Translations under genes and position numbers: made by a program
Shown: in pieces, positions 1-64,000 of the stretch
How the letters are laid out: each line of letters starts with the position of its first letter
How positions within the stretch are numbered: the first letter of the stretch is position 1
The notes under the pieces: generated by a model
Seen by the model: the letters and a program-made list of their open reading frames with translations, nothing else
Database searches by the model: none
Told to the model about the DNA's origin: nothing
Assembly: GCA_017656165.1 (NCBI GenBank)
Contig: JACDOL010000003.1
Coordinates: 1 to 64,000, forward strand
Length of the DNA: 64,000 bases
Origin: Desulfotomaculum sp.
GTDB taxonomy: Bacteria; Bacillota; Desulfotomaculia; Desulfotomaculales; Desulfohalotomaculaceae
Direction: 5' to 3'

Positions 1-14
1 ATCCTAATAACTTG

Positions 15-43
15 TTGACAATAAGTTGTTTCTCTGCTAAAAT
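15..43 (+). promoter_or_regulatory. sigma-A type promoter for tRNA-Val/tRNA-Phe
   Basis: TTGACA (15-20), 17-nt spacer, TAAAAT (38-43), upstream of tRNA-Val. Confidence 0.75.
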
Positions 44-59
44 ATTCACTGTTCTGCTG

Positions 60-135
60 GGGCGATTAGCTCAGCTGGGAGAGCACCTGCCTTACAAGCA
101 GGGGGTCAGTGGTTCGAGCCCACTATCGCCCACCA
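60..135 (+). tRNA. tRNA-Val (anticodon TAC)
   Basis: GGGCGAT/ATCGCCC acceptor, D arm, CTTACAA anticodon loop, T arm, encoded CCA. Confidence 0.96.
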
Positions 136-140
136 TTTCT

Positions 141-216
<76 letters not shown>

Positions 217-228
217 TAAAAGCTCTAA

Positions 229-258
229 GGACGCATTCGTGTAATGCGTCCTTTTTTT
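229..258 (+). terminator. Rho-independent terminator after the tRNA pair
   Basis: GGACGCATT...AATGCGTCC hairpin followed by T run. Confidence 0.85.
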
Positions 259-358
259 ATTTTTTACCGCTTCATCTAGAATATAATTTAATAAAAAATT
301 AAAGGAACTAATTTTAAACTTGTCGAAAGCATTTTTAAAACCCGGAAAGGAGACCAGT

Positions 359-1276
359 ATGTATATATTTTATATTGTCGCTGCTGCTGCATTCTTTTAC
401 CTTTTAATTTCATACCTTCCTTTTCTGCAGCTGACATTTCTGCAAAAATATCAACAGTTACTGGATATTAACCTTATTCTGGCTAATTATATCTACTTTA
501 CTATACCTGCAGTCTTACTGGGATTAGGTTTCTTACTGGTAATTAACAAACTCTCAAAACACAGCGTGGGTAAAAGCTGCAAAACTGCCGGAAGAATAAT
601 TAAACTATCAACCATCTGTGTGCTAATAGGACTAGCAGCCTCCTTTTTAACATTAACTACTTCTATGTGTACAAAATTTGGTCTTCTAAATTTTATTTAC
701 AATGCAGAACCTTGGTCTCCAGAAGAAGTTGAACGAATTGCCATTCATGAAGCCGGTCATGCCCTGATGCGAGAAATTGAATTCCCAGGCACAACCCAAA
801 GGGTGGAGATATTACCACCGTCAGACATTTTAAAAGCCCAAACTTGGTTTTCTCAATCTCTGCCAAGCGGGTATGTAATGGGTGAAGGCAATCTAAGGCT
901 GCCTACAAAAACAGAGATTAATAAAAAAATTAGAGTATATTTAGCAGGCTTGACTGCTGAAAAAATAATATATCCTGAAAACCAGGTTTATATTTCATCC
1001 AGTGACGATTTACAAAAGGTAAAAGACCTTGTAAAAATGCTTTGCGACAACGGTCTAACATATAAAGGTCCAGTACCGTGGAATATCTTAGATGATAAAG
1101 AAAAAAACATGTTATATCAACGTATTGTTGAATCCGAGCAAAAAGAAGTATATCAAATTTTAATAAAACATAAGCAGCAGTTAATGGCAATAGCGGAAAA
1201 ATTAAAAGAGAAAAGATCGCTCAATGGAAATGAAATCAGGTCAATTATCAATAAAGAAGAAGCTAAAAATCTGTAA
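359..1276 (+). CDS. membrane-bound M41 (FtsH-like) metallopeptidase domain protein lacking an AAA+ domain
   Basis: N-terminal hydrophobic segments, then HEAGHAL zinc motif and FtsH-like SSDDLQKV third-ligand region; no Walker A/B. ATG at 359 follows GGAAAGGAG, so the track start (320, TTG) is probably too long. Confidence 0.75.
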   Translation: MYIFYIVAAAAFFYLLISYLPFLQLTFLQKYQQLLDINLILANYIYFTIPAVLLGLGFLLVINKLSKHSVGKSCKTAGRIIKLSTICVLIGLAASFLTLTTSMCTKFGLLNFIYNAEPWSPEEVERIAIHEAGHALMREIEFPGTTQRVEILPPSDILKAQTWFSQSLPSGYVMGEGNLRLPTKTEINKKIRVYLAGLTAEKIIYPENQVYISSSDDLQKVKDLVKMLCDNGLTYKGPVPWNILDDKEKNMLYQRIVESEQKEVYQILIKHKQQLMAIAEKLKEKRSLNGNEIRSIINKEEAKNL

Positions 1277-1288
1277 CCATACCATAAA

Positions 1289-1316
1289 CCCCCGGCTTAC
1301 ATGCGGGGCTTTTTTG
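1289..1316 (+). terminator. Rho-independent terminator
   Basis: CCCCC...CGGGG hairpin followed by T run. Confidence 0.7.
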
Positions 1317-1420
1317 CTGTACATTCCGCATAAGGATGTAAATATTCACGCATAGAGTTAAATTTTTATGTAAATATTAACTATGTGATTTTATATTACA
1401 TAGTCTGGGAGTGTTTAACC

Positions 1421-2080
1421 ATGTCAATCAATAAATTCAAGCGCCTACCCAGGCATGTTGGAATTATCCCTGACGGAAATAGAAGATGGGCTGAAAAGCA
1501 CGGCTTGCCTAAAGAAGCAGGCTATAATTATGGTATTAACCCCGGTTTTAAACTGTATGAAACCTGCCTTGAACTGGGTATCCCGGAAATTACCTTTTAT
1601 GGCTTTACCCAGGATAATACTAAACGCCCATCGGTACAAAAAAAAGCATTTCAAAAAGCCTGCATTGATGCAGTAAAAATTCTTGCAAACCGCGATGCTT
1701 CTCTCCTGGTAATTGGAAATACAGATTCACCACAATTTCCAAAAGAACTCCTGCCATATACCACAAGGCAAAAGTTCGGCCGCGGGTTAATTAAGGTGAA
1801 TTTTTTAGTTAATTATGGTTGGAAGTGGGATTTAAATTATGCCCTTAATCCAGCTAACTCAAAGAAGAATTTTTATGAATCTATTGCCTCGGTGGATATT
1901 TCACGGGTGGATTTAATTGTTCGCTGGGGAAGCCGCAGAAGGTTAAGCGGTTTTTTACCTGTGCAGTCAATTTATGCAGACTTTTATGTAGTTGATGAAT
2001 TATGGCCTAATTTTAAGCCGGAACACTTTTACCAGGCATTAAAATGGTATGAAGAACAAGACATTACCCTGGGCGGATAA
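1421..2080 (+). CDS. divergent cis-prenyltransferase (undecaprenyl diphosphate synthase family)
   Basis: HVGIIPDGNRRWAEKHGLP, TFYGFTQDNTKRPS and SIYADFYVVDELWP motifs of the UppS family; start set to MSINKF. Confidence 0.8.
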   Translation: MSINKFKRLPRHVGIIPDGNRRWAEKHGLPKEAGYNYGINPGFKLYETCLELGIPEITFYGFTQDNTKRPSVQKKAFQKACIDAVKILANRDASLLVIGNTDSPQFPKELLPYTTRQKFGRGLIKVNFLVNYGWKWDLNYALNPANSKKNFYESIASVDISRVDLIVRWGSRRRLSGFLPVQSIYADFYVVDELWPNFKPEHFYQALKWYEEQDITLGG

Positions 2081-2271
2081 TAACTGCCCCAGAAAACTCA
2101 GCACTCATTCAAAAAGGATGGGTGCTATATTTTGTTAAGACTATTTTTAATATTCATATACTGATAATTGCAACTTTTAGTCAAAATCTCCTTTTATAAA
2201 AAGTATTTGTATTTTTTTTAACATTTAATTGTAAAATTTATGCAGGTATATAAATGTTTTTGTCGAAGAAC

Positions 2272-2287
2272 TGTCATTTAAATGACA
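2272..2287. promoter_or_regulatory. perfect 16-bp palindrome upstream of MCP gene
   Basis: TGTCATTTAAATGACA. Confidence 0.4.
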
Positions 2288-2321
2288 ATAGAAAATTTTT
2301 CCTGAGGAGGCTTTAATTAAA

Positions 2322-3512
2322 ATGATTTTCAGCATTTCAAAACAAAACGAGAACAACAACGCAAGTATTATCCAAGATGAACTGGATTTTGCCAGAGCAC
2401 TAAACATTTTTTCTTTAATTCATAACAAACTCATTGGCTTTAGAGCAACATTTGCTGTTACCGAAATAGCGAATCAGGCCAGCAGTTTAAGTTCATCAGC
2501 TCAAGAAATGTCAGCAAACATAGAAGAGGTATCTGCATCCATGCAGCAGATTGATGGAACTGTCCAAGAATTTGCTACCGATGCGGAAGCAAATTATATG
2601 GAGATAGAGAATCTTTTAGAATTAGGAACAGATACAAAAAATACTTTTGACATTATGGTTGAAAATACCAATGCACTTAATGAACAGATAGGACATATAG
2701 ATAATATTACCCAAAACATCGCTGATATTGCTGAACAAACTAATTTACTGGCATTAAATGCAGCCATTGAGTCAGCAAGGGCAGGGGAAGCTGGTAGAGG
2801 TTTTGCGGTAGTGGCCGAGGAAGTAAGAAAACTGGCCAATAACACTAAAGATGCAGTAAGTACAGCCAAAGAAATGGCCGTTACTATGACCGATCAGTCA
2901 AAAAAATCAATGGATAACATATCCACCGTTCAAGATGTATTTAACAGGTATTTAAAAAGTTCCGAAAAAATTGCCGGCAGCATCAAAAAGAGCAACCAGC
3001 AGACAAACCAAATTAGAACCATGATCAGTAATATTGCCACGGCCTTACAACAGCAGACAGCAACAGCTGAGAATTTAACTCAAATTGCCGAAAGTTTAAC
3101 GTCCAACAGCAAAGTTATAAGTAATTTATTAAAAAACGAAGCCGACAGCTTGTGCAATACTTTGTCACAGCATTTATCTATATCAAACAGAAACTCACTG
3201 GTAAATTTATTGGCCAACAGGTTAGTAGACCATGCCAATTTTTTAGATAACATCTTACAGCAAGCAGGAATGAATGCCAAAGTTCCAACCTACAAGGAAT
3301 GTAAATTTGGTCAATGGTATGAAGCAAATAGAGATAAGTATTCTAATGTTAAGGAATTTATTGAAGTAGATGAACCGCATCAAGAAGTACACAAGGCAGC
3401 TGAAAAACTATCAAAGGAATGCAGTTCCGAAAATATAGAACAATTAATTGCGGCATCTATTAAAATGCTAAATGCTTTTATTAAACTAAAGAATGTTTTC
3501 TCTGCTAGTTAA
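2322..3512 (+). CDS. soluble methyl-accepting chemotaxis protein with C-terminal CZB (zinc-binding) domain
   Basis: MCP hairpin motif [41 protein letters not shown]-terminal H...CKFGQWY...PHQEVH CZB pattern; no TM segment visible. Confidence 0.9.
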
Positions 3513-3593
3513 TAAATTAAATTTATTTGACTTTGAGGACCAAACATATTCCTCAAACATAACCGGCGCTTTTGCTCTGGCTGATGGCCCCTA

Positions 3594-3638
3594 CATTTGC
3601 CGGCTGTCGTTTTTCTAGTAATACCTTGGCTGGGCCAA
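3594..3638 (+). repeat. dispersed intergenic repeat, TTTGCCGGC...AATACCTTGG type
   Basis: ATTTGCCGGCTGTCGTTTTTCTAGTAATACCTTGG; related copies at 13311 and 33788. Confidence 0.65.
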
Positions 3639-3675
3639 AAACTCATACTTTCCGATAGTGATACCGGCAGTAAGT

Positions 3676-3717
3676 AATAAAAGAAGCTGGGTATGCAAAA
3701 AAGCAAACCCAGCTTTC
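3676..3717 (-). terminator. rnpB terminator
   Basis: Minus strand AAGCTGGGTTTGC/GCATACCCAGCTT hairpin followed by T-rich run. Confidence 0.75.
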
Positions 3718-3733
3718 CATATCTTTTAATACA

Positions 3734-4103
3734 AGCCGTGAGCAAATCGTAAGCCGAGTTCTGTCGTGGATGATCATCTATCTGGGACGTTAGTTGCCTA
3801 ACGCCTCCTGCGACCTACCCGGGAACGAGACGGGCCGCCTCATTGTTCCCCTATTAGGTCTTGCTCCAGGTGGGGTTTACCTAGCCGGTTAGTCGCCTAA
3901 CCGCTGGTGCGCTCTTACCGCACCGTTCCACCCTTGCCGGTTTAGTCTTACTACTAAACTTAGGCGGTCTGCATTTCTGTGGCACTTTCCTTGGAGTTGC
4001 CTCCACTGGATGTTATCCAGCACCCTGCCCTATGGAGCTCGGACTTTCCTCAAGTACCTCCTTGCGGAATGGTACCTGCGATCATCTGATTTACTCACGG
4101 CTG
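3734..4103 (-). ncRNA. rnpB: RNase P RNA (probably type A)
   Basis: Conserved GAGGAAAGUCCGAGCUCC, GGGUGCUGGAUAAC, AGUGCCACAGAAAUGCAGACCGCC, CGACAGAACUCGGCUUA; P1 helix CCGUGAGUAAAUC/GAUUUGCUCACGG. Confidence 0.95.
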
Positions 4104-4177
4104 TGTTTTTTAGTTTTTTGCTGGAGTGATATTATAACATTATTACAGCAAAACAGCAATAGTTAAACAATGGAAGA

Positions 4178-5296
4178 TTAAGCGTATGTAAAAGGATCTT
4201 TTTGCGATTTAGAAATTACAAAATCAATATTTAAATCTTTTTCTTCGCATGACTTTTTAAGATAGCAGTAAATTTTTTCAATTACCGGTACTTCAGTACC
4301 ATAATGTCCTGCATCTATAAATGCTAAACCAGCAGCAGCCATGTCCTGGGCTGTATGGTATTTTATATCTCCAGACACATAGACATCCGCCCCTTTGGCC
4401 AGAGCCTTAGGCCACAATTCAGCAGCAGATCCACCACAAACTGCTGCCTTTTTTATAACCTTATCCCGGGGGCCACCTACTTTTACCACATCCAGGTTAA
4501 GAACAGATTTTACATGCTGCACAAACTCAGACAGGCTTAAAGCATTTGGGAGAGTACCCACTCTACCTAATCCATAAGCCGGCCCTTCATTTTTCAACGG
4601 GTAAATATCATAGGCCACTTCCTCATAGGGATGGGCTTCAATCATAGATTTGATTACAGCTGAAATTTTACCCGCCGGAATAATAGTTTCCAAGCGAATT
4701 TCTTTTACATGTTCTACTTGACCCTGCTGGCCAATAAAAGGGTTAGTCCCTTCCCGGGGCCGAAACGTGCCCGTTCCGGTGGTTTGAAAAGTACAGTCAC
4801 TGTAATTCCCTATCCAACCAGCACCGGCCTCACTTAACGCTTTTCGAACTGCATCCTGGTAGCCTTCAGGGACAAACACAACCAGTTTATAATAGTTTTC
4901 ATTACCTGTCACATTAAGTATCTCAACGTTTTCCAGCTTTAATTTTTCTGCCAGTACACTATTAACCCCACCCACTGCATTATCTAAGTTGGTATGAGCT
5001 GTATATACTGTAATATTGTTCTTTATTAACCTGGAAATTATTTTTCCCTGGGGAGTGCAGGTATTAATACTTTTTATCCCTTTAAACAGCAGGGGGTGAT
5101 GAGAAATAATTAATTGCACACCATTTTCTTCTGCTTCAAGCACAGTACTTTCATTAACATCTAAAGTTAAAAGTACCTTGCTAACTTCATCCTCCGGGCT
5201 GCCAACCTGAAGGCCTACATTATCCCATTCTTCAGCCATGTATTTTGGTGCTAATTTTTCCAGCATGCTAAAAATCACACTGTTTTTTACCGGCAT
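4178..5296 (-). CDS. Nif3-like dinuclear metal center protein
   Basis: AEEWDNVGLQVG, ISHHPLLFKG, THTNLDNAVGGVN motifs; long form with central insert. Confidence 0.92.
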   Translation of the reverse strand: MPVKNSVIFSMLEKLAPKYMAEEWDNVGLQVGSPEDEVSKVLLTLDVNESTVLEAEENGVQLIISHHPLLFKGIKSINTCTPQGKIISRLIKNNITVYTAHTNLDNAVGGVNSVLAEKLKLENVEILNVTGNENYYKLVVFVPEGYQDAVRKALSEAGAGWIGNYSDCTFQTTGTGTFRPREGTNPFIGQQGQVEHVKEIRLETIIPAGKISAVIKSMIEAHPYEEVAYDIYPLKNEGPAYGLGRVGTLPNALSLSEFVQHVKSVLNLDVVKVGGPRDKVIKKAAVCGGSAAELWPKALAKGADVYVSGDIKYHTAQDMAAAGLAFIDAGHYGTEVPVIEKIYCYLKKSCEEKDLNIDFVISKSQKDPFTYA

Positions 5297-6006
5297 TTTT
5301 CTGCCACCTCCTCTAATCTGCTAAGGTGTTTTCTTAACCGCTCTAATTTTATCCTTGCGTCGGGTCTGCTGCTTTTCATAAGCCCTCTTACTGCCAGCTT
5401 ATATTTTTTTATAAGTTTTTTAAGCAGTTCTGGCAGCAGCGGGTGCTTTTTTTCAATCAATCTTGGCCCCACTTCCAAAACTACATCATCATATAATTGT
5501 TCACTTCCCTGCTCTGCTATTATAATGGTATAAATATGTCCATTTTCAAAAATCAAATTTTCATCCACCAACCGCCAGCCATTACATAATAACCAGCGTC
5601 TTAGATCAGCCTCGTCTCCCATAGGTTGTAGGATTAATCTCTTTAGGGTATTAAGTACCCTAGGTGAATCTTCCAGTATTTTTTTAATAGTTCCTCCGCC
5701 CATACCGGCAGCCACTGCCACTTCTGCTTCACCTGGTTTTAGCGTTTTAAGACCATCACCAAAGCGCAGCTCAATATTTGCCTCTAATTTATTATCAATA
5801 ACATTTTTTCTGGCCACATCCAGCGGTTTCTCATGAATGTCACATGCTAAAGCTCTTGTTATTTTTCCTGACTGAACTAGATAAACAGGCAGGTAAGCAT
5901 GATCGGTACCAATATCCGCTATTATTTCTCCAGGAAGTATATATTCCGCCAGTGCCAGCAATCTTTTATTAACTACCTCTTTACCCATATCTACTCCATT
6001 CTCCAT
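5287..6006 (-). CDS. trmK: tRNA (adenine(22)-N(1))-methyltransferase
   Basis: IADIGTDHAYLPVYLV, AAGMGGGTIKKIL, LILQPMG; adjacent to nif3 as in other Firmicutes. Confidence 0.9.
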   Translation of the reverse strand: MENGVDMGKEVVNKRLLALAEYILPGEIIADIGTDHAYLPVYLVQSGKITRALACDIHEKPLDVARKNVIDNKLEANIELRFGDGLKTLKPGEAEVAVAAGMGGGTIKKILEDSPRVLNTLKRLILQPMGDEADLRRWLLCNGWRLVDENLIFENGHIYTIIIAEQGSEQLYDDVVLEVGPRLIEKKHPLLPELLKKLIKKYKLAVRGLMKSSRPDARIKLERLRKHLSRLEEVAEKCR

Positions 6007-6163
6007 ATTCTATAATTTACCTTTTTTAATAACCCTCATCTTATATTTTAACATTTAAATGGTATAATTTATGTATTTAAAAAGGAAATTTTTGCATATG
6101 ATGTTATTTCGCAAATTAGAGCCATGAAAAACTCTCTTCGGCAGACGTACCGGACACACGTAA

Positions 6164-6196
6164 AAAAGACCTGGTACAATCTGTACCAGGTCTTTT
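6164..6196. terminator. bidirectional terminator hairpin downstream of tRNA cluster
   Basis: AAAAGACCTGGTACAATCTGTACCAGGTCTTTT. Confidence 0.8.
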
Positions 6197-6198
6197 AG

Positions 6199-6274
6199 TG
6201 GTGGGCGGTGAGAGGCTCGAACTCCCGACCCCCTGCTTGTAAGGCAGGTGCTCTCCCAGCTGAGCTAACCGCCC
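6199..6274 (-). tRNA. tRNA-Val (anticodon TAC)
   Basis: GGGCGGT/ACCGCCC acceptor, CTTACAA loop, encoded CCA; nearly identical to tRNA at 60. Confidence 0.95.
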
Positions 6275-6277
6275 ATG

Positions 6278-6353
6278 TGGTGACCCCTACGGGATTCGAA
6301 CCCGTGTTACCGCCGTGAAAGGGCGGTGTCTTAGACCACTTGACCAAGGGGCC
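6278..6353 (-). tRNA. tRNA-Glu (anticodon TTC)
   Basis: GGCCCCT acceptor, CTTTCAC loop, encoded CCA. Confidence 0.95.
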
Positions 6354-6359
6354 ATATTT

Positions 6360-6434
6360 TGGTGGGCCCACTAGGATTCGAACCTAGAACCAACCGGTTA
6401 TGAGCCGGGTGCTCTACCGTTGAGCTATGGGCCC
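6360..6434 (-). tRNA. tRNA with CAT anticodon (elongator Met likely; Ile2 not excluded)
   Basis: GGGCCCA acceptor, CTCATAA loop, encoded CCA. Confidence 0.9.
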
Positions 6435-6448
6435 AGAAGAAATTTTAC

Positions 6449-6523
6449 TGGCTCCTCGAGCAGGATTCGAACCTGCAACCTACCGGTTAACAGCCGGTTG
6501 CTCTACCGTTGAGCTATCGAGGA
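6449..6523 (-). tRNA. tRNA-Asn (anticodon GTT)
   Basis: TCCTCGA/TCGAGGA acceptor, CTGTTAA loop, encoded CCA. Confidence 0.95.
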
Positions 6524-6597
6524 GCGCCCATCAGCAATACTTATTATACTAATTTCAGTCTGCCAGGTCAACACTTTTTTGCAGGATTTTATTATCA

Positions 6598-7677
6598 TTA
6601 ATCCAGGTAATCTTTTAATTTTTTGCTGCGGCTGGGATGCCTGAGCTTGCGCAGTGTTTTTGCTTCAATTTGCCGTATGCGCTCGCGGGTTACCCCAAAC
6701 TGCTGACCTACTTCTTCTAATGTACGAGCACGGCCATCATCAAGACCAAAGCGCAGGCGAAGCACTTTTTGCTCACGCTCGGTTAATGTGTTTAGAACAC
6801 TGTCTAACTGCTCTCTCAGCAGTGTGTATGATGCTTCTTCTGCTGGTGCTTTGGCGTCCTGGTCTTCAATAAAGTCACCGAGATGTGAATCTTCTTCCTC
6901 CCCAATGGGAGTTTCTAGAGAAACAGGTTCCTGGGCAATTTTCATAATTTCTCGCACTTTTTCTTCAGGTATATTCATTTCTTTGGCAATTTCTTCAGGT
7001 GTAGGTTCACGCCCAAGTTCCTGCAGCAGTTGGCGAGAAACACGGATCAACTTGTTTATAGTCTCAACCATATGCACCGGTATACGAATAGTCCTAGCCT
7101 GGTCTGCTATTGCCCGGGTTATGGCCTGCCTAATCCACCACGTAGCATATGTGCTGAACTTATATCCCTTTCGGTAATCAAACTTTTCTACTGCTTTAAT
7201 TAAACCGAGGTTGCCTTCTTGAATTAAATCTAAAAAAAGCATACCTCGCCCCACATAACGCTTAGCTATACTCACCACCAGCCGCAAGTTTGCCTCTGCG
7301 AGCCTTCTCTTTGCCTCTTCATCACCCTGTTCCATTCGTTTAGCCAATTCCACTTCTTCTTCGGGAGATAGCAGGGGTATTCTTCCTATTTCTTTCAGGT
7401 ACATTCTAACAGGATCATCTATGCCAACACCTTCAGGAATACTAAGGTCTACTTCTTCCTCAATTTCTTTTTCTTCCTCCAATCTCTCTATGTCTGATTC
7501 TTCAGGTACAACTTCAATCCCATTGCTGGCTAATTTTTCATATACATCATCAATTTGTTCCGGAGTTAATTCAATCCCCTGCAGGGCGTCCATAACTTCC
7601 TTATAAGTCAGAGCACCACGTTTTTTCCCTTTATCCATTAACTCTTTAATATACTCTAATTGCTGCTCTTCTTTCAT
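6598..7677 (-). CDS. rpoD: RNA polymerase primary sigma factor
   Basis: [77 protein letters not shown]. Confidence 0.98.
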
Positions 7678-7691
7678 TAAATTTCCCCCCT

Positions 7692-9497
7692 CTAGGGCAA
7701 ACCTGTATTTATCTTGTGATGGAGCTGCTGTAATTCCTGTAACAACTTTTTTACACGATCCTGGTCACCACTCCGCTCCGCTTCTTTTAACTGGCGAAGC
7801 AGATCCTCCTGCTGCTTTTTCCCTGCCTGCTTAATGATAATATTTATACAATCTTTAATGATATTTTCTTTATTTTCAGCAGGCATTTTTTCATTTAAAA
7901 GCCTACAGAATACCTGCTGGCATTTTTCATCCATTTTCTGCACGAGTTTTGCAGGTTCATTAACAGTAGCTTCCTCACTATCTAACAATAAGGAATATAT
8001 ATTTTTAAGCTCAATATTCTCAAAATGTTCAGCAGTAATTTGCTTTTTTACTATTGAAAAAAGTTCAAAATCTGTTAATATTAAACCAAGCAGTAAATAC
8101 TCAGCTCGATAGCGTGCGTTCGTTAGATTTATATTATATGACTTTTTAACAAAATTATCCCCGTTACGCCATTTGTTACCCTTATTGACATTGTTTTTAC
8201 TTTGATTTAGATATCTTTTTAATTCGCTTACTACTGTCTCCCAGCTAACATTAAGAACAGAAGCAACTCTTTTTATGCTTTCTTCTTGTTCAACAGGTTC
8301 TTTTATTGCCGCCAAGTTTGGAAGCACCTGCTGGAGTACAGCAATTTTTTCTGGTGCTGTAGCGGGAATGCCTTTTTGAGTAGCAGCATAGAGCTTATAA
8401 TCTATTAAACCGTATGCCGACTTAATCAGTTTTTTAAATTTTGCTGCACCATTAACACGAAGGTATTCATCCGGGTCCTTGCCTTGAGGAACTTGTAAAA
8501 CTTTTACTCGGCAGCCCATATGCTGAATTATATCCAAACCTCTCAACGCTGCATTTACTCCAGCAGCATCAGCATCGTATGAAATAACAATCTCATTAGT
8601 ATACCTTTTTAATAATTTAACTTGTTCCCGGGTTAAAGCAGTCCCCAGGGATGCAACAGCATTTGAGATGCCAAATTGATGGGCAGCAATTACATCCATA
8701 TACCCTTCCATAACTAAAGCATAACCGCTTTCCCTAATGGCCTTCCTAGCCAAGTGCAGACCGTAAAGCAGGTGTCTTTTATTAAATAGATGAGTTTCTG
8801 GTGTATTAAGATACTTGGGATTACTATTATCTAATGCCCTTCCACCAAACCCCACAATCCTACCAGCGGCATCACAAATAGGAAGGATAATCCTGTTTCT
8901 AAACCGGTCATAATATCCCGTTCCTTGTCGGTTTTTTATGACCAGTCCCAACTTTTCTAATTCACCTAAATTACACCCTTTAGAAGTTAAAAACTCAATA
9001 AGGTTATTCCACCCGGCAGGCGCATAGCCAAGCTGAAAAGTTTTTATTTGCTGCTCTGAAATGCCTCGTTTGTTTAAATAATTTCTCGCTGTTTCACCTT
9101 TGTGGTATAATAGATACTGGTGAAAAAAATTAGCTGCAGCTTCAAGGATTTTATACAGCCGCTTCTCTTTCTTCTGCTTGTCGGAATCATATGAGCCTGA
9201 ACTTTCCGGGATATTAATCCCTACCCTGTGCCCCAGCAGGCGTACAGCCTCAGGGTAGCTTAAGCCTTCTTTTAACATTAAAAATTTATAGGCATTGCCG
9301 CCTACGTTGCATCCAAAGCAGTAAAATATTTGCTTATCAGGAGCAACAGAAAATGATGGTGTATCCTCTTGATGAAAGGGGCAGAGACCAAAATAATTTT
9401 TTCCCTGTTTTTTTAGCAATACATACTCTGAAATTAACTGTACAATATCAATCCTCTGCAGTATTTCTTCTGCCACCTCATTAGAAATATACCCCAC
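7692..9497 (-). CDS. dnaG: DNA primase
   Basis: [34 protein letters not shown] zinc finger; [21 protein letters not shown]. Confidence 0.97.
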
Positions 9498-9708
9498 ATT
9501 GACACCTCTTATATACTTTATTCAATGGCAGACAGATATACAAAATGATAGAATTATTAACTTTTTTCAATTCCTGATTTCATATTAATTCGCTATTACT
9601 TTGTATTTTCCTTCCCCCAATTCGACAAATTTGCTTCAATAATATATTGTTGCTGCACTGTAAAACAGTTAATATTATTGCCATATTTTTCAATAATTAA
9701 AAGCTGCA

Positions 9709-10716
9709 TCAGTATACCCAAGGAGAAGGCAAAAAAAGTTGTTGGTATACCCTAATTGCATATCTATCAGTCATTCCCGCAATATAATCCACTACTATGC
9801 GGTCAAGTTTTTCAACTTCAATTTTCTTCTGATATTCTTTGGGAAGCTGCTCGGGATGTTCCAAAAAATACTGATATAAATATTTAACTACCAGCTTTGC
9901 CTTTGTTTCTTCTTTTTTTGCTTCTGAACCAATATATACCCGTTCAAACATAAAGCTCCGAAGGTCATCCATAGCCTTCTTGGCATCAGCACTCATTATG
10001 ATGCGGTCTTTTCCTGTGCTGTTTGCTATTACATCCATAACCATATTGTTTATTCTTTCCCCATGTCTATTTCCCAGCAGTTCACGGCAGTGTAAAGGCA
10101 GATCTTCCAGCTGCAGTATGCCCCCTCTAAGGGCATCATCAATGTCGTGATTAATATAGGCTATACGGTCTGCTAGCTTAACCACTTGCCCTTCCAAAGT
10201 AACTGGCATTACTTTACCAGTATGGTTTAAAATTCCATCTCTAACTTCCCATGTTAAATTTAAACCATTTTCACCTTCCAGCTTATCCACTACCCGTAAG
10301 CTGTGTTCATTATGTTTAAAGCCTTCGCTGTAAACCTCATTTAGAGCACTTTCTCCAGCATGTCCAAATGGAGTATGCCCCAAATCATGTCCCAGTGCAA
10401 TAGCTTCTGTAAGATCTTCATTTAAGCGCAAAGCACGAGAAATGGTACGAGCAATTTGTGCAACTTCCAAAGTATGCGTCAGCCTAGTACGGTAATGATC
10501 TCCCTCCGGTATAATAAACACCTGGGTTTTGTGTTTAAGGCGGCGAAAACTTTTAGAGTGAATAATGCGGTCTCTGTCCCTTTGAAATGCTGTGCGCAAT
10601 GGGCACTCGGGAACCGGCCTCAGTCTTCCCCTGCTTTTAGTGCTAAAGGAGGCATAAGGAGATAGAAGTGCCTCTTCACACTTTTCAATATAACTTCTAA
10701 TTTCCACAAAACCCAC
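9709..10716 (-). CDS. dGTP triphosphohydrolase-like HD protein
   Basis: [42 protein letters not shown]. Confidence 0.93.
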
Positions 10717-10728
10717 TCCTCTTTTATA

Positions 10729-11346
10729 TTACCCCCGCCTGTTTTTACGGAGTGCTGCCGTAGCTTGAGCTACTTCCATTACACGCTTTGTTAATATTTG
10801 GGTTCTTTTTATGGCCTCTGCGTCCTCATTTGATGGTCGCTGGGAGCAGACCCCCTGGTGACCGGCATCATCTTCATAAAAGCCGTCACCCACCACAGTC
10901 ATCCCGTGAGTAAGCATAATTTCGTGAAGAGCCCGTGCAGTACTTTCCTGCCCTCCATACCGTGAACCCCCCGTTGTAATAGCAGCTCCTACAACATTTA
11001 TTAGAGCTTTTTCTTTCCTTAGAGCACGGGTTTTATCCCAAAAGGCCTTCATTTGACCAGATACAGTACCAAAATAAACAGGACTTCCTAATATTACCCC
11101 ATCTGCCTGACGCAGGTCTTCATATATTTGTTCCAACAAAGTACCTTTATAACAAACCCCACTGCAAGGCGTAGAACAACAAGTACAAAAAGGGTGCCTT
11201 GCCTGGTCAATGGCTTCAGATAACTGGTACAGCTTTACATTTACGCCCCCGGATTTAATAATTTCTACTGCTTCTCGAAGCAAAAATGCAGTGTTGCCAT
11301 CTTTATTAGGACTGCCGTTCAATGCTATAATTAACATGATAACCAC
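10729..11346 (-). CDS. flavodoxin-like NAD(P)H-dependent FMN reductase / iron-sulfur flavoprotein family
   Basis: IALNGSPNKDGNTAFLL, FCTCCSTPCSGVC cysteines, DGVILGSPVYFGTVSGQMKAFWDKT. Confidence 0.85.
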   Translation of the reverse strand: MVIMLIIALNGSPNKDGNTAFLLREAVEIIKSGGVNVKLYQLSEAIDQARHPFCTCCSTPCSGVCYKGTLLEQIYEDLRQADGVILGSPVYFGTVSGQMKAFWDKTRALRKEKALINVVGAAITTGGSRYGGQESTARALHEIMLTHGMTVVGDGFYEDDAGHQGVCSQRPSNEDAEAIKRTQILTKRVMEVAQATAALRKNRRG

Positions 11347-11421
11347 TCCCCATTTAAATTCCTTGCACCTGGAGCATTTTTATTATTACTTCAATCTATG
11401 AATTGGCTAAATACAATATAC

Positions 11422-11994
11422 CTACATGAATCGGAATTGCTCAACAACGGAGTAAACCGGGCCATCTTTTTTCAAAACACTCCGCATAAGTTCCATTGAC
11501 TTTACTTCAACAGTTCCAAAGTTTATTCCTTCTTTATTAAGAACAGATAATTTCTCCAGCAGTTCATGACAATTGTGACTGTTTTTTACTCTTCCCAGTG
11601 TAAGATGAGGAGAAAATCTACGTTTATCCCTTGAAAATCCTATGCTTTGCATCTCTTCTTCTACCTGCTGGTTAAGATTTCTTAATACATCAATATTACC
11701 TTCAACACCCACCCATAAAACCTTAGGTAAGTTCGCTTTAGGAAAAGTGCCAAGTTTAGTAAATTTTAATTGGAACGTACCAACATTCTGACAAATTTTT
11801 TGTAACCTGCTGTTTATAGCTAGAATTTTTTTGATATCAGTTTCCCCTAGAAACTTTATCGTTAAATGGAAGTTTTCCGGTTTTACCCACTTTACCCAAC
11901 AGTTACAGCCTGCCAACTGCTGCTGCAGCTCCTTTAATTTCATTTTTAATGCACTTGGCAGGTTTATAGCAATAAATAACCTCATTTCAGGCAA
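11422..11994 (-). CDS. thpR: RNA 2',3'-cyclic phosphodiesterase (2H family)
   Basis: HLTIKFLGET and HLTLGR dual HxTx motifs; RLFIAINLP start. Confidence 0.9.
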   Translation of the reverse strand: MPEMRLFIAINLPSALKMKLKELQQQLAGCNCWVKWVKPENFHLTIKFLGETDIKKILAINSRLQKICQNVGTFQLKFTKLGTFPKANLPKVLWVGVEGNIDVLRNLNQQVEEEMQSIGFSRDKRRFSPHLTLGRVKNSHNCHELLEKLSVLNKEGINFGTVEVKSMELMRSVLKKDGPVYSVVEQFRFM

Positions 11995-12117
11995 AGTACT
12001 TAGAACCCCTCCTGTTTAAAGCGATACATTAAACAGTTTTACCTTCGACATAAATATTTTTTATCCTTCACTTCTATTAAGACTTTTTTGTGTAAATGAC
12101 ATATTCCTTTATATAGA

Positions 12118-12161
12118 ACAAAGTAGGGAGAACCTTATGGGCTCTCCCTACTTTATTTTTA
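12118..12161. terminator. hairpin terminator
   Basis: AAAGTAGGGAGAACC...GGCTCTCCCTACTTTATTTTT. Confidence 0.8.
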
Positions 12162-12196
12162 AACACTTTTATCTATACTACATAGTTACAGCATAT

Positions 12197-12433
12197 TTAC
12201 TGCGAAAAAGCTAAAAAGGCAATAAAAGCTGCAGCTGCCAGGTGAATTAAAAATACAATTGCACCAACAGCTAAAGTAACAGCCGCTCCACCTATTGCCC
12301 AGTGTATATCAAATAATTCTTTAACCAGCGCAAACACCTTATCCATATATTCCATTAGGGTATCCAGTGAAAAAGATTCCGGAAAAGAAAATTGAGGAAG
12401 CATGTACATAAATTCGGCAATTTGAAAATTCAC
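12197..12433 (-). CDS. small membrane protein, function unknown
   Basis: 78-aa ORF with RBS (AAAGGAG) and a C-terminal hydrophobic segment. Confidence 0.6.
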   Translation of the reverse strand: MNFQIAEFMYMLPQFSFPESFSLDTLMEYMDKVFALVKELFDIHWAIGGAAVTLAVGAIVFLIHLAAAAFIAFLAFSQ

Positions 12434-12746
12434 TGGTAAACAACTCCTTTACAGCTATTTTCTGTATATTTAGTGCTTGTTAGCACTTGAACTTTCTTGT
12501 GCAGAATTTAAAGTATACCAGTTTTGGTAGGAACCTTTATTTAGTTTTTTAAATCCCCTCCTTTCTTTTATACTTAAAATATTTTTATTATATAAATATA
12601 ATAAACCGGGACATCAGTAGTTCAGATGGTCATACCATAAATAGGATTAACAAGTACCTCCAAAACATATTACCATTTTACACAACTGGTACTTAATACT
12701 TTGCTAAGAGGTATAGTAATTCCTGCTTAATTTTTAAATTAATTAT

Positions 12747-13166
12747 TTATTCTATAAAAACTTCTACTTTTAATTTTCCTTGTTTGTCATCATCAATGTA
12801 TATATCAACAAGTTTTTCTTGTACCAACCCTTTTTCAATCAGCTGGGCCAATTCATTAAAATCTATTTTCGATAGATCAATACCTTTTTTCTCCATTTCT
12901 AAGCGAGTGTTTTCAGGTATTAAGTTAATTCCCATCCAGGCAAATTTAGATGCTGCTTTTATAACATTTAATGGTAGATTAAGGTTTATTTTTTTAGCTT
13001 TATCTCCATCAACTCTTACCCTTAATACTCTGCCCGTTGTCAAACCTTCATCATATTCCTTCTTTTCTTGCGGCATTTCTACAGCTTTTAATAATTCCAG
13101 TGCTTCGGCAGCATTTATTTTTCCTGCTTCAACCATTTCTAGAATTTTAATTTTTTCTCCGGACAT
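12747..13166 (-). CDS. SHOCT-like / YvlB-N-terminal-type domain protein
   Basis: N-terminal KIKILEMVEAGKINAAEALELLKAV helical motif. Confidence 0.65.
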   Translation of the reverse strand: MSGEKIKILEMVEAGKINAAEALELLKAVEMPQEKKEYDEGLTTGRVLRVRVDGDKAKKINLNLPLNVIKAASKFAWMGINLIPENTRLEMEKKGIDLSKIDFNELAQLIEKGLVQEKLVDIYIDDDKQGKLKVEVFIE

Positions 13167-13278
13167 TTTGCTTCTCCCCTCATTTTTTTGCTTATTTAGT
13201 ATTAATTTTACAATTAAACGTTATTTTCGTTAAGAGTAAAATTTTAATTACGGGAATAAAAACCCGCTCTTATCACCA

Positions 13279-13360
13279 CCAAGGTATTTCCCTCCGGCTG
13301 CGTCGTTCTTTGAATTTGCCGGCCGTTGTTTTCTCCAGTAAACACCTTGGATGCGTCAAA
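13279..13360 (+). repeat. dispersed intergenic repeat with inverted CCAAGGTATT / ACACCTTGG ends
   Basis: CCAAGGTATTTCCCTCCGGC...GAATTTGCCGGCCGTTGTTTTCTCCAGTAAACACCTTGG. Confidence 0.7.
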
Positions 13361-13376
13361 ATTATGATATAGAAAA

Positions 13377-13410
13377 AAGAGGGAACCGTTTAACAGTTCC
13401 CTCTTTCTGT
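13377..13410. terminator. ppdK terminator
   Basis: AGAGGGAACCGTTTAACAGTTCCCTCTTT hairpin. Confidence 0.8.
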
Positions 13411-13416
13411 ATTACT

Positions 13417-16062
13417 TTACTTGTTATTTACTTTAGCCTGTGCTGCCGCCAGCCGGGCAATAGGAACACGGTATGGAGAACAGCTTACATAGTCTAGGCC
13501 AATTAAGTGACAGAACTCAACAGAACTAGGCTCACCGCCATGCTCACCACAAATTCCTACTAATAAATCCGGCCTCACTTTGCGTCCTTCTTGAACTGCC
13601 ATTTTCATAAGCTTTCCTACACCTTTGCGGTCCAGTACCACAAAAGGATTTTCTTTTAATATTTTAAGCTCTGTATATTGATGCATAAATTTCCCTTCAG
13701 CATCATCACGTGAAAAACCGAAAGTGGTTTGAGTTAAATCGTTAGTACCAAAGGAGAAAAATTCTGCCTCCTGGGCTATTTCATCAGCAAGCAGAGCTGC
13801 CCGGGGAAGCTCAATCATTGTACCCACAGCATATTTAAACTTAACTCCAGTTTCATTCATTACTTTATCGGCAACTTTTATTACAAGTTCTTTTAAGTAA
13901 CTTAACTCATTGACTTCCATTACCAGTGGTATTTCCACTTCAGGAAATACTTCATAACCTTCTTCCACCAGCTTTGCAGCAGCCTGGAAAATGGCCCGGG
14001 CCTGCATCTTATAAATTTCGGGGTAAGTAATTCCTAAACGACAGCCCCTGTGCCCGAGCATAGGGTTAAATTCAGTCAGTGAACGAACTTTGCGCAGAAG
14101 CTCTTCTTTTGCTCTAATTTCACTCTCATCAGCACCTGAAAGTTTCAACCTCGTTATTTCTACTGCCAATTCCTCGGCATTGGGTAAAAACTCATGCAGC
14201 GGAGGATCAAGAAGCCTGATACATACAGGCAGACCTTTCATAGCTTTTAAGATGCCATAAAAATCTTCCTGCTGCATAGGCAGCAGCTTATTCAATGCTT
14301 CCTGTCTTTCTTCTAGGGTGGAAGCAAGTATCATCTCCTGCACTATAGGCAGACGATCCTGGGCCATAAACATGTGCTCAGTTCTTGTTAAGCCTATCCC
14401 CTCCGCACCAAACTCCCTAGCCTTGGCAGCGTCTTCAGGTGTATCAGCATTAGTACGAACTCCCAAATCACGAATTTCATCTGCCCATTCCAAAAGCTTT
14501 TTAAATTCCACGGACAATTCAGGGTCAATCATCGGGACTTCTCCCAGCAGTACTTGGCCGGTGCTGCCATCTATAGAAATAACATCGCCCTCTTTAATAA
14601 CTTGTTCACCTACACTAAACTGCTTGGCAGCGTAATCTATTTTTATTTCATCACACCCACAAACACACGGCTTACCCATTCCACGGGCTACTACAGCAGC
14701 ATGGCTTGTCATTCCTCCCCTGGATGTCAATACGCCCTGGGATTCAACAATACCATGAATATCATCTGGTGTTGTTTCCATCCTTACCAGCAGTACTTTT
14801 TCTCCTTCTTTGCCCATCTTTTCTGCCAGGTCAGCATCGAATACTACCTTGCCTGAAGCAGAACCAGGAGATGCAGGCAGACCTTTAGCCAGCACGTTAA
14901 GCTTGGAACTGGGATCAATACGGCGGTGAAGCAGTTGGTCTAACTGGCTAGGTTCCACACGGGTTACTGCTTCTTCTTTAGTAATTAATCCTTCTTCAAC
15001 CATATCAACTGCTATCTTTATGGCTGCCTGGGCCGTACGCTTACCATTTCGAGTCTGCAGTATCCATAATTTACCGCGTTCAATGGTAAACTCAATATCC
15101 TGCATATCGCGGTAATGTTTTTCCAGCAGTTCACAAGTTTCCTTAAATTGACGGTATACATCAGGCATTTCTTCTTCCAGCTTGGCAATGGGCTGTGGGG
15201 TGCGTATACCTGCCACAACATCTTCACCTTGAGCATTAGTTAAATATTCGCCATAGAGTACTTTTTCACCGGTAGACGGGTTGCGAGTAAACGCCACCCC
15301 GGTTCCGGAATCATCACCCATATTGCCAAATACCATTGTTACCACGTTTACGGCAGTACCAAGGTCATCAGGAATTTTATGCACTCTCCGGTATACTATT
15401 GCCCGTTCGGTATTCCAGGAGTTGAATACAGCATGGATAGCTTTAAACAGCTGGTCCATTGGATCCTGCGGGAAGGGTTTTCCTGTTTCGGTATTAATTA
15501 TGTTTTTATATTTTTCTATTACATCCTGCCAATCTCCAGCAGTTAACTGGTTGTCAAACTGCACTTCCTTTTCAGCTTTCTTCTCTTCTAGTATAGTTTC
15601 AAATCTATGATGGTCAATACCAAGAACCACATCACCAAACATCTGCAAAAAGCGGCGGTAGCAGTCATAGGCAAAACGCTTATTTCCGGTACTGGCAGCC
15701 AGTCCCTCAACTGTTTCATCATTTAAACCTAGGTTTAAAACCGTATCCATCATCCCCGGCATTGAAATTACTGCCCCAGAACGGACAGAAACTAACAGGG
15801 GATTTTGGGGATCACCAAATTTTTTACCGGTAATCTCTTCTAAAAATTTTACTTTTTCCAGTGTCTGTTCCTCCAGCCCTTCAGGGAACTTCTGTCCCGC
15901 ATTATAAAAGTCCCTGCAGGCTTCAGTTGTAATAACAAAACCCGGGGGCACCGGCAGGCCTATATTAGTCATTTCAGCCAGGTTTGCACCCTTCCCCCCC
16001 AGCAGGCTTTTCATATCTGCCCGTCCCTCATTGAAAAGGTAGACATACTTGGCAGTTGACAT
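13417..16062 (-). CDS. ppdK: pyruvate, phosphate dikinase
   Basis: LLGGKGANLAEMTNIGLPVPPGFVITTEAC; GGMTSHAAVVARGMGKPCVCGC catalytic His loop; LVGICGEHGG. Confidence 0.98.
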   Translation of the reverse strand: MSTAKYVYLFNEGRADMKSLLGGKGANLAEMTNIGLPVPPGFVITTEACRDFYNAGQKFPEGLEEQTLEKVKFLEEITGKKFGDPQNPLLVSVRSGAVISMPGMMDTVLNLGLNDETVEGLAASTGNKRFAYDCYRRFLQMFGDVVLGIDHHRFETILEEKKAEKEVQFDNQLTAGDWQDVIEKYKNIINTETGKPFPQDPMDQLFKAIHAVFNSWNTERAIVYRRVHKIPDDLGTAVNVVTMVFGNMGDDSGTGVAFTRNPSTGEKVLYGEYLTNAQGEDVVAGIRTPQPIAKLEEEMPDVYRQFKETCELLEKHYRDMQDIEFTIERGKLWILQTRNGKRTAQAAIKIAVDMVEEGLITKEEAVTRVEPSQLDQLLHRRIDPSSKLNVLAKGLPASPGSASGKVVFDADLAEKMGKEGEKVLLVRMETTPDDIHGIVESQGVLTSRGGMTSHAAVVARGMGKPCVCGCDEIKIDYAAKQFSVGEQVIKEGDVISIDGSTGQVLLGEVPMIDPELSVEFKKLLEWADEIRDLGVRTNADTPEDAAKAREFGAEGIGLTRTEHMFMAQDRLPIVQEMILASTLEERQEALNKLLPMQQEDFYGILKAMKGLPVCIRLLDPPLHEFLPNAEELAVEITRLKLSGADESEIRAKEELLRKVRSLTEFNPMLGHRGCRLGITYPEIYKMQARAIFQAAAKLVEEGYEVFPEVEIPLVMEVNELSYLKELVIKVADKVMNETGVKFKYAVGTMIELPRAALLADEIAQEAEFFSFGTNDLTQTTFGFSRDDAEGKFMHQYTELKILKENPFVVLDRKGVGKLMKMAVQEGRKVRPDLLVGICGEHGGEPSSVEFCHLIGLDYVSCSPYRVPIARLAAAQAKVNNK

Positions 16063-16116
16063 ATATTCGACTCCTCCCCGTTTAATTTAGCCGCTCACTT
16101 CGGCCTAAATATATGT

Positions 16117-16950
16117 TTATTTATTTTTTTGACGAGTAATATAATAATAGTGCTCTAAGACCTTGCTGGCAGTTTCTTCAACAGCTTTATTAGTAGCATC
16201 AATTTTCTTACAGCCAATCTTTTTCATTATTTTGTCAGCATATTCCAGTTCTTTAAGTATCCTTTCCATGCTGGCATAGTCTGCATGTGAAGTTAATCCC
16301 AGTGTACGCAGCCGCTCTCTTCGTATGATGTTTAATTGCTCTGGGCTGACAGTGAGACCAATAACCCTGCTGGCAGGCACCTGAAATAGTTCTTCAGGTG
16401 GTGAAACTTCGGGGACCAGCGGCACATTTGCTGCCTTAATACGTTTATGGGCCAAGTACATGCAGAGCGGCGTCTTAGAGGTACGAGAAACTCCTATGAT
16501 AACTAAATCTGCCTTTGTAATACCCCTGGGATCTTTACCATCATCGTATTTCACAGCAAATTCTATGGCTTCAACCCGCCGGAAATAATCTTCATCCAGC
16601 CTGTGCACAAGACCTGGTTCCATTATTGGTGATTTATTTGTTACAGTGCGTAATGCGTTTAGCAAGGGGCCCATTATATCAACTGCAGCAATATTGTGAT
16701 TTTTAGCTTCATTTACAAGAGCTTCTCTAAGCTCAGGTAGTACCAAGGTAAAAGCAATAATACAGTTTTGGCCTGCCGCTTCTTCCACAACATCATGAAT
16801 GTCTCTGACACTTTTAACATAAGGCACTCGTTTTATTTCTACACCGCCGCCATTAAATTGGCTGACAGCAGCTTTAGCCACCAATTCAGCTGTTTCTCCC
16901 ACAGAGTCAGACAAAACAAATATTTTAGCTGGTGAACTTACTTCACTAAT
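16117..16950 (-). CDS. pyruvate, phosphate dikinase regulatory protein (bifunctional kinase/phosphorylase family)
   Basis: [46 protein letters not shown]-loop region. Conserved [12 protein letters not shown] begins upstream of the track's TTG start; ATT at 16950 preceded by AGGGGGG is the likely start. Confidence 0.9.
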
Positions 16951-16970
16951 GGCAAACGCCCCCCTGCTAT

Positions 16971-17600
16971 TTACTCTTCCCCTAGTTCTACAAATAGGTG
17001 GGCAATATTTGTTTTTGTAAAACGCCCAATAACCTCGTATTTATCAGGTTCTTCTTTAACCGGGCGGACCACCGGAAGACAGTCTACCTCATGATTTAAT
17101 AAACGTCTAGCTGCCAACCAAACCGAATCCTCAGGAAAAGCCACCACAACATTAGGCATCCTGGTCATTATTACACCAACCGGTAACTTGTGTATATCCT
17201 GCCCACCCAAAGTGTTTTTAAGAAAGTCTTTCCTGGAAATTACTCCTTCCAGCCTGCCATCGTCACCAACCACAATAAGAGTTCCTACATCTTCAATAAA
17301 CATTGTCACGATGGCATCGTAAACAGAACAATCTTCTTTTACTACAATAGGTACCGATTTAACATCTCCAACTTTTATATTTTTTAATTTATCAGCAATT
17401 ATCTGCCCTGTTGACTTGCCGCTGTAGAAATAGCCCACCCGGGGTCGGGCTTCTAATATATTGGCCATGGTTAATATGGCCAGATCAGGCCTGAGTGTAG
17501 CCCTAGTTAAATCCAGTTTTTCAGCAATTTGTTCTCCAGTGATGGGGCCTTCTTTCTTAACTATTTCTACAATTTTTTGTTGGCGTTCAGTTAGCTCCAT
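16971..17600 (-). CDS. HTH + CBS domain regulator, CcpN-like
   Basis: N-terminal HTH ([40 protein letters not shown]), two CBS-like domains; next to the PPDK regulator gene, as ccpN-yqfL in Bacillus. Confidence 0.88.
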
Positions 17601-17702
17601 CCCATCACTCCCTTAATAATTGTGACACACTATTTATATTTGATATGTCTCAAAAAATCCCTTCTTCGTATTGAAAAAAAATAAGTATATTATATTTTAT
17701 TT

Positions 17703-19778
17703 TTATGATACAATTTTTGAAAAATCAGCTATAGTTTTCATTTCTTGGGCCAGGCTGTATAAAAGTGCTAAGCGGTTATTACGTATTTTTTCATCATCAA
17801 CCATCACCATTACCTGTTCAAAAAAGTTGTTTATGGGGCCCAGCAGTTTAGCTGTTTCTTCACATGCATTTACATAATCTTTGTTTTCCATATACCGGGC
17901 CATGTTGGTGCTGAAATTTACATACGCTGAATATAAATCCTTTTCCACTTCTTCCTTCAGCAGTTCTTTGCTTATAACCCCACCTTCAGATTTTTTGGCC
18001 AAATTATTTACCCTGTTAAATGCAGTCATAAGGTCATTAAACTCGGGCCGCTTTCTAAATTCTGACAGAGCCTGCCCACGTTTCCACGCATCAACAATGA
18101 CATCAAAACCAGCCTCTAAGACAGAATCAATAATGTCGTACGAAAATCCTTTCTCCGAGAAAATTCCCTTTACACGCTGTTTAAAAAACTCCTGTATCTC
18201 TGCTGTTAATGTATCAAGATCTAGTTTTAAATTTTTCCCCTGGTACCCAATATACGCTAGATTAATCATTTCATTCAACGAAATGGGTAGTTCGCCGTCT
18301 AAAATAATATTTACTGCTCCCAGCGCCTGCCTCCTTAGAGCATAAGGATCCTGCGATCCCGTAGGCTGTATACCAATTGCAAAACAGCCCACAATACTAT
18401 CGAACTTATCTGCCAAGCTTAGAACTTTTCCTGCCAAACTGACAGGCAGTTCATCACCGGCATGACGGGGTAAATAATGTTCAAAAACTGCCTGGGCAAC
18501 TTCCTGCTCTTCACCATTTTTTAATGCATATTCTCTTCCCATTACACCCTGCAGCTCAGGAAATTCATACACCATGTTTGTAACCAGGTCAGCTTTGGAT
18601 AGATAAGCAGCCCTGGAAATTGTATCTTTCTGCTTATTGTCCGCACCAAGTTTATCCGCCAGGGCATCTGCCAGCCTGCTTATACGCTGTACTTTATCAT
18701 AAACCGTGCCCAGCTCTTCCAGCCACACTACCTTCTTTAAATCATTAACTTTTTCTGCTAGTGGTGCTTTTAAGTCTTCTTTATAGAAAAATTCAGCGTC
18801 TGCCAAGCGGGCCGCCAATACTTTTTCGTTACCCGCTGTGACTATATCTAAATGTTTTTCAGTACCATTACGCACAGCAATAAATTTGGGCATAAGCTTT
18901 CCTTCTTTATCTAAGACCGGGAAATAGCGCTGATGCTCCCTCATGGGAGTGATTATGACTTCGTCAGGCATATCCAAATAACGCTCTGCAAAACTGCCCA
19001 TTAAAGCCGTTGGATATTCAACAATATTAGCTATTTCATCCAGCAGCTCTTTATCAGGCTGCACCTGTCCACCTGCTTCAGCTGCCAGATCCTGGACCTG
19101 CTGCCAAATAACACGGCGACGCTCATTACCGTCAACCATAACATATTCATTACGCATTACCTCAAAATAGTGCTTCGGATCATCTACTTTTAATGCTCCG
19201 CTGCTTAAAAAACGGTGGCCGTAAGTAAACCTGTTGCTGGCTAAGTTTGCGACCGTAAAAGGAATAATTTCTTTTCCATACAGTGCCACTATCCAATGAA
19301 TTGGCCGGGCAAAGCGATAATCTAAATTTCCCCAGCGCATTGGTTTGGGAAAACGCAGGCTGTCAATCAACTGCGGCGCAATTTCTGCCAGCACCTTCTC
19401 AGTTAACTTTCCTTCTTCTTTAATTACAGCAAATACATACTCCTTTTTACCTGCTTTTTTAGTTATTAAGTTTTCCACCGCCACGCCCAGGCTGCGGGCA
19501 AATCCTAAAGCAGCTTTAGTAGGGTTCCCATCATCATCAAATGCTGCATCTTTGGCCGGGCCTCTTTTTTCTATAGATAATTCAGCCTGCTTTTCATCCA
19601 GCTGTCTAACATACAGTACTAACCGGCGGGGAGTACCATAGGTTTCAACTTCTTTATAATTTAAACGCTGCTCAGCAAAGGCTTCTTCTGCCAGTTCTTT
19701 AAGCTGGCTTAATGCCGGTTCAATAAAACGAGCTGGTATTTCTTCGGTACCTATTTCCATTAAAAAGTCTTTTGCCAT
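17703..19778 (-). CDS. glyS: glycyl-tRNA synthetase beta subunit
   Basis: MAKDFLMEIGTEEIPARFI start; PKPMRWGN; directly downstream of glyQ. Confidence 0.97.
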   Translation of the reverse strand: MAKDFLMEIGTEEIPARFIEPALSQLKELAEEAFAEQRLNYKEVETYGTPRRLVLYVRQLDEKQAELSIEKRGPAKDAAFDDDGNPTKAALGFARSLGVAVENLITKKAGKKEYVFAVIKEEGKLTEKVLAEIAPQLIDSLRFPKPMRWGNLDYRFARPIHWIVALYGKEIIPFTVANLASNRFTYGHRFLSSGALKVDDPKHYFEVMRNEYVMVDGNERRRVIWQQVQDLAAEAGGQVQPDKELLDEIANIVEYPTALMGSFAERYLDMPDEVIITPMREHQRYFPVLDKEGKLMPKFIAVRNGTEKHLDIVTAGNEKVLAARLADAEFFYKEDLKAPLAEKVNDLKKVVWLEELGTVYDKVQRISRLADALADKLGADNKQKDTISRAAYLSKADLVTNMVYEFPELQGVMGREYALKNGEEQEVAQAVFEHYLPRHAGDELPVSLAGKVLSLADKFDSIVGCFAIGIQPTGSQDPYALRRQALGAVNIILDGELPISLNEMINLAYIGYQGKNLKLDLDTLTAEIQEFFKQRVKGIFSEKGFSYDIIDSVLEAGFDVIVDAWKRGQALSEFRKRPEFNDLMTAFNRVNNLAKKSEGGVISKELLKEEVEKDLYSAYVNFSTNMARYMENKDYVNACEETAKLLGPINNFFEQVMVMVDDEKIRNNRLALLYSLAQEMKTIADFSKIVS

Positions 19779-19779
19779 C

Positions 19780-20658
19780 TTACTCTTCCTCCTTCTTCAG
19801 CAGCGGGAATCCTAGTTTTTCACGCTGTTCAACATACTTTTGGGCACATATCCGAGCTAAATTTCGAACCCTGGCAATATATCCTGTTCGTTCAGTTACA
19901 CTAATAGCACCTCTAGCATCCAAAAGGTTAAAAGTATGGGAGCATTTTAAAACATAATCATAAGCCGGGAGTACAAGTCCTTTTTCTGCCACCCTGACAG
20001 CCTCAGCCTCATACATATCAAATAATTTAAAAAGCATATCTACATCAGCTTCTTCAAAATTATAAGTTGAATGTTCTACCTCTCCTTGATGGTGTACATC
20101 ACCGTATTTAATATCGTTGACCCACTCAATATCAAAGACACTGTCTACACCCTGGATAAACATGGCCAGGCGTTCCAACCCGTAAGTAATTTCTACCGAT
20201 ACAGGTTTACAATCAATACCTCCACACTGCTGGAAATATGTAAACTGCGTTATTTCCATCCCATCCAGCCATACCTCCCATCCTAAACCCCATGCCCCAA
20301 GGGTGGGAGATTCCCAGTTATCTTCAACAAATCGAATATCATGTTCACTAGGATTAATACCGATTGCTCTTAAACTGTCAAGATATACATCAATTACATC
20401 ATCAGGTGAAGGTTTTAATATCACTTGATATTGATAATAATGCTGCAGGCGGTTGGGATTTTCACCATAACGCCCGTCGGTAGGACGCCGTGAAGGCTCA
20501 ACATAAGCTACACGCCACGGTTCGGGTCCTAAAGCACGCAGGAATGTGGCCGGATTCATGGTACCGGCTCCCTTTTCTATATCATACGGTTGTTGAATAA
20601 TGCAGTTTTGTTCAGACCAAAAATTATTTAAAGCAAGTATAAGCTGTTGAAAGTTCAT
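19780..20658 (-). CDS. glyQ: glycyl-tRNA synthetase alpha subunit
   Basis: [73 protein letters not shown]. Confidence 0.98.
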
Positions 20659-20675
20659 TTTTTGTTATCCTCCTT

Positions 20676-21014
20676 TTAACTTATTCGCGAGCCATTTTTT
20701 ACCGGTCGTTCAGGCTGAAGGAGTACAACAGTACCATCATCCTGTACCGTTCCCAAGATTAAGATTTCAGACATAAACCTTGCCACCTGCCGGGGTGGAA
20801 AATTCACCACTGCTACCACCTGGCGGTTTATGAGGTCTTCTTTGCTGTATAAATCTGTAATTTGCGCACTGGATTTTTTAACACCAATTTCATTCCCAAA
20901 GTCTACCCACACTTTGTACGCAGGTTTTCTTGCCTCTGGGAAATCTTCTACTTTTATCACCGTTCCTATTCTAATATCAATCTGGAAAAAGTCATCAACA
21001 GTAACCTGCTGCAT
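20676..21014 (-). CDS. csaA: CsaA-type tRNA-binding-domain protein
   Basis: FFQIDIRIGTVIKVEDFPEARKPAYKVWVDFG; VVAVVNFPPRQVA; EILILG. Confidence 0.9.
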   Translation of the reverse strand: MQQVTVDDFFQIDIRIGTVIKVEDFPEARKPAYKVWVDFGNEIGVKKSSAQITDLYSKEDLINRQVVAVVNFPPRQVARFMSEILILGTVQDDGTVVLLQPERPVKNGSRIS

Positions 21015-21059
21015 TTAAACACCCCCAACTATTAATTTATTTATAAATTATAATTATCC

Positions 21060-21172
21060 GTCAAGGTATTTATAGTCCAAAAACACGCCGGCACATATAC
21101 TTGAACGAACGCTTAAGCCTCCCCGCACCTGCATAACTGGTCGCTTCGCTCCTCAAACATACCCGGCGCTTT
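21060..21172 (+). repeat. dispersed intergenic repeat (AAGGTATTTA...CTCAAACATACCCGGCGCTTT)
   Basis: Shares AACACGCCRGCACATATAMTTGAA with 58071-58133 and CCTCAAACATAMCCGGCGCTTT with 3551-3572. Confidence 0.65.
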
Positions 21173-21185
21173 ATTATCCTCAAAC

Positions 21186-21430
21186 TAAAAAACCTCCCGT
21201 CCCACAAATTCAGGGACGGGAGGATTCTCCCGCGGTTCCACCCTGGTTGACCGCATACGGCCCTCCTTGTAAAATGCAAGCTTTACTCACCTGAAGCTAA
21301 TACAGCTCGCAGGCTTTCCTCTTGCGGCTTGGGAACCCCTTTCACGCAAGCTGTTTTACCGGGCTCACACCGCCCCCGGCTCGCTGAAAAAACTGCACTT
21401 GGCTACTCTTTCCCTCATCGCCTTCAGTAT
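21186..21430 (-). promoter_or_regulatory. T-box riboswitch, glycine type, upstream of csaA-glyQ-glyS
   Basis: GGGTGGAACCGCGG T-box, terminator GACGGGAGG hairpin, AGCGAGCC; GGG at 21337-21339 (minus) in specifier position; UGGA bulge fits tRNA-Gly U73. Confidence 0.95.
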
Positions 21431-21452
21431 TAACTTATAAATACACGAAAGT

Positions 21453-21482
21453 ATTTTAGCATTCTTTTATAAAAGTTGTCAA
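21453..21482 (-). promoter_or_regulatory. sigma-A promoter for the glycine T-box operon
   Basis: Minus strand TTGACA, 18-nt spacer, TAAAAT. Confidence 0.7.
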
Positions 21483-21511
21483 TATTTGCTTGGGAAACAC
21501 GATAACGTTAA

Positions 21512-21916
21512 TTATATTATGTTATTTTCTTTTTCACCATGTTCTATTTCCATGGTGTAGTCATTAGCCATGGCGGCAATGGCACCTACTGCACCAAGCA
21601 CAGCAAGCTCTGTACTGTAAAGTGCTCCCACCAGTCCTGCCACTCCCACCGTAGCCGGCAGATCCATAATGGTCTTGCCGTCCTTTTTTATTTTAATGCG
21701 TGTTTTTTGACCAGTTTCTAAAATATTTCTCAGCTGGCTTACAGCTTCTTTACTCCGCCCGTGAATTTTTTCTTTTAAATGAAGGCTGCTCTGTTCCAAT
21801 TTAATTAATGCCTGCACAACATCCCCTTCTGCTTCATCTAGGGCTTCCTTAGCCTCTTTATAGCTTACACCTAACCGGGCACGAAGCAAATCAATTTTTT
21901 CTAATTCACTATTCAT
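21512..21916 (-). CDS. DUF4342-like protein with UBA/TS-N-like N-terminus
   Basis: LLRARLGVSYKEAKEALDEAEGDVVQALIKLE followed by DLPATVGVAGLVGAL hydrophobic region. Confidence 0.75.
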   Translation of the reverse strand: MNSELEKIDLLRARLGVSYKEAKEALDEAEGDVVQALIKLEQSSLHLKEKIHGRSKEAVSQLRNILETGQKTRIKIKKDGKTIMDLPATVGVAGLVGALYSTELAVLGAVGAIAAMANDYTMEIEHGEKENNII

Positions 21917-21941
21917 ATTGTTACCCCCCCTAATATACCTA

Positions 21942-22721
21942 CTAATATTTACCCCGGTGAAGGGGAGCTTTATGCAAAACTTCCAAAAATTCCAGTGATT
22001 TAGCTCTTCTTTCCAGGTAATTCCTGGTGAGAGCTTTTAAAATCCTTTTTAACTCATTAAAAATTACCGGTTTAATCTTTATCTTTGCTAGATCCCCCGG
22101 CCTAGTAACCAGCAGCTGGTGCATTAATTTTATAGTTTGATAATTTATTTCCAAAGCCTGAGTATCGCTAGCGCGGCATCTCCCGCATACTGCTCCGCCA
22201 AGGTTAACACTAAATGCTATTTTACCCGTTAGCAGCTGACCACAGTTTACACAGCAGCCCAGCTCAGGCAGGTAACCCATTAACCCCAGCATTTTTAACT
22301 CAAACCCTGCAATAATCTGCTCCGCCTGGGACATATCCACAAAAGGCCGGTCCAGCCAGCCCAGTGTGGTCAGCAGCAGTATAAAGAGAGACTCATTTGA
22401 CTGGCCCTCTGGACTTAACCCATCTACCAGTTCACAAATATACAGGGCTAAAGTCATTTTTTCTAAATGGCTGCGCAGGTGAGGAAAAAAAGTTATGTTT
22501 TCGGACTGGCTGATAGAATCCAGTTCCTTTCCCCGGTATAAAAGAAGCCGTGAGTGACAAAAAGGTTGAACAGCCCCTCTCTTGCGGCTGGCAGCTTTAC
22601 TTACCCCATGGGCAACTACCCGCTGCTTACCATTTTCCCTGGAAAATATAGTTATTAATTTGTCTGCCTCACGCATATTTTTTAAGCGCAGTACAACAGC
22701 TTCCACCTTGTATAATTTCAA
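21942..22721 (-). CDS. recO: DNA repair protein RecO
   Basis: KVEAVVLRLKNMREADKLITIFSRENGK; CxxC...CGRC zinc site. Confidence 0.93.
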   Translation of the reverse strand: MKLYKVEAVVLRLKNMREADKLITIFSRENGKQRVVAHGVSKAASRKRGAVQPFCHSRLLLYRGKELDSISQSENITFFPHLRSHLEKMTLALYICELVDGLSPEGQSNESLFILLLTTLGWLDRPFVDMSQAEQIIAGFELKMLGLMGYLPELGCCVNCGQLLTGKIAFSVNLGGAVCGRCRASDTQALEINYQTIKLMHQLLVTRPGDLAKIKIKPVIFNELKRILKALTRNYLERRAKSLEFLEVLHKAPLHRGKY

Positions 22722-23064
22722 TATCTCTACCCCTTAACGGATTTATAATTTTCTATTATGTCTATATTTATAATAATTTCTTTTTAAAAAGGCAAATTAA
22801 TGGTGAGATTTCAGAAAGTACTAAATAAAACCTGCAAAAAGCCCTGGAAGGGGAACAAAAATCCAATCAAATGAAACGCAAAGCAGCAGTAAGAGGCTAA
22901 AGAAGACAATATTGACGCAGCTCTTTATTGTAAGAAGTATATATGGGATAAAAATAATAAAATTATGGAAAAAGTATATGAAAACACTTATATTAACTTC
23001 TATACGAAAAACTTGATTTAGGGTAAAATATAATGGATTTTTAAAATATGCAGGTGATTAGAAT

Positions 23065-23640
23065 ATGCAGAAAAAAAGTAAGCGGTTAGTTGTAGCCATT
23101 ACCGGTGCCAGCGGGGTAGTTTACGGTGCAGCCCTCATGGAACAACTAAACGAACTGGGTATAGAAACTCATTTAGTAATCAGCAGCTGGGCGAAACATA
23201 CCATTAAAGCAGAAATGGGTATTAATCACCAGCAGGTAAGAGAACTGGCCGATTACAGCTATTCTGAAGATAACATGGAGGCGCCAATTTCCAGCGGTTC
23301 ATTCCTTCATGACGGCATGATTATATGTCCCTGCAGTATGAAAACCTTATCTGCTATTGCCAGCGGATACGGTGATAATTTAATTACCCGAGCTGCAGAT
23401 GTTACTATTAAGGAAAAACGCAAACTGGTACTGGTACCCAGGGAAACTCCTCTTTCCCCCATTCATTTAGAAAACATGCTGAAATTAGCCCAGGTAGGTG
23501 TTATTATCATGCCCCCGGTAATTGGATTTTATCAGCATCCAAGTACTCTCCAAGAAGCGATTCTGCAGTTTACCGGCCGCATTCTTGATTTATTAAATAT
23601 TCCCAACAAACTGGTAAACCGCTGGGGTAGGGAGTCATAA
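23065..23640 (+). CDS. ubiX: UbiX-type flavin prenyltransferase
   Basis: RLVVAITGASGVVYGAALMEQL; PCSMKTLSAIASGYGDNLITRAADVTIKEKRKLVLVPRETPLSPIHLENM. Confidence 0.96.
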   Translation: MQKKSKRLVVAITGASGVVYGAALMEQLNELGIETHLVISSWAKHTIKAEMGINHQQVRELADYSYSEDNMEAPISSGSFLHDGMIICPCSMKTLSAIASGYGDNLITRAADVTIKEKRKLVLVPRETPLSPIHLENMLKLAQVGVIIMPPVIGFYQHPSTLQEAILQFTGRILDLLNIPNKLVNRWGRES

Positions 23641-23682
23641 AAAACCAGGTACAGCTTTTATAAAAACTGCACCTGGTTTTTT
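23639..23682. terminator. bidirectional terminator between ubiX and mgtE
   Basis: AAAAACCAGGTACAG...CTGCACCTGGTTTTTT. Confidence 0.8.
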
Positions 23683-23685
23683 AAA

Positions 23686-25038
23686 TTAGATAATTAATAA
23701 AGTAGCTAAGCCAAAGTAAATTACCATACTGGTAATGTCCATTAATGTAGCTATAAAAGGTCCTGATGCCAGTGCGGGGTCTACCCCAATGCGATTCATT
23801 ATTACTGGAACAAGACTGCCCAGTATTGTTGCTATTACAATTGAAATGGCCAGTGACAGCCCAACCACCAATCCAAGTATTAATGACTGCTGCCACACAT
23901 AAGCCATCACTGACAGCAGGAGTCCACAAACTATACCTATCAATATTCCTACCTGGGTTTCCTTCCAAACCACCGCTAATATTTTATTTCTATTCACTTC
24001 CCCGGTTGCCAGACCCCTTACTACTACTGTAAGGGACTGGGATGCTGCATTTCCTGGACCGCCGGCAAGGGCAGTAATGAAGAAAGCTAATGCAGTCATG
24101 TGTTCCAGTGTTTCAGAGAAATTTTGAATAACATTCCCCGCCAGCAATCCACCAAATAACAGACCAATTAACCAGGGGAGCCTTTTGCCCGCTCTAATCC
24201 AAAAGCTGCTTTCAATCTCCTGGCCTTCAGGTTCTATATTAGCCACCAGGCGCATCATGTCTTCTGTTGCTTCTTCTTCCATTACGTCCATTACATCGTC
24301 AAAGGTTACGATTCCTAAAAGCTGCATATTATCATTAACAACAGGTACAGCTAGAAAGTCATACTTGGACATCAGTTTAGCTACTTCTTCCTGGTCAGTA
24401 CGAACATTAACGCTAAAAACTTTCGTACGCATTATGTCTTCTATCAGTGCACTGGGGTCTGCAATAATTAGTTCCCTTAAAGAAATAACTCCAACCAGCT
24501 GTTCCCGGTCATTTGTTACATATACATAATAAACTGTCTCGGCATCAGGTGCTGTTTTGCGGAGTATATTAATAGCTTCAGCTACCGTTATATCCTGCTT
24601 TACGTCCACATATTCAGTGGCCATTAAGCCACCGGCGGTATCTACATCATAGTTTAAAAGTTCACGAATATCTTCTGCATCAGCAGCTTCCATTAAGCTT
24701 AATAAAATATCTTTTTGTTCTTCCGGCAGTTCACCCAAAAAGTCAGCCGCATCATCAGTAAACATCTGCCCCAGTATTTCGGCGGTACGTTTAGGCCCGA
24801 GTCCTTCCAGCAGTAATAGCACTTCTTCTTTGTCTAACTTAAATAATATATCTGAAGCCTTATCTTTATCCACCATGCGCATTATTTTTATGCGCTGGGG
24901 CAGTGGCAGGGTAGGAAGTAAATCAGCAATATCCACAGCATGCAGATCTCTCAAACACTGGCGAAGTTTACTTAGGGAATTCTGATGCAGGCACTCCAAA
25001 ATTTCCGATCTGTCTTCCCGTTTTAACACAATTGCCAC
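23686..25038 (-). CDS. mgtE: magnesium transporter MgtE
   Basis: HAVDIADLLPTLP, CBS pair, TALAFFITALAGGPGNAASQSLTVVVRGLATGE, PALASGPFIATLMDITSMVIYFGLA; GTG start with AAAGGAG. Confidence 0.97.
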   Translation of the reverse strand: MAIVLKREDRSEILECLHQNSLSKLRQCLRDLHAVDIADLLPTLPLPQRIKIMRMVDKDKASDILFKLDKEEVLLLLEGLGPKRTAEILGQMFTDDAADFLGELPEEQKDILLSLMEAADAEDIRELLNYDVDTAGGLMATEYVDVKQDITVAEAINILRKTAPDAETVYYVYVTNDREQLVGVISLRELIIADPSALIEDIMRTKVFSVNVRTDQEEVAKLMSKYDFLAVPVVNDNMQLLGIVTFDDVMDVMEEEATEDMMRLVANIEPEGQEIESSFWIRAGKRLPWLIGLLFGGLLAGNVIQNFSETLEHMTALAFFITALAGGPGNAASQSLTVVVRGLATGEVNRNKILAVVWKETQVGILIGIVCGLLLSVMAYVWQQSLILGLVVGLSLAISIVIATILGSLVPVIMNRIGVDPALASGPFIATLMDITSMVIYFGLATLLII

Positions 25039-25046
25039 TCCTTTCT

Positions 25047-25142
25047 TTACGGAGCGCCCATAATTACCCCCCAGTAAAGAGGTAAGAATAGACGCCCCTT
25101 AGTTATTTGTTTTTTTTGTAAGCCTCCCGGCTCAGCGTCCAT
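25047..25142 (-). CDS. 31-aa small ORF / candidate leader peptide upstream of mgtE (MDAEPGGLQKKQITKGRLFLPLYWGVIMGAP)
   Basis: AAGAGGAGGTAAGTAA-ATG gives strong SD and start; stop 8 nt before mgtE GTG; below the ORF-track length cut-off. 5' and 3' parts are complementary (GAGGUAAG...GGACGC / GCGUC...CUUACCUC). Confidence 0.65.
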   Translation of the reverse strand: MDAEPGGLQKKQITKGRLFLPLYWGVIMGAP

Positions 25143-25255
25143 TTACTTACCTCCTCTTAAAAAAATTACTGCCTTAATTTACTTTAGTTTTTTATATTTG
25201 GTGTATAACAGGGTGAACTAATTAAATTGCTACATACTGCAGCTAAAAATAATTA

Positions 25256-25283
25256 AGCCTTCGGCAAACGAAGGCTTTCATTC
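25256..25283. terminator. hairpin terminator
   Basis: AGCCTTCGGCAAACGAAGGCTTT. Confidence 0.6.
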
Positions 25284-25336
25284 ATTTATCACCCATAGGT
25301 AGATTACCAACAATTATGCCTGCTGTCAACCGATGG

Positions 25337-26242
25337 TTACTCTTTTAGCCCAAGATTTTTAAAATATTCCGGCCGATTTCGCCAATCCTTCTTTACTTTA
25401 ACCCACAGTTCTAAATACACCCGGGAACCAAGCAGGATTTCAATTTCCTGCCTAGCCTTCCTACCTATCTCCTTCAGCATTTTACCGTTTCTTCCTATTA
25501 GAATACCTTTTTGCGAGTCCCTCTCGGTATAAATTGTAGCGCTAACCACTACCAGGTCCTCTCTCTTTTTCTCCAGCAGATCAATTTCTACTGTCACCGA
25601 ATGCGGTACTTCTTCACTGGTTAAGTGCAGAACCTTTTCCCTAATTATTTCAGCCATAATGAAGCTTTCAGGCCGGTCAGTAACTACTCCTTCAGGATAA
25701 TACTGGGGTCCTTCCGGCAGGTAATCTATAATAACATCTACTAAGCGTTTAGTATTTTCTCCTTTTAAGGCAGATATAGGAATTAATTCTGCGAATGGAT
25801 ATAAGTTTTTATATTCTTCTAACAAAGGCAGCAGGTTCTTTTTATCATTAAGTAAATCTACCTTATTCAATATTAAAAACACTGGTGTTTTTAATCCCTG
25901 CATTTGTTCTAATATATACCTGTCCCCACGGCCGGGTGGAGCAGTAGCTTCAGTCATGAACAGCACCAGATCCACTTCCTGCAGGGTGCCGAAAGCTACT
26001 TCCACCAGGTGTTCTCCCAACTTATGCTTAGGCTTATGTATTCCCGGGGTGTCTAAAAAAACCACCTGGGCATCTTCCCTGGTTAAAACCGAATGTATTT
26101 TATGCCTGGTGGTTTGAGGTTTATCTGACATAATGGCAACTTTCTGCCCCACCAAGTGGTTCAGCAGTGTTGATTTGCCCACATTAGTTCGTCCAACCAT
26201 GGCAACAAATCCAGACTTATATGCCAAGGCGTTCACCTCCAA
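25337..26242 (-). CDS. era: GTPase Era
   Basis: GFVAMVGRTNVGKSTLLNHLVGQKVAIMSDKPQTTRHKI; DTPGIHKP; NKVD; C-terminal KH region. Confidence 0.98.
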   Translation of the reverse strand: MEVNALAYKSGFVAMVGRTNVGKSTLLNHLVGQKVAIMSDKPQTTRHKIHSVLTREDAQVVFLDTPGIHKPKHKLGEHLVEVAFGTLQEVDLVLFMTEATAPPGRGDRYILEQMQGLKTPVFLILNKVDLLNDKKNLLPLLEEYKNLYPFAELIPISALKGENTKRLVDVIIDYLPEGPQYYPEGVVTDRPESFIMAEIIREKVLHLTSEEVPHSVTVEIDLLEKKREDLVVVSATIYTERDSQKGILIGRNGKMLKEIGRKARQEIEILLGSRVYLELWVKVKKDWRNRPEYFKNLGLKE

Positions 26243-26254
26243 ATTTTTATCTTT

Positions 26255-26608
26255 TTATCGAAAAATTCTGGGCAGAAAAATTAGTCCTGCCACCACCAGA
26301 GAGTTAGCTGCTGCCACAATCACAGCACCAGCAGCAACATCTTTTGCCACCTTTGCTAACGGGTGGTAATCCCTGGTGTACATGTCAACCACAGTTTCAA
26401 CAGCTGTGTTTATTAGTTCCGCTGCCCAGACTAACGCCACTGCAAAGGCAACATGCAGCCATTCAGTAATTGAAATGTGAAACCCAAAACCCGCAGCTGT
26501 CACAGCAGCTGCTGCCAGTAGGTGAAAACGCATGTTCGGCTGTGTTTTTAAAGCATACAGTATACCTGATAAAGCATAAAATAATCTATAATGAAACTTT
26601 GCCAGCAT
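26255..26608 (-). CDS. dgkA: diacylglycerol/undecaprenol kinase
   Basis: NMRFHLLAAAAV, AAELINTAVETVVDMYTRDYHPLAKVAKDVAAGAVIV. Confidence 0.94.
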   Translation of the reverse strand: MLAKFHYRLFYALSGILYALKTQPNMRFHLLAAAAVTAAGFGFHISITEWLHVAFAVALVWAAELINTAVETVVDMYTRDYHPLAKVAKDVAAGAVIVAAANSLVVAGLIFLPRIFR

Positions 26609-26614
26609 AACCCT

Positions 26615-27073
26615 CTACCTACTTATCCCCAGTTCTGTTAGTATTCTTTCTTCCATCTGCCGCATTACCTGCGTATCCTCTTCACCCTGGTGATCGTATC
26701 CTAAAAGATGCAGAGCCCCATGTACCGACAAAAATGCTATTTCTCTTACCATGGAGTGCCCATACTCCCTGGCCTGGCTTTGAGCAGTTTGCAGTGAGAT
26801 AATAATGTCTCCCATCAACTGTCTAGAATCCTCTGCTTCAGGAATTTCTTCACCTTCTTCCATGGCAAAAGAAAGTACGTCGGTGGGTTTATCCACCCCC
26901 CTGTAAGTTCGGTTTAACTGGTGAATATAGGCATCATCCACAAAGACTAAACTGACCTCTGCCCCAGATCGTTCATGCAGGGCCAGTGCTTTTTCTATTA
27001 CTTTTTCTGCGGCATTTACCCACTCCTGCTGAAGCTCTATATTATCCTGCAGATTATTTACGAGGACCGGCAC
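26615..27073 (-). CDS. ybeY: endoribonuclease YbeY
   Basis: LNRTYRGVDKPTDVLSFAMEEGEE; HGALHLLGYDH zinc motif. Confidence 0.97.
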   Translation of the reverse strand: MPVLVNNLQDNIELQQEWVNAAEKVIEKALALHERSGAEVSLVFVDDAYIHQLNRTYRGVDKPTDVLSFAMEEGEEIPEAEDSRQLMGDIIISLQTAQSQAREYGHSMVREIAFLSVHGALHLLGYDHQGEEDTQVMRQMEERILTELGISR

Positions 27074-29207
27074 GATATGATTTTCTCCTTTCTATTTCTT
27101 GTTGTATGTCGGGATACTCTATTCGGTTGTGAAATACCCCTGACAGCACTTTTAAGAAGCTGTTAGCTATGGTGTCCAGGTCTTTTAATGTTAAGTCACA
27201 CTCGTCCAACTGCCCATCCATTAATTTCTGTTTGATTAACTTTCTTACTAGTCCCTCCACTTGACCAGAAGTGGGGTCCTGCATAGAACGAACTGCTGCT
27301 TCCACTGAATCGGCAAGCATTACAATGGCTGCCTCTCTAGTTTGCGGCTTAGGGCCGTCATACCGGAACTCTTCTTCTTTTACGGTGTCAGGATGCTGTC
27401 CCTCCAGGGCTTTATTGTAAAAATATTTAACCAGGCTTGTACCATGGTGCTGCTCAATAATGTCAATTACTCGCTGCGGCAGTTTGTATTCTTTGGCCAT
27501 ATCAACCCCATCTTTAACATGTGAGGTTAAAATCAATGTGGAAAGGGTTGGAGCAATTTTTTCATGTGGGTTATCAGCTGCCAGCTGGTTTTCTATAAAA
27601 AAATACGGCCTCTTTAACTTTCCTATATCATGATATAAAGCACCCACCCTAACCAGCAGGTGGTCACCCCCAACCGCTTCAGAAGCAGCCTCAGCAAGAT
27701 TGCCCACTATAATTGAATGGTGATAAGTCCCGGGTGCCTCGGTAAGAAGCTTACGAAGCAAGGGGTGGCTGGGATTTGAGAGTTCCAGTAATTTTACAGA
27801 TGACGTTATCCCAAAAGTCGACTCCAAATAGGGAAGTGCACCATTAGTTAATATCGAAGACAGCAGGCCGTTTATCAATCCCAGCAGTGCTGCCGATACC
27901 AGCAGCAAACGCCAGGGAGTTTCTTCAACTAATCCAACAGCAATAATAGCCAGAACTACTGCCAAGCCGGTATACAGCCCTGCCCGCGCCAAATCACCTC
28001 GCTGGCTCAGTTTGGAAACACTATACACCCCGGTGATGCCGCCCAAAAAGCCCACTACACTGAAATTTAATTGATTACCAGTCATTGACCCTACAAACAG
28101 GCTTATCACTGCCACCATCAATACTGCCAGGCGGTATTCAAGCAAAATTGCTATCAGCATTCCCGCTGCAGCCACCGGTGCCATATATCCAAATAACGCC
28201 CCAAACTCCGGCCACCTGGTTATTTCTATGGATACCAGTGCCTTAGTAACTGCAGATACAATAAACGTTATTATGCCCAGTAAATACAGCTGGCTTATGT
28301 TGTGATAAATTTCCCGGTTTTGCTGCCGAAGATAAAATAATACTGCTGACATTAATCCTGCTACTAAAAGAAATCTGCCGGCAAGAAACGTCCACGATCT
28401 TTTGGTATTAAGCAGCCCGAGAGCCTGCAGTTCTAAAATATCTTCCCGTGTTATAATTTGCCCTGCTTCTACAACCACTTGATTTACCTTAATCTGTACC
28501 CTGACAGGCTCCACTTTTTCCATTTCCTGCAGCCGTCTGGCCTCTGTTCTCGCCTGATCGTAATATCTGTTGGGGCGAAGATAATTTTGCACCAACTTAG
28601 TTGCAAACTGCTGAAAACTGGGGCTAAAATCAAGTTTCGTAATTTTAGCAATCAGTTCATCACTAGCCTTATCTAATTCTTCCCTTTCTATCCCCTTTAT
28701 CATCCTGTCTGCTACAAGCTCATTAACTTCATCCCTTACCTGCCTTAGGCTGTCAGGTGAAGCCACTGCTAGAGTATTTAGTGCTTCCTCCGAAAGTGTA
28801 AAGGGAATAATCTGCTTAATTTTGGCTACTTTTTCTTCCAGGCTTATTTTTTCATCCACTTGTATTAATGTTATTTTGTCCGTTAGATCAATAATTTCTT
28901 TCTGTACTTCTAATGTCACCTGGTCATCAGTAACGTATACTTTCTCGACCTTTTCGGCAGCCTGCTGCCTTAATTCAGCAGTTCTTATGGGGTCAATGTA
29001 TTCAACACTTCTTGGTGCTTTTATATCGTAAGGTGCAACATCCCCTTCTTTCAGATCAACCTTACCGCTGAAAAAGTCAAGAGAAAGCAACAATGTAAAA
29101 ATAAGCATAAAAAAGACAGCAGCACTTCCCCGGCGTACTTTCTGGTGCTTAAATACAATAGCAAACCCCTGCAGTAAAGTGCTACCGACTTTCTTAAAGG
29201 GAATCAT
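27054..29207 (-). CDS. 7TM HD-domain phosphohydrolase (PgpH family)
   Basis: N-terminal extracytoplasmic domain, TM region, HSIIVGNLAEAASEAVG...ALYHDIGKLKRP HD domain; start at MIPFKK after GGGGAG. Confidence 0.93.
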   Translation of the reverse strand: MIPFKKVGSTLLQGFAIVFKHQKVRRGSAAVFFMLIFTLLLSLDFFSGKVDLKEGDVAPYDIKAPRSVEYIDPIRTAELRQQAAEKVEKVYVTDDQVTLEVQKEIIDLTDKITLIQVDEKISLEEKVAKIKQIIPFTLSEEALNTLAVASPDSLRQVRDEVNELVADRMIKGIEREELDKASDELIAKITKLDFSPSFQQFATKLVQNYLRPNRYYDQARTEARRLQEMEKVEPVRVQIKVNQVVVEAGQIITREDILELQALGLLNTKRSWTFLAGRFLLVAGLMSAVLFYLRQQNREIYHNISQLYLLGIITFIVSAVTKALVSIEITRWPEFGALFGYMAPVAAAGMLIAILLEYRLAVLMVAVISLFVGSMTGNQLNFSVVGFLGGITGVYSVSKLSQRGDLARAGLYTGLAVVLAIIAVGLVEETPWRLLLVSAALLGLINGLLSSILTNGALPYLESTFGITSSVKLLELSNPSHPLLRKLLTEAPGTYHHSIIVGNLAEAASEAVGGDHLLVRVGALYHDIGKLKRPYFFIENQLAADNPHEKIAPTLSTLILTSHVKDGVDMAKEYKLPQRVIDIIEQHHGTSLVKYFYNKALEGQHPDTVKEEEFRYDGPKPQTREAAIVMLADSVEAAVRSMQDPTSGQVEGLVRKLIKQKLMDGQLDECDLTLKDLDTIANSFLKVLSGVFHNRIEYPDIQQEIERRKSYRAGPRK

Positions 29208-29211
29208 ATTT

Positions 29212-30189
29212 TCACTCCCCATCAGTTTCCGCCTGCTCTGCCAAGTCGTAGGCCTTTATTATCTCATGTACCAGCGGATGGCGCACAATGTCTGCCCCAG
29301 TCATATGGTAAAATACAAGCCCTTCAATATCAGACAGCTTATTTCTAGCATCTACTAATCCTGACTTTTGACCCTGAGGTAAATCTATCTGGGTTATATC
29401 GCCAGTTATAACTGCTTTTGACCCAAATCCCAGTCTAGTTAAAAACATTTTCATCTGTTCGGGGGTTGTATTCTGCGCTTCATCTAAAATAATAAAAGAA
29501 TCATCTAAGGTACGCCCACGCATATAGGCTAAAGGTGCAATTTCTATTATATTTCTTTCTAAATACTTTTGAGTAGTTTCAAACCCCAGTATATCATATA
29601 ATCCATCGTAAAGCGGGCGCAGGTACGGGTCTACTTTTTCTTGAAGATCCCCCGGTAAAAAGCCCAATTTTTCACCTGCTTCAACCGCCGGTCTTGTTAA
29701 AACCAAGCGGGATACAGTTTTATTGCGCAGAAAGGCAACAGCCGCAGCCACTGCCAAGTACGTTTTACCTGTACCAGCCGGTCCAATGCCAAATACAATG
29801 TCATTTTTTCTAATGGCATCGATATACTGCTTTTGTCCTTGTGTTTTGGGTTTTACCTGCTTTCCTCGTGCTGTAACTACCACAACGTCTCGGGCTAAGT
29901 CCACAAGCTTGTCGCCGATGCCGGACCGAACAACCTTTAAAGCATAATTTATATCATGAAGGGTAATGTGGTTCCCTCCCTGGGAATAATCCTTTAACTG
30001 TTTTATTACCTGCTCCGCCTCTCGAACAGAATCATGGTCACCGGTAATTACCAGTTTATCACCCCTGGCCAGCAGCCTTATATTTAGTAACTTTTCTATG
30101 TGCATAAGGTTTTCATCATGATGCCCAAATATTTCGGCTGCTTCCCGTATATCTTCGAGGGTAATCACTGCTTTTGCGCCTTGTTGCAA
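29212..30189 (-). CDS. phoH: PhoH family ATPase
   Basis: FGIGPAGTGKTYLAVAAAV; FIILDEAQNTTPEQMKMFLTRLG; VITGDITQIDLP. Confidence 0.97.
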   Translation of the reverse strand: MQQGAKAVITLEDIREAAEIFGHHDENLMHIEKLLNIRLLARGDKLVITGDHDSVREAEQVIKQLKDYSQGGNHITLHDINYALKVVRSGIGDKLVDLARDVVVVTARGKQVKPKTQGQKQYIDAIRKNDIVFGIGPAGTGKTYLAVAAAVAFLRNKTVSRLVLTRPAVEAGEKLGFLPGDLQEKVDPYLRPLYDGLYDILGFETTQKYLERNIIEIAPLAYMRGRTLDDSFIILDEAQNTTPEQMKMFLTRLGFGSKAVITGDITQIDLPQGQKSGLVDARNKLSDIEGLVFYHMTGADIVRHPLVHEIIKAYDLAEQAETDGE

Positions 30190-30213
30190 TATTTAAAATT
30201 ACCTCCTCTGTAA

Positions 30214-31458
30214 TTATGGAGTAAAAGTTTTTTCTTCTCCTATGTTCTCCAAAGACTCTATAAACACTTTTACCCGTACCAAGTTTTCGTCCTGCCCTGT
30301 ATTAATACGTTCCACCCGCTGTTCCATAATTTTTGCATCTGCAGGCATTTTTTCTTTAATAGCAGATACAGCCTTTTTTTCAGCCTGTTTACGGGCTTCT
30401 TTAAGGCTGCGTTCTTCACGGTAGTCTTCTAATTCCAAGAATTGTACATTATACAGTTCGACGGGCACTTTAATATTCCTCCAAACAGGCAATGTTTTAA
30501 CCTTTTCTCTTCTTTCGTATTCCTTAAATGGTACTTCCTTTGGTCCTTTTAAAATTATTTCCTTACCTGCAATTTTCATGCAAACACGCTCCACTTGTCT
30601 ACCTGACAGGCGCTTTCCTTCTTCAACTAATCTTGCTTCACCATATCCCTCATACCATACTCGCGCCCGCACAATCCCTTTGGCATGCACATAGCGGGGC
30701 ATAGTAATAGGGGAAGGGGCTTCCTCACCTGTTTGAAGCTCACTTTCCGGTTTTTCCCCGGGAATAATTTCCCCTGAAATCAGCACCTGGCCTGCTGATA
30801 CCGTATCTCCTTCTTTTACTGCCGCTTGGCCCGACAGCACTAAAACATCTTTTATCAGACCTGCTTTCTTGGCTACAATATGCGCCGGTTGGTTCTCTGC
30901 CGCTTTTTTCTCCGGCATTTTCTTTTCCACAATTTCTATCCGTGCTTTTGTTCCCTTAATATACACTCCGGCCCAGGATACAATTGGCAGCTTATCTTTT
31001 ATATTTTGTTCCACTGCTGTTTTATTAACGTTCCATTTTAAAACTCCCGGGGCAAGCCCCGCTTGGCGAGCAGCTCTTAATACTTCTTCCCTGGTCAGCT
31101 TGTTGTTTCCTGAAATATCAATAAACCAAATAAATGATGACAGCATGTACAATACAGCCAGGAAAACTACAGCTCCAACCACCATTACCTTGCGTTTTTT
31201 CATTCGTTCAATTAAAAAGGGCATCCCTTCCCGGGAATTAATCTTAAACCTGCTTCCTGTACTCCGTGCAATATGCCTTAGTGGTTTAATACCTGAAATC
31301 CTTACCCGGACCAGCATCTTGTCCTTACCAACCTTAGTAATATCCCACAAGTAAATTCCCCGGCTGGAAGCCATATTAATAAATTTTTCCAAAGTTTTAC
31401 CCTGTACAATCAAGGAAACATGTCCGAATAAAAAAGACATTAATCTAAATAAAAACAA
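30214..31458 (-). CDS. yqfD: sporulation protein YqfD
   Basis: YqfD-like N-terminus, single TM, extracellular region; in the yqfC-yqfD-phoH context. Confidence 0.9.
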   Translation of the reverse strand: MFLFRLMSFLFGHVSLIVQGKTLEKFINMASSRGIYLWDITKVGKDKMLVRVRISGIKPLRHIARSTGSRFKINSREGMPFLIERMKKRKVMVVGAVVFLAVLYMLSSFIWFIDISGNNKLTREEVLRAARQAGLAPGVLKWNVNKTAVEQNIKDKLPIVSWAGVYIKGTKARIEIVEKKMPEKKAAENQPAHIVAKKAGLIKDVLVLSGQAAVKEGDTVSAGQVLISGEIIPGEKPESELQTGEEAPSPITMPRYVHAKGIVRARVWYEGYGEARLVEEGKRLSGRQVERVCMKIAGKEIILKGPKEVPFKEYERREKVKTLPVWRNIKVPVELYNVQFLELEDYREERSLKEARKQAEKKAVSAIKEKMPADAKIMEQRVERINTGQDENLVRVKVFIESLENIGEEKTFTP

Positions 31459-31489
31459 CTTTACTCCCCCCCAGCTATCTATTCAGTTA

Positions 31490-31774
31490 TTAATTATTAA
31501 TTTTTAATTCCTTAATCTTTCCTTCTACGATAATTTCATCTGAAGTAATATTCCTAAGAGTTAAATTCTCTCCAATTACTGCCATTTCACCATCCCCCAC
31601 AATTACCCTAACCGTTTCAGAAGTATATTCAACTATGCCCCGGTGGTTTTCTATAAACACCTGCATATCCCCAACCAGCACAGTTTTATGCAGATCAAGC
31701 ATGACATCGCTGGGAATTTCAAGAAAATCAGATACCTGCCTTTTAATGCGTTTTTTTACGTCCCGCCAGGCCAT
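31490..31774 (-). CDS. yqfC: sporulation protein YqfC
   Basis: EIPSDVMLDLHKTVLVGDMQVFIENHRGIVEYTSETVRV; adjacent to yqfD. Confidence 0.92.
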   Translation of the reverse strand: MAWRDVKKRIKRQVSDFLEIPSDVMLDLHKTVLVGDMQVFIENHRGIVEYTSETVRVIVGDGEMAVIGENLTLRNITSDEIIVEGKIKELKINN

Positions 31775-31836
31775 AAAAAATCCCCTCCTCGGCTAAACTT
31801 TATGCCGTAGAGGGGAAAATAATTACTAATATTTGG

Positions 31837-32214
31837 TTACAAATACCTGTTAATTCTGCGCTTGCGGCTTAATCCTCCAGGAGGGCCCAAAAGCTCGGAA
31901 ACAATAAACCCGTTAATCAGGGCGTTAGGGGTTAATCTTCCCTTTAATACAGCTGGTTCCTGCCTTCTGCCTCTTGAAGAATTCATATTACATTTTTTAT
32001 TTAATTCTGAAATAACAGCTTCTTCACCTGGTTTTTCTTTTACCGCCTCCTGCCTTTGTTCCTTTTCCTTAGAAGGCGGTTCCTCCTGCGTTATCGTGTC
32101 GGCAGTTCTTTTATCTTCCACCGGCAGTTCCTTTTTTACCGGTGGATTTGCCGGGTCTTTTTCCAGGAGAATATCCCAGTCAAACCTGACATTTTCTTCA
32201 TTCATCATACTCAC
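31837..32214 (-). CDS. hypothetical protein, charged linker plus basic C-terminal motif
   Basis: ORF between floA and yqfC; C-terminus LKGRLTPNALINGFIVSELLGPPGGLSRKRRINRYL. Confidence 0.7.
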   Translation of the reverse strand: MSMMNEENVRFDWDILLEKDPANPPVKKELPVEDKRTADTITQEEPPSKEKEQRQEAVKEKPGEEAVISELNKKCNMNSSRGRRQEPAVLKGRLTPNALINGFIVSELLGPPGGLSRKRRINRYL

Positions 32215-33243
32215 CTACTCCCCGTCTTCAGGACCTAACCGGCTGCCTGGTTCTGCTGAAGTACCGGATTCATCTTTGCTGCCAGTAAGCCTACCGAAAC
32301 TCTCCCGCATCTCGGTGTCAGCAGCAATATTTTTTAGATTGTAATAGTCCATTACACCAAGCTTACCCGTTCGCAGTGCTTCAGCTAAGGCCTGGGGAAC
32401 TTCAGCTTCCGCTTCCACTACTTTTGCCTGCATTTCCTGTACATAAGCTTTCATTTCCTGTTCCCTGGCCACAGCCATAGCCCGGCGTTCCTCCGCTTTT
32501 GCCTGGGCAATACGCTTGTCAGCTTCAGCTTGGTCCGTCTGCAGTAGAGCACCGATGTTCCGGCCCACATCAACATCAGCAATGTCAATTGAAAGGATTT
32601 CAAAAGCAGTTCCCGCATCCAACCCTTTTTCTAATACTGTATGAGAAATGGCATCCGGGTTCTCTAAAACCTCTTTATGGTTTTCCATGGATCCAACCGT
32701 GGAAACAACCCCTTCTCCAACTCTGGCCAGCACGGTATCTTCACCGGCACCTCCCACCAGGCGGTCAATGTTTGCTCTTACAGTGACCCTGGCCACAACT
32801 TTAACTTCAATTCCATCTTTGGCCACCGCCGACACCCAGGGGGTTTCCAGCACCTTAGGGTTAACACTCATCTGTACCGCTTCCAGTACATCCCTTCCAG
32901 CCAGGTCAATGGCGGCAGCTCGCTCAAAAGGCAAATCAATGGCGGCCCGTTCAGCCGCAATTAAAGCATTAACAACCATATCTACATTTCCCCCGGCAAG
33001 GTAATGGGCCTCCAGCTGGTTTACAGTCACTTTTAATCCAGCTTTATCAGCTTTAACCAAGGGATTAATTATCTTGGCAGGCGGCACTCTCCTGAGGCGC
33101 ATACCAATCAGTGTAATCAACCCCACTCTCACCCCGGCTGCCCAGGCAGAAATCCATAATCCTATGGGTATAAAATTAAAGAAAGCTACTACAGCAGCTA
33201 CTACCAGAGTTAAAAAAATTAAAGTAGAAATAATAGCTGTCAA
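32215..33243 (-). CDS. floA: flotillin-like protein FloA
   Basis: YqfA/FloA-type sequence: [67 protein letters not shown]. Confidence 0.96.
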
Positions 33244-33266
33244 ACAAGCTCTACCTCCTTGTTATT

Positions 33267-33746
33267 TTACAATTTTTTAACCATCACTTTAGTTCCCTCA
33301 ACCCTAACAACCTTCAATTCACTGCCAGGAGGTATGTACCCCCCTTCACTGACTACATCTACTCTCTTACCATCTATTTCCGCAGTACCGGCAGGCCTGA
33401 GTTTTGTTACAGCTATTCCTTTCTTTCCCTGCAGTTCTTGTAATTCCGGGCGGTAAGTATGGTAACCTAAATCCTTATTCTGCCTGTCACCCAGGGTTAG
33501 TTTATGCCATAATTTTCGTTTGTAACCCAGGTGTACCCCCCAGGCAAAAAGGGCTATTGTAGCTGCCAGCGCAATCACTAAACCCTGCAGTGACTGTAAT
33601 ATGTCAGTGGATAAAAGTAAAATACCCCAGGACATCAGTATCAGCCCGGTTAAACCTGCCACCCCAAAGCCAGGAAAAATAAATACCTCCAGCACCAGTG
33701 ACAGGACACCCAGCAGCAATGCCAGTACCGCCAGCCAAACAGACAT
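33267..33746 (-). CDS. NfeD-like protein, short form without ClpP-like protease domain
   Basis: TM segments plus C-terminal OB-type domain (GKKGIAVTKLRPAGTAEIDGKRVDVVSEGGYIPPGSELKVVRVEG). Confidence 0.9.
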   Translation of the reverse strand: MSVWLAVLALLLGVLSLVLEVFIFPGFGVAGLTGLILMSWGILLLSTDILQSLQGLVIALAATIALFAWGVHLGYKRKLWHKLTLGDRQNKDLGYHTYRPELQELQGKKGIAVTKLRPAGTAEIDGKRVDVVSEGGYIPPGSELKVVRVEGTKVMVKKL

Positions 33747-33787
33747 TTTATGTTCCTCCCAGCTTTCTAATCCTTAATTAAAAAAAC

Positions 33788-33836
33788 TTTGAATTTGCCG
33801 GCTGTTTTCTCCGGTAATACCTTGGGACGTCAAGGC
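33788..33836 (+). repeat. dispersed intergenic repeat, TTTGAATTTGCCGGC...AATACCTTGG type
   Basis: TTTGAATTTGCCGGCTGTTTTCTCCGGTAATACCTTGGGACGTCAAGG. Confidence 0.7.
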
Positions 33837-33855
33837 TTATAATCTTTAATAATTT

Positions 33856-33890
33856 AAAAAATGCCTGGCTAATTCTGCCAGGCATTTTGC
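33856..33890 (-). terminator. rpsU terminator
   Basis: AAAATGCCTGGC...GCCAGGCATTTT hairpin. Confidence 0.75.
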
Positions 33891-33895
33891 TTGAA

Positions 33896-34090
33896 TTATT
33901 TAAAAGAACGACGCTTTGCGTTTCTACGAGCAGCTTCCGCTTTTTTCTTTCTTCTAACACTGGGCTTTTCATAAGTTTCACGCCTGCGAGCTTCGGCTAA
34001 AACACCAGCCTTTTGGCAAGTACGCTTAAAACGCCGGAGGGCACTGTCCAGTGTTTCATTCTTACCAACTCTTACTTCTGGCACTTTCAT
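33896..34090 (-). CDS. rpsU: ribosomal protein bS21
   Basis: [48 protein letters not shown]; start corrected to MKVPEV. Confidence 0.98.
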
Positions 34091-34191
34091 CCCTCCCTCC
34101 GCCAAAGCGATAAACAAAACACATACAAAAATCAATCCTTTTTCTTAAGATACTATATTATATAACATATATGACGCCGAAATCAATACAG

Positions 34192-34536
34192 TTAACCCGG
34201 CGGCCATTCAAACGGCCTGCCACCTAAAAGGTGAAAATGAATGTGAAATACTGTCTGTCCTGCTTCCTCTTTGCAGTTGGAAACCAGGCGGAAGCCTTTT
34301 TCTTCCAAACCCAGCTCCTTAGCTAGTTTTTGTGCTGTTATAATTATATGCCCCATAACATTGCTGTCTTCTTCCTGAAGATCAAGCAATGTTGATATAT
34401 GCTTTTTCGGGATGAGCAGAACATGAGTCGGTGCCACCGGGTTAATGTCTTTGAAAGCCAAAATAAGGTCATCTTCGTATATAACCTCGGCAGGCAGCTC
34501 TTTATTTACAATTTTACAAAATATACAGTCCGCCAA
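34192..34536 (-). CDS. HIT family hydrolase (HinT-like)
   Basis: DCIFCKIVNKELPAEVIYEDD; QTVFHIHFHLLGGR; TTG start. Confidence 0.96.
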   Translation of the reverse strand: MADCIFCKIVNKELPAEVIYEDDLILAFKDINPVAPTHVLLIPKKHISTLLDLQEEDSNVMGHIIITAQKLAKELGLEEKGFRLVSNCKEEAGQTVFHIHFHLLGGRPFEWPPG

Positions 34537-34648
34537 ACTTGCACCCCCTCCCGAAAATGCTGCTAACAGGTTATGACCTGCTGTTTAAAAAATATTATAA
34601 TATTACCTACTTTATAGTTATATTCAACGGATGGGTAGCAAATCCTTC

Positions 34649-35962
34649 TTATTGTTTAAGTTTACCATATAATTTTGCCTGTTCTGCACCAGTGATATAC
34701 ACGTCAACAATTTTACCCTGTAAATCATCCGCTGAAGGAAACTCTACCCGCAGGTACGTATCGGTTAAACCTTCCCAGCTGTTTTTCCCCTCAACCCGCT
34801 GCTCAGCCAGCACCTCTACCGTACTGCCAACAGCCTGCTGTGCATAATTTTGGGCCATCCGCCCAGCCAGTTCAATAAGTCTTTTGCTTCGCTCTTCTTT
34901 TTTACCATGATCAACCTGATCAGGAAAATTGGCAGCAGCAGTACCTTCCCGGGGAGAATATTTAAATACATGCATACCTGCAAAATTAATATCTTGGCAA
35001 AATTTATAAGTATTAGCAAACATTTCATCGGTTTCCCCGGGAAATCCCACAATAACATCGGTGGTGATGGCAATGCCAGGTATTTTAGAACGTATATCAG
35101 CTATCATTTTGGCAAAATCACTGGTAGTATAGCGGCGGCGCATTAACTTCAAAATGTAATCATCACCACTCTGAAGAGGGATGTGCAGATGCCTGCAAAA
35201 AACACTGGACGAAGCAGCCGCTTCTGTTAATTCAGGGGTTATGTCATTTGGTTCCACCGAACTTAATCTCAGACGCTTTAACCCAGGCAGTTTAAGAAGC
35301 TGCTTTACCAGGGTTGACAATCTAGTGCCGTCTTTAAAATCTATACCATATGCTCCGGTATGAATTCCTGTAAGTACAATTTCTTTATATCCCCGGGCAA
35401 CCAGCTTTTTAACTTCATCTATTATACTTTCCATCCGGCGGCTGCGCAGCGGGCCCCGCGCATAGGGGATAATGCAGTATGCACAGTAATTGTCGCAGCC
35501 TTCCTGAACCTTAATAAAGGCTCTTGTTTTCCCGCTCTCAGTAACGGTGGGCATCTCTTGAAAGCTGGTTTGTTCATATACATCCGTTACCATACTAAAA
35601 GGTCTTAGATTTTCTTTTAGGGCTTGTTCCACCAGGTCTACAATTTTATGTTTATCCGCTGTGCCCACCACTAAGTCTACCCCAGGAATTTCTATTATTT
35701 CGCCTGGAGACGTTTGGGCATAACAGCCAGTAACAACAATTAAGGCATCCGGGTTCTTTTTTATGGCTCTTCTTATTGTCTGGCGGCTTTTACGGTCCCC
35801 TAAATGAGTCACTGTACATGTATTGATAATATATATATCTGCAGCTTCATCAAAACTAGCTGTGCTGTATCCTCTTTTTTTAAATAATTCGGCAATGGCG
35901 GAGGATTCTGTTTGATTTACTTTACAGCCCAGTGTACGTATAGCCACTGTTTTTTGCCCCAT
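34649..35962 (-). CDS. mtaB: tRNA t6A37 methylthiotransferase
   Basis: TLGCKVNQTESSAI; EGCDNYCAYCIIPYARGPLRSR radical-SAM motif; TRAM-like C-terminus. Confidence 0.95.
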   Translation of the reverse strand: MGQKTVAIRTLGCKVNQTESSAIAELFKKRGYSTASFDEAADIYIINTCTVTHLGDRKSRQTIRRAIKKNPDALIVVTGCYAQTSPGEIIEIPGVDLVVGTADKHKIVDLVEQALKENLRPFSMVTDVYEQTSFQEMPTVTESGKTRAFIKVQEGCDNYCAYCIIPYARGPLRSRRMESIIDEVKKLVARGYKEIVLTGIHTGAYGIDFKDGTRLSTLVKQLLKLPGLKRLRLSSVEPNDITPELTEAAASSSVFCRHLHIPLQSGDDYILKLMRRRYTTSDFAKMIADIRSKIPGIAITTDVIVGFPGETDEMFANTYKFCQDINFAGMHVFKYSPREGTAAANFPDQVDHGKKEERSKRLIELAGRMAQNYAQQAVGSTVEVLAEQRVEGKNSWEGLTDTYLRVEFPSADDLQGKIVDVYITGAEQAKLYGKLKQ

Positions 35963-35980
35963 TTTAACCCCTCCGTACGT

Positions 35981-36721
35981 TTATCTTAAGTCACCATAAA
36001 GGTACATAATAATGCTGGCCAGGGCCAGGCCGGCTGTCTCCGTCCGCAGAATACGCGGCCCCAGAGAAATACTTTTAGCACCATATTGTTTAGCCAGCTC
36101 TACTTCTTCTTTTTCAAATCCTCCTTCGGGCCCAATAATTATATATATTTTTTCCCAGCCGGTGCTTGATGAAAGCACCCCTTCCAGGGATGCTGAAGAC
36201 TCACCTTCCCATGGCATCAGCACAAGGGCATTTTCCGGGAAATTATTAAAAACCTCCTGCCAGCACATCGGCTTTTCAACCAGGGGAACCAGCGGCCGCC
36301 GGCACTGTTTAGCTGCTTCCAAGGCTATTTTCTGCCAGCGCTGCTGCCGGCTGGCAGCTTTCTTGTTATCCAGCCTTACCACAGAACGCTGGCACTGCAG
36401 AGGTATGAAACTGCTGACACCAAGCTCAGTACCTTTTTGAATTACCAGCTCCATTTTATCTGCTTTGGGCAGGCATTGTACAATTGTTAGATGCACCGGG
36501 GGCTCACCAACTGCTTTAGTCTTTTTCAGTTGTGTACAGATTACAGCATCTTTTTCCAGGCTGCAAATCTCAGCATCATACTGGTTTCCCAGCCCGTCTA
36601 AAAGGGTTATCTCATCTCCTTCTTTCATCCGCAGTACCTTTTTTATATGCTTAACGTCAGATCCAGTAATCACTGCCTTGTCTGTGGTTATATTACAGGG
36701 GTCAACAAAGAAACGAGCCAA
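35981..36721 (-). CDS. rsmE: 16S rRNA (uracil1498-N3)-methyltransferase
   Basis: QKGTELGVSSFIPLQCQRSVV; IIIGPEGGFEKEEVELAKQYGAKSISLGPRILRTETA. Confidence 0.95.
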   Translation of the reverse strand: MARFFVDPCNITTDKAVITGSDVKHIKKVLRMKEGDEITLLDGLGNQYDAEICSLEKDAVICTQLKKTKAVGEPPVHLTIVQCLPKADKMELVIQKGTELGVSSFIPLQCQRSVVRLDNKKAASRQQRWQKIALEAAKQCRRPLVPLVEKPMCWQEVFNNFPENALVLMPWEGESSASLEGVLSSSTGWEKIYIIIGPEGGFEKEEVELAKQYGAKSISLGPRILRTETAGLALASIIMYLYGDLR

Positions 36722-36743
36722 ACTTTATTTCCTCCTGTCCCTT

Positions 36744-37661
36744 TTACTCTTTTTGCAATAAAAAAGCTCTCCAATCACCATTAATTTTTCTTTCTTTTAA
36801 TGCAAATCCTTCTCTTTTTAGTACCGTTAAAACATCTTCCTCCCGGGTATTAATAATTCCCGAAGTTATAAATCTTCCACCAGCGTTCAATATTTGATAA
36901 GCATCAGGAGCAAGCTTAATAATTACATCAGCAACTATATTGGCTATAACAATATCTGCTTTCCCACTATGATTAGAAAGCAGGTCACCATGCTGGACCC
37001 GTACTATTTCCCCCACAGCGTTTAACTTAACATTATTTCGAGCCACTTTTACCGCTGTTCTGTCGAGATCTACTGCTACCACCCGCTTAGCACCAAGCTT
37101 AGCAGCAGCAATGGCCAGTATGCCACTTCCGGTACCCACGTCATACACTTCTTCCCCACCGGTTATGGTGTTCTCAACAATCTCCAGGCACATGGACGTG
37201 GTGGGATGAGTGCCGCAGCCAAAAGCCATCCCGGGATCCAAATTCAGGGTGATCCGGTTATGTTCTAGTTTGGCCTCTTCCCAAACGGGTTTAATAAAGA
37301 ATTTCTTTCCCACTGTAAACGGCTTGTAATATGCCTGCCAGGCATTGGCCCAGTCTTCTTCTCTTTTTTCCCGGGTAACAATATCCGGGTGATAACCCAG
37401 TTTTTTAATCCGTCGTTTTAGTTCCTGCAGCAGTTCCGATGTTTTTTCATCTAAAGGAAAATAAGCTGTAACCAGGGGCATTTCCCGTTTACATTGAATT
37501 TCAGGAAATTCACAGGCATCCCATTCACCTGACTGCATTTTATTATAAATAAGGGCGGGGTCATCTATGGCTACCCCGCCGCTGCCTAGCTCCTCAAATA
37601 TCAGAGATATCATTTCAACACCATCCGCCGGAATGCGGACAGCAACCTCCAGCCATTTCAA
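36744..37661 (-). CDS. prmA: ribosomal protein L11 methyltransferase
   Basis: LNLDPGMAFGCGTHPTTSMCLE; YDVGTGSGILAIAAAKLGAKRVVAVDLD. Confidence 0.97.
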   Translation of the reverse strand: MKWLEVAVRIPADGVEMISLIFEELGSGGVAIDDPALIYNKMQSGEWDACEFPEIQCKREMPLVTAYFPLDEKTSELLQELKRRIKKLGYHPDIVTREKREEDWANAWQAYYKPFTVGKKFFIKPVWEEAKLEHNRITLNLDPGMAFGCGTHPTTSMCLEIVENTITGGEEVYDVGTGSGILAIAAAKLGAKRVVAVDLDRTAVKVARNNVKLNAVGEIVRVQHGDLLSNHSGKADIVIANIVADVIIKLAPDAYQILNAGGRFITSGIINTREEDVLTVLKREGFALKERKINGDWRAFLLQKE

Positions 37662-37688
37662 TATTTATTATCCCCCTTCGAAAATTTT

Positions 37689-38828
37689 TTAACCCATGAA
37701 TGCATCCTTAACCTTTTCAAAGAAGCCCTTTTCCGCCCCCTTGGGCACTTTTTCACCAGACAGTTTAATAAACTCTTTTAAAAGTTCTTTCTGCTTTTCA
37801 GTTAACTTAGTTGGTGTAACCACTTTTACCCGTACATGCTGGTCCCCGCGTCCTCCGCCATTTACATAGGGCACTCCCTTGCCTCGAATACGGAATATGG
37901 TACCGCTTTGGGTTCCAGCAGGAATTTTTAATTCAGCCTCTCCTTCTAAAGTTGGTACTGTAATTTCATCTCCCAAGGCTGCCTGGGCAAAATTAATAGA
38001 TACTTCACAATAAACATCATTGCCTTCCCGCTTAAATATTTTGTGCGGTCGAACAGATATAAAAATATACAGGTCCCCGGGAGGGCCTCCTCTTAACCCA
38101 TGTTCACCCTCTCCGCTCAACCTTATCCTGCTGCCATTGTCAACACCAGCTGGAATCTTCACATGAATGCTGCGGGTACGGCGTACTTGACCCGATCCAC
38201 CACAGGTTGGACACAGCTTTTCAATAACTTTACCGGTCCCCCGGCAGTTAGCACAGGTGCGTGTTTGAACTATACGACCGAAGGGGGTTTCTGCAGCCTG
38301 CTTAACCTGGCCGGTACCATGACAAACACCACAAGTCTTGGGAGATGAGCCAGGGGCAGCACCCGTACCATTACAAGTCTCACAATTTTCAGTACGAGGA
38401 ACCTGGATATCTTTTTCTACACCAAAAGCCGCTTCTTTAAAAGAAAGCTCCAGGTTCAGCTTTAAATCGGCACCCCTTTGAGGGCCTCCGCGGCGGCGGT
38501 GCCCGCCGCCACCAAAAAATATATCAAATATATCATTTAAGCCGCCAAAGTCTTCAAACCCACCAAAGTCAAAACCTTCAAAACCTTGGCCATCAGCACC
38601 CGCATGACCAAACTGGTCATATTTTGCTCTCTTATCTGGGTCACTGAGAACAGCATATGCTTCAGCTATTTCCTTGAACTTCGCTTCAGCTTCTTTATCT
38701 CCCGGGTTAGCATCAGGGTGGTATTTGCGAGCCAGTTTGCGATATGCCTTTTTTATCTCTTCCTGGGAAGCGTCCTTGGAAACTCCCAGCACTTCATAAT
38801 AGTCCCTCTTACTCAATGGTGTCACCAC
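37689..38828 (-). CDS. dnaJ: chaperone DnaJ
   Basis: [39 protein letters not shown]; CxxCxGxG repeats. Confidence 0.98.
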
Positions 38829-38918
38829 CTAACATAAATGTAAACCAAAACACCCTTACGCAAAGTGCAGGGGAGAACTTCTCCCCTGCAGTATTACTTT
38901 ATTATACTACATTATGTT

Positions 38919-40760
38919 TTACTTGTCTTTCTTATCATCTTCATTTACTGTGTATTCAGCGTCTACAACATTGTCATCATTCTTACTGCCAGCGGCAGAC
39001 TGGTTGCCGCTTTCAGCACCATCCTGCGCCTGCTGCTGGTACATGGCAGTGGTAAGTTCGTGCAGAGGCTTGGTTAAGGCCTCGGTTTTGTTTTTAATCT
39101 CTTCAACATCATTTCCGTTCATAGCCGTACGCAGTTCTTCAATGGCTTTTTTAATTTCTTCAACCTTAGCTTTATCGGCTTTATCTCCAAAATCTTTTAT
39201 AGTTTTTTCAGCCTGGTAGATAATGCTATCAGCATTATTTCTTACCTCAGCTTCCTGCTTGCGCTTCTTATCTTCTTCCGCATACTTTTCGGCCTCTTTA
39301 ACCATTCTTTCAATTTCTTCTTCACTCAACCCGCTGTGATCGGTAATGGTAATGCTCTGTTCTCTCCCTGTGGATTTATCCTTGGCAGAAACATGAACAA
39401 TACCGTTGGCATCAATATCAAACTTAACTTCAATTTGCGGTACACCCCTGGGGGCAGGTGGAATACCGTCCAGTGTAAACCTACCAAGGGTTTTGTTATC
39501 TTTAGCCATGGGCCGTTCACCCTGAAGCACATGAATCTCCACTGATGTCTGGTTATCAGCAGCGGTAGAGAATATTTGACTTTTTGAAGTTGGAATGGTG
39601 GTGTTGCGTTCAATTAGCTTGGTGAACACGCCGCCCAGGGTTTCTATACCCAGTGAAAGCGGAGTTACGTCCAGTAAGAGAACATCCTTAACTTCACCGG
39701 ACAGAACACCCGCCTGAATGGCTGCACCAATAGCAACACATTCATCAGGATTGATACCCTTGTGCGGTTCTTTCCCGATAAAGTTTTTAATGGCTTCCTG
39801 AACCGCAGGGATGCGGGTAGAACCACCTACAAGAATCACTTTATCAATGTCTTTAGGCTGTAATCCAGCATCTTGCAGTGCCTGACGGGTGGGGCCCATG
39901 GTCTTTTCCACCAGGTCTGCAGTTAGTTCGTTAAACTTGGCCCTGGTTAAAGTTAAATCCAGGTGTTTTGGACCATCTTCACCTGCCGTAATAAAGGGCA
40001 GATTAATACTGGTTGTAGTTACACCAGAAAGCTCAATTTTTGCTTTCTCTGCAGCTTCTTTTAAACGCTGCATCGCCATACGGTCCTGGCTTAAATCAAT
40101 ACCAGTTTCTTTTTTAAATTCTTGTACCATCCAGTCAATTATTCTCTGGTCAAAATCATCCCCACCAAGGCGGTTATTACCACTGGTGGCTTTAACTTCA
40201 AATACACCGTCACCTAATTCTAAAATTGAAACATCAAAAGTACCGCCGCCAAGGTCATAAACCAAAATAGTTTGATCCTCTTCCTTATCCAACCCGTAAG
40301 CCAAGGATGCGGCGGTAGGCTCATTAATAATACGAAGAACTTCTAAACCTGCAATTCTACCGGCATCTTTTGTTGCCTGGCGTTGGGAATCTGTAAAGTA
40401 GGCCGGTACGGTAATGACGGCCTTTTCTACTTTTTCACCCAGGTATGCTTCAGCATCTGCTTTTAATTTTTGAAGAATCATAGCAGAAACTTCCTGGGGT
40501 GTATACTCTTTACCGTCGATATTTACTTTATAATCTGTACCCATATGACGTTTAATAGAAATTATAGTTCGGTCAGGATTGGCAACCGCCTGTCTTTTTG
40601 CTACCTGGCCAACCAGGCGTTCTCCAGTTTTTGAAAAACCAACCACAGAGGGTGTGGTGCGACCTCCTTCAGCATTGGGTATTACTACTGGCTCTCCACC
40701 TTCAATAACAGCCATGCAGGAGTTAGTTGTTCCCAGGTCAATACCTAATACTTTACCCAT
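38919..40760 (-). CDS. dnaK: chaperone DnaK
   Basis: [41 protein letters not shown]. Confidence 0.99.
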
Positions 40761-40788
40761 TTTTCATCAACCTCCCGTATGTAAATTG

Positions 40789-41448
40789 TTACTTTGCTAC
40801 TTTAACCATTGCTGGTCTAATTACTTTGCCTTTTAGCATGTAACCACAGCGCAGTTCTTCAACTATGACATTTTCATCGTGCTCTTCACTATCTACTTGC
40901 ATAACTGCTTCGTGTTTATTGGGGTCGAACTGCTCCCCAACTGCCGGAATTACTTCCAGCCCTTCTTTCCTTAATATATCCTGCAGTTGACGGTAAATCA
41001 TCTTTACCCCAGATACAAATTCTTCGCCGGGTTTATCCGCCGAAGCCAAAGCCCTTTCAAAATTATCAAGGACGGGAAGCAGCTCTTTAATAATTTCTTC
41101 CCTGGAGTATTTAAGCAGTTCTTCTTTCTCCTGCCTCGTTCTCCGCCTAAAATTGTCAAAATCTGCCTGAATGCGGATCATTCGATTATAATATTCTTCC
41201 ACCAGTGCCTCTTTTTCACTCAACTTTTGCTTAAGGTCTTCGATAGATATGGTTTCTTCCTGGTCTCCTTCTCCTTCACATGTTTCTTCCGCCTGCTCGT
41301 TTTCCATATTTTCTACCTGCTCTGTTCCAGTTCCCTCTTTCTTATCTGTCTTTTCTGCTGCCTGTGCCCCTGCTGAATCTTCTCCATAGTCTGTTGGATT
41401 TTTCTCATTATTGTTTTTTAAGTCTTCACTCAAAAATAAACACCTCAC
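40789..41448 (-). CDS. grpE: nucleotide exchange factor GrpE
   Basis: IRIQADFDNFRRRTRQEKEEL; LLPVLDNFERAL; operon position. Confidence 0.96.
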   Translation of the reverse strand: MRCLFLSEDLKNNNEKNPTDYGEDSAGAQAAEKTDKKEGTGTEQVENMENEQAEETCEGEGDQEETISIEDLKQKLSEKEALVEEYYNRMIRIQADFDNFRRRTRQEKEELLKYSREEIIKELLPVLDNFERALASADKPGEEFVSGVKMIYRQLQDILRKEGLEVIPAVGEQFDPNKHEAVMQVDSEEHDENVIVEELRCGYMLKGKVIRPAMVKVAK

Positions 41449-41460
41449 TAACTACTTTAA

Positions 41461-43032
41461 TCATTCTTCAAACTTTCTACTTTCCCGTTTTTTCTCGTCT
41501 TCATCGCGCATTTTTATAATGGTATCTATCCGCAAAATTGCTTCCGCAATTTCACCTGCTGCTTTTAAAGCATGTATTTTTACCAGGGCGGGATCTACAA
41601 CTCCCAATTCATACATATCTGCTATTTCCCCGGTATCGCAGTTTAAAGCCAGTGAAACTTTATTTTGTTCTACCTGGGCTGCATTTATATCCGCTATTTT
41701 TTCCAGCGGGTTAAAACCAGCATTACTGATAATCTGAGATACAGGCCGCTTTAAGGATTCAACTACACAGTCTATCCCGAAAGCTGTCATACCTTTTATG
41801 CCCTCACGCATCTTTTCCACTTCCCGGGCCACATAAAGTTCCAGTGCCCCTCCACCGGGTACAATTCCTCCTCGAACAGCTGCCTGTACTGCAGCCGCAG
41901 CATCCTTGGCAATACGGCTGCGCTCACCCACCACTTCGGAAGTGGCGGCACCAACCAGTACAGTGGCCATAGGTTTACCACTGCCCCCCATAATCCACAC
42001 CTGTTCTAATTTTTCTTCACTTATTACTTTTTCTGCCTTACCAAGGTACTTGGAAAGGTCAGGTGGAGATTTCTTTAATCCAGTCCGTTTAATAGGTTTA
42101 GCCCCACAGTGCTCAGCCGCTTTTCGAAGTTCCTTATTGGCAACCCGCTGCAGCACCATAACTCCTGCATCTGTAAGCATCTCTTCAGCTGTATCATCAA
42201 CACCACGATCCACCAGGACTAACTTTATTCCCATATCTATTATTTTTTGAATGTTGCTGCAAAACTCTTCCTGCAGTTCCAGGTAACGAGCAAAACCGCT
42301 CTCAGTGCCCAGGGCCTCTTCTTCAATTTCTTCTGGTTCCAGGGCATCGTCAATAACAAGTACAGGTGAATTCTCCAGTTCCTTTGGCATCTGTTTATTC
42401 ATGCGTTCTTTATCTATTATTACGCCCATGAACACATGGTTTTCTGCCCCTTCTTCAGCCAACACGGTATCTGCCAGCTTAAAAGTCTTGTCTTTAAGCT
42501 TTTCTTCGCCTATTAAAACAGCTGCTTCAACCACTAAGTCGGCAATATCCTCGTGTTCCCGCCCGGCCACCAGTGCTACCTGGCGTAGGCGGGGGTCTTT
42601 TATATCATTTACAGGTATAGATTGTTCTTCTATCAACTGCTGGGCACGTTTGACCGCCATTTTTAGGCCTTCTATAACCCGGACCACTGGAACACCTTTA
42701 GACACATGCTCAACCCCAGCACCAACAAGAGCACCGGCCATCACTGTAGCAGTGGTCGTTCCGTCACCTATCTCTTCCTGCTGGGACTTAGCAATGTTTA
42801 TGACCATTTTAGCAGCCGGGTGGTTGGCTTCCATCATACTTAAAATGGTTACACCATCATTGGTAATGACAACTTCTCCAAAACGATCTACAAGCATGGT
42901 GTCCAGCCCCTTGGGGCCTAAGGTGCTTTCCACCGCAGAAGCAATTGCCCGTACAGCATTAGCGTTAGTTACTAGAGCAGATAATCGCTCATCTATTTCT
43001 GATCCCTTACTTGCCTGCTGCTTTAAACTCAA
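41461..43032 (-). CDS. archaeal-like (thermosome/TCP-1 family, group III-type) chaperonin
   Basis: STLGPKGLDTMLVDRFGEVVITNDGVTIL; EEIGDGTTTATVMAGALVGAGVEHVSKGV; VDRGVDDTAEEMLTDAGVMVLQRV; GGIVPGGGALELYVAREV; not GroEL-like. Confidence 0.93.
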   Translation of the reverse strand: MSLKQQASKGSEIDERLSALVTNANAVRAIASAVESTLGPKGLDTMLVDRFGEVVITNDGVTILSMMEANHPAAKMVINIAKSQQEEIGDGTTTATVMAGALVGAGVEHVSKGVPVVRVIEGLKMAVKRAQQLIEEQSIPVNDIKDPRLRQVALVAGREHEDIADLVVEAAVLIGEEKLKDKTFKLADTVLAEEGAENHVFMGVIIDKERMNKQMPKELENSPVLVIDDALEPEEIEEEALGTESGFARYLELQEEFCSNIQKIIDMGIKLVLVDRGVDDTAEEMLTDAGVMVLQRVANKELRKAAEHCGAKPIKRTGLKKSPPDLSKYLGKAEKVISEEKLEQVWIMGGSGKPMATVLVGAATSEVVGERSRIAKDAAAAVQAAVRGGIVPGGGALELYVAREVEKMREGIKGMTAFGIDCVVESLKRPVSQIISNAGFNPLEKIADINAAQVEQNKVSLALNCDTGEIADMYELGVVDPALVKIHALKAAGEIAEAILRIDTIIKMRDEDEKKRESRKFEE

Positions 43033-43047
43033 ATCACTTTCCTCCCT

Positions 43048-44097
43048 TTACCTGGGGATTCTCGTTAGCCTATTCATTACCTGGTTTAAAACTTTAGCCA
43101 TATGATCCACTATTGCAATTACCTTGGCATACTCCATGCGGGTAGGACCTAACACACCAATAGATCCTAAAACTTCATCATCCAGTTTATAAGTAGCCGT
43201 AATCATTGTACAGTCTTTAATCTCCTCGCAGTTATTTTCCACTCCTATTTTTACTGTTAAGCCCTCACCCTGGAAATTTATTAATATTTGCTGCAGAACA
43301 TCTTCCTGTTCTAACAGTGACAGAAGGGTTTTTACCTTTTCAATATTATGAAACTCAGGCTGATTAAGCATGTTATATACTCCGCCCAAGTAAATTTTAT
43401 CTTCGTTACCACTTCCCTGGCTGTCTTCAAGCAGACCAAGGGCGGCGTCCATAAATATTTTGTACCTGGCCAGTTCAAAGTATATTTCATTTAATATAGT
43501 CAATCTAATTTTCTGCATATCCAAACCTGCCAGCTTGGCGTTTAATACCTTAGAAACCTGTTCCAAGTCAGCTTGAGATATACTTTCCCCTACATCTATT
43601 ACTTGATGGTGAACGGAGCCATTATCCAGTACCACTATAAGCATGGCCTGAGTCGGTGCCATGGATATTAACTGGATATGCTTAATCTTGCTGGGCTTTC
43701 CCCTTCTGGGAGCCATTACAATAGAGGTGTAATTAGTAAGCTGAGACATAAGCTGGCCAGTTTTTACCAGTATCTTACCTATTTCCTGGGATTTATTTTC
43801 ATAACTCCTTAAGATTAGTTCTTCCTGGCTTGGAGTAAGCTGTTCCGGTTCCATCAAATAATCAACATAATAACGGTATCCTAAATCAGAAGGTATTCTA
43901 CCAGCTGATGTATGCGGCTGTTCGATAAGTCCCAAATCCTCTAAATCAGCCATTTCATTCCTGATGGTAGCTGGACTAACTCCTAAATTATATTTGCGGG
44001 ATATGGTTCTGGAACCCACCGGCTCAGCGGTCTGAATGTAATCCTGGATAATGGCAGCCAGTATCTTTTTTTTACGCTCATTCATATTCACCAGCAA
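43048..44097 (-). CDS. hrcA: heat-inducible transcription repressor HrcA
   Basis: KKILAAIIQDYIQTAEPVGSRTISRKYNLGVSPATIRNEMADLEDLGLIEQPHTSAGRIPSDLGYRYYVD. Confidence 0.98.
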   Translation of the reverse strand: MLVNMNERKKKILAAIIQDYIQTAEPVGSRTISRKYNLGVSPATIRNEMADLEDLGLIEQPHTSAGRIPSDLGYRYYVDYLMEPEQLTPSQEELILRSYENKSQEIGKILVKTGQLMSQLTNYTSIVMAPRRGKPSKIKHIQLISMAPTQAMLIVVLDNGSVHHQVIDVGESISQADLEQVSKVLNAKLAGLDMQKIRLTILNEIYFELARYKIFMDAALGLLEDSQGSGNEDKIYLGGVYNMLNQPEFHNIEKVKTLLSLLEQEDVLQQILINFQGEGLTVKIGVENNCEEIKDCTMITATYKLDDEVLGSIGVLGPTRMEYAKVIAIVDHMAKVLNQVMNRLTRIPR

Positions 44098-44107
44098 CCA
44101 CCTCCTG

Positions 44108-44134
44108 TTAGCACTCTAAGGCATTGAGTGCTAA
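44108..44134. promoter_or_regulatory. CIRCE operator
   Basis: TTAGCACTC-N9-GAGTGCTAA, perfect 9-bp inverted repeat, just upstream of hrcA. Confidence 0.97.
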
Positions 44135-44212
44135 ACTACAATTAAAAATATCATTTAAACATTTTTTTGTCAAGAATTGTTGTTAATTTATGGAATAATT
44201 TTGGTGCATATA

Positions 44213-45349
44213 CTAAACAAATTCCACAAAAGCCTGGTTTCCCAGTCTTAAACCTTTTTCCGTTAATTTTAAGTTTGTGCTTGTTAATTCCAACAGCCCC
44301 CTGTTTATTAATTTATTTATTTCCCTGGGCCATACATCGGTAACCTTCTGTCCAAAACGTTTGTAAAAGCCGGCAAGATCTAAACCGCTGGTCAGCCTTA
44401 GACCCATTAATATGGTTTCTACCATGACATCTCTTTTAGTTAACGTATGCCTTTCAGCCACAGGAAGGCTGCCTTTCATTGTCTGTACAGCATATTTTTT
44501 AATATCTTTTATATTGTACCATCTCTCCATATTCATGTGAGAGTGGGCAGCGGGCCCTAAACCAAGGTAATAATAATTATGCCAATAACCTAGATTATGC
44601 CGGCACCGGAAACCCGGTTTAGCAAAATTAGAAATTTCATAGTGCTGGTATCCCCTGGCAGTTAAGAAATTTATTACTTCATTATACATCTCCAGTTCCA
44701 TTTCCTCACTTACAGGATCCAGCTCTCCACTTTCTACAGCCACCCAAAGCGGTGTACCTTCTTCTAACTGCAGACTATAACAGGCCAGGTGTTCGGGCTG
44801 GAGATTTTCGATTTTATAAAGCGATTCTCTCCATTGGTTAAGGCTCTGGCCGGGAATACCAAAAATAAGATCCACATTTAAATTTTTAAAACCAGCCTCC
44901 CTGGCAGCATATATTCCCTCTAAGGCCAGCTGGTAATCATGAACTCGTCCCAATGTCTGCAAAAGCTTTTCCTGACAGGCCTGAATCCCTATACTTAAAC
45001 GGTTTACCCCCAATTCTCGTATTGTACGGAGTTTATGCTTGTTTATGGTGCCCGGGTTGGCTTCCATTGTAACTTCTGTTTCTTCCGACCAGCAGAAATA
45101 GCTGCGGGCACTTATTAAAAGTTTTGCCAGCAGGCCCGTTTCTAAGACAGTGGGGGTTCCTCCACCTATAAAAACGGTATTTACTTTAAACCCTAAATTT
45201 GCCAGGTAAGCAGAATAGTACATCATTTCCCGTTCCAGCGCCTCAAGATAAACCCTGGCATCATCGGGGTTATAATTGTAAGAAACGAAATCGCAGTAAC
45301 GGCACTTGTTTAAGCAAAAAGGCACGTGAATATACAAACCAATCTGCAT
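44213..45349 (-). CDS. hemW: HemW (coproporphyrinogen III oxidase-like radical SAM protein)
   Basis: GLYIHVPFCLNKCRYCDFVSY; VFIGGGTPTVL; MEANPGT; CRHNLGYWHN. Confidence 0.95.
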   Translation of the reverse strand: MQIGLYIHVPFCLNKCRYCDFVSYNYNPDDARVYLEALEREMMYYSAYLANLGFKVNTVFIGGGTPTVLETGLLAKLLISARSYFCWSEETEVTMEANPGTINKHKLRTIRELGVNRLSIGIQACQEKLLQTLGRVHDYQLALEGIYAAREAGFKNLNVDLIFGIPGQSLNQWRESLYKIENLQPEHLACYSLQLEEGTPLWVAVESGELDPVSEEMELEMYNEVINFLTARGYQHYEISNFAKPGFRCRHNLGYWHNYYYLGLGPAAHSHMNMERWYNIKDIKKYAVQTMKGSLPVAERHTLTKRDVMVETILMGLRLTSGLDLAGFYKRFGQKVTDVWPREINKLINRGLLELTSTNLKLTEKGLRLGNQAFVEFV

Positions 45350-45439
45350 AAATCTTTCTCCTATTCACCAGGAAAAGGCTGTCACGCATATTTTTTCCTG
45401 GTAGATATTTTTTCAAACGGGCTAGTTTACGCTGATAAA

Positions 45440-45474
45440 AATAAATGTGCACTCACAAATGTGCACATTTATTA
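45440..45474 (-). terminator. lepA terminator
   Basis: AATAAATGTGCAC...GTGCACATTTATT hairpin. Confidence 0.6.
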
Positions 45475-47283
45475 CTCATCGTTATCTACACTTAATACCG
45501 CCATAAAAGCTTCCTGGGGTACTTCCACGTTACCAACCTGCTTCATACGCTTTTTACCTTCTTTTTGTTTCTCCAGAAGTTTGCGCTTTCTTGTAACGTC
45601 CCCACCATAACACTTGGCCAGCACATCCTTGCGCAGTGCTTTTACTGTTTCCCTGGCTATAATTTTATTTCCTATAGCAGCTTGGATAGGTATTTCAAAA
45701 TGATGCCTGGGTATCAGCTGGCGCATTTTTTTCACCAGTGCTCGTCCCCGGTAGTAAGCTTTATCACGGTGAGTTATACAAGAAAGTGCATCCATGGGCT
45801 CACCATTAACCAGTATGTCCATCTTCACGAGGTCAGAGGGCTGGTAACCCTTCATCTCATAATCCAGCGAAGCATATCCCCTGGTGCTGGACTTCAGCTG
45901 GTCAAAAAAGTCAAATACTATTTCCGACAGCGGCAGATCATAAGTAAGCATTACCCTAGTTATACTCATGTATTCCATATTCTTAAATGTGCCCCGCCGT
46001 TCCTGGCACAGTTCCATTACCGATCCGACATAATCCTTAGGCACCATAATAGTTGCCTGTACAAAAGGCTCTTCTATATGATCAATCTTACTGGGTTCAG
46101 GCATTTTTGAGGGGTTTTCTACCTTTACCATCTCTCCATCAGTAGTATATGCATGATAAACAACGCTGGGAGCAGTGGTAATAATGTTTAAATTATATTC
46201 TCTTTCTAACCGCTCCTGGATTATTTCCATGTGCAGCAGCCCGAGAAAGCCGCATCTAAAACCAAACCCCAGAGCATCTGATGTTTCAGGTTCATAAACT
46301 AGTGAGGCATCATTAAGACTTAGTTTGTCTAATGCATCCCGCAAATCGTCGTAGTCTGCGTTATCTACAGGGTATAAACCACAAAATACCATTGGAGTGA
46401 CTTTTTTATAGCCCGGCAGCGGCTTATCTGCAGGCCTGTCTGCATCAGTTACGGTATCACCAACCCGGCAGTCTTTTATGTTTTTTATGCTGGCAGCAAT
46501 AAATCCTACTTCCCCGGCTTTCAACTCATCTGTAATGACAGGCGCCGGGCAGAAAACCCCCACCTCGGTAACTTCAAACTCGGCACCTGTAGCCATCATG
46601 CGAATTTTCATTCCTTTTTTGATGGTACCGTCAATGACTCGTAAATAAGGTATAACACCCTTGTAAGAGTCATAATGAGAATCAAATATTAAAGCCCTTA
46701 AGGAATCATTAGTATTCCCGCCAGGAGGTGGTATCTTTTTGACTATCTGTTCCAAAATTTCCTCTACACCCTGGCCGGTCTTTGCAGAAGCCAGTACTGC
46801 ATCAGAAGTATCCAGGCCAATAACATCTTCTATTTCCTGCTTAACCCGGTCTGGTTCTGCACTTGGTAAATCGATTTTATTTATTACAGGGATAATTTCA
46901 AGGTCATGCTCCAGTGCCATGTACACATTGGCCAATGTCTGGGCCTCAATCCCCTGGGAAGCATCTACCACAAGCAGGGCACCTTCACAAGCCGCCAGAC
47001 TGCGCGATACCTCGTAGGCAAAATCAACGTGACCAGGGGTATCTATTATATTCAACATGTACTCCTGGCCTTCTTTATCTTTATATATCAGGCGTACTGC
47101 CTGCATTTTTATGGTAATGCCTCGTTCTTTTTCCAATTCCATAGTATCTAAAACTTGTTCCTGCATTTCCCTTTCTGTAAGGGTACCTGTTAACTCCAGC
47201 AGGCGATCGGCCAGGGTAGATTTTCCGTGATCAATATGGGCTATAATACAAAAGTTTCTAATACGGTCTTGACTAATTGACAT
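45472..47283 (-). CDS. lepA: elongation factor 4 (LepA)
   Basis: [60 protein letters not shown]; start corrected to MSISQDR. Confidence 0.98.
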
Positions 47284-47430
47284 CAAGACTCCTCCTTCAT
47301 TTAACAAACAATTAAATAAATATACAGGCATGCTAAGTTATTATAGCACCACATTAACCTACCCTTCAACTCCTCATAAATGTTTGTAAGGCTTTTTCCA
47401 ACAGGCTGCTCCATGGTTTTCATGCAGGGA

Positions 47431-47850
47431 CTATTTATCGAGTTCACTAAAAATCTCATCAGCCCAGCATTTTACTGTTTTTAAACTTTCATCATTTATT
47501 ACCTGCTTCCATTTATGTACAGCTTCTTCAGAAAACTTTCTTCCCTTATCAGCTATTGCCCTGCATTTTTGATTTACTTTCTGCCAGCCAGTTTCAGCTT
47601 TAGAGCCGCATTCTTCCAGCATCTTAGTAATTTTATATATCTGTTTTTTATTTACCTGCCAGTTATGGCTGAGAAAGCTTATTTCATAGCTTATATCATC
47701 AACCTTTTGAAAGCGAAATATTTTCACTGGCGGTGTTAAACCTGTATCTTGGTTAAAGTTATATAATGACACTTGCACCCCGAAAAAAACTGCAACCAGG
47801 GCAGCAAGAATACACAACTTTATTGGAATTCGTCTTAACAAAAAAAGCAC
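47431..47850 (-). CDS. hypothetical protein with N-terminal TM segment
   Basis: 139-aa ORF between lepA and spoIIP. Confidence 0.55.
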   Translation of the reverse strand: MLFLLRRIPIKLCILAALVAVFFGVQVSLYNFNQDTGLTPPVKIFRFQKVDDISYEISFLSHNWQVNKKQIYKITKMLEECGSKAETGWQKVNQKCRAIADKGRKFSEEAVHKWKQVINDESLKTVKCWADEIFSELDK

Positions 47851-47894
47851 CTCCTTATGAAAAAGGATGTGCTTTTTACTTAACTTTAATAACT

Positions 47895-48971
47895 TTACTT
47901 GTACTCTTTTAATAATTCAGCCACCACATCTGCCAAAAGTTCCGCAGCTTTTACTGCTTCTTCGGTTGTATTTTGAACAGAACCTATTTCCAAAAGCAGG
48001 GCACCATTATGATACTGCTGATTATACCTTCCCTCTTTTACTCTAACCCCTAGAGAAAGCCCAGGATAGAGTTCATCCATTTTGTCTGCTAGTTTTTTGG
48101 CCATGGCCAGGTTCTGCTGCCATTTAGGAAAAGGCCTCCTAGCATCAGATCCTACAATTATCATAATAGGTGCCACTTTATCCCCGTTTATAGTTACAAA
48201 GCTGTCTTCTCTAGCACGCCCCGCATCCCGGTGTATATCCAATAATAATTTTAATTCTTTATACTGGTTGACAAGTTTTTTTACCGTTTTTTCTGATTCA
48301 ATATAGGACATGTTATACTGGGCATCATGTATCTTATTAGACCTTACTACATTTATACCATATTCCTGCTGCAGTCGTTCTTCCAGCGCCTCAGCAGCTC
48401 TAACTACCCCACCTCTCTTTTTATCCAGCCTTTCTACCCCATCAGTTAGTTGATACGTCTCCCCGGTATGGGTATTGTATATAGCTACCAGCGGCGGGCC
48501 GGTTAACGCCGTTCCGGCAGTTTTATCTTTTTGGGCCGCAGTATCTTGGTGCTGCAAATAATTCTTTCTATCTACGGGTTCAACGGCACCAGCAGTGGTT
48601 GGCAGCTCTACCATGGAAAAACAAGGTATTTGTGACTGCAATATGGTTTCCGGCTTATTCAAATTTACTTTACTTACTGTATTAAAAGCCGCAATAACCA
48701 GCCTGGGTGTCAATTGAACCTCTTTATTATTACAGGCAATAACCGGTACAGAATAATCTATAATACCCTGGGAAGAGTAACCAGTCCAACTTAAAAACGT
48801 ATTAAAGCATTTACCTGCTGCTGCTGACATAATCTCCTTTGCCTCCAGGCGGTAGGAATTACACCATAAAGCAAGTAAAAATGTTAATATTAATATAAAA
48901 TATAAATACCGCCGTACTTTTTTAACTATCAGCTGCCGGCGGTAATATCGTGCTGCCCGGGTGTAATTCAA
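47895..48971 (-). CDS. spoIIP: stage II sporulation protein P
   Basis: VAIYNTHTGETYQLTDG; LLLDIHRDAGR; QYHNGALLLEIGSVQNTTEEAVKAAELLADVV. Confidence 0.94.
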   Translation of the reverse strand: MNYTRAARYYRRQLIVKKVRRYLYFILILTFLLALWCNSYRLEAKEIMSAAAGKCFNTFLSWTGYSSQGIIDYSVPVIACNNKEVQLTPRLVIAAFNTVSKVNLNKPETILQSQIPCFSMVELPTTAGAVEPVDRKNYLQHQDTAAQKDKTAGTALTGPPLVAIYNTHTGETYQLTDGVERLDKKRGGVVRAAEALEERLQQEYGINVVRSNKIHDAQYNMSYIESEKTVKKLVNQYKELKLLLDIHRDAGRAREDSFVTINGDKVAPIMIIVGSDARRPFPKWQQNLAMAKKLADKMDELYPGLSLGVRVKEGRYNQQYHNGALLLEIGSVQNTTEEAVKAAELLADVVAELLKEYK

Positions 48972-49066
48972 TGTTATCCCCCCCAGTTTCTCTACTGCTA
49001 TAAATATGCCTGGGGAGCCGGCCCTATGAATTAAAAAAATTCAAATATACCCGGCGCTATAAAAAA

Positions 49067-49105
49067 TAAAAAGCCTTAAAAAGTAGTATTACTTTTTAAG
49101 GCCTA
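49067..49105. terminator. hairpin terminator
   Basis: AAGCCTTAAAAAGTAGTATTACTTTTTAAGGC. Confidence 0.75.
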
Positions 49106-49122
49106 ATAACGGGGTGTAAACT

Positions 49123-49455
49123 TTATCGAACCATTGTTGGCACCACAGCATCTATAAGTCCAATTATAAAAGCTGATATTAAAGCACCTAGAAGGCTTAC
49201 ACTTAAAAGATTAGGAATAATAAATTGCGCTAAGTAAATTACCACTGCAGCAGTAACAAATCCCACTACACCACGGCGCTGTGGAGATACATTTTCACCT
49301 AACAGGCTTTCTGCTATATATCCTAGTACCGCAATAACCACAGCCGCTATAAGTGCACCGGTGAATCCTCCCCGCACTACAAAACCAGGGGAAATAAAAC
49401 TCACAGCCATTAAAACCAAAGCTGATACAATAAATCTAACAATTAATCCAATCAT
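49123..49455 (-). CDS. phage holin family IV-like membrane protein
   Basis: MIGLIVRFIVSALVLMAVSFISPGFVVRGGFTGALIAAVVIAVLGYIAESLLG; start corrected from the track's 49734. Confidence 0.75.
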   Translation of the reverse strand: MIGLIVRFIVSALVLMAVSFISPGFVVRGGFTGALIAAVVIAVLGYIAESLLGENVSPQRRGVVGFVTAAVVIYLAQFIIPNLLSVSLLGALISAFIIGLIDAVVPTMVR

Positions 49456-49578
49456 TATTTCACCCCCTTGCCGAAATCTTATCATTATACTTAACCATTT
49501 GTGGTAATGATATACCTTAGGTTCTTGCATTTTTCTGAAGGGCGTGGTAAAATTGTGCACGTTGGGGAGGTGAAGAAG

Positions 49579-49845
49579 TTGCCTAACATTAAATCTGCTG
49601 CTAAGCGTGTACGCCAAATTCAAAAGCGCACACTGCGAAACAAAATGATTAAAACCAGGGTACGTACATCTATTCGCCGGTTCAAAGAGGCTCTGGCTAC
49701 AGCAGATGCTGAAAACGCTAAAGCTGCTCTGCAAAAAGCTTTAAGAGAGCTGGACAAGGCCGTGACCAAGGGTGTTATACATAAAAACAATGCAGCCCGC
49801 AAAAAGTCCCGTTTAACCAAGTTATTTAACCGCAATGCCAGCTAG
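49579..49845 (+). CDS. rpsT: ribosomal protein bS20
   Basis: LPNIKSAAKRVRQIQKRTLRNKMIKTRVRTSIRRF; TTG start at 49579 after GGGGAGGTG. Confidence 0.96.
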   Translation: MPNIKSAAKRVRQIQKRTLRNKMIKTRVRTSIRRFKEALATADAENAKAALQKALRELDKAVTKGVIHKNNAARKKSRLTKLFNRNAS

Positions 49846-49976
49846 AGCCGTTGTACTGCAGTTTTTTCATTCTTAATAATTTTATATTTATTGCTTTTCT
49901 CAAAAACACCCCCAGGGTGTTTTTAATTTTCTAAAAAAACTTCGGTCTTATCAGCGCCAAGGTATTTATGTCAAAA

Positions 49977-50020
49977 AAGGTGCCGGTACTTCAAAGTACC
50001 GGCACCTTTTTTAAAAGGTA
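49977..50020. terminator. bidirectional terminator
   Basis: AAGGTGCCGGTACTTCAAAGTACCGGCACCTTTTTT. Confidence 0.85.
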
Positions 50021-51141
50021 ACTAACTTTATGTCATACCTGCTGTCATTACTATCTTTAATTGTAATCAGAACCTTATCTTCTTTATCATGACAGGTAAA
50101 AATTACATCGCTGTAAGCATAGTTAATTTTACTGACAATCTTTTTCTCTTTAGTTTGTATATTCATGGCATAAATACATCCTTTATCATTTGTCCTCGTA
50201 TGATAAAGAACATAATCTCCCCCGGCAGTAATAGCTGCCGAAACTAAATTTTCTTCATTCAACAGGGTTTTATTTGAGCCACTTTCTAAATCAAGTACGT
50301 GCAGTTCTTTGGCATTATTTTTTAGTTTATATAATATATAAGCTGTTTTACCGCTTGCTATGTCAGGAGACCAGATATAATTAAAGTCATCAGTATCAGT
50401 TAAGGGCTTTAAATTTCCTGACAGGTCTCCCACTAATAAATTACTCCGGTATCCAGCCTCAGTGTACTGCTGTTCACCTGTTTTTGATGTGCTGGAGCTA
50501 ACCACAAATAAAATGTGTTCATTGTCAATCCAGCCCACCGGGTAACTTAAGAAGTTTTCAAAGTTCTTAAAAACGTATGGTGTGCTGACTGCCTTTTTTC
50601 CATCATAAATATAAAACTCACTGGTCCATTCAAAATCATAAGCATAAATAAGCTTTTTACCGTCGGGTGACCAGGCGTAAAGCATAGGTAAAGCAACAGG
50701 TATTGTTTTTTCTTTAGCTTCCAAGGAAACAGGCGATATCTCAGCTCCGCTAACCAAACTAACTATCTTTAGACCTTCTTCATTGGCGTAAGCAGCACAC
50801 TTTCCGTCAGAAGAGGCAATTCCCGTCCAAATACTTTCTGCCAGTATTTTTTGGTGCTTATTATCCACGTTCCAGGCTATTAGGCGCTCACTGGCTTGTC
50901 CAATGATTTCTACACTATTTAACCAGCCAGTAGGAGTAAAGTAAAAAGGAACATCATTTAATTCTTTAACTTCAAAGTTAAATTTGTTATTCTTATCGTC
51001 AGTATCTCCACCTTCTTTTGTTGTAAAGTCTTCCAGGACCTGTTCTCCTGGTTTTCCTGTCTCTTCCGGCTTCTCTGCCTGTTGGCATCCCGTATACACC
51101 AGCACAACTAGAACCAACAATATGATTAAATTTTTTTTCAT
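50011..51141 (-). CDS. lipoprotein with TolB/beta-propeller-like repeats
   Basis: N-terminal lipobox-like LVVLVYTGCQQ; YAWSPDGKKLIYAYDFEW, YIWSPDIASGKTAYI repeats. Confidence 0.75.
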   Translation of the reverse strand: MKKNLIILLVLVVLVYTGCQQAEKPEETGKPGEQVLEDFTTKEGGDTDDKNNKFNFEVKELNDVPFYFTPTGWLNSVEIIGQASERLIAWNVDNKHQKILAESIWTGIASSDGKCAAYANEEGLKIVSLVSGAEISPVSLEAKEKTIPVALPMLYAWSPDGKKLIYAYDFEWTSEFYIYDGKKAVSTPYVFKNFENFLSYPVGWIDNEHILFVVSSSTSKTGEQQYTEAGYRSNLLVGDLSGNLKPLTDTDDFNYIWSPDIASGKTAYILYKLKNNAKELHVLDLESGSNKTLLNEENLVSAAITAGGDYVLYHTRTNDKGCIYAMNIQTKEKKIVSKINYAYSDVIFTCHDKEDKVLITIKDSNDSRYDIKLVTF

Positions 51142-51201
51142 GGGTTCTCCCCCAAATAATTCTATGTTATGACGCAGTTAGGCGCCATAAAGTTTCATAA
51201 T

Positions 51202-52224
51202 CTATTTGGCCATTTCCAACAGCAGCCCTTCCAAACCTGGGTAAAATTCCCTGCGCCCGGTTTTTATATCGACATCCAGCTGAGCCAGTTGAATAAGAGC
51301 ATTTATCAACTGCTTATGGTTAAAATTTTTTTCCATCTTAAGGGCCTTTTTAACCGGGTAAGGTTTTTCATTTATCTTTCTGGCAATGTCCACAGCTACC
51401 AGACCGGCTGCAACCAGCTCTTTAACCTGCAGCATTAAACGAAACTGCCTGGCCACCATGGTCATGATAACCTGCGGTGGTTCCTTATTGGCCAGGAGTT
51501 CTCTAATGGCCGCCAGCGCAGTATCGTACTGCCTAGCTCCAATGGCATCAAGCACATCAAATATTTTATATTCTACAGACCGGTGGACAATCTCATTTAC
51601 ATCATCAACGGTAATTTCTTCTCTATCACCTGTGTACGTTACAAGTTTATTCCATTCCGGCACCAAACCGGTTAAACCACTGGTAGTTGAGGTGAGCAGC
51701 TGTTCTTTTGCCAGCCTGTCCAGCTTTTTTCCACTGGAACGGGCCTGCTCGTCCAGCCATTTTGCCATTTCTGCAGGTTTGAGCTGTACAAAATTAATGA
51801 CCTGTCCAACTTTTTCCACTGCTTTAAATATTTTTTTCCTTCGGTCTACAGTTTCAGTATTGAAAATAAGGCAGGTAGTAGCCAATGGAGATTGGAGATA
51901 ATCTATAAGCTGCTTAAAACTGCCATCGGCATCTTCATTCTCGTTCCGCCTTCCACTGGAAGCAAACCAGGAAGGATTTTTTACAATTACCAGCCTTTTC
52001 TCAGCCATAAAAGGGGGGGTATTGGCCAAACTCACTACCTGGCCAGGAGTAATATCTTCGCCATTTAGAACATCAAAATTAAAGTCTGCACTTTGAGGCA
52101 GCAGGTACTCTTTAAATTTTTCTATCGCCTGTTCCCTGAGATAATATTCTTCCCCATAAAACAGGTAAACGGCGGATATTACACCCCTTTTTAAGCTGTT
52201 TACCAGTCTTTCATAGTACAGCAT
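51202..52224 (-). CDS. holA: DNA polymerase III delta subunit
   Basis: VYLFYGEEYYLREQAIEKFKEYLLP; NTPPFMAEKRLVIVKN. Confidence 0.92.
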   Translation of the reverse strand: MLYYERLVNSLKRGVISAVYLFYGEEYYLREQAIEKFKEYLLPQSADFNFDVLNGEDITPGQVVSLANTPPFMAEKRLVIVKNPSWFASSGRRNENEDADGSFKQLIDYLQSPLATTCLIFNTETVDRRKKIFKAVEKVGQVINFVQLKPAEMAKWLDEQARSSGKKLDRLAKEQLLTSTTSGLTGLVPEWNKLVTYTGDREEITVDDVNEIVHRSVEYKIFDVLDAIGARQYDTALAAIRELLANKEPPQVIMTMVARQFRLMLQVKELVAAGLVAVDIARKINEKPYPVKKALKMEKNFNHKQLINALIQLAQLDVDIKTGRREFYPGLEGLLLEMAK

Positions 52225-52232
52225 AGTACCTT

Positions 52233-52541
52233 TTACCCTTTGTCCACCTTATTATTTACCGCTTCCACCTTACCGTTCATAGTTAGTTTTTTATCCCTGC
52301 GGTCATCAATACGTATAGTGGTCACAACCCTCATGGATCCATTGTCAAAAGGCACTTCATGCATTTCTCTAACTACACTTAATATTTCATCCAACTCTCC
52401 TTCAATTACTGTTCCCATAGGTGTAAGCTGGTATTTTAAATTATCCTGCTTTTTCAGCACCTTTACACAGTCAGCAACATAATCACTTAAACTGGGAGTT
52501 CCTGTACCAATGGGTATAATCTGCACTTCAACAACAGCCAT
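52233..52541 (-). CDS. MTH1187/YkoF-type thiamine-binding family protein
   Basis: VVEVQIIPIGTGTPSLSDYVADCVKVLKKQDNLKYQLTPMGTVIEGELDEIL. Confidence 0.9.
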   Translation of the reverse strand: MAVVEVQIIPIGTGTPSLSDYVADCVKVLKKQDNLKYQLTPMGTVIEGELDEILSVVREMHEVPFDNGSMRVVTTIRIDDRRDKKLTMNGKVEAVNNKVDKG

Positions 52542-52578
52542 ATCTATCTCCTCCATTCTTCTGTTAAAGTATTAGCTC

Positions 52579-53529
52579 TTATTTTACTGCTGGTACCATT
52601 AATTTTAACCGTCCTGGCATAACCTCAATATTAAGAGGCAGACCTGGACCAGGTTCACCATCTATGTCAGTCTTAATACTGTCATTTGATGTAACTTTAA
52701 CCCACTTTGTCTGATGATATTCAACCAGCGGGTGATTAAGATGTGCTCCCCGTCCCTCATAAGCCCGTAAAAGCAGGGGAACCAGCTGGGCTGGTGAACA
52801 TTTCTTAAGTATTACCACATCCAATTTTCCATCAGTAATTGAAGCATTGGGAGCTACATTTCTAATGCTGCCGGCAGTGGTAGAGTTAAGTACCAAAAAA
52901 AGCATTACTTCTTCTTCTATTTCAAAGCCTTCACCTTGTATATTTACTGCAATGGGAGAAGCCTGCCAAACATGTTCTAAACCCTTTAGGTAATAACCCG
53001 TTACACCTAGGCGGCTTTTAATTGCATTGTTGACTTCTTGAGATATGGTTGTTAAAACCCCTGCACTGGCCACATTAACAAAATACTGTTCATTTATTTG
53101 GCCTACATCAACATTTATCACATCTCCAGCTAAAAGTCTTCTAACAGCAGTACCAGGCTGCCGTTCTAAACCCAGTGCAGTGGCAAAATCATTAGCTGTA
53201 CCAGATGGAATGATTCCCACCGGCAGGTCAGCCTTGGCATGTAAAAGCCGGTTGACTGCGCGGCTTAATGACCCATCTCCCCCGGATATAAATAAAACCT
53301 GGTACTGGTCAATAGTTTTAAAAACCTGATCATATTCCAGCTCCGGTCCAATGCGGTAAAATGTAGGTAAATAACCAAAAGAATGACACGCCTCTGTAAC
53401 TTGATCCAGCTGCTGTGGAAAGCTGTGATTGCCGCTGGTGGGATTATATATTATTAAAGCTCTCTGCAAAGAAGCCACCCCGCTAACTGTGAAAATTCTA
53501 CCTAGTAAGTATATCAAATGATATGGCAA
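52579..53529 (-). CDS. diacylglycerol kinase family lipid kinase
   Basis: ALIIYNPTSGNHSF; LFISGGDGSLSRAVNRLL; GIIPSGTANDFATALGL; start uncertain (GTG near 53478 possible). Confidence 0.93.
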   Translation of the reverse strand: MPYHLIYLLGRIFTVSGVASLQRALIIYNPTSGNHSFPQQLDQVTEACHSFGYLPTFYRIGPELEYDQVFKTIDQYQVLFISGGDGSLSRAVNRLLHAKADLPVGIIPSGTANDFATALGLERQPGTAVRRLLAGDVINVDVGQINEQYFVNVASAGVLTTISQEVNNAIKSRLGVTGYYLKGLEHVWQASPIAVNIQGEGFEIEEEVMLFLVLNSTTAGSIRNVAPNASITDGKLDVVILKKCSPAQLVPLLLRAYEGRGAHLNHPLVEYHQTKWVKVTSNDSIKTDIDGEPGPGLPLNIEVMPGRLKLMVPAVK

Positions 53530-53558
53530 GCAAAAACCCTTCTAAGAAATTTAAGAAA

Positions 53559-55943
53559 TTACTGTAAACTTTTTCTACCCGTTTGTATCCATAATTGTTT
53601 TCCATCTGTTTTAACAATTACCGCCCCATGGGTATCTGTACGGTATATCCGGCTGCCTAATTGTTTAAGCGCTTTAATTGTTTCTGGAGCAGGATGACCA
53701 AACCTGTTGTTTTGCCCCACTGATATTACTGCTGCTTGCGGGTTGACCGCTTTAAAAAATTCCGGTTCAAAAGAACTGCTGCCGTGATGGGGAACTTTTA
53801 ATACATCAGCGTGCAGATCAGTACCTGTTTTAACTAATATGTACTGCTGGTCTTTTTCTATGTCGCCGGTAAATAAAAATATGCACTGGCCATAAGTTAT
53901 CTTAACCACTAATGAACTGTCATTAAGATTATTGCTGGGGCCAGAAGGTGACAGTATTTTTACTGCCACCTTGTCCCCCAGTCTTAATCTATCTCCTGCC
54001 CGTGCTTCTTTGACCATAATTCCCCTTTTATCTAGGTTTGATAATAACCTTTTATACTCTGTGGCGGGTAATTCTTGGATACCGCTAATTCTATCTCCTT
54101 TTCCCAACGGGGCTACCACCACAAGTTTTACCGGCAGGCGCTTTATAATGCCTGCAGCACCTCCGGCATGGTCTTCATGGGGATGACTAAGGATTAATAC
54201 ATCCAAGCTGTTTATACCCAACCTTTTAAGATAAGGAAGTACCACCTTATTGCCAGCACCAGTTTTAGTTTTAAACTCATCCTTCCAGCCCCCGGTATCA
54301 ATGAGCAAATTTTTACCGGCCGGCATCTGCACTAGGGCAGCATCTCCCTGCCCCACATCGATAAAATGTACAGCTAAAACATTTCTTCCTTGGTTTAAAA
54401 ACCAGCTGCCCAGTAAAACAATGATAAGCACAGCTGCCGAAGCACATATATACTTCTTACGTCCGGTTGAAACTTTACCCCTGCTGAATAGGTAGGGAAT
54501 ACAAGCTAGAAAAAAATAATATACTGCAATCATCCAAAACGGCGGTGACGGCAAAAATACTGCCGCATGACGTACCGAAGATATAGTTTTTACAATCCAA
54601 AACAGTAAGTCCAGCACCACTCCAGTGGAAGCATTAAGAATGTAAGCGGCAGGAATAAAAATTAATCCTATTAAAATAGAAATTCCACTTAATAGCATAA
54701 TTAATGATACCAGCGGTACCGATATAATATTGGCTGCTATTCCCACCAGTGAAATCATATTGTAATGATATGCTATCAATGGGGCTGCTGTTAATTCCGC
54801 TACCAGCGGTACCGCTATCACCAGTGTTATTTTAGAAGAGAGGAAACTTAAGAATTGCTGAACAGTAGGAGTAAGATATAAAAGCCCCCATGCAACGGCA
54901 AAAGAAAGCTGAAATCCCGGTTCAAATAAAGCCCATGGGTAAAACCATAATATTATCACCGCCGCCAGCGCCATGGCCGTGGGCCAGTCTTTTTCCCTGC
55001 CCAGCTGCCTGGCCCAGAGCGCTAAAACTCCCATAATAACAGCCCTGGTAACTGCTGGTCCCATACCTGTCATTAATGCATACAAAAAAAGTACCATTGT
55101 CCCTGCAGGTGCTTCCCAAGCTGGAGGTAGACGCAGCAGGTAAAATAGCATCATAAAAAAAGCCAGCACTAGTGCGACATGAAAACCGGATACACACAAA
55201 ATATGCACCATGCTCGCTGTCTGAAAGTCATTGCTTACTTCTTCAGAAATCATACCCCTGCTGCCAAACAGCATCCCCTGTACCAGCGCTGACTGTTCTG
55301 GTAAAAGAGTTTTCTCCAGTAACCCTGTCAGCTTATTCTTACACGTTAATGCTGCTTTTTTAATTCCACCGCAGGATAAAGTTCCTACTTTTTTTATTTT
55401 TTCACTATCCCACACCGGCATAACAACATATATGCCCCTGCGCTGCAGGTACTGCCGGTAATCAAACTGCCCGGGATTACCGGGAGAAGCAGCTGATTTC
55501 AATTTGCCATTGACATATAACAAGTCACCGTATGTAAAAACATTATCAGTTTCATAAACACAAACCTGTACAAGGCCCTGAACTGGCAGCACCCGTCCCT
55601 CAACCAGCAGCTTGTCAATCTTAAGCAGATAAAAGACTTTATCAGGTCGAGCATCCGGCTCTTTAACTACCGCCCCCACAATAGAAACTGGTTTATCTAG
55701 ATAACTCACCAGCTGATTATCACTTTTTAAATCTGCTGCCGAAGAGTTAGCAATTCCCAGGCAGAAACAAAGTGCTGCTAGAACCCGGCTGGTATTCCCA
55801 GTACACTTCAGGTAGCAAATAACAGCAGTTATAAGCAGAACTAATGAAATTACCAGCACCCACCCCAGCGATGTAGGATAGATATGCCCGGTAATAACAC
55901 CCATTATAAAGACCAGGCAGAATTGCATTAGCGGCCTATTCAT
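53559..55943 (-). CDS. comEC: ComEC/Rec2 DNA internalization protein
   Basis: DUF4131-like N-terminus, Competence domain, metallo-beta-lactamase DVLILSHPHEDHAGGA and VPHHGSS. Confidence 0.96.
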   Translation of the reverse strand: MNRPLMQFCLVFIMGVITGHIYPTSLGWVLVISLVLLITAVICYLKCTGNTSRVLAALCFCLGIANSSAADLKSDNQLVSYLDKPVSIVGAVVKEPDARPDKVFYLLKIDKLLVEGRVLPVQGLVQVCVYETDNVFTYGDLLYVNGKLKSAASPGNPGQFDYRQYLQRRGIYVVMPVWDSEKIKKVGTLSCGGIKKAALTCKNKLTGLLEKTLLPEQSALVQGMLFGSRGMISEEVSNDFQTASMVHILCVSGFHVALVLAFFMMLFYLLRLPPAWEAPAGTMVLFLYALMTGMGPAVTRAVIMGVLALWARQLGREKDWPTAMALAAVIILWFYPWALFEPGFQLSFAVAWGLLYLTPTVQQFLSFLSSKITLVIAVPLVAELTAAPLIAYHYNMISLVGIAANIISVPLVSLIMLLSGISILIGLIFIPAAYILNASTGVVLDLLFWIVKTISSVRHAAVFLPSPPFWMIAVYYFFLACIPYLFSRGKVSTGRKKYICASAAVLIIVLLGSWFLNQGRNVLAVHFIDVGQGDAALVQMPAGKNLLIDTGGWKDEFKTKTGAGNKVVLPYLKRLGINSLDVLILSHPHEDHAGGAAGIIKRLPVKLVVVAPLGKGDRISGIQELPATEYKRLLSNLDKRGIMVKEARAGDRLRLGDKVAVKILSPSGPSNNLNDSSLVVKITYGQCIFLFTGDIEKDQQYILVKTGTDLHADVLKVPHHGSSSFEPEFFKAVNPQAAVISVGQNNRFGHPAPETIKALKQLGSRIYRTDTHGAVIVKTDGKQLWIQTGRKSLQ

Positions 55944-56040
55944 AAACTCACCTTATCTTAATTTTTTAGTGAATGCTGGTACCTATAAAAATAATTACAA
56001 TGATTTCAATGTCACGTAATTATTTTCAGCAATCACTTAG

Positions 56041-56673
56041 CTAATAGACAGATATCAAATTTTTTATGCTCTCATATTTCTTATCCCCTATACCCGGCAC
56101 TTTTTTTATTTCTTCTATCGATTTAAACATACCATTACTGCTGCGGTATTCAATTATCCGTTTTGAAAGTGCCGGACCTATACCCGGCAGCGAAGAAAGC
56201 TCAGCCTCCCCGGCAGCATTGATATTTATTTTCCTGCCGCCATCCCCCTGTAAATGCCCACCATTTCCGGTTAAAAGGGAGTTATCGCCCTGCATGTAAA
56301 CTGCTTGCCCCTCTTTATTTTTTATTAACGGCGGCACATAAATTTTCTGCCCATCAACCAGCGGTGCTGCCAGGTTTAACTTGTTTAAATCTGCATCTTT
56401 TTCCCCTCCAGCCATTTGCACAGCATCAATTACCCGGCTGTTTTGTTTCAACCTATATACCCCCGGTTTTTCCACTGCCCCGCTAACATGCACCACCACT
56501 TCTCGTTCAGCAGAAACATCTTTTTCTTCTTTTTCAGCCACCAGTACCGGCTGCTGGAAATTGGCTGCATACTTATGCTGTGCTAAACGGTAACCAGAAC
56601 CAAATAAAACCGCTGACAGTAAAATAATTATCACCAGCTGTTCCCTGCGCCCCAAATCAAACATTGACAGCAC
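56041..56673 (-). CDS. comEA: ComEA helix-hairpin-helix DNA-binding protein
   Basis: SLBB region then ININAAGEAELSSLPGIGPALSKRIIEYRSSNGMFKSIEEIKKVPGIGDKKYESIKNLI. Confidence 0.95.
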   Translation of the reverse strand: MLSMFDLGRREQLVIIILLSAVLFGSGYRLAQHKYAANFQQPVLVAEKEEKDVSAEREVVVHVSGAVEKPGVYRLKQNSRVIDAVQMAGGEKDADLNKLNLAAPLVDGQKIYVPPLIKNKEGQAVYMQGDNSLLTGNGGHLQGDGGRKININAAGEAELSSLPGIGPALSKRIIEYRSSNGMFKSIEEIKKVPGIGDKKYESIKNLISVY

Positions 56674-56765
56674 CTGCCAAAAATAATTAATACCTGTAAA
56701 TTCTTGACAAAGTGACGTTTTCCCTCTTTTTGTTTAAATATTCTCTACATTTTTTGCTTCTTAAA

Positions 56766-57437
56766 CTATGTATCACGCTCATTAATAAATAATTTACCAT
56801 CAGCTGTTAAGTAGGCTATTAAAACCTGCTCAAGCGATAGATTTTTTTCTTTGAGCTTTTTTATTATCCAATCTCTAGTTACATTTGCTTCTTTAAGAGA
56901 GCCATTTATTATCTCTCCGTCCATAACTAGTACCAGCGGAAGCCCCTCATAACCAGTAGGTATTCTCAAATCCCCGGGGGTTAACGGCCGTTTTTGGAAC
57001 TTTGGTATAACACTTAGCCTCCCGGAGTTTTCTAGTATAGCAAATTCTACATCTTGTATATCCACTACACCTTTTTCTCTCAACTGGGCCATCAAATCAT
57101 CCAGGTTGTATCTTGATTTTTTCATTTCACCACGCAGCAGTTTTCCGTTTTTTATAATTACCTGGGGTTCTCCACAAATCACCAATCTTATTGGTCTGCT
57201 AACCAATGTCAGCCAGGATAAAAATACTTCTAAAATTCCCAGCACGGTTATAGGAATTAAACCATGCCACAGCGGAATGTCTTTTTCCTCCATGGGAATG
57301 GCAGCCAATTCAGCAATAATTATGGCTACCACAAAATCAAAAGGCGAAAGCTGTCCTATTTCCCTTTTACCGGTAAGTCTTAAAATAAAAAGAACATAAA
57401 AATACACTATTATAGTCCGGAAAATAATATCCGCCAA
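56766..57437 (-). CDS. YetF/YkjA-like DUF421 membrane protein
   Basis: RLTGKREIGQLSPFDFVVAIIIAELAAIPME; SRYNLDDLMAQLREKGVVDIQDVEFAILENSGRLSVIPK. Confidence 0.92.
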   Translation of the reverse strand: MADIIFRTIIVYFYVLFILRLTGKREIGQLSPFDFVVAIIIAELAAIPMEEKDIPLWHGLIPITVLGILEVFLSWLTLVSRPIRLVICGEPQVIIKNGKLLRGEMKKSRYNLDDLMAQLREKGVVDIQDVEFAILENSGRLSVIPKFQKRPLTPGDLRIPTGYEGLPLVLVMDGEIINGSLKEANVTRDWIIKKLKEKNLSLEQVLIAYLTADGKLFINERDT

Positions 57438-57503
57438 AAAAAATCACCAGCCTTGCCTGCAAATAAGGTCATATTATTATTTGCAGGCAGGACTGGCATC
57501 TAT

Positions 57504-58103
57504 TCATTTCCCCTTCCTGGCCCCGGGAAATACGCCTCCCCTAATACTGCGGGCATCAGAAATATTAAAAAAGGTGTTAGGTGCTGCCTCATCGAGCATT
57601 TTAATTACCCTGTTTAAGTCTCGGCGCTTCACTATTACAAAAAGTATCTGCTGCGGGCCGCTTCGTCCTGCTCCAACTACACTGGTTACTCCAAATCCCT
57701 GGTCACGCAGCATGTTAATAATATCCCCCGCTTTATCGCGGCGGGGGAATATCTGCAGTGATACATAGCCCACTGCCATTATACTCTCTATCCAACCCCC
57801 CACGTAATTTCCGGTAGCAAATCCGCCAGCATAGGCTATCACTTTAAAGGGATCATCCATCCCCCCGGCCATAACCTTATTTAAAGCTATGATAAATATA
57901 GCAACTTCAATAAAACCTATTACTGAGGCTGTAAATTTTTTCTCCCTGGTAAGCATTAAAATCCTAATCACATCCAGGGCCATATCTACAACCCGGGCAA
58001 AAAATATAAAAAGGTAGCCAAAGATTACGTCTTCCAAAAAAGCACCTCCAGCATTTATTCTTCTCAGCGGTAAGGTATTTACACCCCGGAAACACGCCAG
58101 CAC
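57504..58103 (-). CDS. DUF2179 / UPF0316 family membrane protein
   Basis: RVVDMALDVIRILMLTREKKFTASVIGFIEVAIFIIAL; GNYVGGWIE. Confidence 0.9.
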   Translation of the reverse strand: MLACFRGVNTLPLRRINAGGAFLEDVIFGYLFIFFARVVDMALDVIRILMLTREKKFTASVIGFIEVAIFIIALNKVMAGGMDDPFKVIAYAGGFATGNYVGGWIESIMAVGYVSLQIFPRRDKAGDIINMLRDQGFGVTSVVGAGRSGPQQILFVIVKRRDLNRVIKMLDEAAPNTFFNISDARSIRGGVFPGARKGK

Positions 58104-58133
58104 ATATAATTGAAGAACCCGGTAAATACCTTA
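58071..58133. repeat. 63-bp inverted-terminal-repeat element
   Basis: TAAGGTATTTAC...GTAAATACCTTA perfect 12-bp terminal inverted repeats; interior matches 21060 element. Confidence 0.7.
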
Positions 58134-58160
58134 ACTATAATTAGACTTTCTAATAGTACA

Positions 58161-58210
58161 AAAAAGTTCCCCGCTAACCTATATTTATAAGATAAAGCGG
58201 AGAACTTTTG
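58161..58210 (-). terminator. leuS terminator
   Basis: Minus strand AAAAGTTCTCCGCT...AGCGGGGAACTTTT. Confidence 0.65.
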
Positions 58211-58221
58211 ATTTGTTTCCA

Positions 58222-60702
58222 TTATTTCACTACGATATTAACCAATTTCCCGGGCACTGCTATTGTTTTTACTACCTGCTTACCAGAGATAGCTTTTTGA
58301 ATTTTGGGCTGTTCCAAAGCATGTTTTTTCAGTTCATCAGTGCTGATATCAGCAGGAACCAGGATTCTATCCCGCACCTTACCGTTTACCTGTACTACAA
58401 TGGTAACTTCTTTTTCTATTATGGCCTTTTCATCATACTGGGGCCATGATTGACGGTGAACACTTTCACTGTACCCCAGAGCCTGCCATAATTCTTCAGT
58501 TATATGCGGCGCGAAAGGTGACAGCAGCAGAACTGTTATCTCCAGTGCCTCCCGCAGTACTGATTTGTTTCGCTCAGCCTGGGGGACTTTGTCCCGGTAA
58601 GTATAAACAGCATTTACCAATTCCATAATGGCACTAATGGCAGTATTAAAATTAAAGCGGGATTCAATATCCTCTGTCACCTTTTTAATGGTTTGGTGAG
58701 TGATGCGCCGTAGTTCTTCATGCACCCCTACCAGTTTCCCCGGATTTTCCAAGGAAGGCGCATCTTTAATCTCATCATACAGTGTATAATACAAGCGCCA
58801 CAGCCTGTTCAGGAATCTGTTGCATCCTTCAACTCCCCTGTCGCTCCACTCCAAATCACGTTCCGGTGGAGCAGCAAAGAGGATAAAAAGCCTTGCTGTA
58901 TCGGCACCGTATTTTTGTATAATTTCCTCCGGGCTTACTACATTGCCTTTGGATTTAGACATCTTGGCCCCATCTTTTAATACCATACCCTGGGTGAGAA
59001 GGTTTTTAAATGGTTCACGAACATTTACCAGGCCAAGGTCATGGAAAAACTTAGTAAAAAATCTCGAATACAGCAGGTGTAAAATGGCATGCTCAACACC
59101 GCCAATATATTGATCCACCGGCATCCAGCGTTCAGCTTTTTGCTTGTCCCATGGGCCATTTATTTCCTTTGGACTGGTATAACGCAGAAAGTACCAGCTG
59201 GAATCTATAAATGTATCCATTGTATCTGTCTCACGCTTTGCTTCCCCACCGCACTTGGGACATGTAGTATTAATAAAAGAATCATTATCCACCAAGGGAG
59301 ATTTTCCACTGGGATCAAATTCAACGTCGGTGGGAAGAATTACCGGCAGTTGATCTTCAGGCACTGGTACTGTTCCACATTTTTTACAGTAGACAATTGG
59401 TATTGGTGTTCCCCAGTAGCGCTGCCTGGAAATGAGCCAATCACGCAGGCGGTAGTTAACTTTCCTGCGCCCCAGGTTATTTTTTTCCAGCTTTTTAACT
59501 ATTTCTCCCATGGCCTTTTTGTTAGGGAGGCCATTAAATTCACCGGAATTAATTAACACCCCTTCGCCGGTATATGCCTTTTCTAAACCCTCTTTCTCAA
59601 GGTCTATACCTTCTGGCTGTATTACAGGTCTAATTGGCAGATTATACTTGGTGGCAAACTCAAAGTCCCGCTGGTCATGTGCTGGCACACCCATTACAGC
59701 ACCAGTACCGTATTCCAGCAGCACATAGTTCCCCACCAGGATAGGTATCAATTCACCGTTTACAGGGTTTATACAGTGAGCCCCGGTAAATACACCTTCT
59801 TTTTCTGCCGTAGTGCGTGCCAGCTCAGTCATGTTGCGAACTTTTTTAACAAAAGCAGCCACTTCTTCTTCATACTCTGTACCGGATATAATTGTTTGCA
59901 CCAGCGGGTGTTCTGGAGCCAGCACCATATAGGTAACACCGTATATTGTATCCGGCCTGGTAGTAAAAACTTCTATCTCTTCATCCAAGCCGCTTACTTT
60001 AAACTTAATTTCAGCACCTTCACTGCGGCCAATCCAATTCTCCTGCATTACTTTAACTTTTTCCGGCCAACCCTCTAAAAGCTTTAAATCATCCAGCAGC
60101 CGCTCTGCATAATCAGTAATGCGGAAAAACCACTGCTCCAGTTGGCGCTGTTCAACCTTACTATCACACCTCTCACAAGCACCATCTATTACCTGTTCAT
60201 TGGCCAATACTGTACCGCAGGATGGACACCAGTTCACTGAAGCTGTTTTTTTATAGCATTTGCCCTGTTCGTAAAGTTTAAGAAATATCCACTGGGTCCA
60301 ACGATAGTAATCGGGGTGGCAGGTAGCCACTTCCCTTTCCCAGTCATAGCTCAGTCCCAGCTGCTTGAGCTGTTTCTTCATATTGCTGATATTATCCCAT
60401 GTCCAGCCTGCTGGATGAACGCCGTGTTTAATGGCAGCATTTTCAGCCGGCAGGCCAAAAGCATCCCATCCCATGGGGTGAAGTACACGATAGCCCTGCA
60501 TAGTTTTAAAACGGGCCACTACATCGCCAATAGAATAATTACGGACATGCCCCATATGCAGTTTCCCTGAAGGATATGGGAACATCTCCAGGCAGTAGTA
60601 CTTGGGCCTTTCTGAATAATCGGGCGTATAGTAAACATTTTCTTCTTCCCATTTTTTCTGCCACTTTTGTTCAATATTTTTAGGGTTATAACGTTCCTGC
60701 AC
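58222..60702 (-). CDS. leuS: leucyl-tRNA synthetase
   Basis: [48 protein letters not shown] start with GGGAGG. Confidence 0.98.
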
Positions 60703-60725
60703 TTCTTACGCCTCCCGTAAAAATT

Positions 60726-60757
60726 GGGTGGGGTAAACAAACGTTTACCCCGCCTAT
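60726..60757 (-). terminator. hairpin between acyl-CoA synthetase and leuS
   Basis: GGCGGGGTAAACGTTTGTTTACCCCACC then AATTTTTA. Confidence 0.55.
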
Positions 60758-60808
60758 TTTATCATATTTTGTCAAATCACTCAACAAAATGAAATTTAGA
60801 ATATATAC

Positions 60809-62449
60809 TTATTTTAATCCCAGCATTTCTATGGCCTGTTCTCGAAGTTTAAATTTTTGCACTTTACCGCTGGCGGTAGTAGGATAATTATCTACAAATA
60901 ATATATACTGCGGAATCTTATAGCGAGCAATTTTATCAATACAATATTCTTGAATTTCTTCTTTTGTACATGATACCCCTTCTTTTAACTTGATAAAAGC
61001 CAGCACTTCCTCCCCGTACTTGCTGCTGGGAACTCCTACTACCTGCACTTCCTTTACCTTGGGATGAGTGTATAAAAATTCTTCAATTTCCCGGGGGTAA
61101 ATGTTTTCTCCCCCGCGGATAATCATATCTTTTAACCTCCCGGTAATTTTTAGGTAGCCATTCTCATCCGCAATACCCAGGTCCCCGGTATGCAGCCAGC
61201 CATCCTTGTCTATGGCCTGTGATGTGCTGACAGGGTCCTTGTAATAGCCTTTCATAACATTGTAACCCCGGGCACAGATTTCTCCCTGCACCCCTGCTGG
61301 AACCTCTTCCCCGGAAACAGGGTCAACAATTTTGACTTCTACATTGGGCAGTGCCCTGCCCACCGTATTAACTCTCAGTTCAATAGGGTCATCTGTTCTG
61401 GTCATAGTTATACCGGGAGATGCTTCAGTTTGACCATAAGTAATGGTAATTTCCTTCATATTCATCTTTTGAATAACTGCTTTCATAACTTCTATTGGAC
61501 AGGGAGCACCAGCCATTATTCCAGTGCGCAGGGATGAAAGATCATAATTCTCCTTATCCACTTCCTCCAGTTCCATTATAAACATGGTGGGTACTCCATG
61601 TACTGCTGTGCATCTTTCTTTTTCTATAGTTTTCAGCACTGCTTTAGGGTCAAATCTTTCCACCGGAACCATTGTGGCACCACTTACTACACAAGTTAAT
61701 GTTCCCAGCACACAACCAAAACAGTGGAAAAACGGTACAGGTATGCACAACCTATCCCTGTAGGTAAAATTTAAACACTGGGCAATGCTTTGAGCATTAA
61801 ATATCAAGTTAGTATGGGTCAGCATAACCCCTTTGGGGAAACCTGTGGTTCCAGAAGTAAACTGCATATTAATTACCTCATCTGATTCCAGGGAGTCCAT
61901 GCGGGCATCCAGTTCTTCCTCGGATACAGTCTCTGCCATGCCCAAAATATCATCCCAGGTTAACATGCCGGGGTGCTTTTTATTACCTAAAAGCACCACA
62001 TTCTTTAACAAAGGCAGTTTTTTACTATTTAGTTGACCAGGCTGACATTCTTTAAGTTCCGGGCAAAGACTGTAAATCATATCAGTGTAACTGGAACTTC
62101 TTGTACCATTAATCATAAATAAACTGGTACAGTCTGACTGTTTAAGCAGGTATTCCAGTTCAAAGGTTTTATAATTTGTATTTACAGTGACCAGTACTGC
62201 TCCCATTTTTCCAGTAGCAAACTGTAAAATTACCCATTGTGGAATATTAGTAGCCCAAACAGCAATATGGTCACCCTTTTTAATTCCCATGGCCATTAGA
62301 CCCCTAGCCACCCGGCGGCACAGCTGGTTAAATTCTTTATATGTGTAGCGCAGGTCCCGGTCTGTATATACCAGCGCTTCATTATCAGGATACATCTTGG
62401 CCATTTTTTCAAGCAAATGTCCTACGGTAATTTTGTCAGGTTTTTGCAT
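60809..62449 (-). CDS. AMP-binding acyl-CoA synthetase (long/medium-chain fatty acid CoA ligase type)
   Basis: MQFTSGTTGFPKGVMLTHTN; YGQTEASPGITMTRTDDP; GWLHTGDLG; GRLKDMIIRGGENIYPREIEE; TASGKVQKFKLRE. Confidence 0.95.
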   Translation of the reverse strand: MQKPDKITVGHLLEKMAKMYPDNEALVYTDRDLRYTYKEFNQLCRRVARGLMAMGIKKGDHIAVWATNIPQWVILQFATGKMGAVLVTVNTNYKTFELEYLLKQSDCTSLFMINGTRSSSYTDMIYSLCPELKECQPGQLNSKKLPLLKNVVLLGNKKHPGMLTWDDILGMAETVSEEELDARMDSLESDEVINMQFTSGTTGFPKGVMLTHTNLIFNAQSIAQCLNFTYRDRLCIPVPFFHCFGCVLGTLTCVVSGATMVPVERFDPKAVLKTIEKERCTAVHGVPTMFIMELEEVDKENYDLSSLRTGIMAGAPCPIEVMKAVIQKMNMKEITITYGQTEASPGITMTRTDDPIELRVNTVGRALPNVEVKIVDPVSGEEVPAGVQGEICARGYNVMKGYYKDPVSTSQAIDKDGWLHTGDLGIADENGYLKITGRLKDMIIRGGENIYPREIEEFLYTHPKVKEVQVVGVPSSKYGEEVLAFIKLKEGVSCTKEEIQEYCIDKIARYKIPQYILFVDNYPTTASGKVQKFKLREQAIEMLGLK

Positions 62450-62510
62450 ACTTATCCCTCCTCTAAACAATCAGAATATTCTGCAAATAATAGTTAAAAT
62501 AATTAGTAAG

Positions 62511-62535
62511 AGTTAAATACCTTGACTGCATCAAA
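62511..62535 (+). repeat. partial copy of the AATACCTTG repeat end
   Basis: AAATACCTTGACTGCATCAAAA resembles AACACCTTGGATGCGTCAAAA at 13340. Confidence 0.4.
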
Positions 62536-62554
62536 AGTTATACTTTCTGATAAT

Positions 62555-62862
62555 GCAAAAAACTCCCGTCCCTGTTAGGGACGGGAGTTTTTTCCCGCGG
62601 TACCACCCTAGTTGGTAGTAAAAATGGTGGAGCTGAGGGGGCTCGAACCCCTGGCCTCTTGAATGCCATTCAAGCGCTCTCCCAGCTGAGCTACAGCCCC
62701 ACGAATTACCCACTCTTGGTGTATATAACGGCCACCAACCGTCATGGAGTACATATCCCCCATGCATCTCAAGGGCGAGTTCAATGTTACGCTCACCGTC
62801 TCGCACCAACCGACGGCTCTCTGAAGAGCTGCACCATTTACTACTCCCTCTCATTGACTTTG
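62555..62862 (-). promoter_or_regulatory. T-box riboswitch (leucine-type specifier CUC proposed), interrupted by a tRNA gene
   Basis: AGAGAGCC stem I motif, GAACUCGCCCUUGAG specifier region, UAGGGUGGUACCGCGGG T-box, terminator GACGGGAGUUUUUU. Confidence 0.93.
62625..62700 (-). tRNA. tRNA-Ala (anticodon GGC), embedded in the T-box leader
   Basis: GGGGCTG/CAGCTCC acceptor, D arm GCTCAGCTGGGAGAGC, CTTGA-ATGGCAT-TCAAG anticodon arm, AGGGG-TTCGAGC-CCCCT T arm, encoded ACCA. Confidence 0.95.
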
Positions 62863-62885
62863 TATCTCATGTTTTGACGCGTTTT

Positions 62886-62914
62886 ATTATAAGATAAAGT
62901 ATTTTAAATGTCAA
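62886..62914 (-). promoter_or_regulatory. consensus sigma-A promoter for the T-box/tRNA transcript
   Basis: Minus strand TTGACA, 17-nt spacer, TATAAT. Confidence 0.85.
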
Positions 62915-62931
62915 CAGCTAATTTAGAATTT

Positions 62932-63294
62932 TTAATTTCCAGCAGAAGTTTGGACTACTTCTGCATCGCCCCACAACCGTTCAAGGTTGTAGAAATGCCT
63001 TTCTTCTTCCCTGAAAATGTGCACCACTACGTCCCCATAGTCCAGCAGGATCCAATTTCCTTCCCTCATGCCTTCCCGCCGTTTAGGCTGATGTCCACAT
63101 TCTTCCATTTTCTTCTCAACATTTTCAGCAATGGCTTTAACCTGGGTATTGGTGCTGCCGCTGCAGATTACAAAATAATCACAGATAACCGAAACATCTC
63201 CAATATCAAGAACAACAATGTCCCGCGCTTTCTTTTCTTCAGCAGCACCATAAATTACATCCACCATCTGCTGGATGTTTAAAGCCAAATTCAT
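62932..63294 (-). CDS. rsfS: ribosomal silencing factor RsfS
   Basis: DIVVLDIGDVSVICDYFVICSGSTNTQVKAIAENVEKKM; NWILLDYGDVVVHIFREEERHFYNLERLWGDAE. Confidence 0.96.
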   Translation of the reverse strand: MNLALNIQQMVDVIYGAAEEKKARDIVVLDIGDVSVICDYFVICSGSTNTQVKAIAENVEKKMEECGHQPKRREGMREGNWILLDYGDVVVHIFREEERHFYNLERLWGDAEVVQTSAGN

Positions 63295-63345
63295 ACCTCC
63301 TCATAGACCTGGTTATTAAATTATACTGCATAAATGTTAAATTGT

Positions 63346-63972
63346 TCATTTTTTACTTTTAATTTTTAATAACAAATCATTTCTGGCCATTACAGATGAG
63401 GGATGCAGCAGACAATTGTATTTTAACACAATTTTAATTTTAAATTCAAGACACTGCATAACAGCTTGATCTAAATCGTCTCCGCAGTTTTTTACCTGTT
63501 TTCTTAACTCTGCTACCCCGTTATACTTTCTGTTTGGCTCTATGGCATCAGCTATCATTAAAACTTTTGCCGCATCGTTCATGTCTTCTTTACCGGTAGT
63601 ATGAACAGCAATGGCACTAAGTACCTCTTCGTCCTCTATACCGTATTTTTGTCTTGCCAGTTCCGCTCCTACCGGACCGTGAAGCATGGCAGGTATATTT
63701 TCTTGAATTTTGTCTACTTTTATTCCCAGCTGGTGTGCCATCTGCAGCAGCTGTTCATCTGAATAATCACGGGCACAGTCATGCAGCAGTGCAGCCAGCT
63801 CAACCTGCCCGGAATTAATTTTATACACTTGTGCCAATTCTAATGCAGTTTCCGCTACGTTCAAAGTATGAATAAACCTGTCGTGGGATAAATCATTCTG
63901 CAGCTGTTTCTTCAACCTTGCTGTATTAACCATTTCTCCAATCTCTCCCCCTTGAATGCACCAGCAGTTCAC
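63346..63972 (-). CDS. yqeK: YqeK-family HD-domain nucleotide hydrolase
   Basis: RFIHTLNVAETALELAQ; ALLHDCARDYS; HGPVGAELARQKYGIEDEEVLSAIAVHTTG; adjacent to rsfS. Confidence 0.93.
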   Translation of the reverse strand: MNCWCIQGGEIGEMVNTARLKKQLQNDLSHDRFIHTLNVAETALELAQVYKINSGQVELAALLHDCARDYSDEQLLQMAHQLGIKVDKIQENIPAMLHGPVGAELARQKYGIEDEEVLSAIAVHTTGKEDMNDAAKVLMIADAIEPNRKYNGVAELRKQVKNCGDDLDQAVMQCLEFKIKIVLKYNCLLHPSSVMARNDLLLKIKSKK

Positions 63973-64000
63973 CTACATCCTGCACAACAAACAATACCGC

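Follow-up and report, generated by a model that had tools for sequence, protein, structure and literature searches.

A predicted short acidic/proline leader peptide upstream of mgtE in Desulfotomaculum sp. and a candidate class of Mg2+-sensing attenuators in Bacillota

Introduction

How is the Mg2+ transporter gene mgtE controlled in Desulfotomaculum sp., where a short unannotated open reading frame (ORF) lies directly upstream of it? We address this question in a 64,000-nucleotide stretch of contig JACDOL010000003.1 (positions 1 to 64,000; "the window"). Leader peptides that respond to Mg2+ through alternative stems are already known from Enterobacteria. In E. coli and Salmonella, acidic/proline starts destabilise ribosomes, an effect that Mg2+ counteracts, and when the leader is poorly elongated at low Mg2+, more transporter is expressed (PMC11552253, PMC11282234). 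For Salmonella mgtQ, a four-segment switching logic was demonstrated by mutation (PMC8092293). Here, we computed the conservation of frame and start motif, the link of the motif to three importer families, the alternative pairings of the leader RNA, and the accessibility of the mgtE Shine-Dalgarno (SD) sequence as a function of ribosome position.

Results

A 31-codon ORF between era and mgtE

A first-pass annotation of the window had described a 31-codon ORF with a strong SD upstream of mgtE, and the sequence confirms it. Between the era and mgtE genes, the frame opens on the minus strand with AAGAGGAGGTAAGTAA-ATG at 25142 and closes with a stop codon at 25049-25047 (Table 1). The peptide has no Pfam match. 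The spacing of 8 nt first given between the leader stop and the mgtE GTG holds for the first GTG in the mgtE frame (25038, also the start chosen by the ORF caller). That start was dropped because it overlaps the mgtE SD, AAGGAG (25043-25038). From the sequence, the second in-frame GTG at 25029, 17 nt past the leader stop, is probably the mgtE start.

Table 1. Features of the mgtE leader region in the window.
Feature	Coordinates	Strand	Sequence	Basis or behaviour
Probable promoter	25301..25329	-	TTGACA-17-TAATCT	Read from sequence; within the era 3' end
Terminator-like hairpin	25255..25277	-		Between promoter and leader; sequence scan; same order in relatives
Leader SD	25150..25155	-	AGGAGG	Sequence
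Leader peptide ORF, 31 codons	25047..25142	-	MDAEPGGLQKKQITKGRLFLPLYWGVIMGAP	Sequence; start motif kept in relatives; MDx[DE]P enrichment
Segment 1 (leader SD, start codon, first codons to codon 3)	25134..25156	-	GAGGAGGUAAGUAAAUGGACGCU	Predicted to pair with segment 2
Segment 2	25075..25100	-	AAGGGGCGUCUAUUCUUACCUCUUUA	Predicted to pair with 1 and with 3
Segment 2 core	25098-25091	-	GGGGCGUC	Predicted partner either 1 or 3
Segment 3 (last leader codons, anti-SD)	25051..25059	-	GGGCGCUCC	Predicted 2:3 and 3:4 pairing
2:3 pairing partners			GGGGCGUC x GGCGCUCC	
Segment 4 (contains mgtE SD)	25034..25041	-	GGAGUGGC	Predicted paired in naked fold, freed by ribosome at codons 1-7
mgtE, Mg2+ transporter	23686..25029	-		Pfam MgtE 9.9e-36, MgtE_N 2.5e-24, CBS 2.2e-20

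TTGACA boxes resembling that of the probable promoter are also present in relatives; its -10 element is weak, and a strict consensus promoter scan did not list it. In several families, the terminator-like hairpin, GCCTTC...GAAGGC followed by Ts, separates the leader from the probable mgtE promoter. It is present in the window and at L003-L006, L143, L151 and L153, and absent at L134, L138 and L152. This hairpin may act as a further step of attenuation or may terminate era.

Conservation in close relatives

Leaders sit directly before mgtE in two congeners (MDADPGSLRNNQIIKERLNLPLQLQAVTMGAP and MDADPGGLRNNQITKECLYLSCFLKVLMGAP) and in one member of the same family (MDADPGRVNAKQLNSGRLCLPWYAKGAP). 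They begin MDADPGS, MDADPGG and MDADPGR, so that MDA[DE]P is retained. Conservation of the reading frame, which the first-pass annotation had set as a check on this ORF, holds in all three relatives: the frame is intact, with no frameshift or stop, and the acidic/proline start is kept. Over the whole leader, dN/dS in the genus is only mildly low (0.48) because constraint is restricted to the start. Across alignable leader groups there are 82, 59 and 116 changes at codon positions 1, 2 and 3, respectively, with position 3 changing most. Judged from these sequences, selection appears to be concentrated at the peptide start.

Leaders of this kind across Bacillota

We then examined 191 non-redundant upstream regions of MgtE homologues, with dinucleotide shuffles as the null. 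Short ORFs that follow an SD and begin MDx[DE]P are present in 19 of the 191, where shuffles expect 0.02, and M[DE]xxP starts occur in 39, against an expectation of 0.7. With M[not DE]xxP as the control, the count is at chance level (7 vs 5.7 expected), and the reverse complements of these regions contain 0 of any acidic motif. Examples include MDGDPSRQKF, MDADPSRRC, MDADPSNKR and MDGDPGSRK, as well as MDSDPGGKK in Candidatus Formimonas warabiya and MDPGPSSRY in Tepidanaerobacter.

A specificity scan that is independent of mgtE started from the DNA pattern SD + RTG-GAY-NNN-GAY-CC. In 113 genomes of the order it gave 17 matches. Ten are short ORFs, all of them before mgtE (6) or corA (4), and the remaining 7 are internal to longer ORFs. 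Across 399 Bacillota genomes, 47 short-ORF matches were examined, a count that covers the loci retrieved and not every match of the scan. Mg2+ importers follow 28 of them: MgtE (13), CorA (12) and NRMT/PRC-NRMT (3). Pfam was run on ten of these downstream proteins, and the others were assigned by resemblance to those ten. The NRMT assignments rest on two cases. At L263 the downstream protein has a Pfam Nramp match, and its best PDB match is 7QIA (6e-52, vs about 1e-14 for MntH), the Mg2+ transporter EleNRMT (PMC8806188). At L233/L234 the leader precedes a PRC-MgtE_N-CBS gene, and behind this gene comes an Nramp-like gene with VDNDAGG. Many of the short matches with no Mg2+ importer sit within or overlap longer open frames.

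Such leaders occur in more than 20 family-level groups when genome handles are counted. Many mgtE genes lack one, a large number of them in the window's own order, and the same criteria found none at Staphylococcus, Nitrospira and Lactobacillus loci. The motif used to pick leaders requires an acidic residue 2, and residue frequencies in the picked set are therefore conditional on it; the unbiased evidence is the enrichment in the 191 regions and the pattern scans of 113 and 399 genomes.

Two side observations concern this set. At L223 and L225, an MDADP leader precedes a nitrate/taurine-type ABC permease, in an upstream context like that of the mgtE leader L227; this permease is possibly a conserved exception or an unrecognised Mg2+-linked transporter. 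Where serine occupies leader positions 6-8, its codon is nearly always AGT (L006, L011, L051, L143 and others; e.g. CCTAGTAGTCGA), including 11 of 11 serines at codon 6; the TAGTAG run creates stops in the -1 frame.

The position adjoining mgtE is conserved, as would be expected of a small protein, for example membrane-bound, acting on MgtE, which was the alternative offered in the first-pass annotation. Such a regulator should have a conserved body or C-terminus and a constant length. Leaders instead vary freely from 9 to 51 aa, their C-termini are unrelated between groups and, beyond the missing Pfam match, the same start is also found before CorA and NRMT, families unrelated to MgtE. We rejected a small membrane protein on this variability in length and sequence, and give the small-protein reading almost no credence.

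Known riboswitches at the leader

M-box RNAs are known upstream of the same transporter families (PMC4072509) and, like the leaders described here, are found before mgtE, corA and nrmT, in Bacillota too. Unlike the window leader, the M-box is an aptamer that binds Mg2+ directly. None of the Rfam families, M-box (RF00380) included, reaches threshold at the leader, and the best sub-threshold matches are at chance level. At its gathering threshold the M-box covariance model matches nothing in the window, and E-values up to 10 give no match in the leader region. An M-box or other Rfam RNA was rejected at the leader for lack of a match; the first-pass annotation had recognised no M-box consensus, and the Rfam scan it called for agrees.

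A new metal-binding riboswitch, with the ORF incidental or merely relaying the signal of an RNA aptamer, would suit the strong secondary structure of the leader and the presence of M-boxes before the same families. This is very unlikely, given that the window lacks an Rfam match, that an M-box precedes mgtE in only 1 of 20 leader loci, and that the families share a peptide start, free at third codon positions, and no RNA consensus. The one M-box locus (L051, Tepidanaerobacter) stacks an M-box (1111-1279), a terminator, the MDPGP leader (near 1345) and mgtE, which would place two Mg2+ sensors in series.

Elsewhere in the window, a T-box leader (132.9 bits; 62574-62863, minus strand) is followed by an AMP-binding synthetase-like gene (60809-62470). 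The two halves of the T-box antiterminator helix enclose a loop that holds a complete tRNA-Ala(GGC) gene (62625-62700). This nesting could be a real arrangement.

Alternative pairings in the leader RNA

The first-pass annotation had proposed that the SD/start region of the leader pairs with a later part of the same ORF. This pairing is real in the folding model and unusually strong: the leader RNA has a minimum free energy of -50.1 kcal/mol (z = -5.06; 0 of 200 shuffles equally stable). Folding energies here and below are model values at 37 C. Four segments can be distinguished (Table 1). The 1:2 duplex, which joins the SD/start arm to the mid-ORF arm, is predicted at -28.6 kcal/mol, 2:3 at -15.1 kcal/mol and 3:4 at -9.9 kcal/mol. 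Naked window RNA folds as 1:2 + 3:4; with a ribosome placed on codon 5, the window fold forms 2:3 and the mgtE SD is free. One pair of 2:3 is G-U in the window (L001), A-U in L003/L004 and G-C in L005. This covariation is a listing of pairs from four alignable leaders in the window's family (three of them close relatives), a number that gives thin support in the classical sense.

A duplicated arrangement is seen at L007 (G027), where a full leader precedes corA and a second copy, consisting of segments 2-3-4 only, lies directly before the next mgtE. The 3' half of the attenuator seems to have been duplicated along with the corA insertion.

Ribosome position and accessibility of the mgtE SD

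It had been suggested from the sequence that ribosome progress could govern RNA folding ahead of mgtE, and the folding model predicts control of the SD by ribosome position. The modelled cost of opening the window SD is 0.7-1.0 kcal/mol with the ribosome P-site at codons 1-7, the MDAEPGG stretch. It rises to 2.8 kcal/mol at codon 8 and to 3.6 from codon 9, the value for naked RNA (3.6), and drops a second time only at codon 16 and close to the leader end, where the ribosome reaches segment 3.

The same behaviour is predicted on average for 48 different leaders. A ribosome at codon 5 gives a mean gain of 1.67 kcal/mol, vs 0.14 +/- 0.25 in the shuffle null, and naked SDs are more closed than in shuffles (6.35 vs 4.05 +/- 0.30). 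A paired test with a wide ribosome footprint gives p = 7e-9, a value to be read with the fact that related leaders are not independent. A further 18 leaders found by pattern, CorA and NRMT ones included, have a mean gain of 1.44 (null 0.16 +/- 0.33). Exceptions exist: the gain is only 0.1 kcal/mol in the congener L004 and -5.1 in L243 of the second set, and it falls below -0.5 in 5 of the 48. CorA and NRMT leaders match the folding model worse than MgtE leaders.

Simple translational coupling or reinitiation, in which the leader only hands ribosomes to mgtE and senses nothing, accords with the short distance from the leader stop to the mgtE start and with the opening of the SD by ribosomes near the leader end. 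It leaves unexplained the MDx[DE]P start, the three importer families and an SD opening specific to codons 1-7, and some leaders stop 60-90 nt before the gene; we regard it as highly improbable.

Discussion

The window leader is most probably a Mg2+-responsive translational attenuator driven by ribosome destabilisation at an acidic/proline start. We infer that the leader is translated, that Mg2+-dependent destabilisation acts on the window peptide, and the direction of regulation. Translation would begin from the leader's own strong SD. At low Mg2+, by analogy with mgtL and mgtQ, the start M-D-A-E-P would cause early ribosomes to pause or fall apart. A ribosome on codons 1-7 would cover segment 1, segment 2 would pair with segment 3, and the mgtE SD in segment 4 would be left free (mgtE ON). 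With ample Mg2+, the ribosome would run through and release, 1:2 would re-form, 3:4 would pair and the SD would be closed (mgtE OFF). The modelled dependence on early occupancy matches pausing or drop-off at such a start, and switching on at low Mg2+ is also what the physiology of an importer would call for.

The leader has the features of the mgtL/mgtQ kind: a short ORF in which Asp/Glu and Pro come early, its own SD, a Mg2+ importer downstream and, by computation, mutually exclusive stems that expose the transporter signal upon an early ribosome stop. The first-pass annotation had compared MDAEP with the acidic/proline codons of mgtL, a reading that the conserved frame and start, the lack of a known riboswitch and the predicted four-segment attenuator support. 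The comparison stands for the kind of leader; for the architecture, the closest known system is mgtQ, which works by SD sequestration, and not mgtL, which works by Rho-dependent transcription termination.

Salmonella mgtQ, which lies before mgtB, is a short ORF with Asp2, Pro4 and Glu5. Its segment 1 is within the ORF, 1:2 + 3:4 close the transporter ribosome-binding site, 2:3 opens it, and early acidic codons boost transporter translation (PMC8092293), as we propose for the window leader. It differs in being 8 aa long, in lying between mgtC and mgtB and in controlling a P-type ATPase in Enterobacteria, so that the 31-aa window leader before mgtE is not mgtQ proper. Bacillota leaders are usually longer, stand behind their own probable promoter and precede mgtE, corA or nrmT, with no detectable sequence kinship to mgtQ past the acidic/proline start.

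The mgtL leader of E. coli/Salmonella mgtA likewise has an acidic/proline-rich start, with an EPDP motif (PMC11282234), before a Mg2+ importer, and poor elongation at low Mg2+ switches the transporter on (PMC11552253), the same sense as proposed here. It differs from the window leader in the transporter, the phylum and its use of Rho; the predicted SD sequestration explains the output in the window without Rho-dependent termination. Translation of corL, the enterobacterial corA leader, is inversely related to a corA gene; unlike the window leader, corL is poor in acidic/proline residues and Rho-based (PMC11552253). The mgtE motif SRC-65-1 is also a structured RNA before mgtE that includes the SD. 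In the accessible part of its description (PMC11109978), it is reported only from Thioalkalivibrio and proposed as a riboswitch, with no leader peptide described, in which it differs from the window leader.

The same four-segment switch could be driven by slow proline decoding (Mg2+-dependent TrmD/m1G37 or EF-P) and not by the acidic nascent chain. Pro5 occurs in 36 of 52 leaders, mostly as CCT, and proline codons are reported to matter in Salmonella mgtL (Gall et al. 2016, cited in PMC11552253). Against this, some leaders without Pro5 (MDGDG, MDGDS, MDIDS) keep Asp2 and Asp4, and in mgtQ it was the acidic codons, not Pro4, that gave the ribosome-destabilising effect (PMC8092293). The frequency of an acidic residue 2 is imposed by the search motif and is no independent evidence on this point. 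We consider a proline sensor unlikely and prefer destabilisation by the acidic/proline start.

Beyond the window, we think it likely that these leaders form a phylum-wide Bacillota class of Mg2+ sensors, in which an MDxDP start and a four-segment attenuator use ribosome stability to control three mutually unrelated importer families, MgtE, CorA and NRMT. As a counterpart of the M-box, the class would have arisen independently of enterobacterial mgtL/mgtQ or would share an ancient origin with them. In the open-access literature, outside which most subscription papers lie, we found no report of such leaders for mgtE, corA or nrmT in Bacillota, and these relatives of the switch are apparently undescribed.

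If this reading is true, Mg2+ sensing via ribosome stability would be a widespread strategy in a second phylum, beyond Enterobacteria and parallel to the M-box. The dozens of natural leaders with the compact consensus MDxDP would offer material for studying ribosome destabilisation by acidic nascent chains, and the leader motif could help to pick out Mg2+ importers among transporters with poor annotation, much as M-boxes pointed to NRMT.

Follow-up and report, generated by a model that had tools for sequence, protein, structure and literature searches.

A complete gene for tRNA-Ala(GGC) lies within the leader of a leucyl-tRNA synthetase gene (leuS) in Desulfotomaculum sp., and comparison of related leaders indicates that it occupies the apical loop of Stem III of a leucine-specific T-box, with its own 5' leader and 3' trailer serving as the two strands of that stem. 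We regard the locus as probably a single transcription unit that carries two functionally independent modules, a tRNA-Ala(GGC) precursor and a leucine T-box attenuator for leuS. Judged from genome sequences, this arrangement, referred to here as the composite, is found in many anaerobic and soil bacteria.

The window, that is, the whole stretch of DNA that was analysed, comprises positions 1-64,000 of contig JACDOL010000003.1 (assembly GCA_017656165.1), and the locus lies on its minus strand (Table 1). The original prediction had placed a tRNA-Ala(GGC) with encoded CCA at 62625-62700 inside a T-box leader, and this was borne out both by ARAGORN and by an Rfam cmscan. In the latter, RF00230 matched over its full model (1-219) with 132.9 bits and an E value of 1.6e-30, compared to a gathering score of 93, placing stem I and the T-box on one full-length match, and the alignment contains an insertion where the tRNA model RF00005 was also placed (64.5 bits, 62700-62628, minus strand). 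The consensus promoter that had been proposed is a perfect TTGACA-17-TATAAT, a T-box stem I with AGAGAG, an antiterminator and a strong terminator were likewise seen in the Rfam alignment and the sequence, and no further promoter-like site was found between the two halves of the T-box. The leader shows a specifier that matches the downstream gene, the order RRRNG-Stem III-AA and the UGGN bulge of T-boxes, and the insert shows the cloverleaf, GGC anticodon, G3-U70, A73 and CCA of a tRNA-Ala(GGC) gene. The genes that we take to be leuS, acyl-CoA synthetase-like and rsfS-like were recognised from their translated sequences.

Table 1. Features of the composite locus in the window, with the basis of each assignment.
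Feature	Position	Strand	Basis
rsfS-like gene, upstream context	63294-62932	(-)	ORF translation
Promoter TTGACA-17-TATAAT	62914-62886	(-)	12/12 consensus positions
Whole T-box leader, tRNA as insert	62863-62574	(-)	Rfam RF00230
Stem I	62857-62767	(-)	Rfam alignment
AGAGAG in Stem I	62822-62817	(-)	sequence
Specifier CUC (Leu)	62779-62777	(-)	position in Rfam alignment; CUC in 108/108 parsed composites
Stem II	62765-62743	(-)	Rfam alignment
Stem IIA/B region	62742-62726	(-)	Rfam alignment
RRRNG motif, reads GAGUG, precedes Stem III	62715-62711	(-)	sequence; motif per PMC7778990
Stem III 5' strand = tRNA 5' leader	62710-62701	(-)	covariation across leaders
GGUA in Stem III 5' strand, pairs with UACC	62710-62707	(-)	covariation across leaders
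tRNA-Ala(GGC), CCA encoded	62700-62625	(-)	ARAGORN
Stem III 3' strand = tRNA 3' trailer	62624-62614	(-)	covariation across leaders
UACC in Stem III 3' strand	62617-62614	(-)	covariation across leaders
AA motif directly after Stem III	62613-62612	(-)	sequence
T-box / antiterminator	62609-62577	(-)	Rfam alignment
UGGU bulge in antiterminator	62605-62602	(-)	Rfam alignment
Strong intrinsic terminator, hairpin and T run	62589-62555	(-)	sequence, fold
Acyl-CoA synthetase-like gene between T-box and leuS	62470-60809	(-)	ORF translation; position conserved in relatives
leuS, leucyl-tRNA synthetase	60702-58222	(-)	ORF translation; homologues after composite in relatives

Many genomes of the order have the acyl-CoA synthetase-like gene between their leucine T-box and leuS (window 60809-62470; L032-L058), so the T-box should control that gene too. 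The window genome has a second T-box (L244, G000:C9:38866-38515, minus strand; 106.8 bits, 352 nt) with about 100 nt extra before Stem III, where ARAGORN reads no tRNA.

The tRNA had been predicted to lie in a loose linker between the sensor stems and the T-box; the interval was correct, whereas the linker proved to be the apical loop of Stem III. In T-box riboswitches this stem is flanked by RRRNG and AA motifs, according to PMC7778990, and the window reads GAGUG-[62710 to 62614]-AA, with the tRNA between both Stem III strands. For a test that involved no fitting of the stem, 126 leaders were aligned by sequence alone, the 5' strand being anchored after RRRNG and the 3' strand before AA, with pairing outward. 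The first five pairs were canonical in 85% of cases (123 leaders), compared to 15-50% when the register was slid by 1-3, and across leaders the pairs switch among GC, AT, TA and CG. When partners were permuted between species, none of 1000 permutations was as good as the real pairing over six pairs (observed 0.81 vs mean 0.64, sd 0.011), and the same permutation on 76 non-redundant rows gave 0.78 vs 0.61; kinship inflates permutation tests of this kind, a fault of which the slid-register control is free. A duplex-energy test of the stem gave z = -14.5. Stem III is absent from the minimum-energy fold of the window leader alone, and the evidence for it is comparative. The in-register, covarying pairs on both sides of the tRNA thus argue for its position in the apical loop.

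Within the window's order, 37 of 113 genomes matched a pattern in which the T-box motif lies 4-47 nt after any CCA-encoding tRNA, compared to one match for a reversed-pattern control. Ten further genomes of the order carry the composite with a slightly different T-box motif, eight confirmed by Rfam (G009, G031, G034, G050, G058, G069, G070, G072) and two by reading the sequence (G042, G075). The expected recurrence of tRNA-interrupted T-boxes in relatives extended to a phylum-wide sample, with matches in 48 of 250 genomes and none for the reversed pattern. A GTDB scan returned at least 120 matches; among the matches listed, 107 had tRNA-Ala(GGC) upstream of the T-box motif and three more were composites with the tRNA cut by a contig end. 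Ten pattern matches were set aside, eight of them without a tRNA and two, with tRNA-Leu and tRNA-Pro respectively, without LeuRS downstream. Composites among the matches listed bear the labels Bacillota, Chloroflexota, Thermomicrobiota, Armatimonadota, Atribacterota and Coprothermobacterota, and some labels of metagenome-assembled genomes among the matches (Pseudomonadota, Actinomycetota, Desulfovibrio) may be wrong. Named isolates with the composite include Desulfotruncus alcoholivorax DSM 16058, Desulfofundulus thermosubterraneus DSM 16057 and Syntrophomonas palmitatica JCM 14374, and Syntrophomonas wolfei subsp. methylbutyratica, Desulfofundulus and Dictyobacter are among the carriers that can be cultured. 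The full Rfam T-box model was run on about 26 composites, and a LeuRS homologue followed, directly or behind a synthetase-like gene, in all composites for which the downstream sequence exceeds about 1.7 kb. The draft state of the window genome (169 contigs) might point to an assembly or annotation artefact, but the same structure recurs in relatives and in named isolates, and its presence in single-contig genomes (G053, G012) argues against assembly error, leaving such an artefact a negligible probability.

The specifier was CUC in all 108 leaders parsed by script, with leuS downstream, in agreement with the original prediction of a tRNA precursor combined with a T-box of leucine specifier; by sequence, the switch appears leucine-specific. 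Another 27 leaders with enough upstream sequence fell outside the search expression; on inspection CUC is seen in most of them, and not in L157 and L168. The specifier region of L157 reads GAATTTATC and not GAACTCGCC. L168, from a Candidatus Atribacteria genome, keeps the promoter, tRNA and T-box motif, its sensor stems seem to be missing, and it gives the impression of a T-box on its way to being lost while the tRNA stays. Of nine relatives searched, eight have a tRNA-Leu(GAG) gene; in the window genome, a draft, none was found, and two pattern matches there are unlike tRNA.

In the window and in 81 of the 108 composites the triplet after CUC is GCC, and a register shifted by one codon would make the T-box read GCC and sense the very tRNA-Ala that it encodes, as the original prediction had suggested. 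T-boxes that use two codons do exist: one in Clostridium acetobutylicum is reported to sense two tRNAs in trans (Saad 2013, cited in PMC4052509). The window leader resembles that T-box in being linked to more than one tRNA, and differs from it in that the second tRNA is encoded in the leader, with nothing to support its being sensed. On the other hand, the next triplet is GUC (16), ACC (8) or AUC (3) in the remaining 27 composites, leuS is the gene that the T-box serves, and CUC-GCC also occurs in leuS T-boxes that lack a tRNA (L249, L251), so that GCC is neither fully conserved nor limited to tRNA-bearing leaders. Self-sensing of tRNA-Ala is thus not supported, and we consider either a shifted or a two-codon register very unlikely.

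The embedded tRNA appears, from its sequence variation, to be under selection as a tRNA. Among 68 distinct embedded sequences no acceptor pair is non-canonical, G3-U70 and A73 are invariant, and acceptor pairs 4-7 change on both sides in a compensatory manner. RNase P favours U at position -1, which is present in 114 of 137 cases. A tRNA-Ala(GGC) pattern applied across the order found exactly one copy, the embedded one, in almost every composite genome, the exceptions with a second gene being G012 and G066, although draft gaps or copies missed by the pattern could hide others. Being the sole GGC gene found suggests that the locus supplies mature, charged tRNA-Ala. The position of the tRNA on a T-box stem would also fit a purely structural role as a part of the riboswitch and not a working tRNA gene; this reading is extremely unlikely given that most composite genomes have this tRNA as their only GGC gene, that it keeps all tRNA identity features, including G3-U70 and CCA, and that it decays where another GGC gene exists. 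Two quite different types of embedded tRNA-Ala(GGC) were observed (L031-L180), one of 75 nt with a GCGC D stem and one of 76 nt with GAGC, and they share one site, as would result if one tRNA had replaced the other in situ. In Ktedonobacteria (L063, L078, L096, L119, L120, L136, L162) the composite is preceded, at a distance of a few hundred bases, by a tRNA-Ala(CGC) gene.

Either module has been lost without the other in natural relatives. Two genera of one family, and therefore few independent events, contain leuS T-boxes with a decayed tRNA on Stem III. In G094 (L278) the relic lacks the 3' acceptor half and the GGC anticodon and still aligns to tRNA with z = 12.5 (0/300 shuffles), that in G052 (L256) is fainter (z = 3.6 vs shuffles), and in G095 (L277) the tRNA is beyond recognition (z = 0.8 vs shuffles). 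By eye, tRNA-like fragments are kept in G036, G101 and G102 (L254, L280, L281), and G093 (L279) has a similar insert in a T-box that looks damaged or misassembled. A further tRNA-Ala(GGC) gene is present in six of these seven relic genomes, and the remaining one, G094, is 74% complete. Rfam scored two relic leaders at 128.7 bits (L256) and 119.7 bits (L254), and the retention of a full-scoring T-box next to a decayed tRNA argues that the switch does not need the tRNA.

Conversely, the tRNA precedes leuS with no T-box at gathering score in families f2, f5, f6, f9, f14 and f17 and in two genera of f1, in most cases with a promoter close before the tRNA and a terminator after it. Such a terminator between tRNA-Ala and leuS is retained without a T-box in L181-L186, L259, L261, L264 and L266-L269. 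Some of the terminators in these relatives still resemble those of T-boxes (UCUCGUC, UCUCAUCC), and several hairpins look like worn T-box terminators. In a LeuRS tree (FastTree) the tRNA-only and relic states fall among the composites of the order, the pattern expected if either part had been lost repeatedly. The tree is a quick one with long-branch warnings, and its rows outside the order were chosen for carrying the composite; neither the time of origin nor the choice between inheritance and transfer can be read from it.

Beyond the anatomy, the Stem III pairing, the identity of the tRNA, its conservation and the separate loss of either module, which can be read in the sequences, we infer a working order for the two independent modules. 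The strong promoter would drive an RNA with two roles, tRNA-Ala(GGC) precursor for the cell and T-box attenuator of leuS; in 79 of 106 composites the promoter agrees with the consensus at 11-12 of 12 positions, and some promoters of other T-boxes in these genomes are equally good. Stem III would act as a permissive hairpin displaying the tRNA, thus leaving Stems I, II and IIA/B, RRRNG/AA and the antiterminator in their usual order, and the T-box would remain active with the tRNA attached. Uncharged tRNA-Leu(GAG), read by the CUC specifier, would decide between termination and readthrough into leuS, and as the tRNA lies upstream of the attenuator, tRNA-Ala would be transcribed whatever the leucine status. 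RNase P and 3' processing would then free the mature tRNA-Ala, and leuS would also be shielded by the T-box from a promoter as strong as those of stable RNAs.

Since the RNase P site separates sensor from antiterminator, processing might instead be coupled to the switch: RNase P and 3' cuts would part the two, thereby limiting, resetting or tuning either the decisions of the T-box or the stability of leuS mRNA, and the nesting would be kept for that reason. The occurrence of the composite under labels from several phyla and in 48 of the 250 phylum genomes is consistent with this, but the T-box stays complete in relatives whose tRNA has decayed, the tRNA still precedes leuS in relatives that lack the T-box, and the status of the tRNA as the only GGC gene accounts for the conservation of the nesting. 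Transcription decisions are, moreover, usually faster than tRNA maturation. We consider a processing-coupled switch unlikely, and hold it similarly doubtful that the nesting is a working coupling in which the processing of tRNA-Ala from Stem III alters the decisions of the T-box or the fate of leuS mRNA, ties alanine-tRNA output to leucyl-tRNA synthetase supply, and for that reason has been kept over long evolutionary distances. Relics notwithstanding, the tRNA may affect the switch while it is present, and the persistence of the nesting over such distances might mean that the coupling itself, and not only the sole tRNA gene, is selected.

T-boxes, tRNA genes and tRNA-mRNA operons are already known, and it is the nesting that is striking, for its precision and its breadth. 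Genes for tRNAs are co-transcribed with protein genes in, for example, the E. coli tRNA-tufB operon; as there, the tRNA would presumably be cut from a transcript that also carries mRNA, whereas the tRNA of the window lies inside a regulatory RNA fold, between sensor and expression platform. Cleavage of riboswitches by RNase P is also known, and here too the enzyme would act on a riboswitch transcript, although its substrate would be a genuine pre-tRNA and not a tRNA-like fold. With the leucine-specific leuS T-box (RF00230; PMC7778990) the window leader shares Stem I with AGAGAG, the CUC specifier, Stems II and IIA/B, RRRNG-Stem III-AA, the antiterminator/terminator and leuS downstream, in contrast to which its Stem III bears a complete gene for the non-cognate tRNA-Ala(GGC). 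In the open-access literature, a scope outside which two main T-box surveys lie, we found no description of a tRNA gene nested in a riboswitch fold.

A regulatory RNA that houses what is often the sole gene for a tRNA would be an unusual nested RNA gene, one that is spread widely through one phylum and occurs under labels from several more. Stem III evidently tolerates a structured insert of about 76 nt, and the nesting requires a single molecule to accommodate both the maturation of a tRNA and the folding of a riboswitch. The natural losses of either part are available as comparisons. In bacteria that bear the composite, leuS expression and tRNA-Ala supply would share one promoter.
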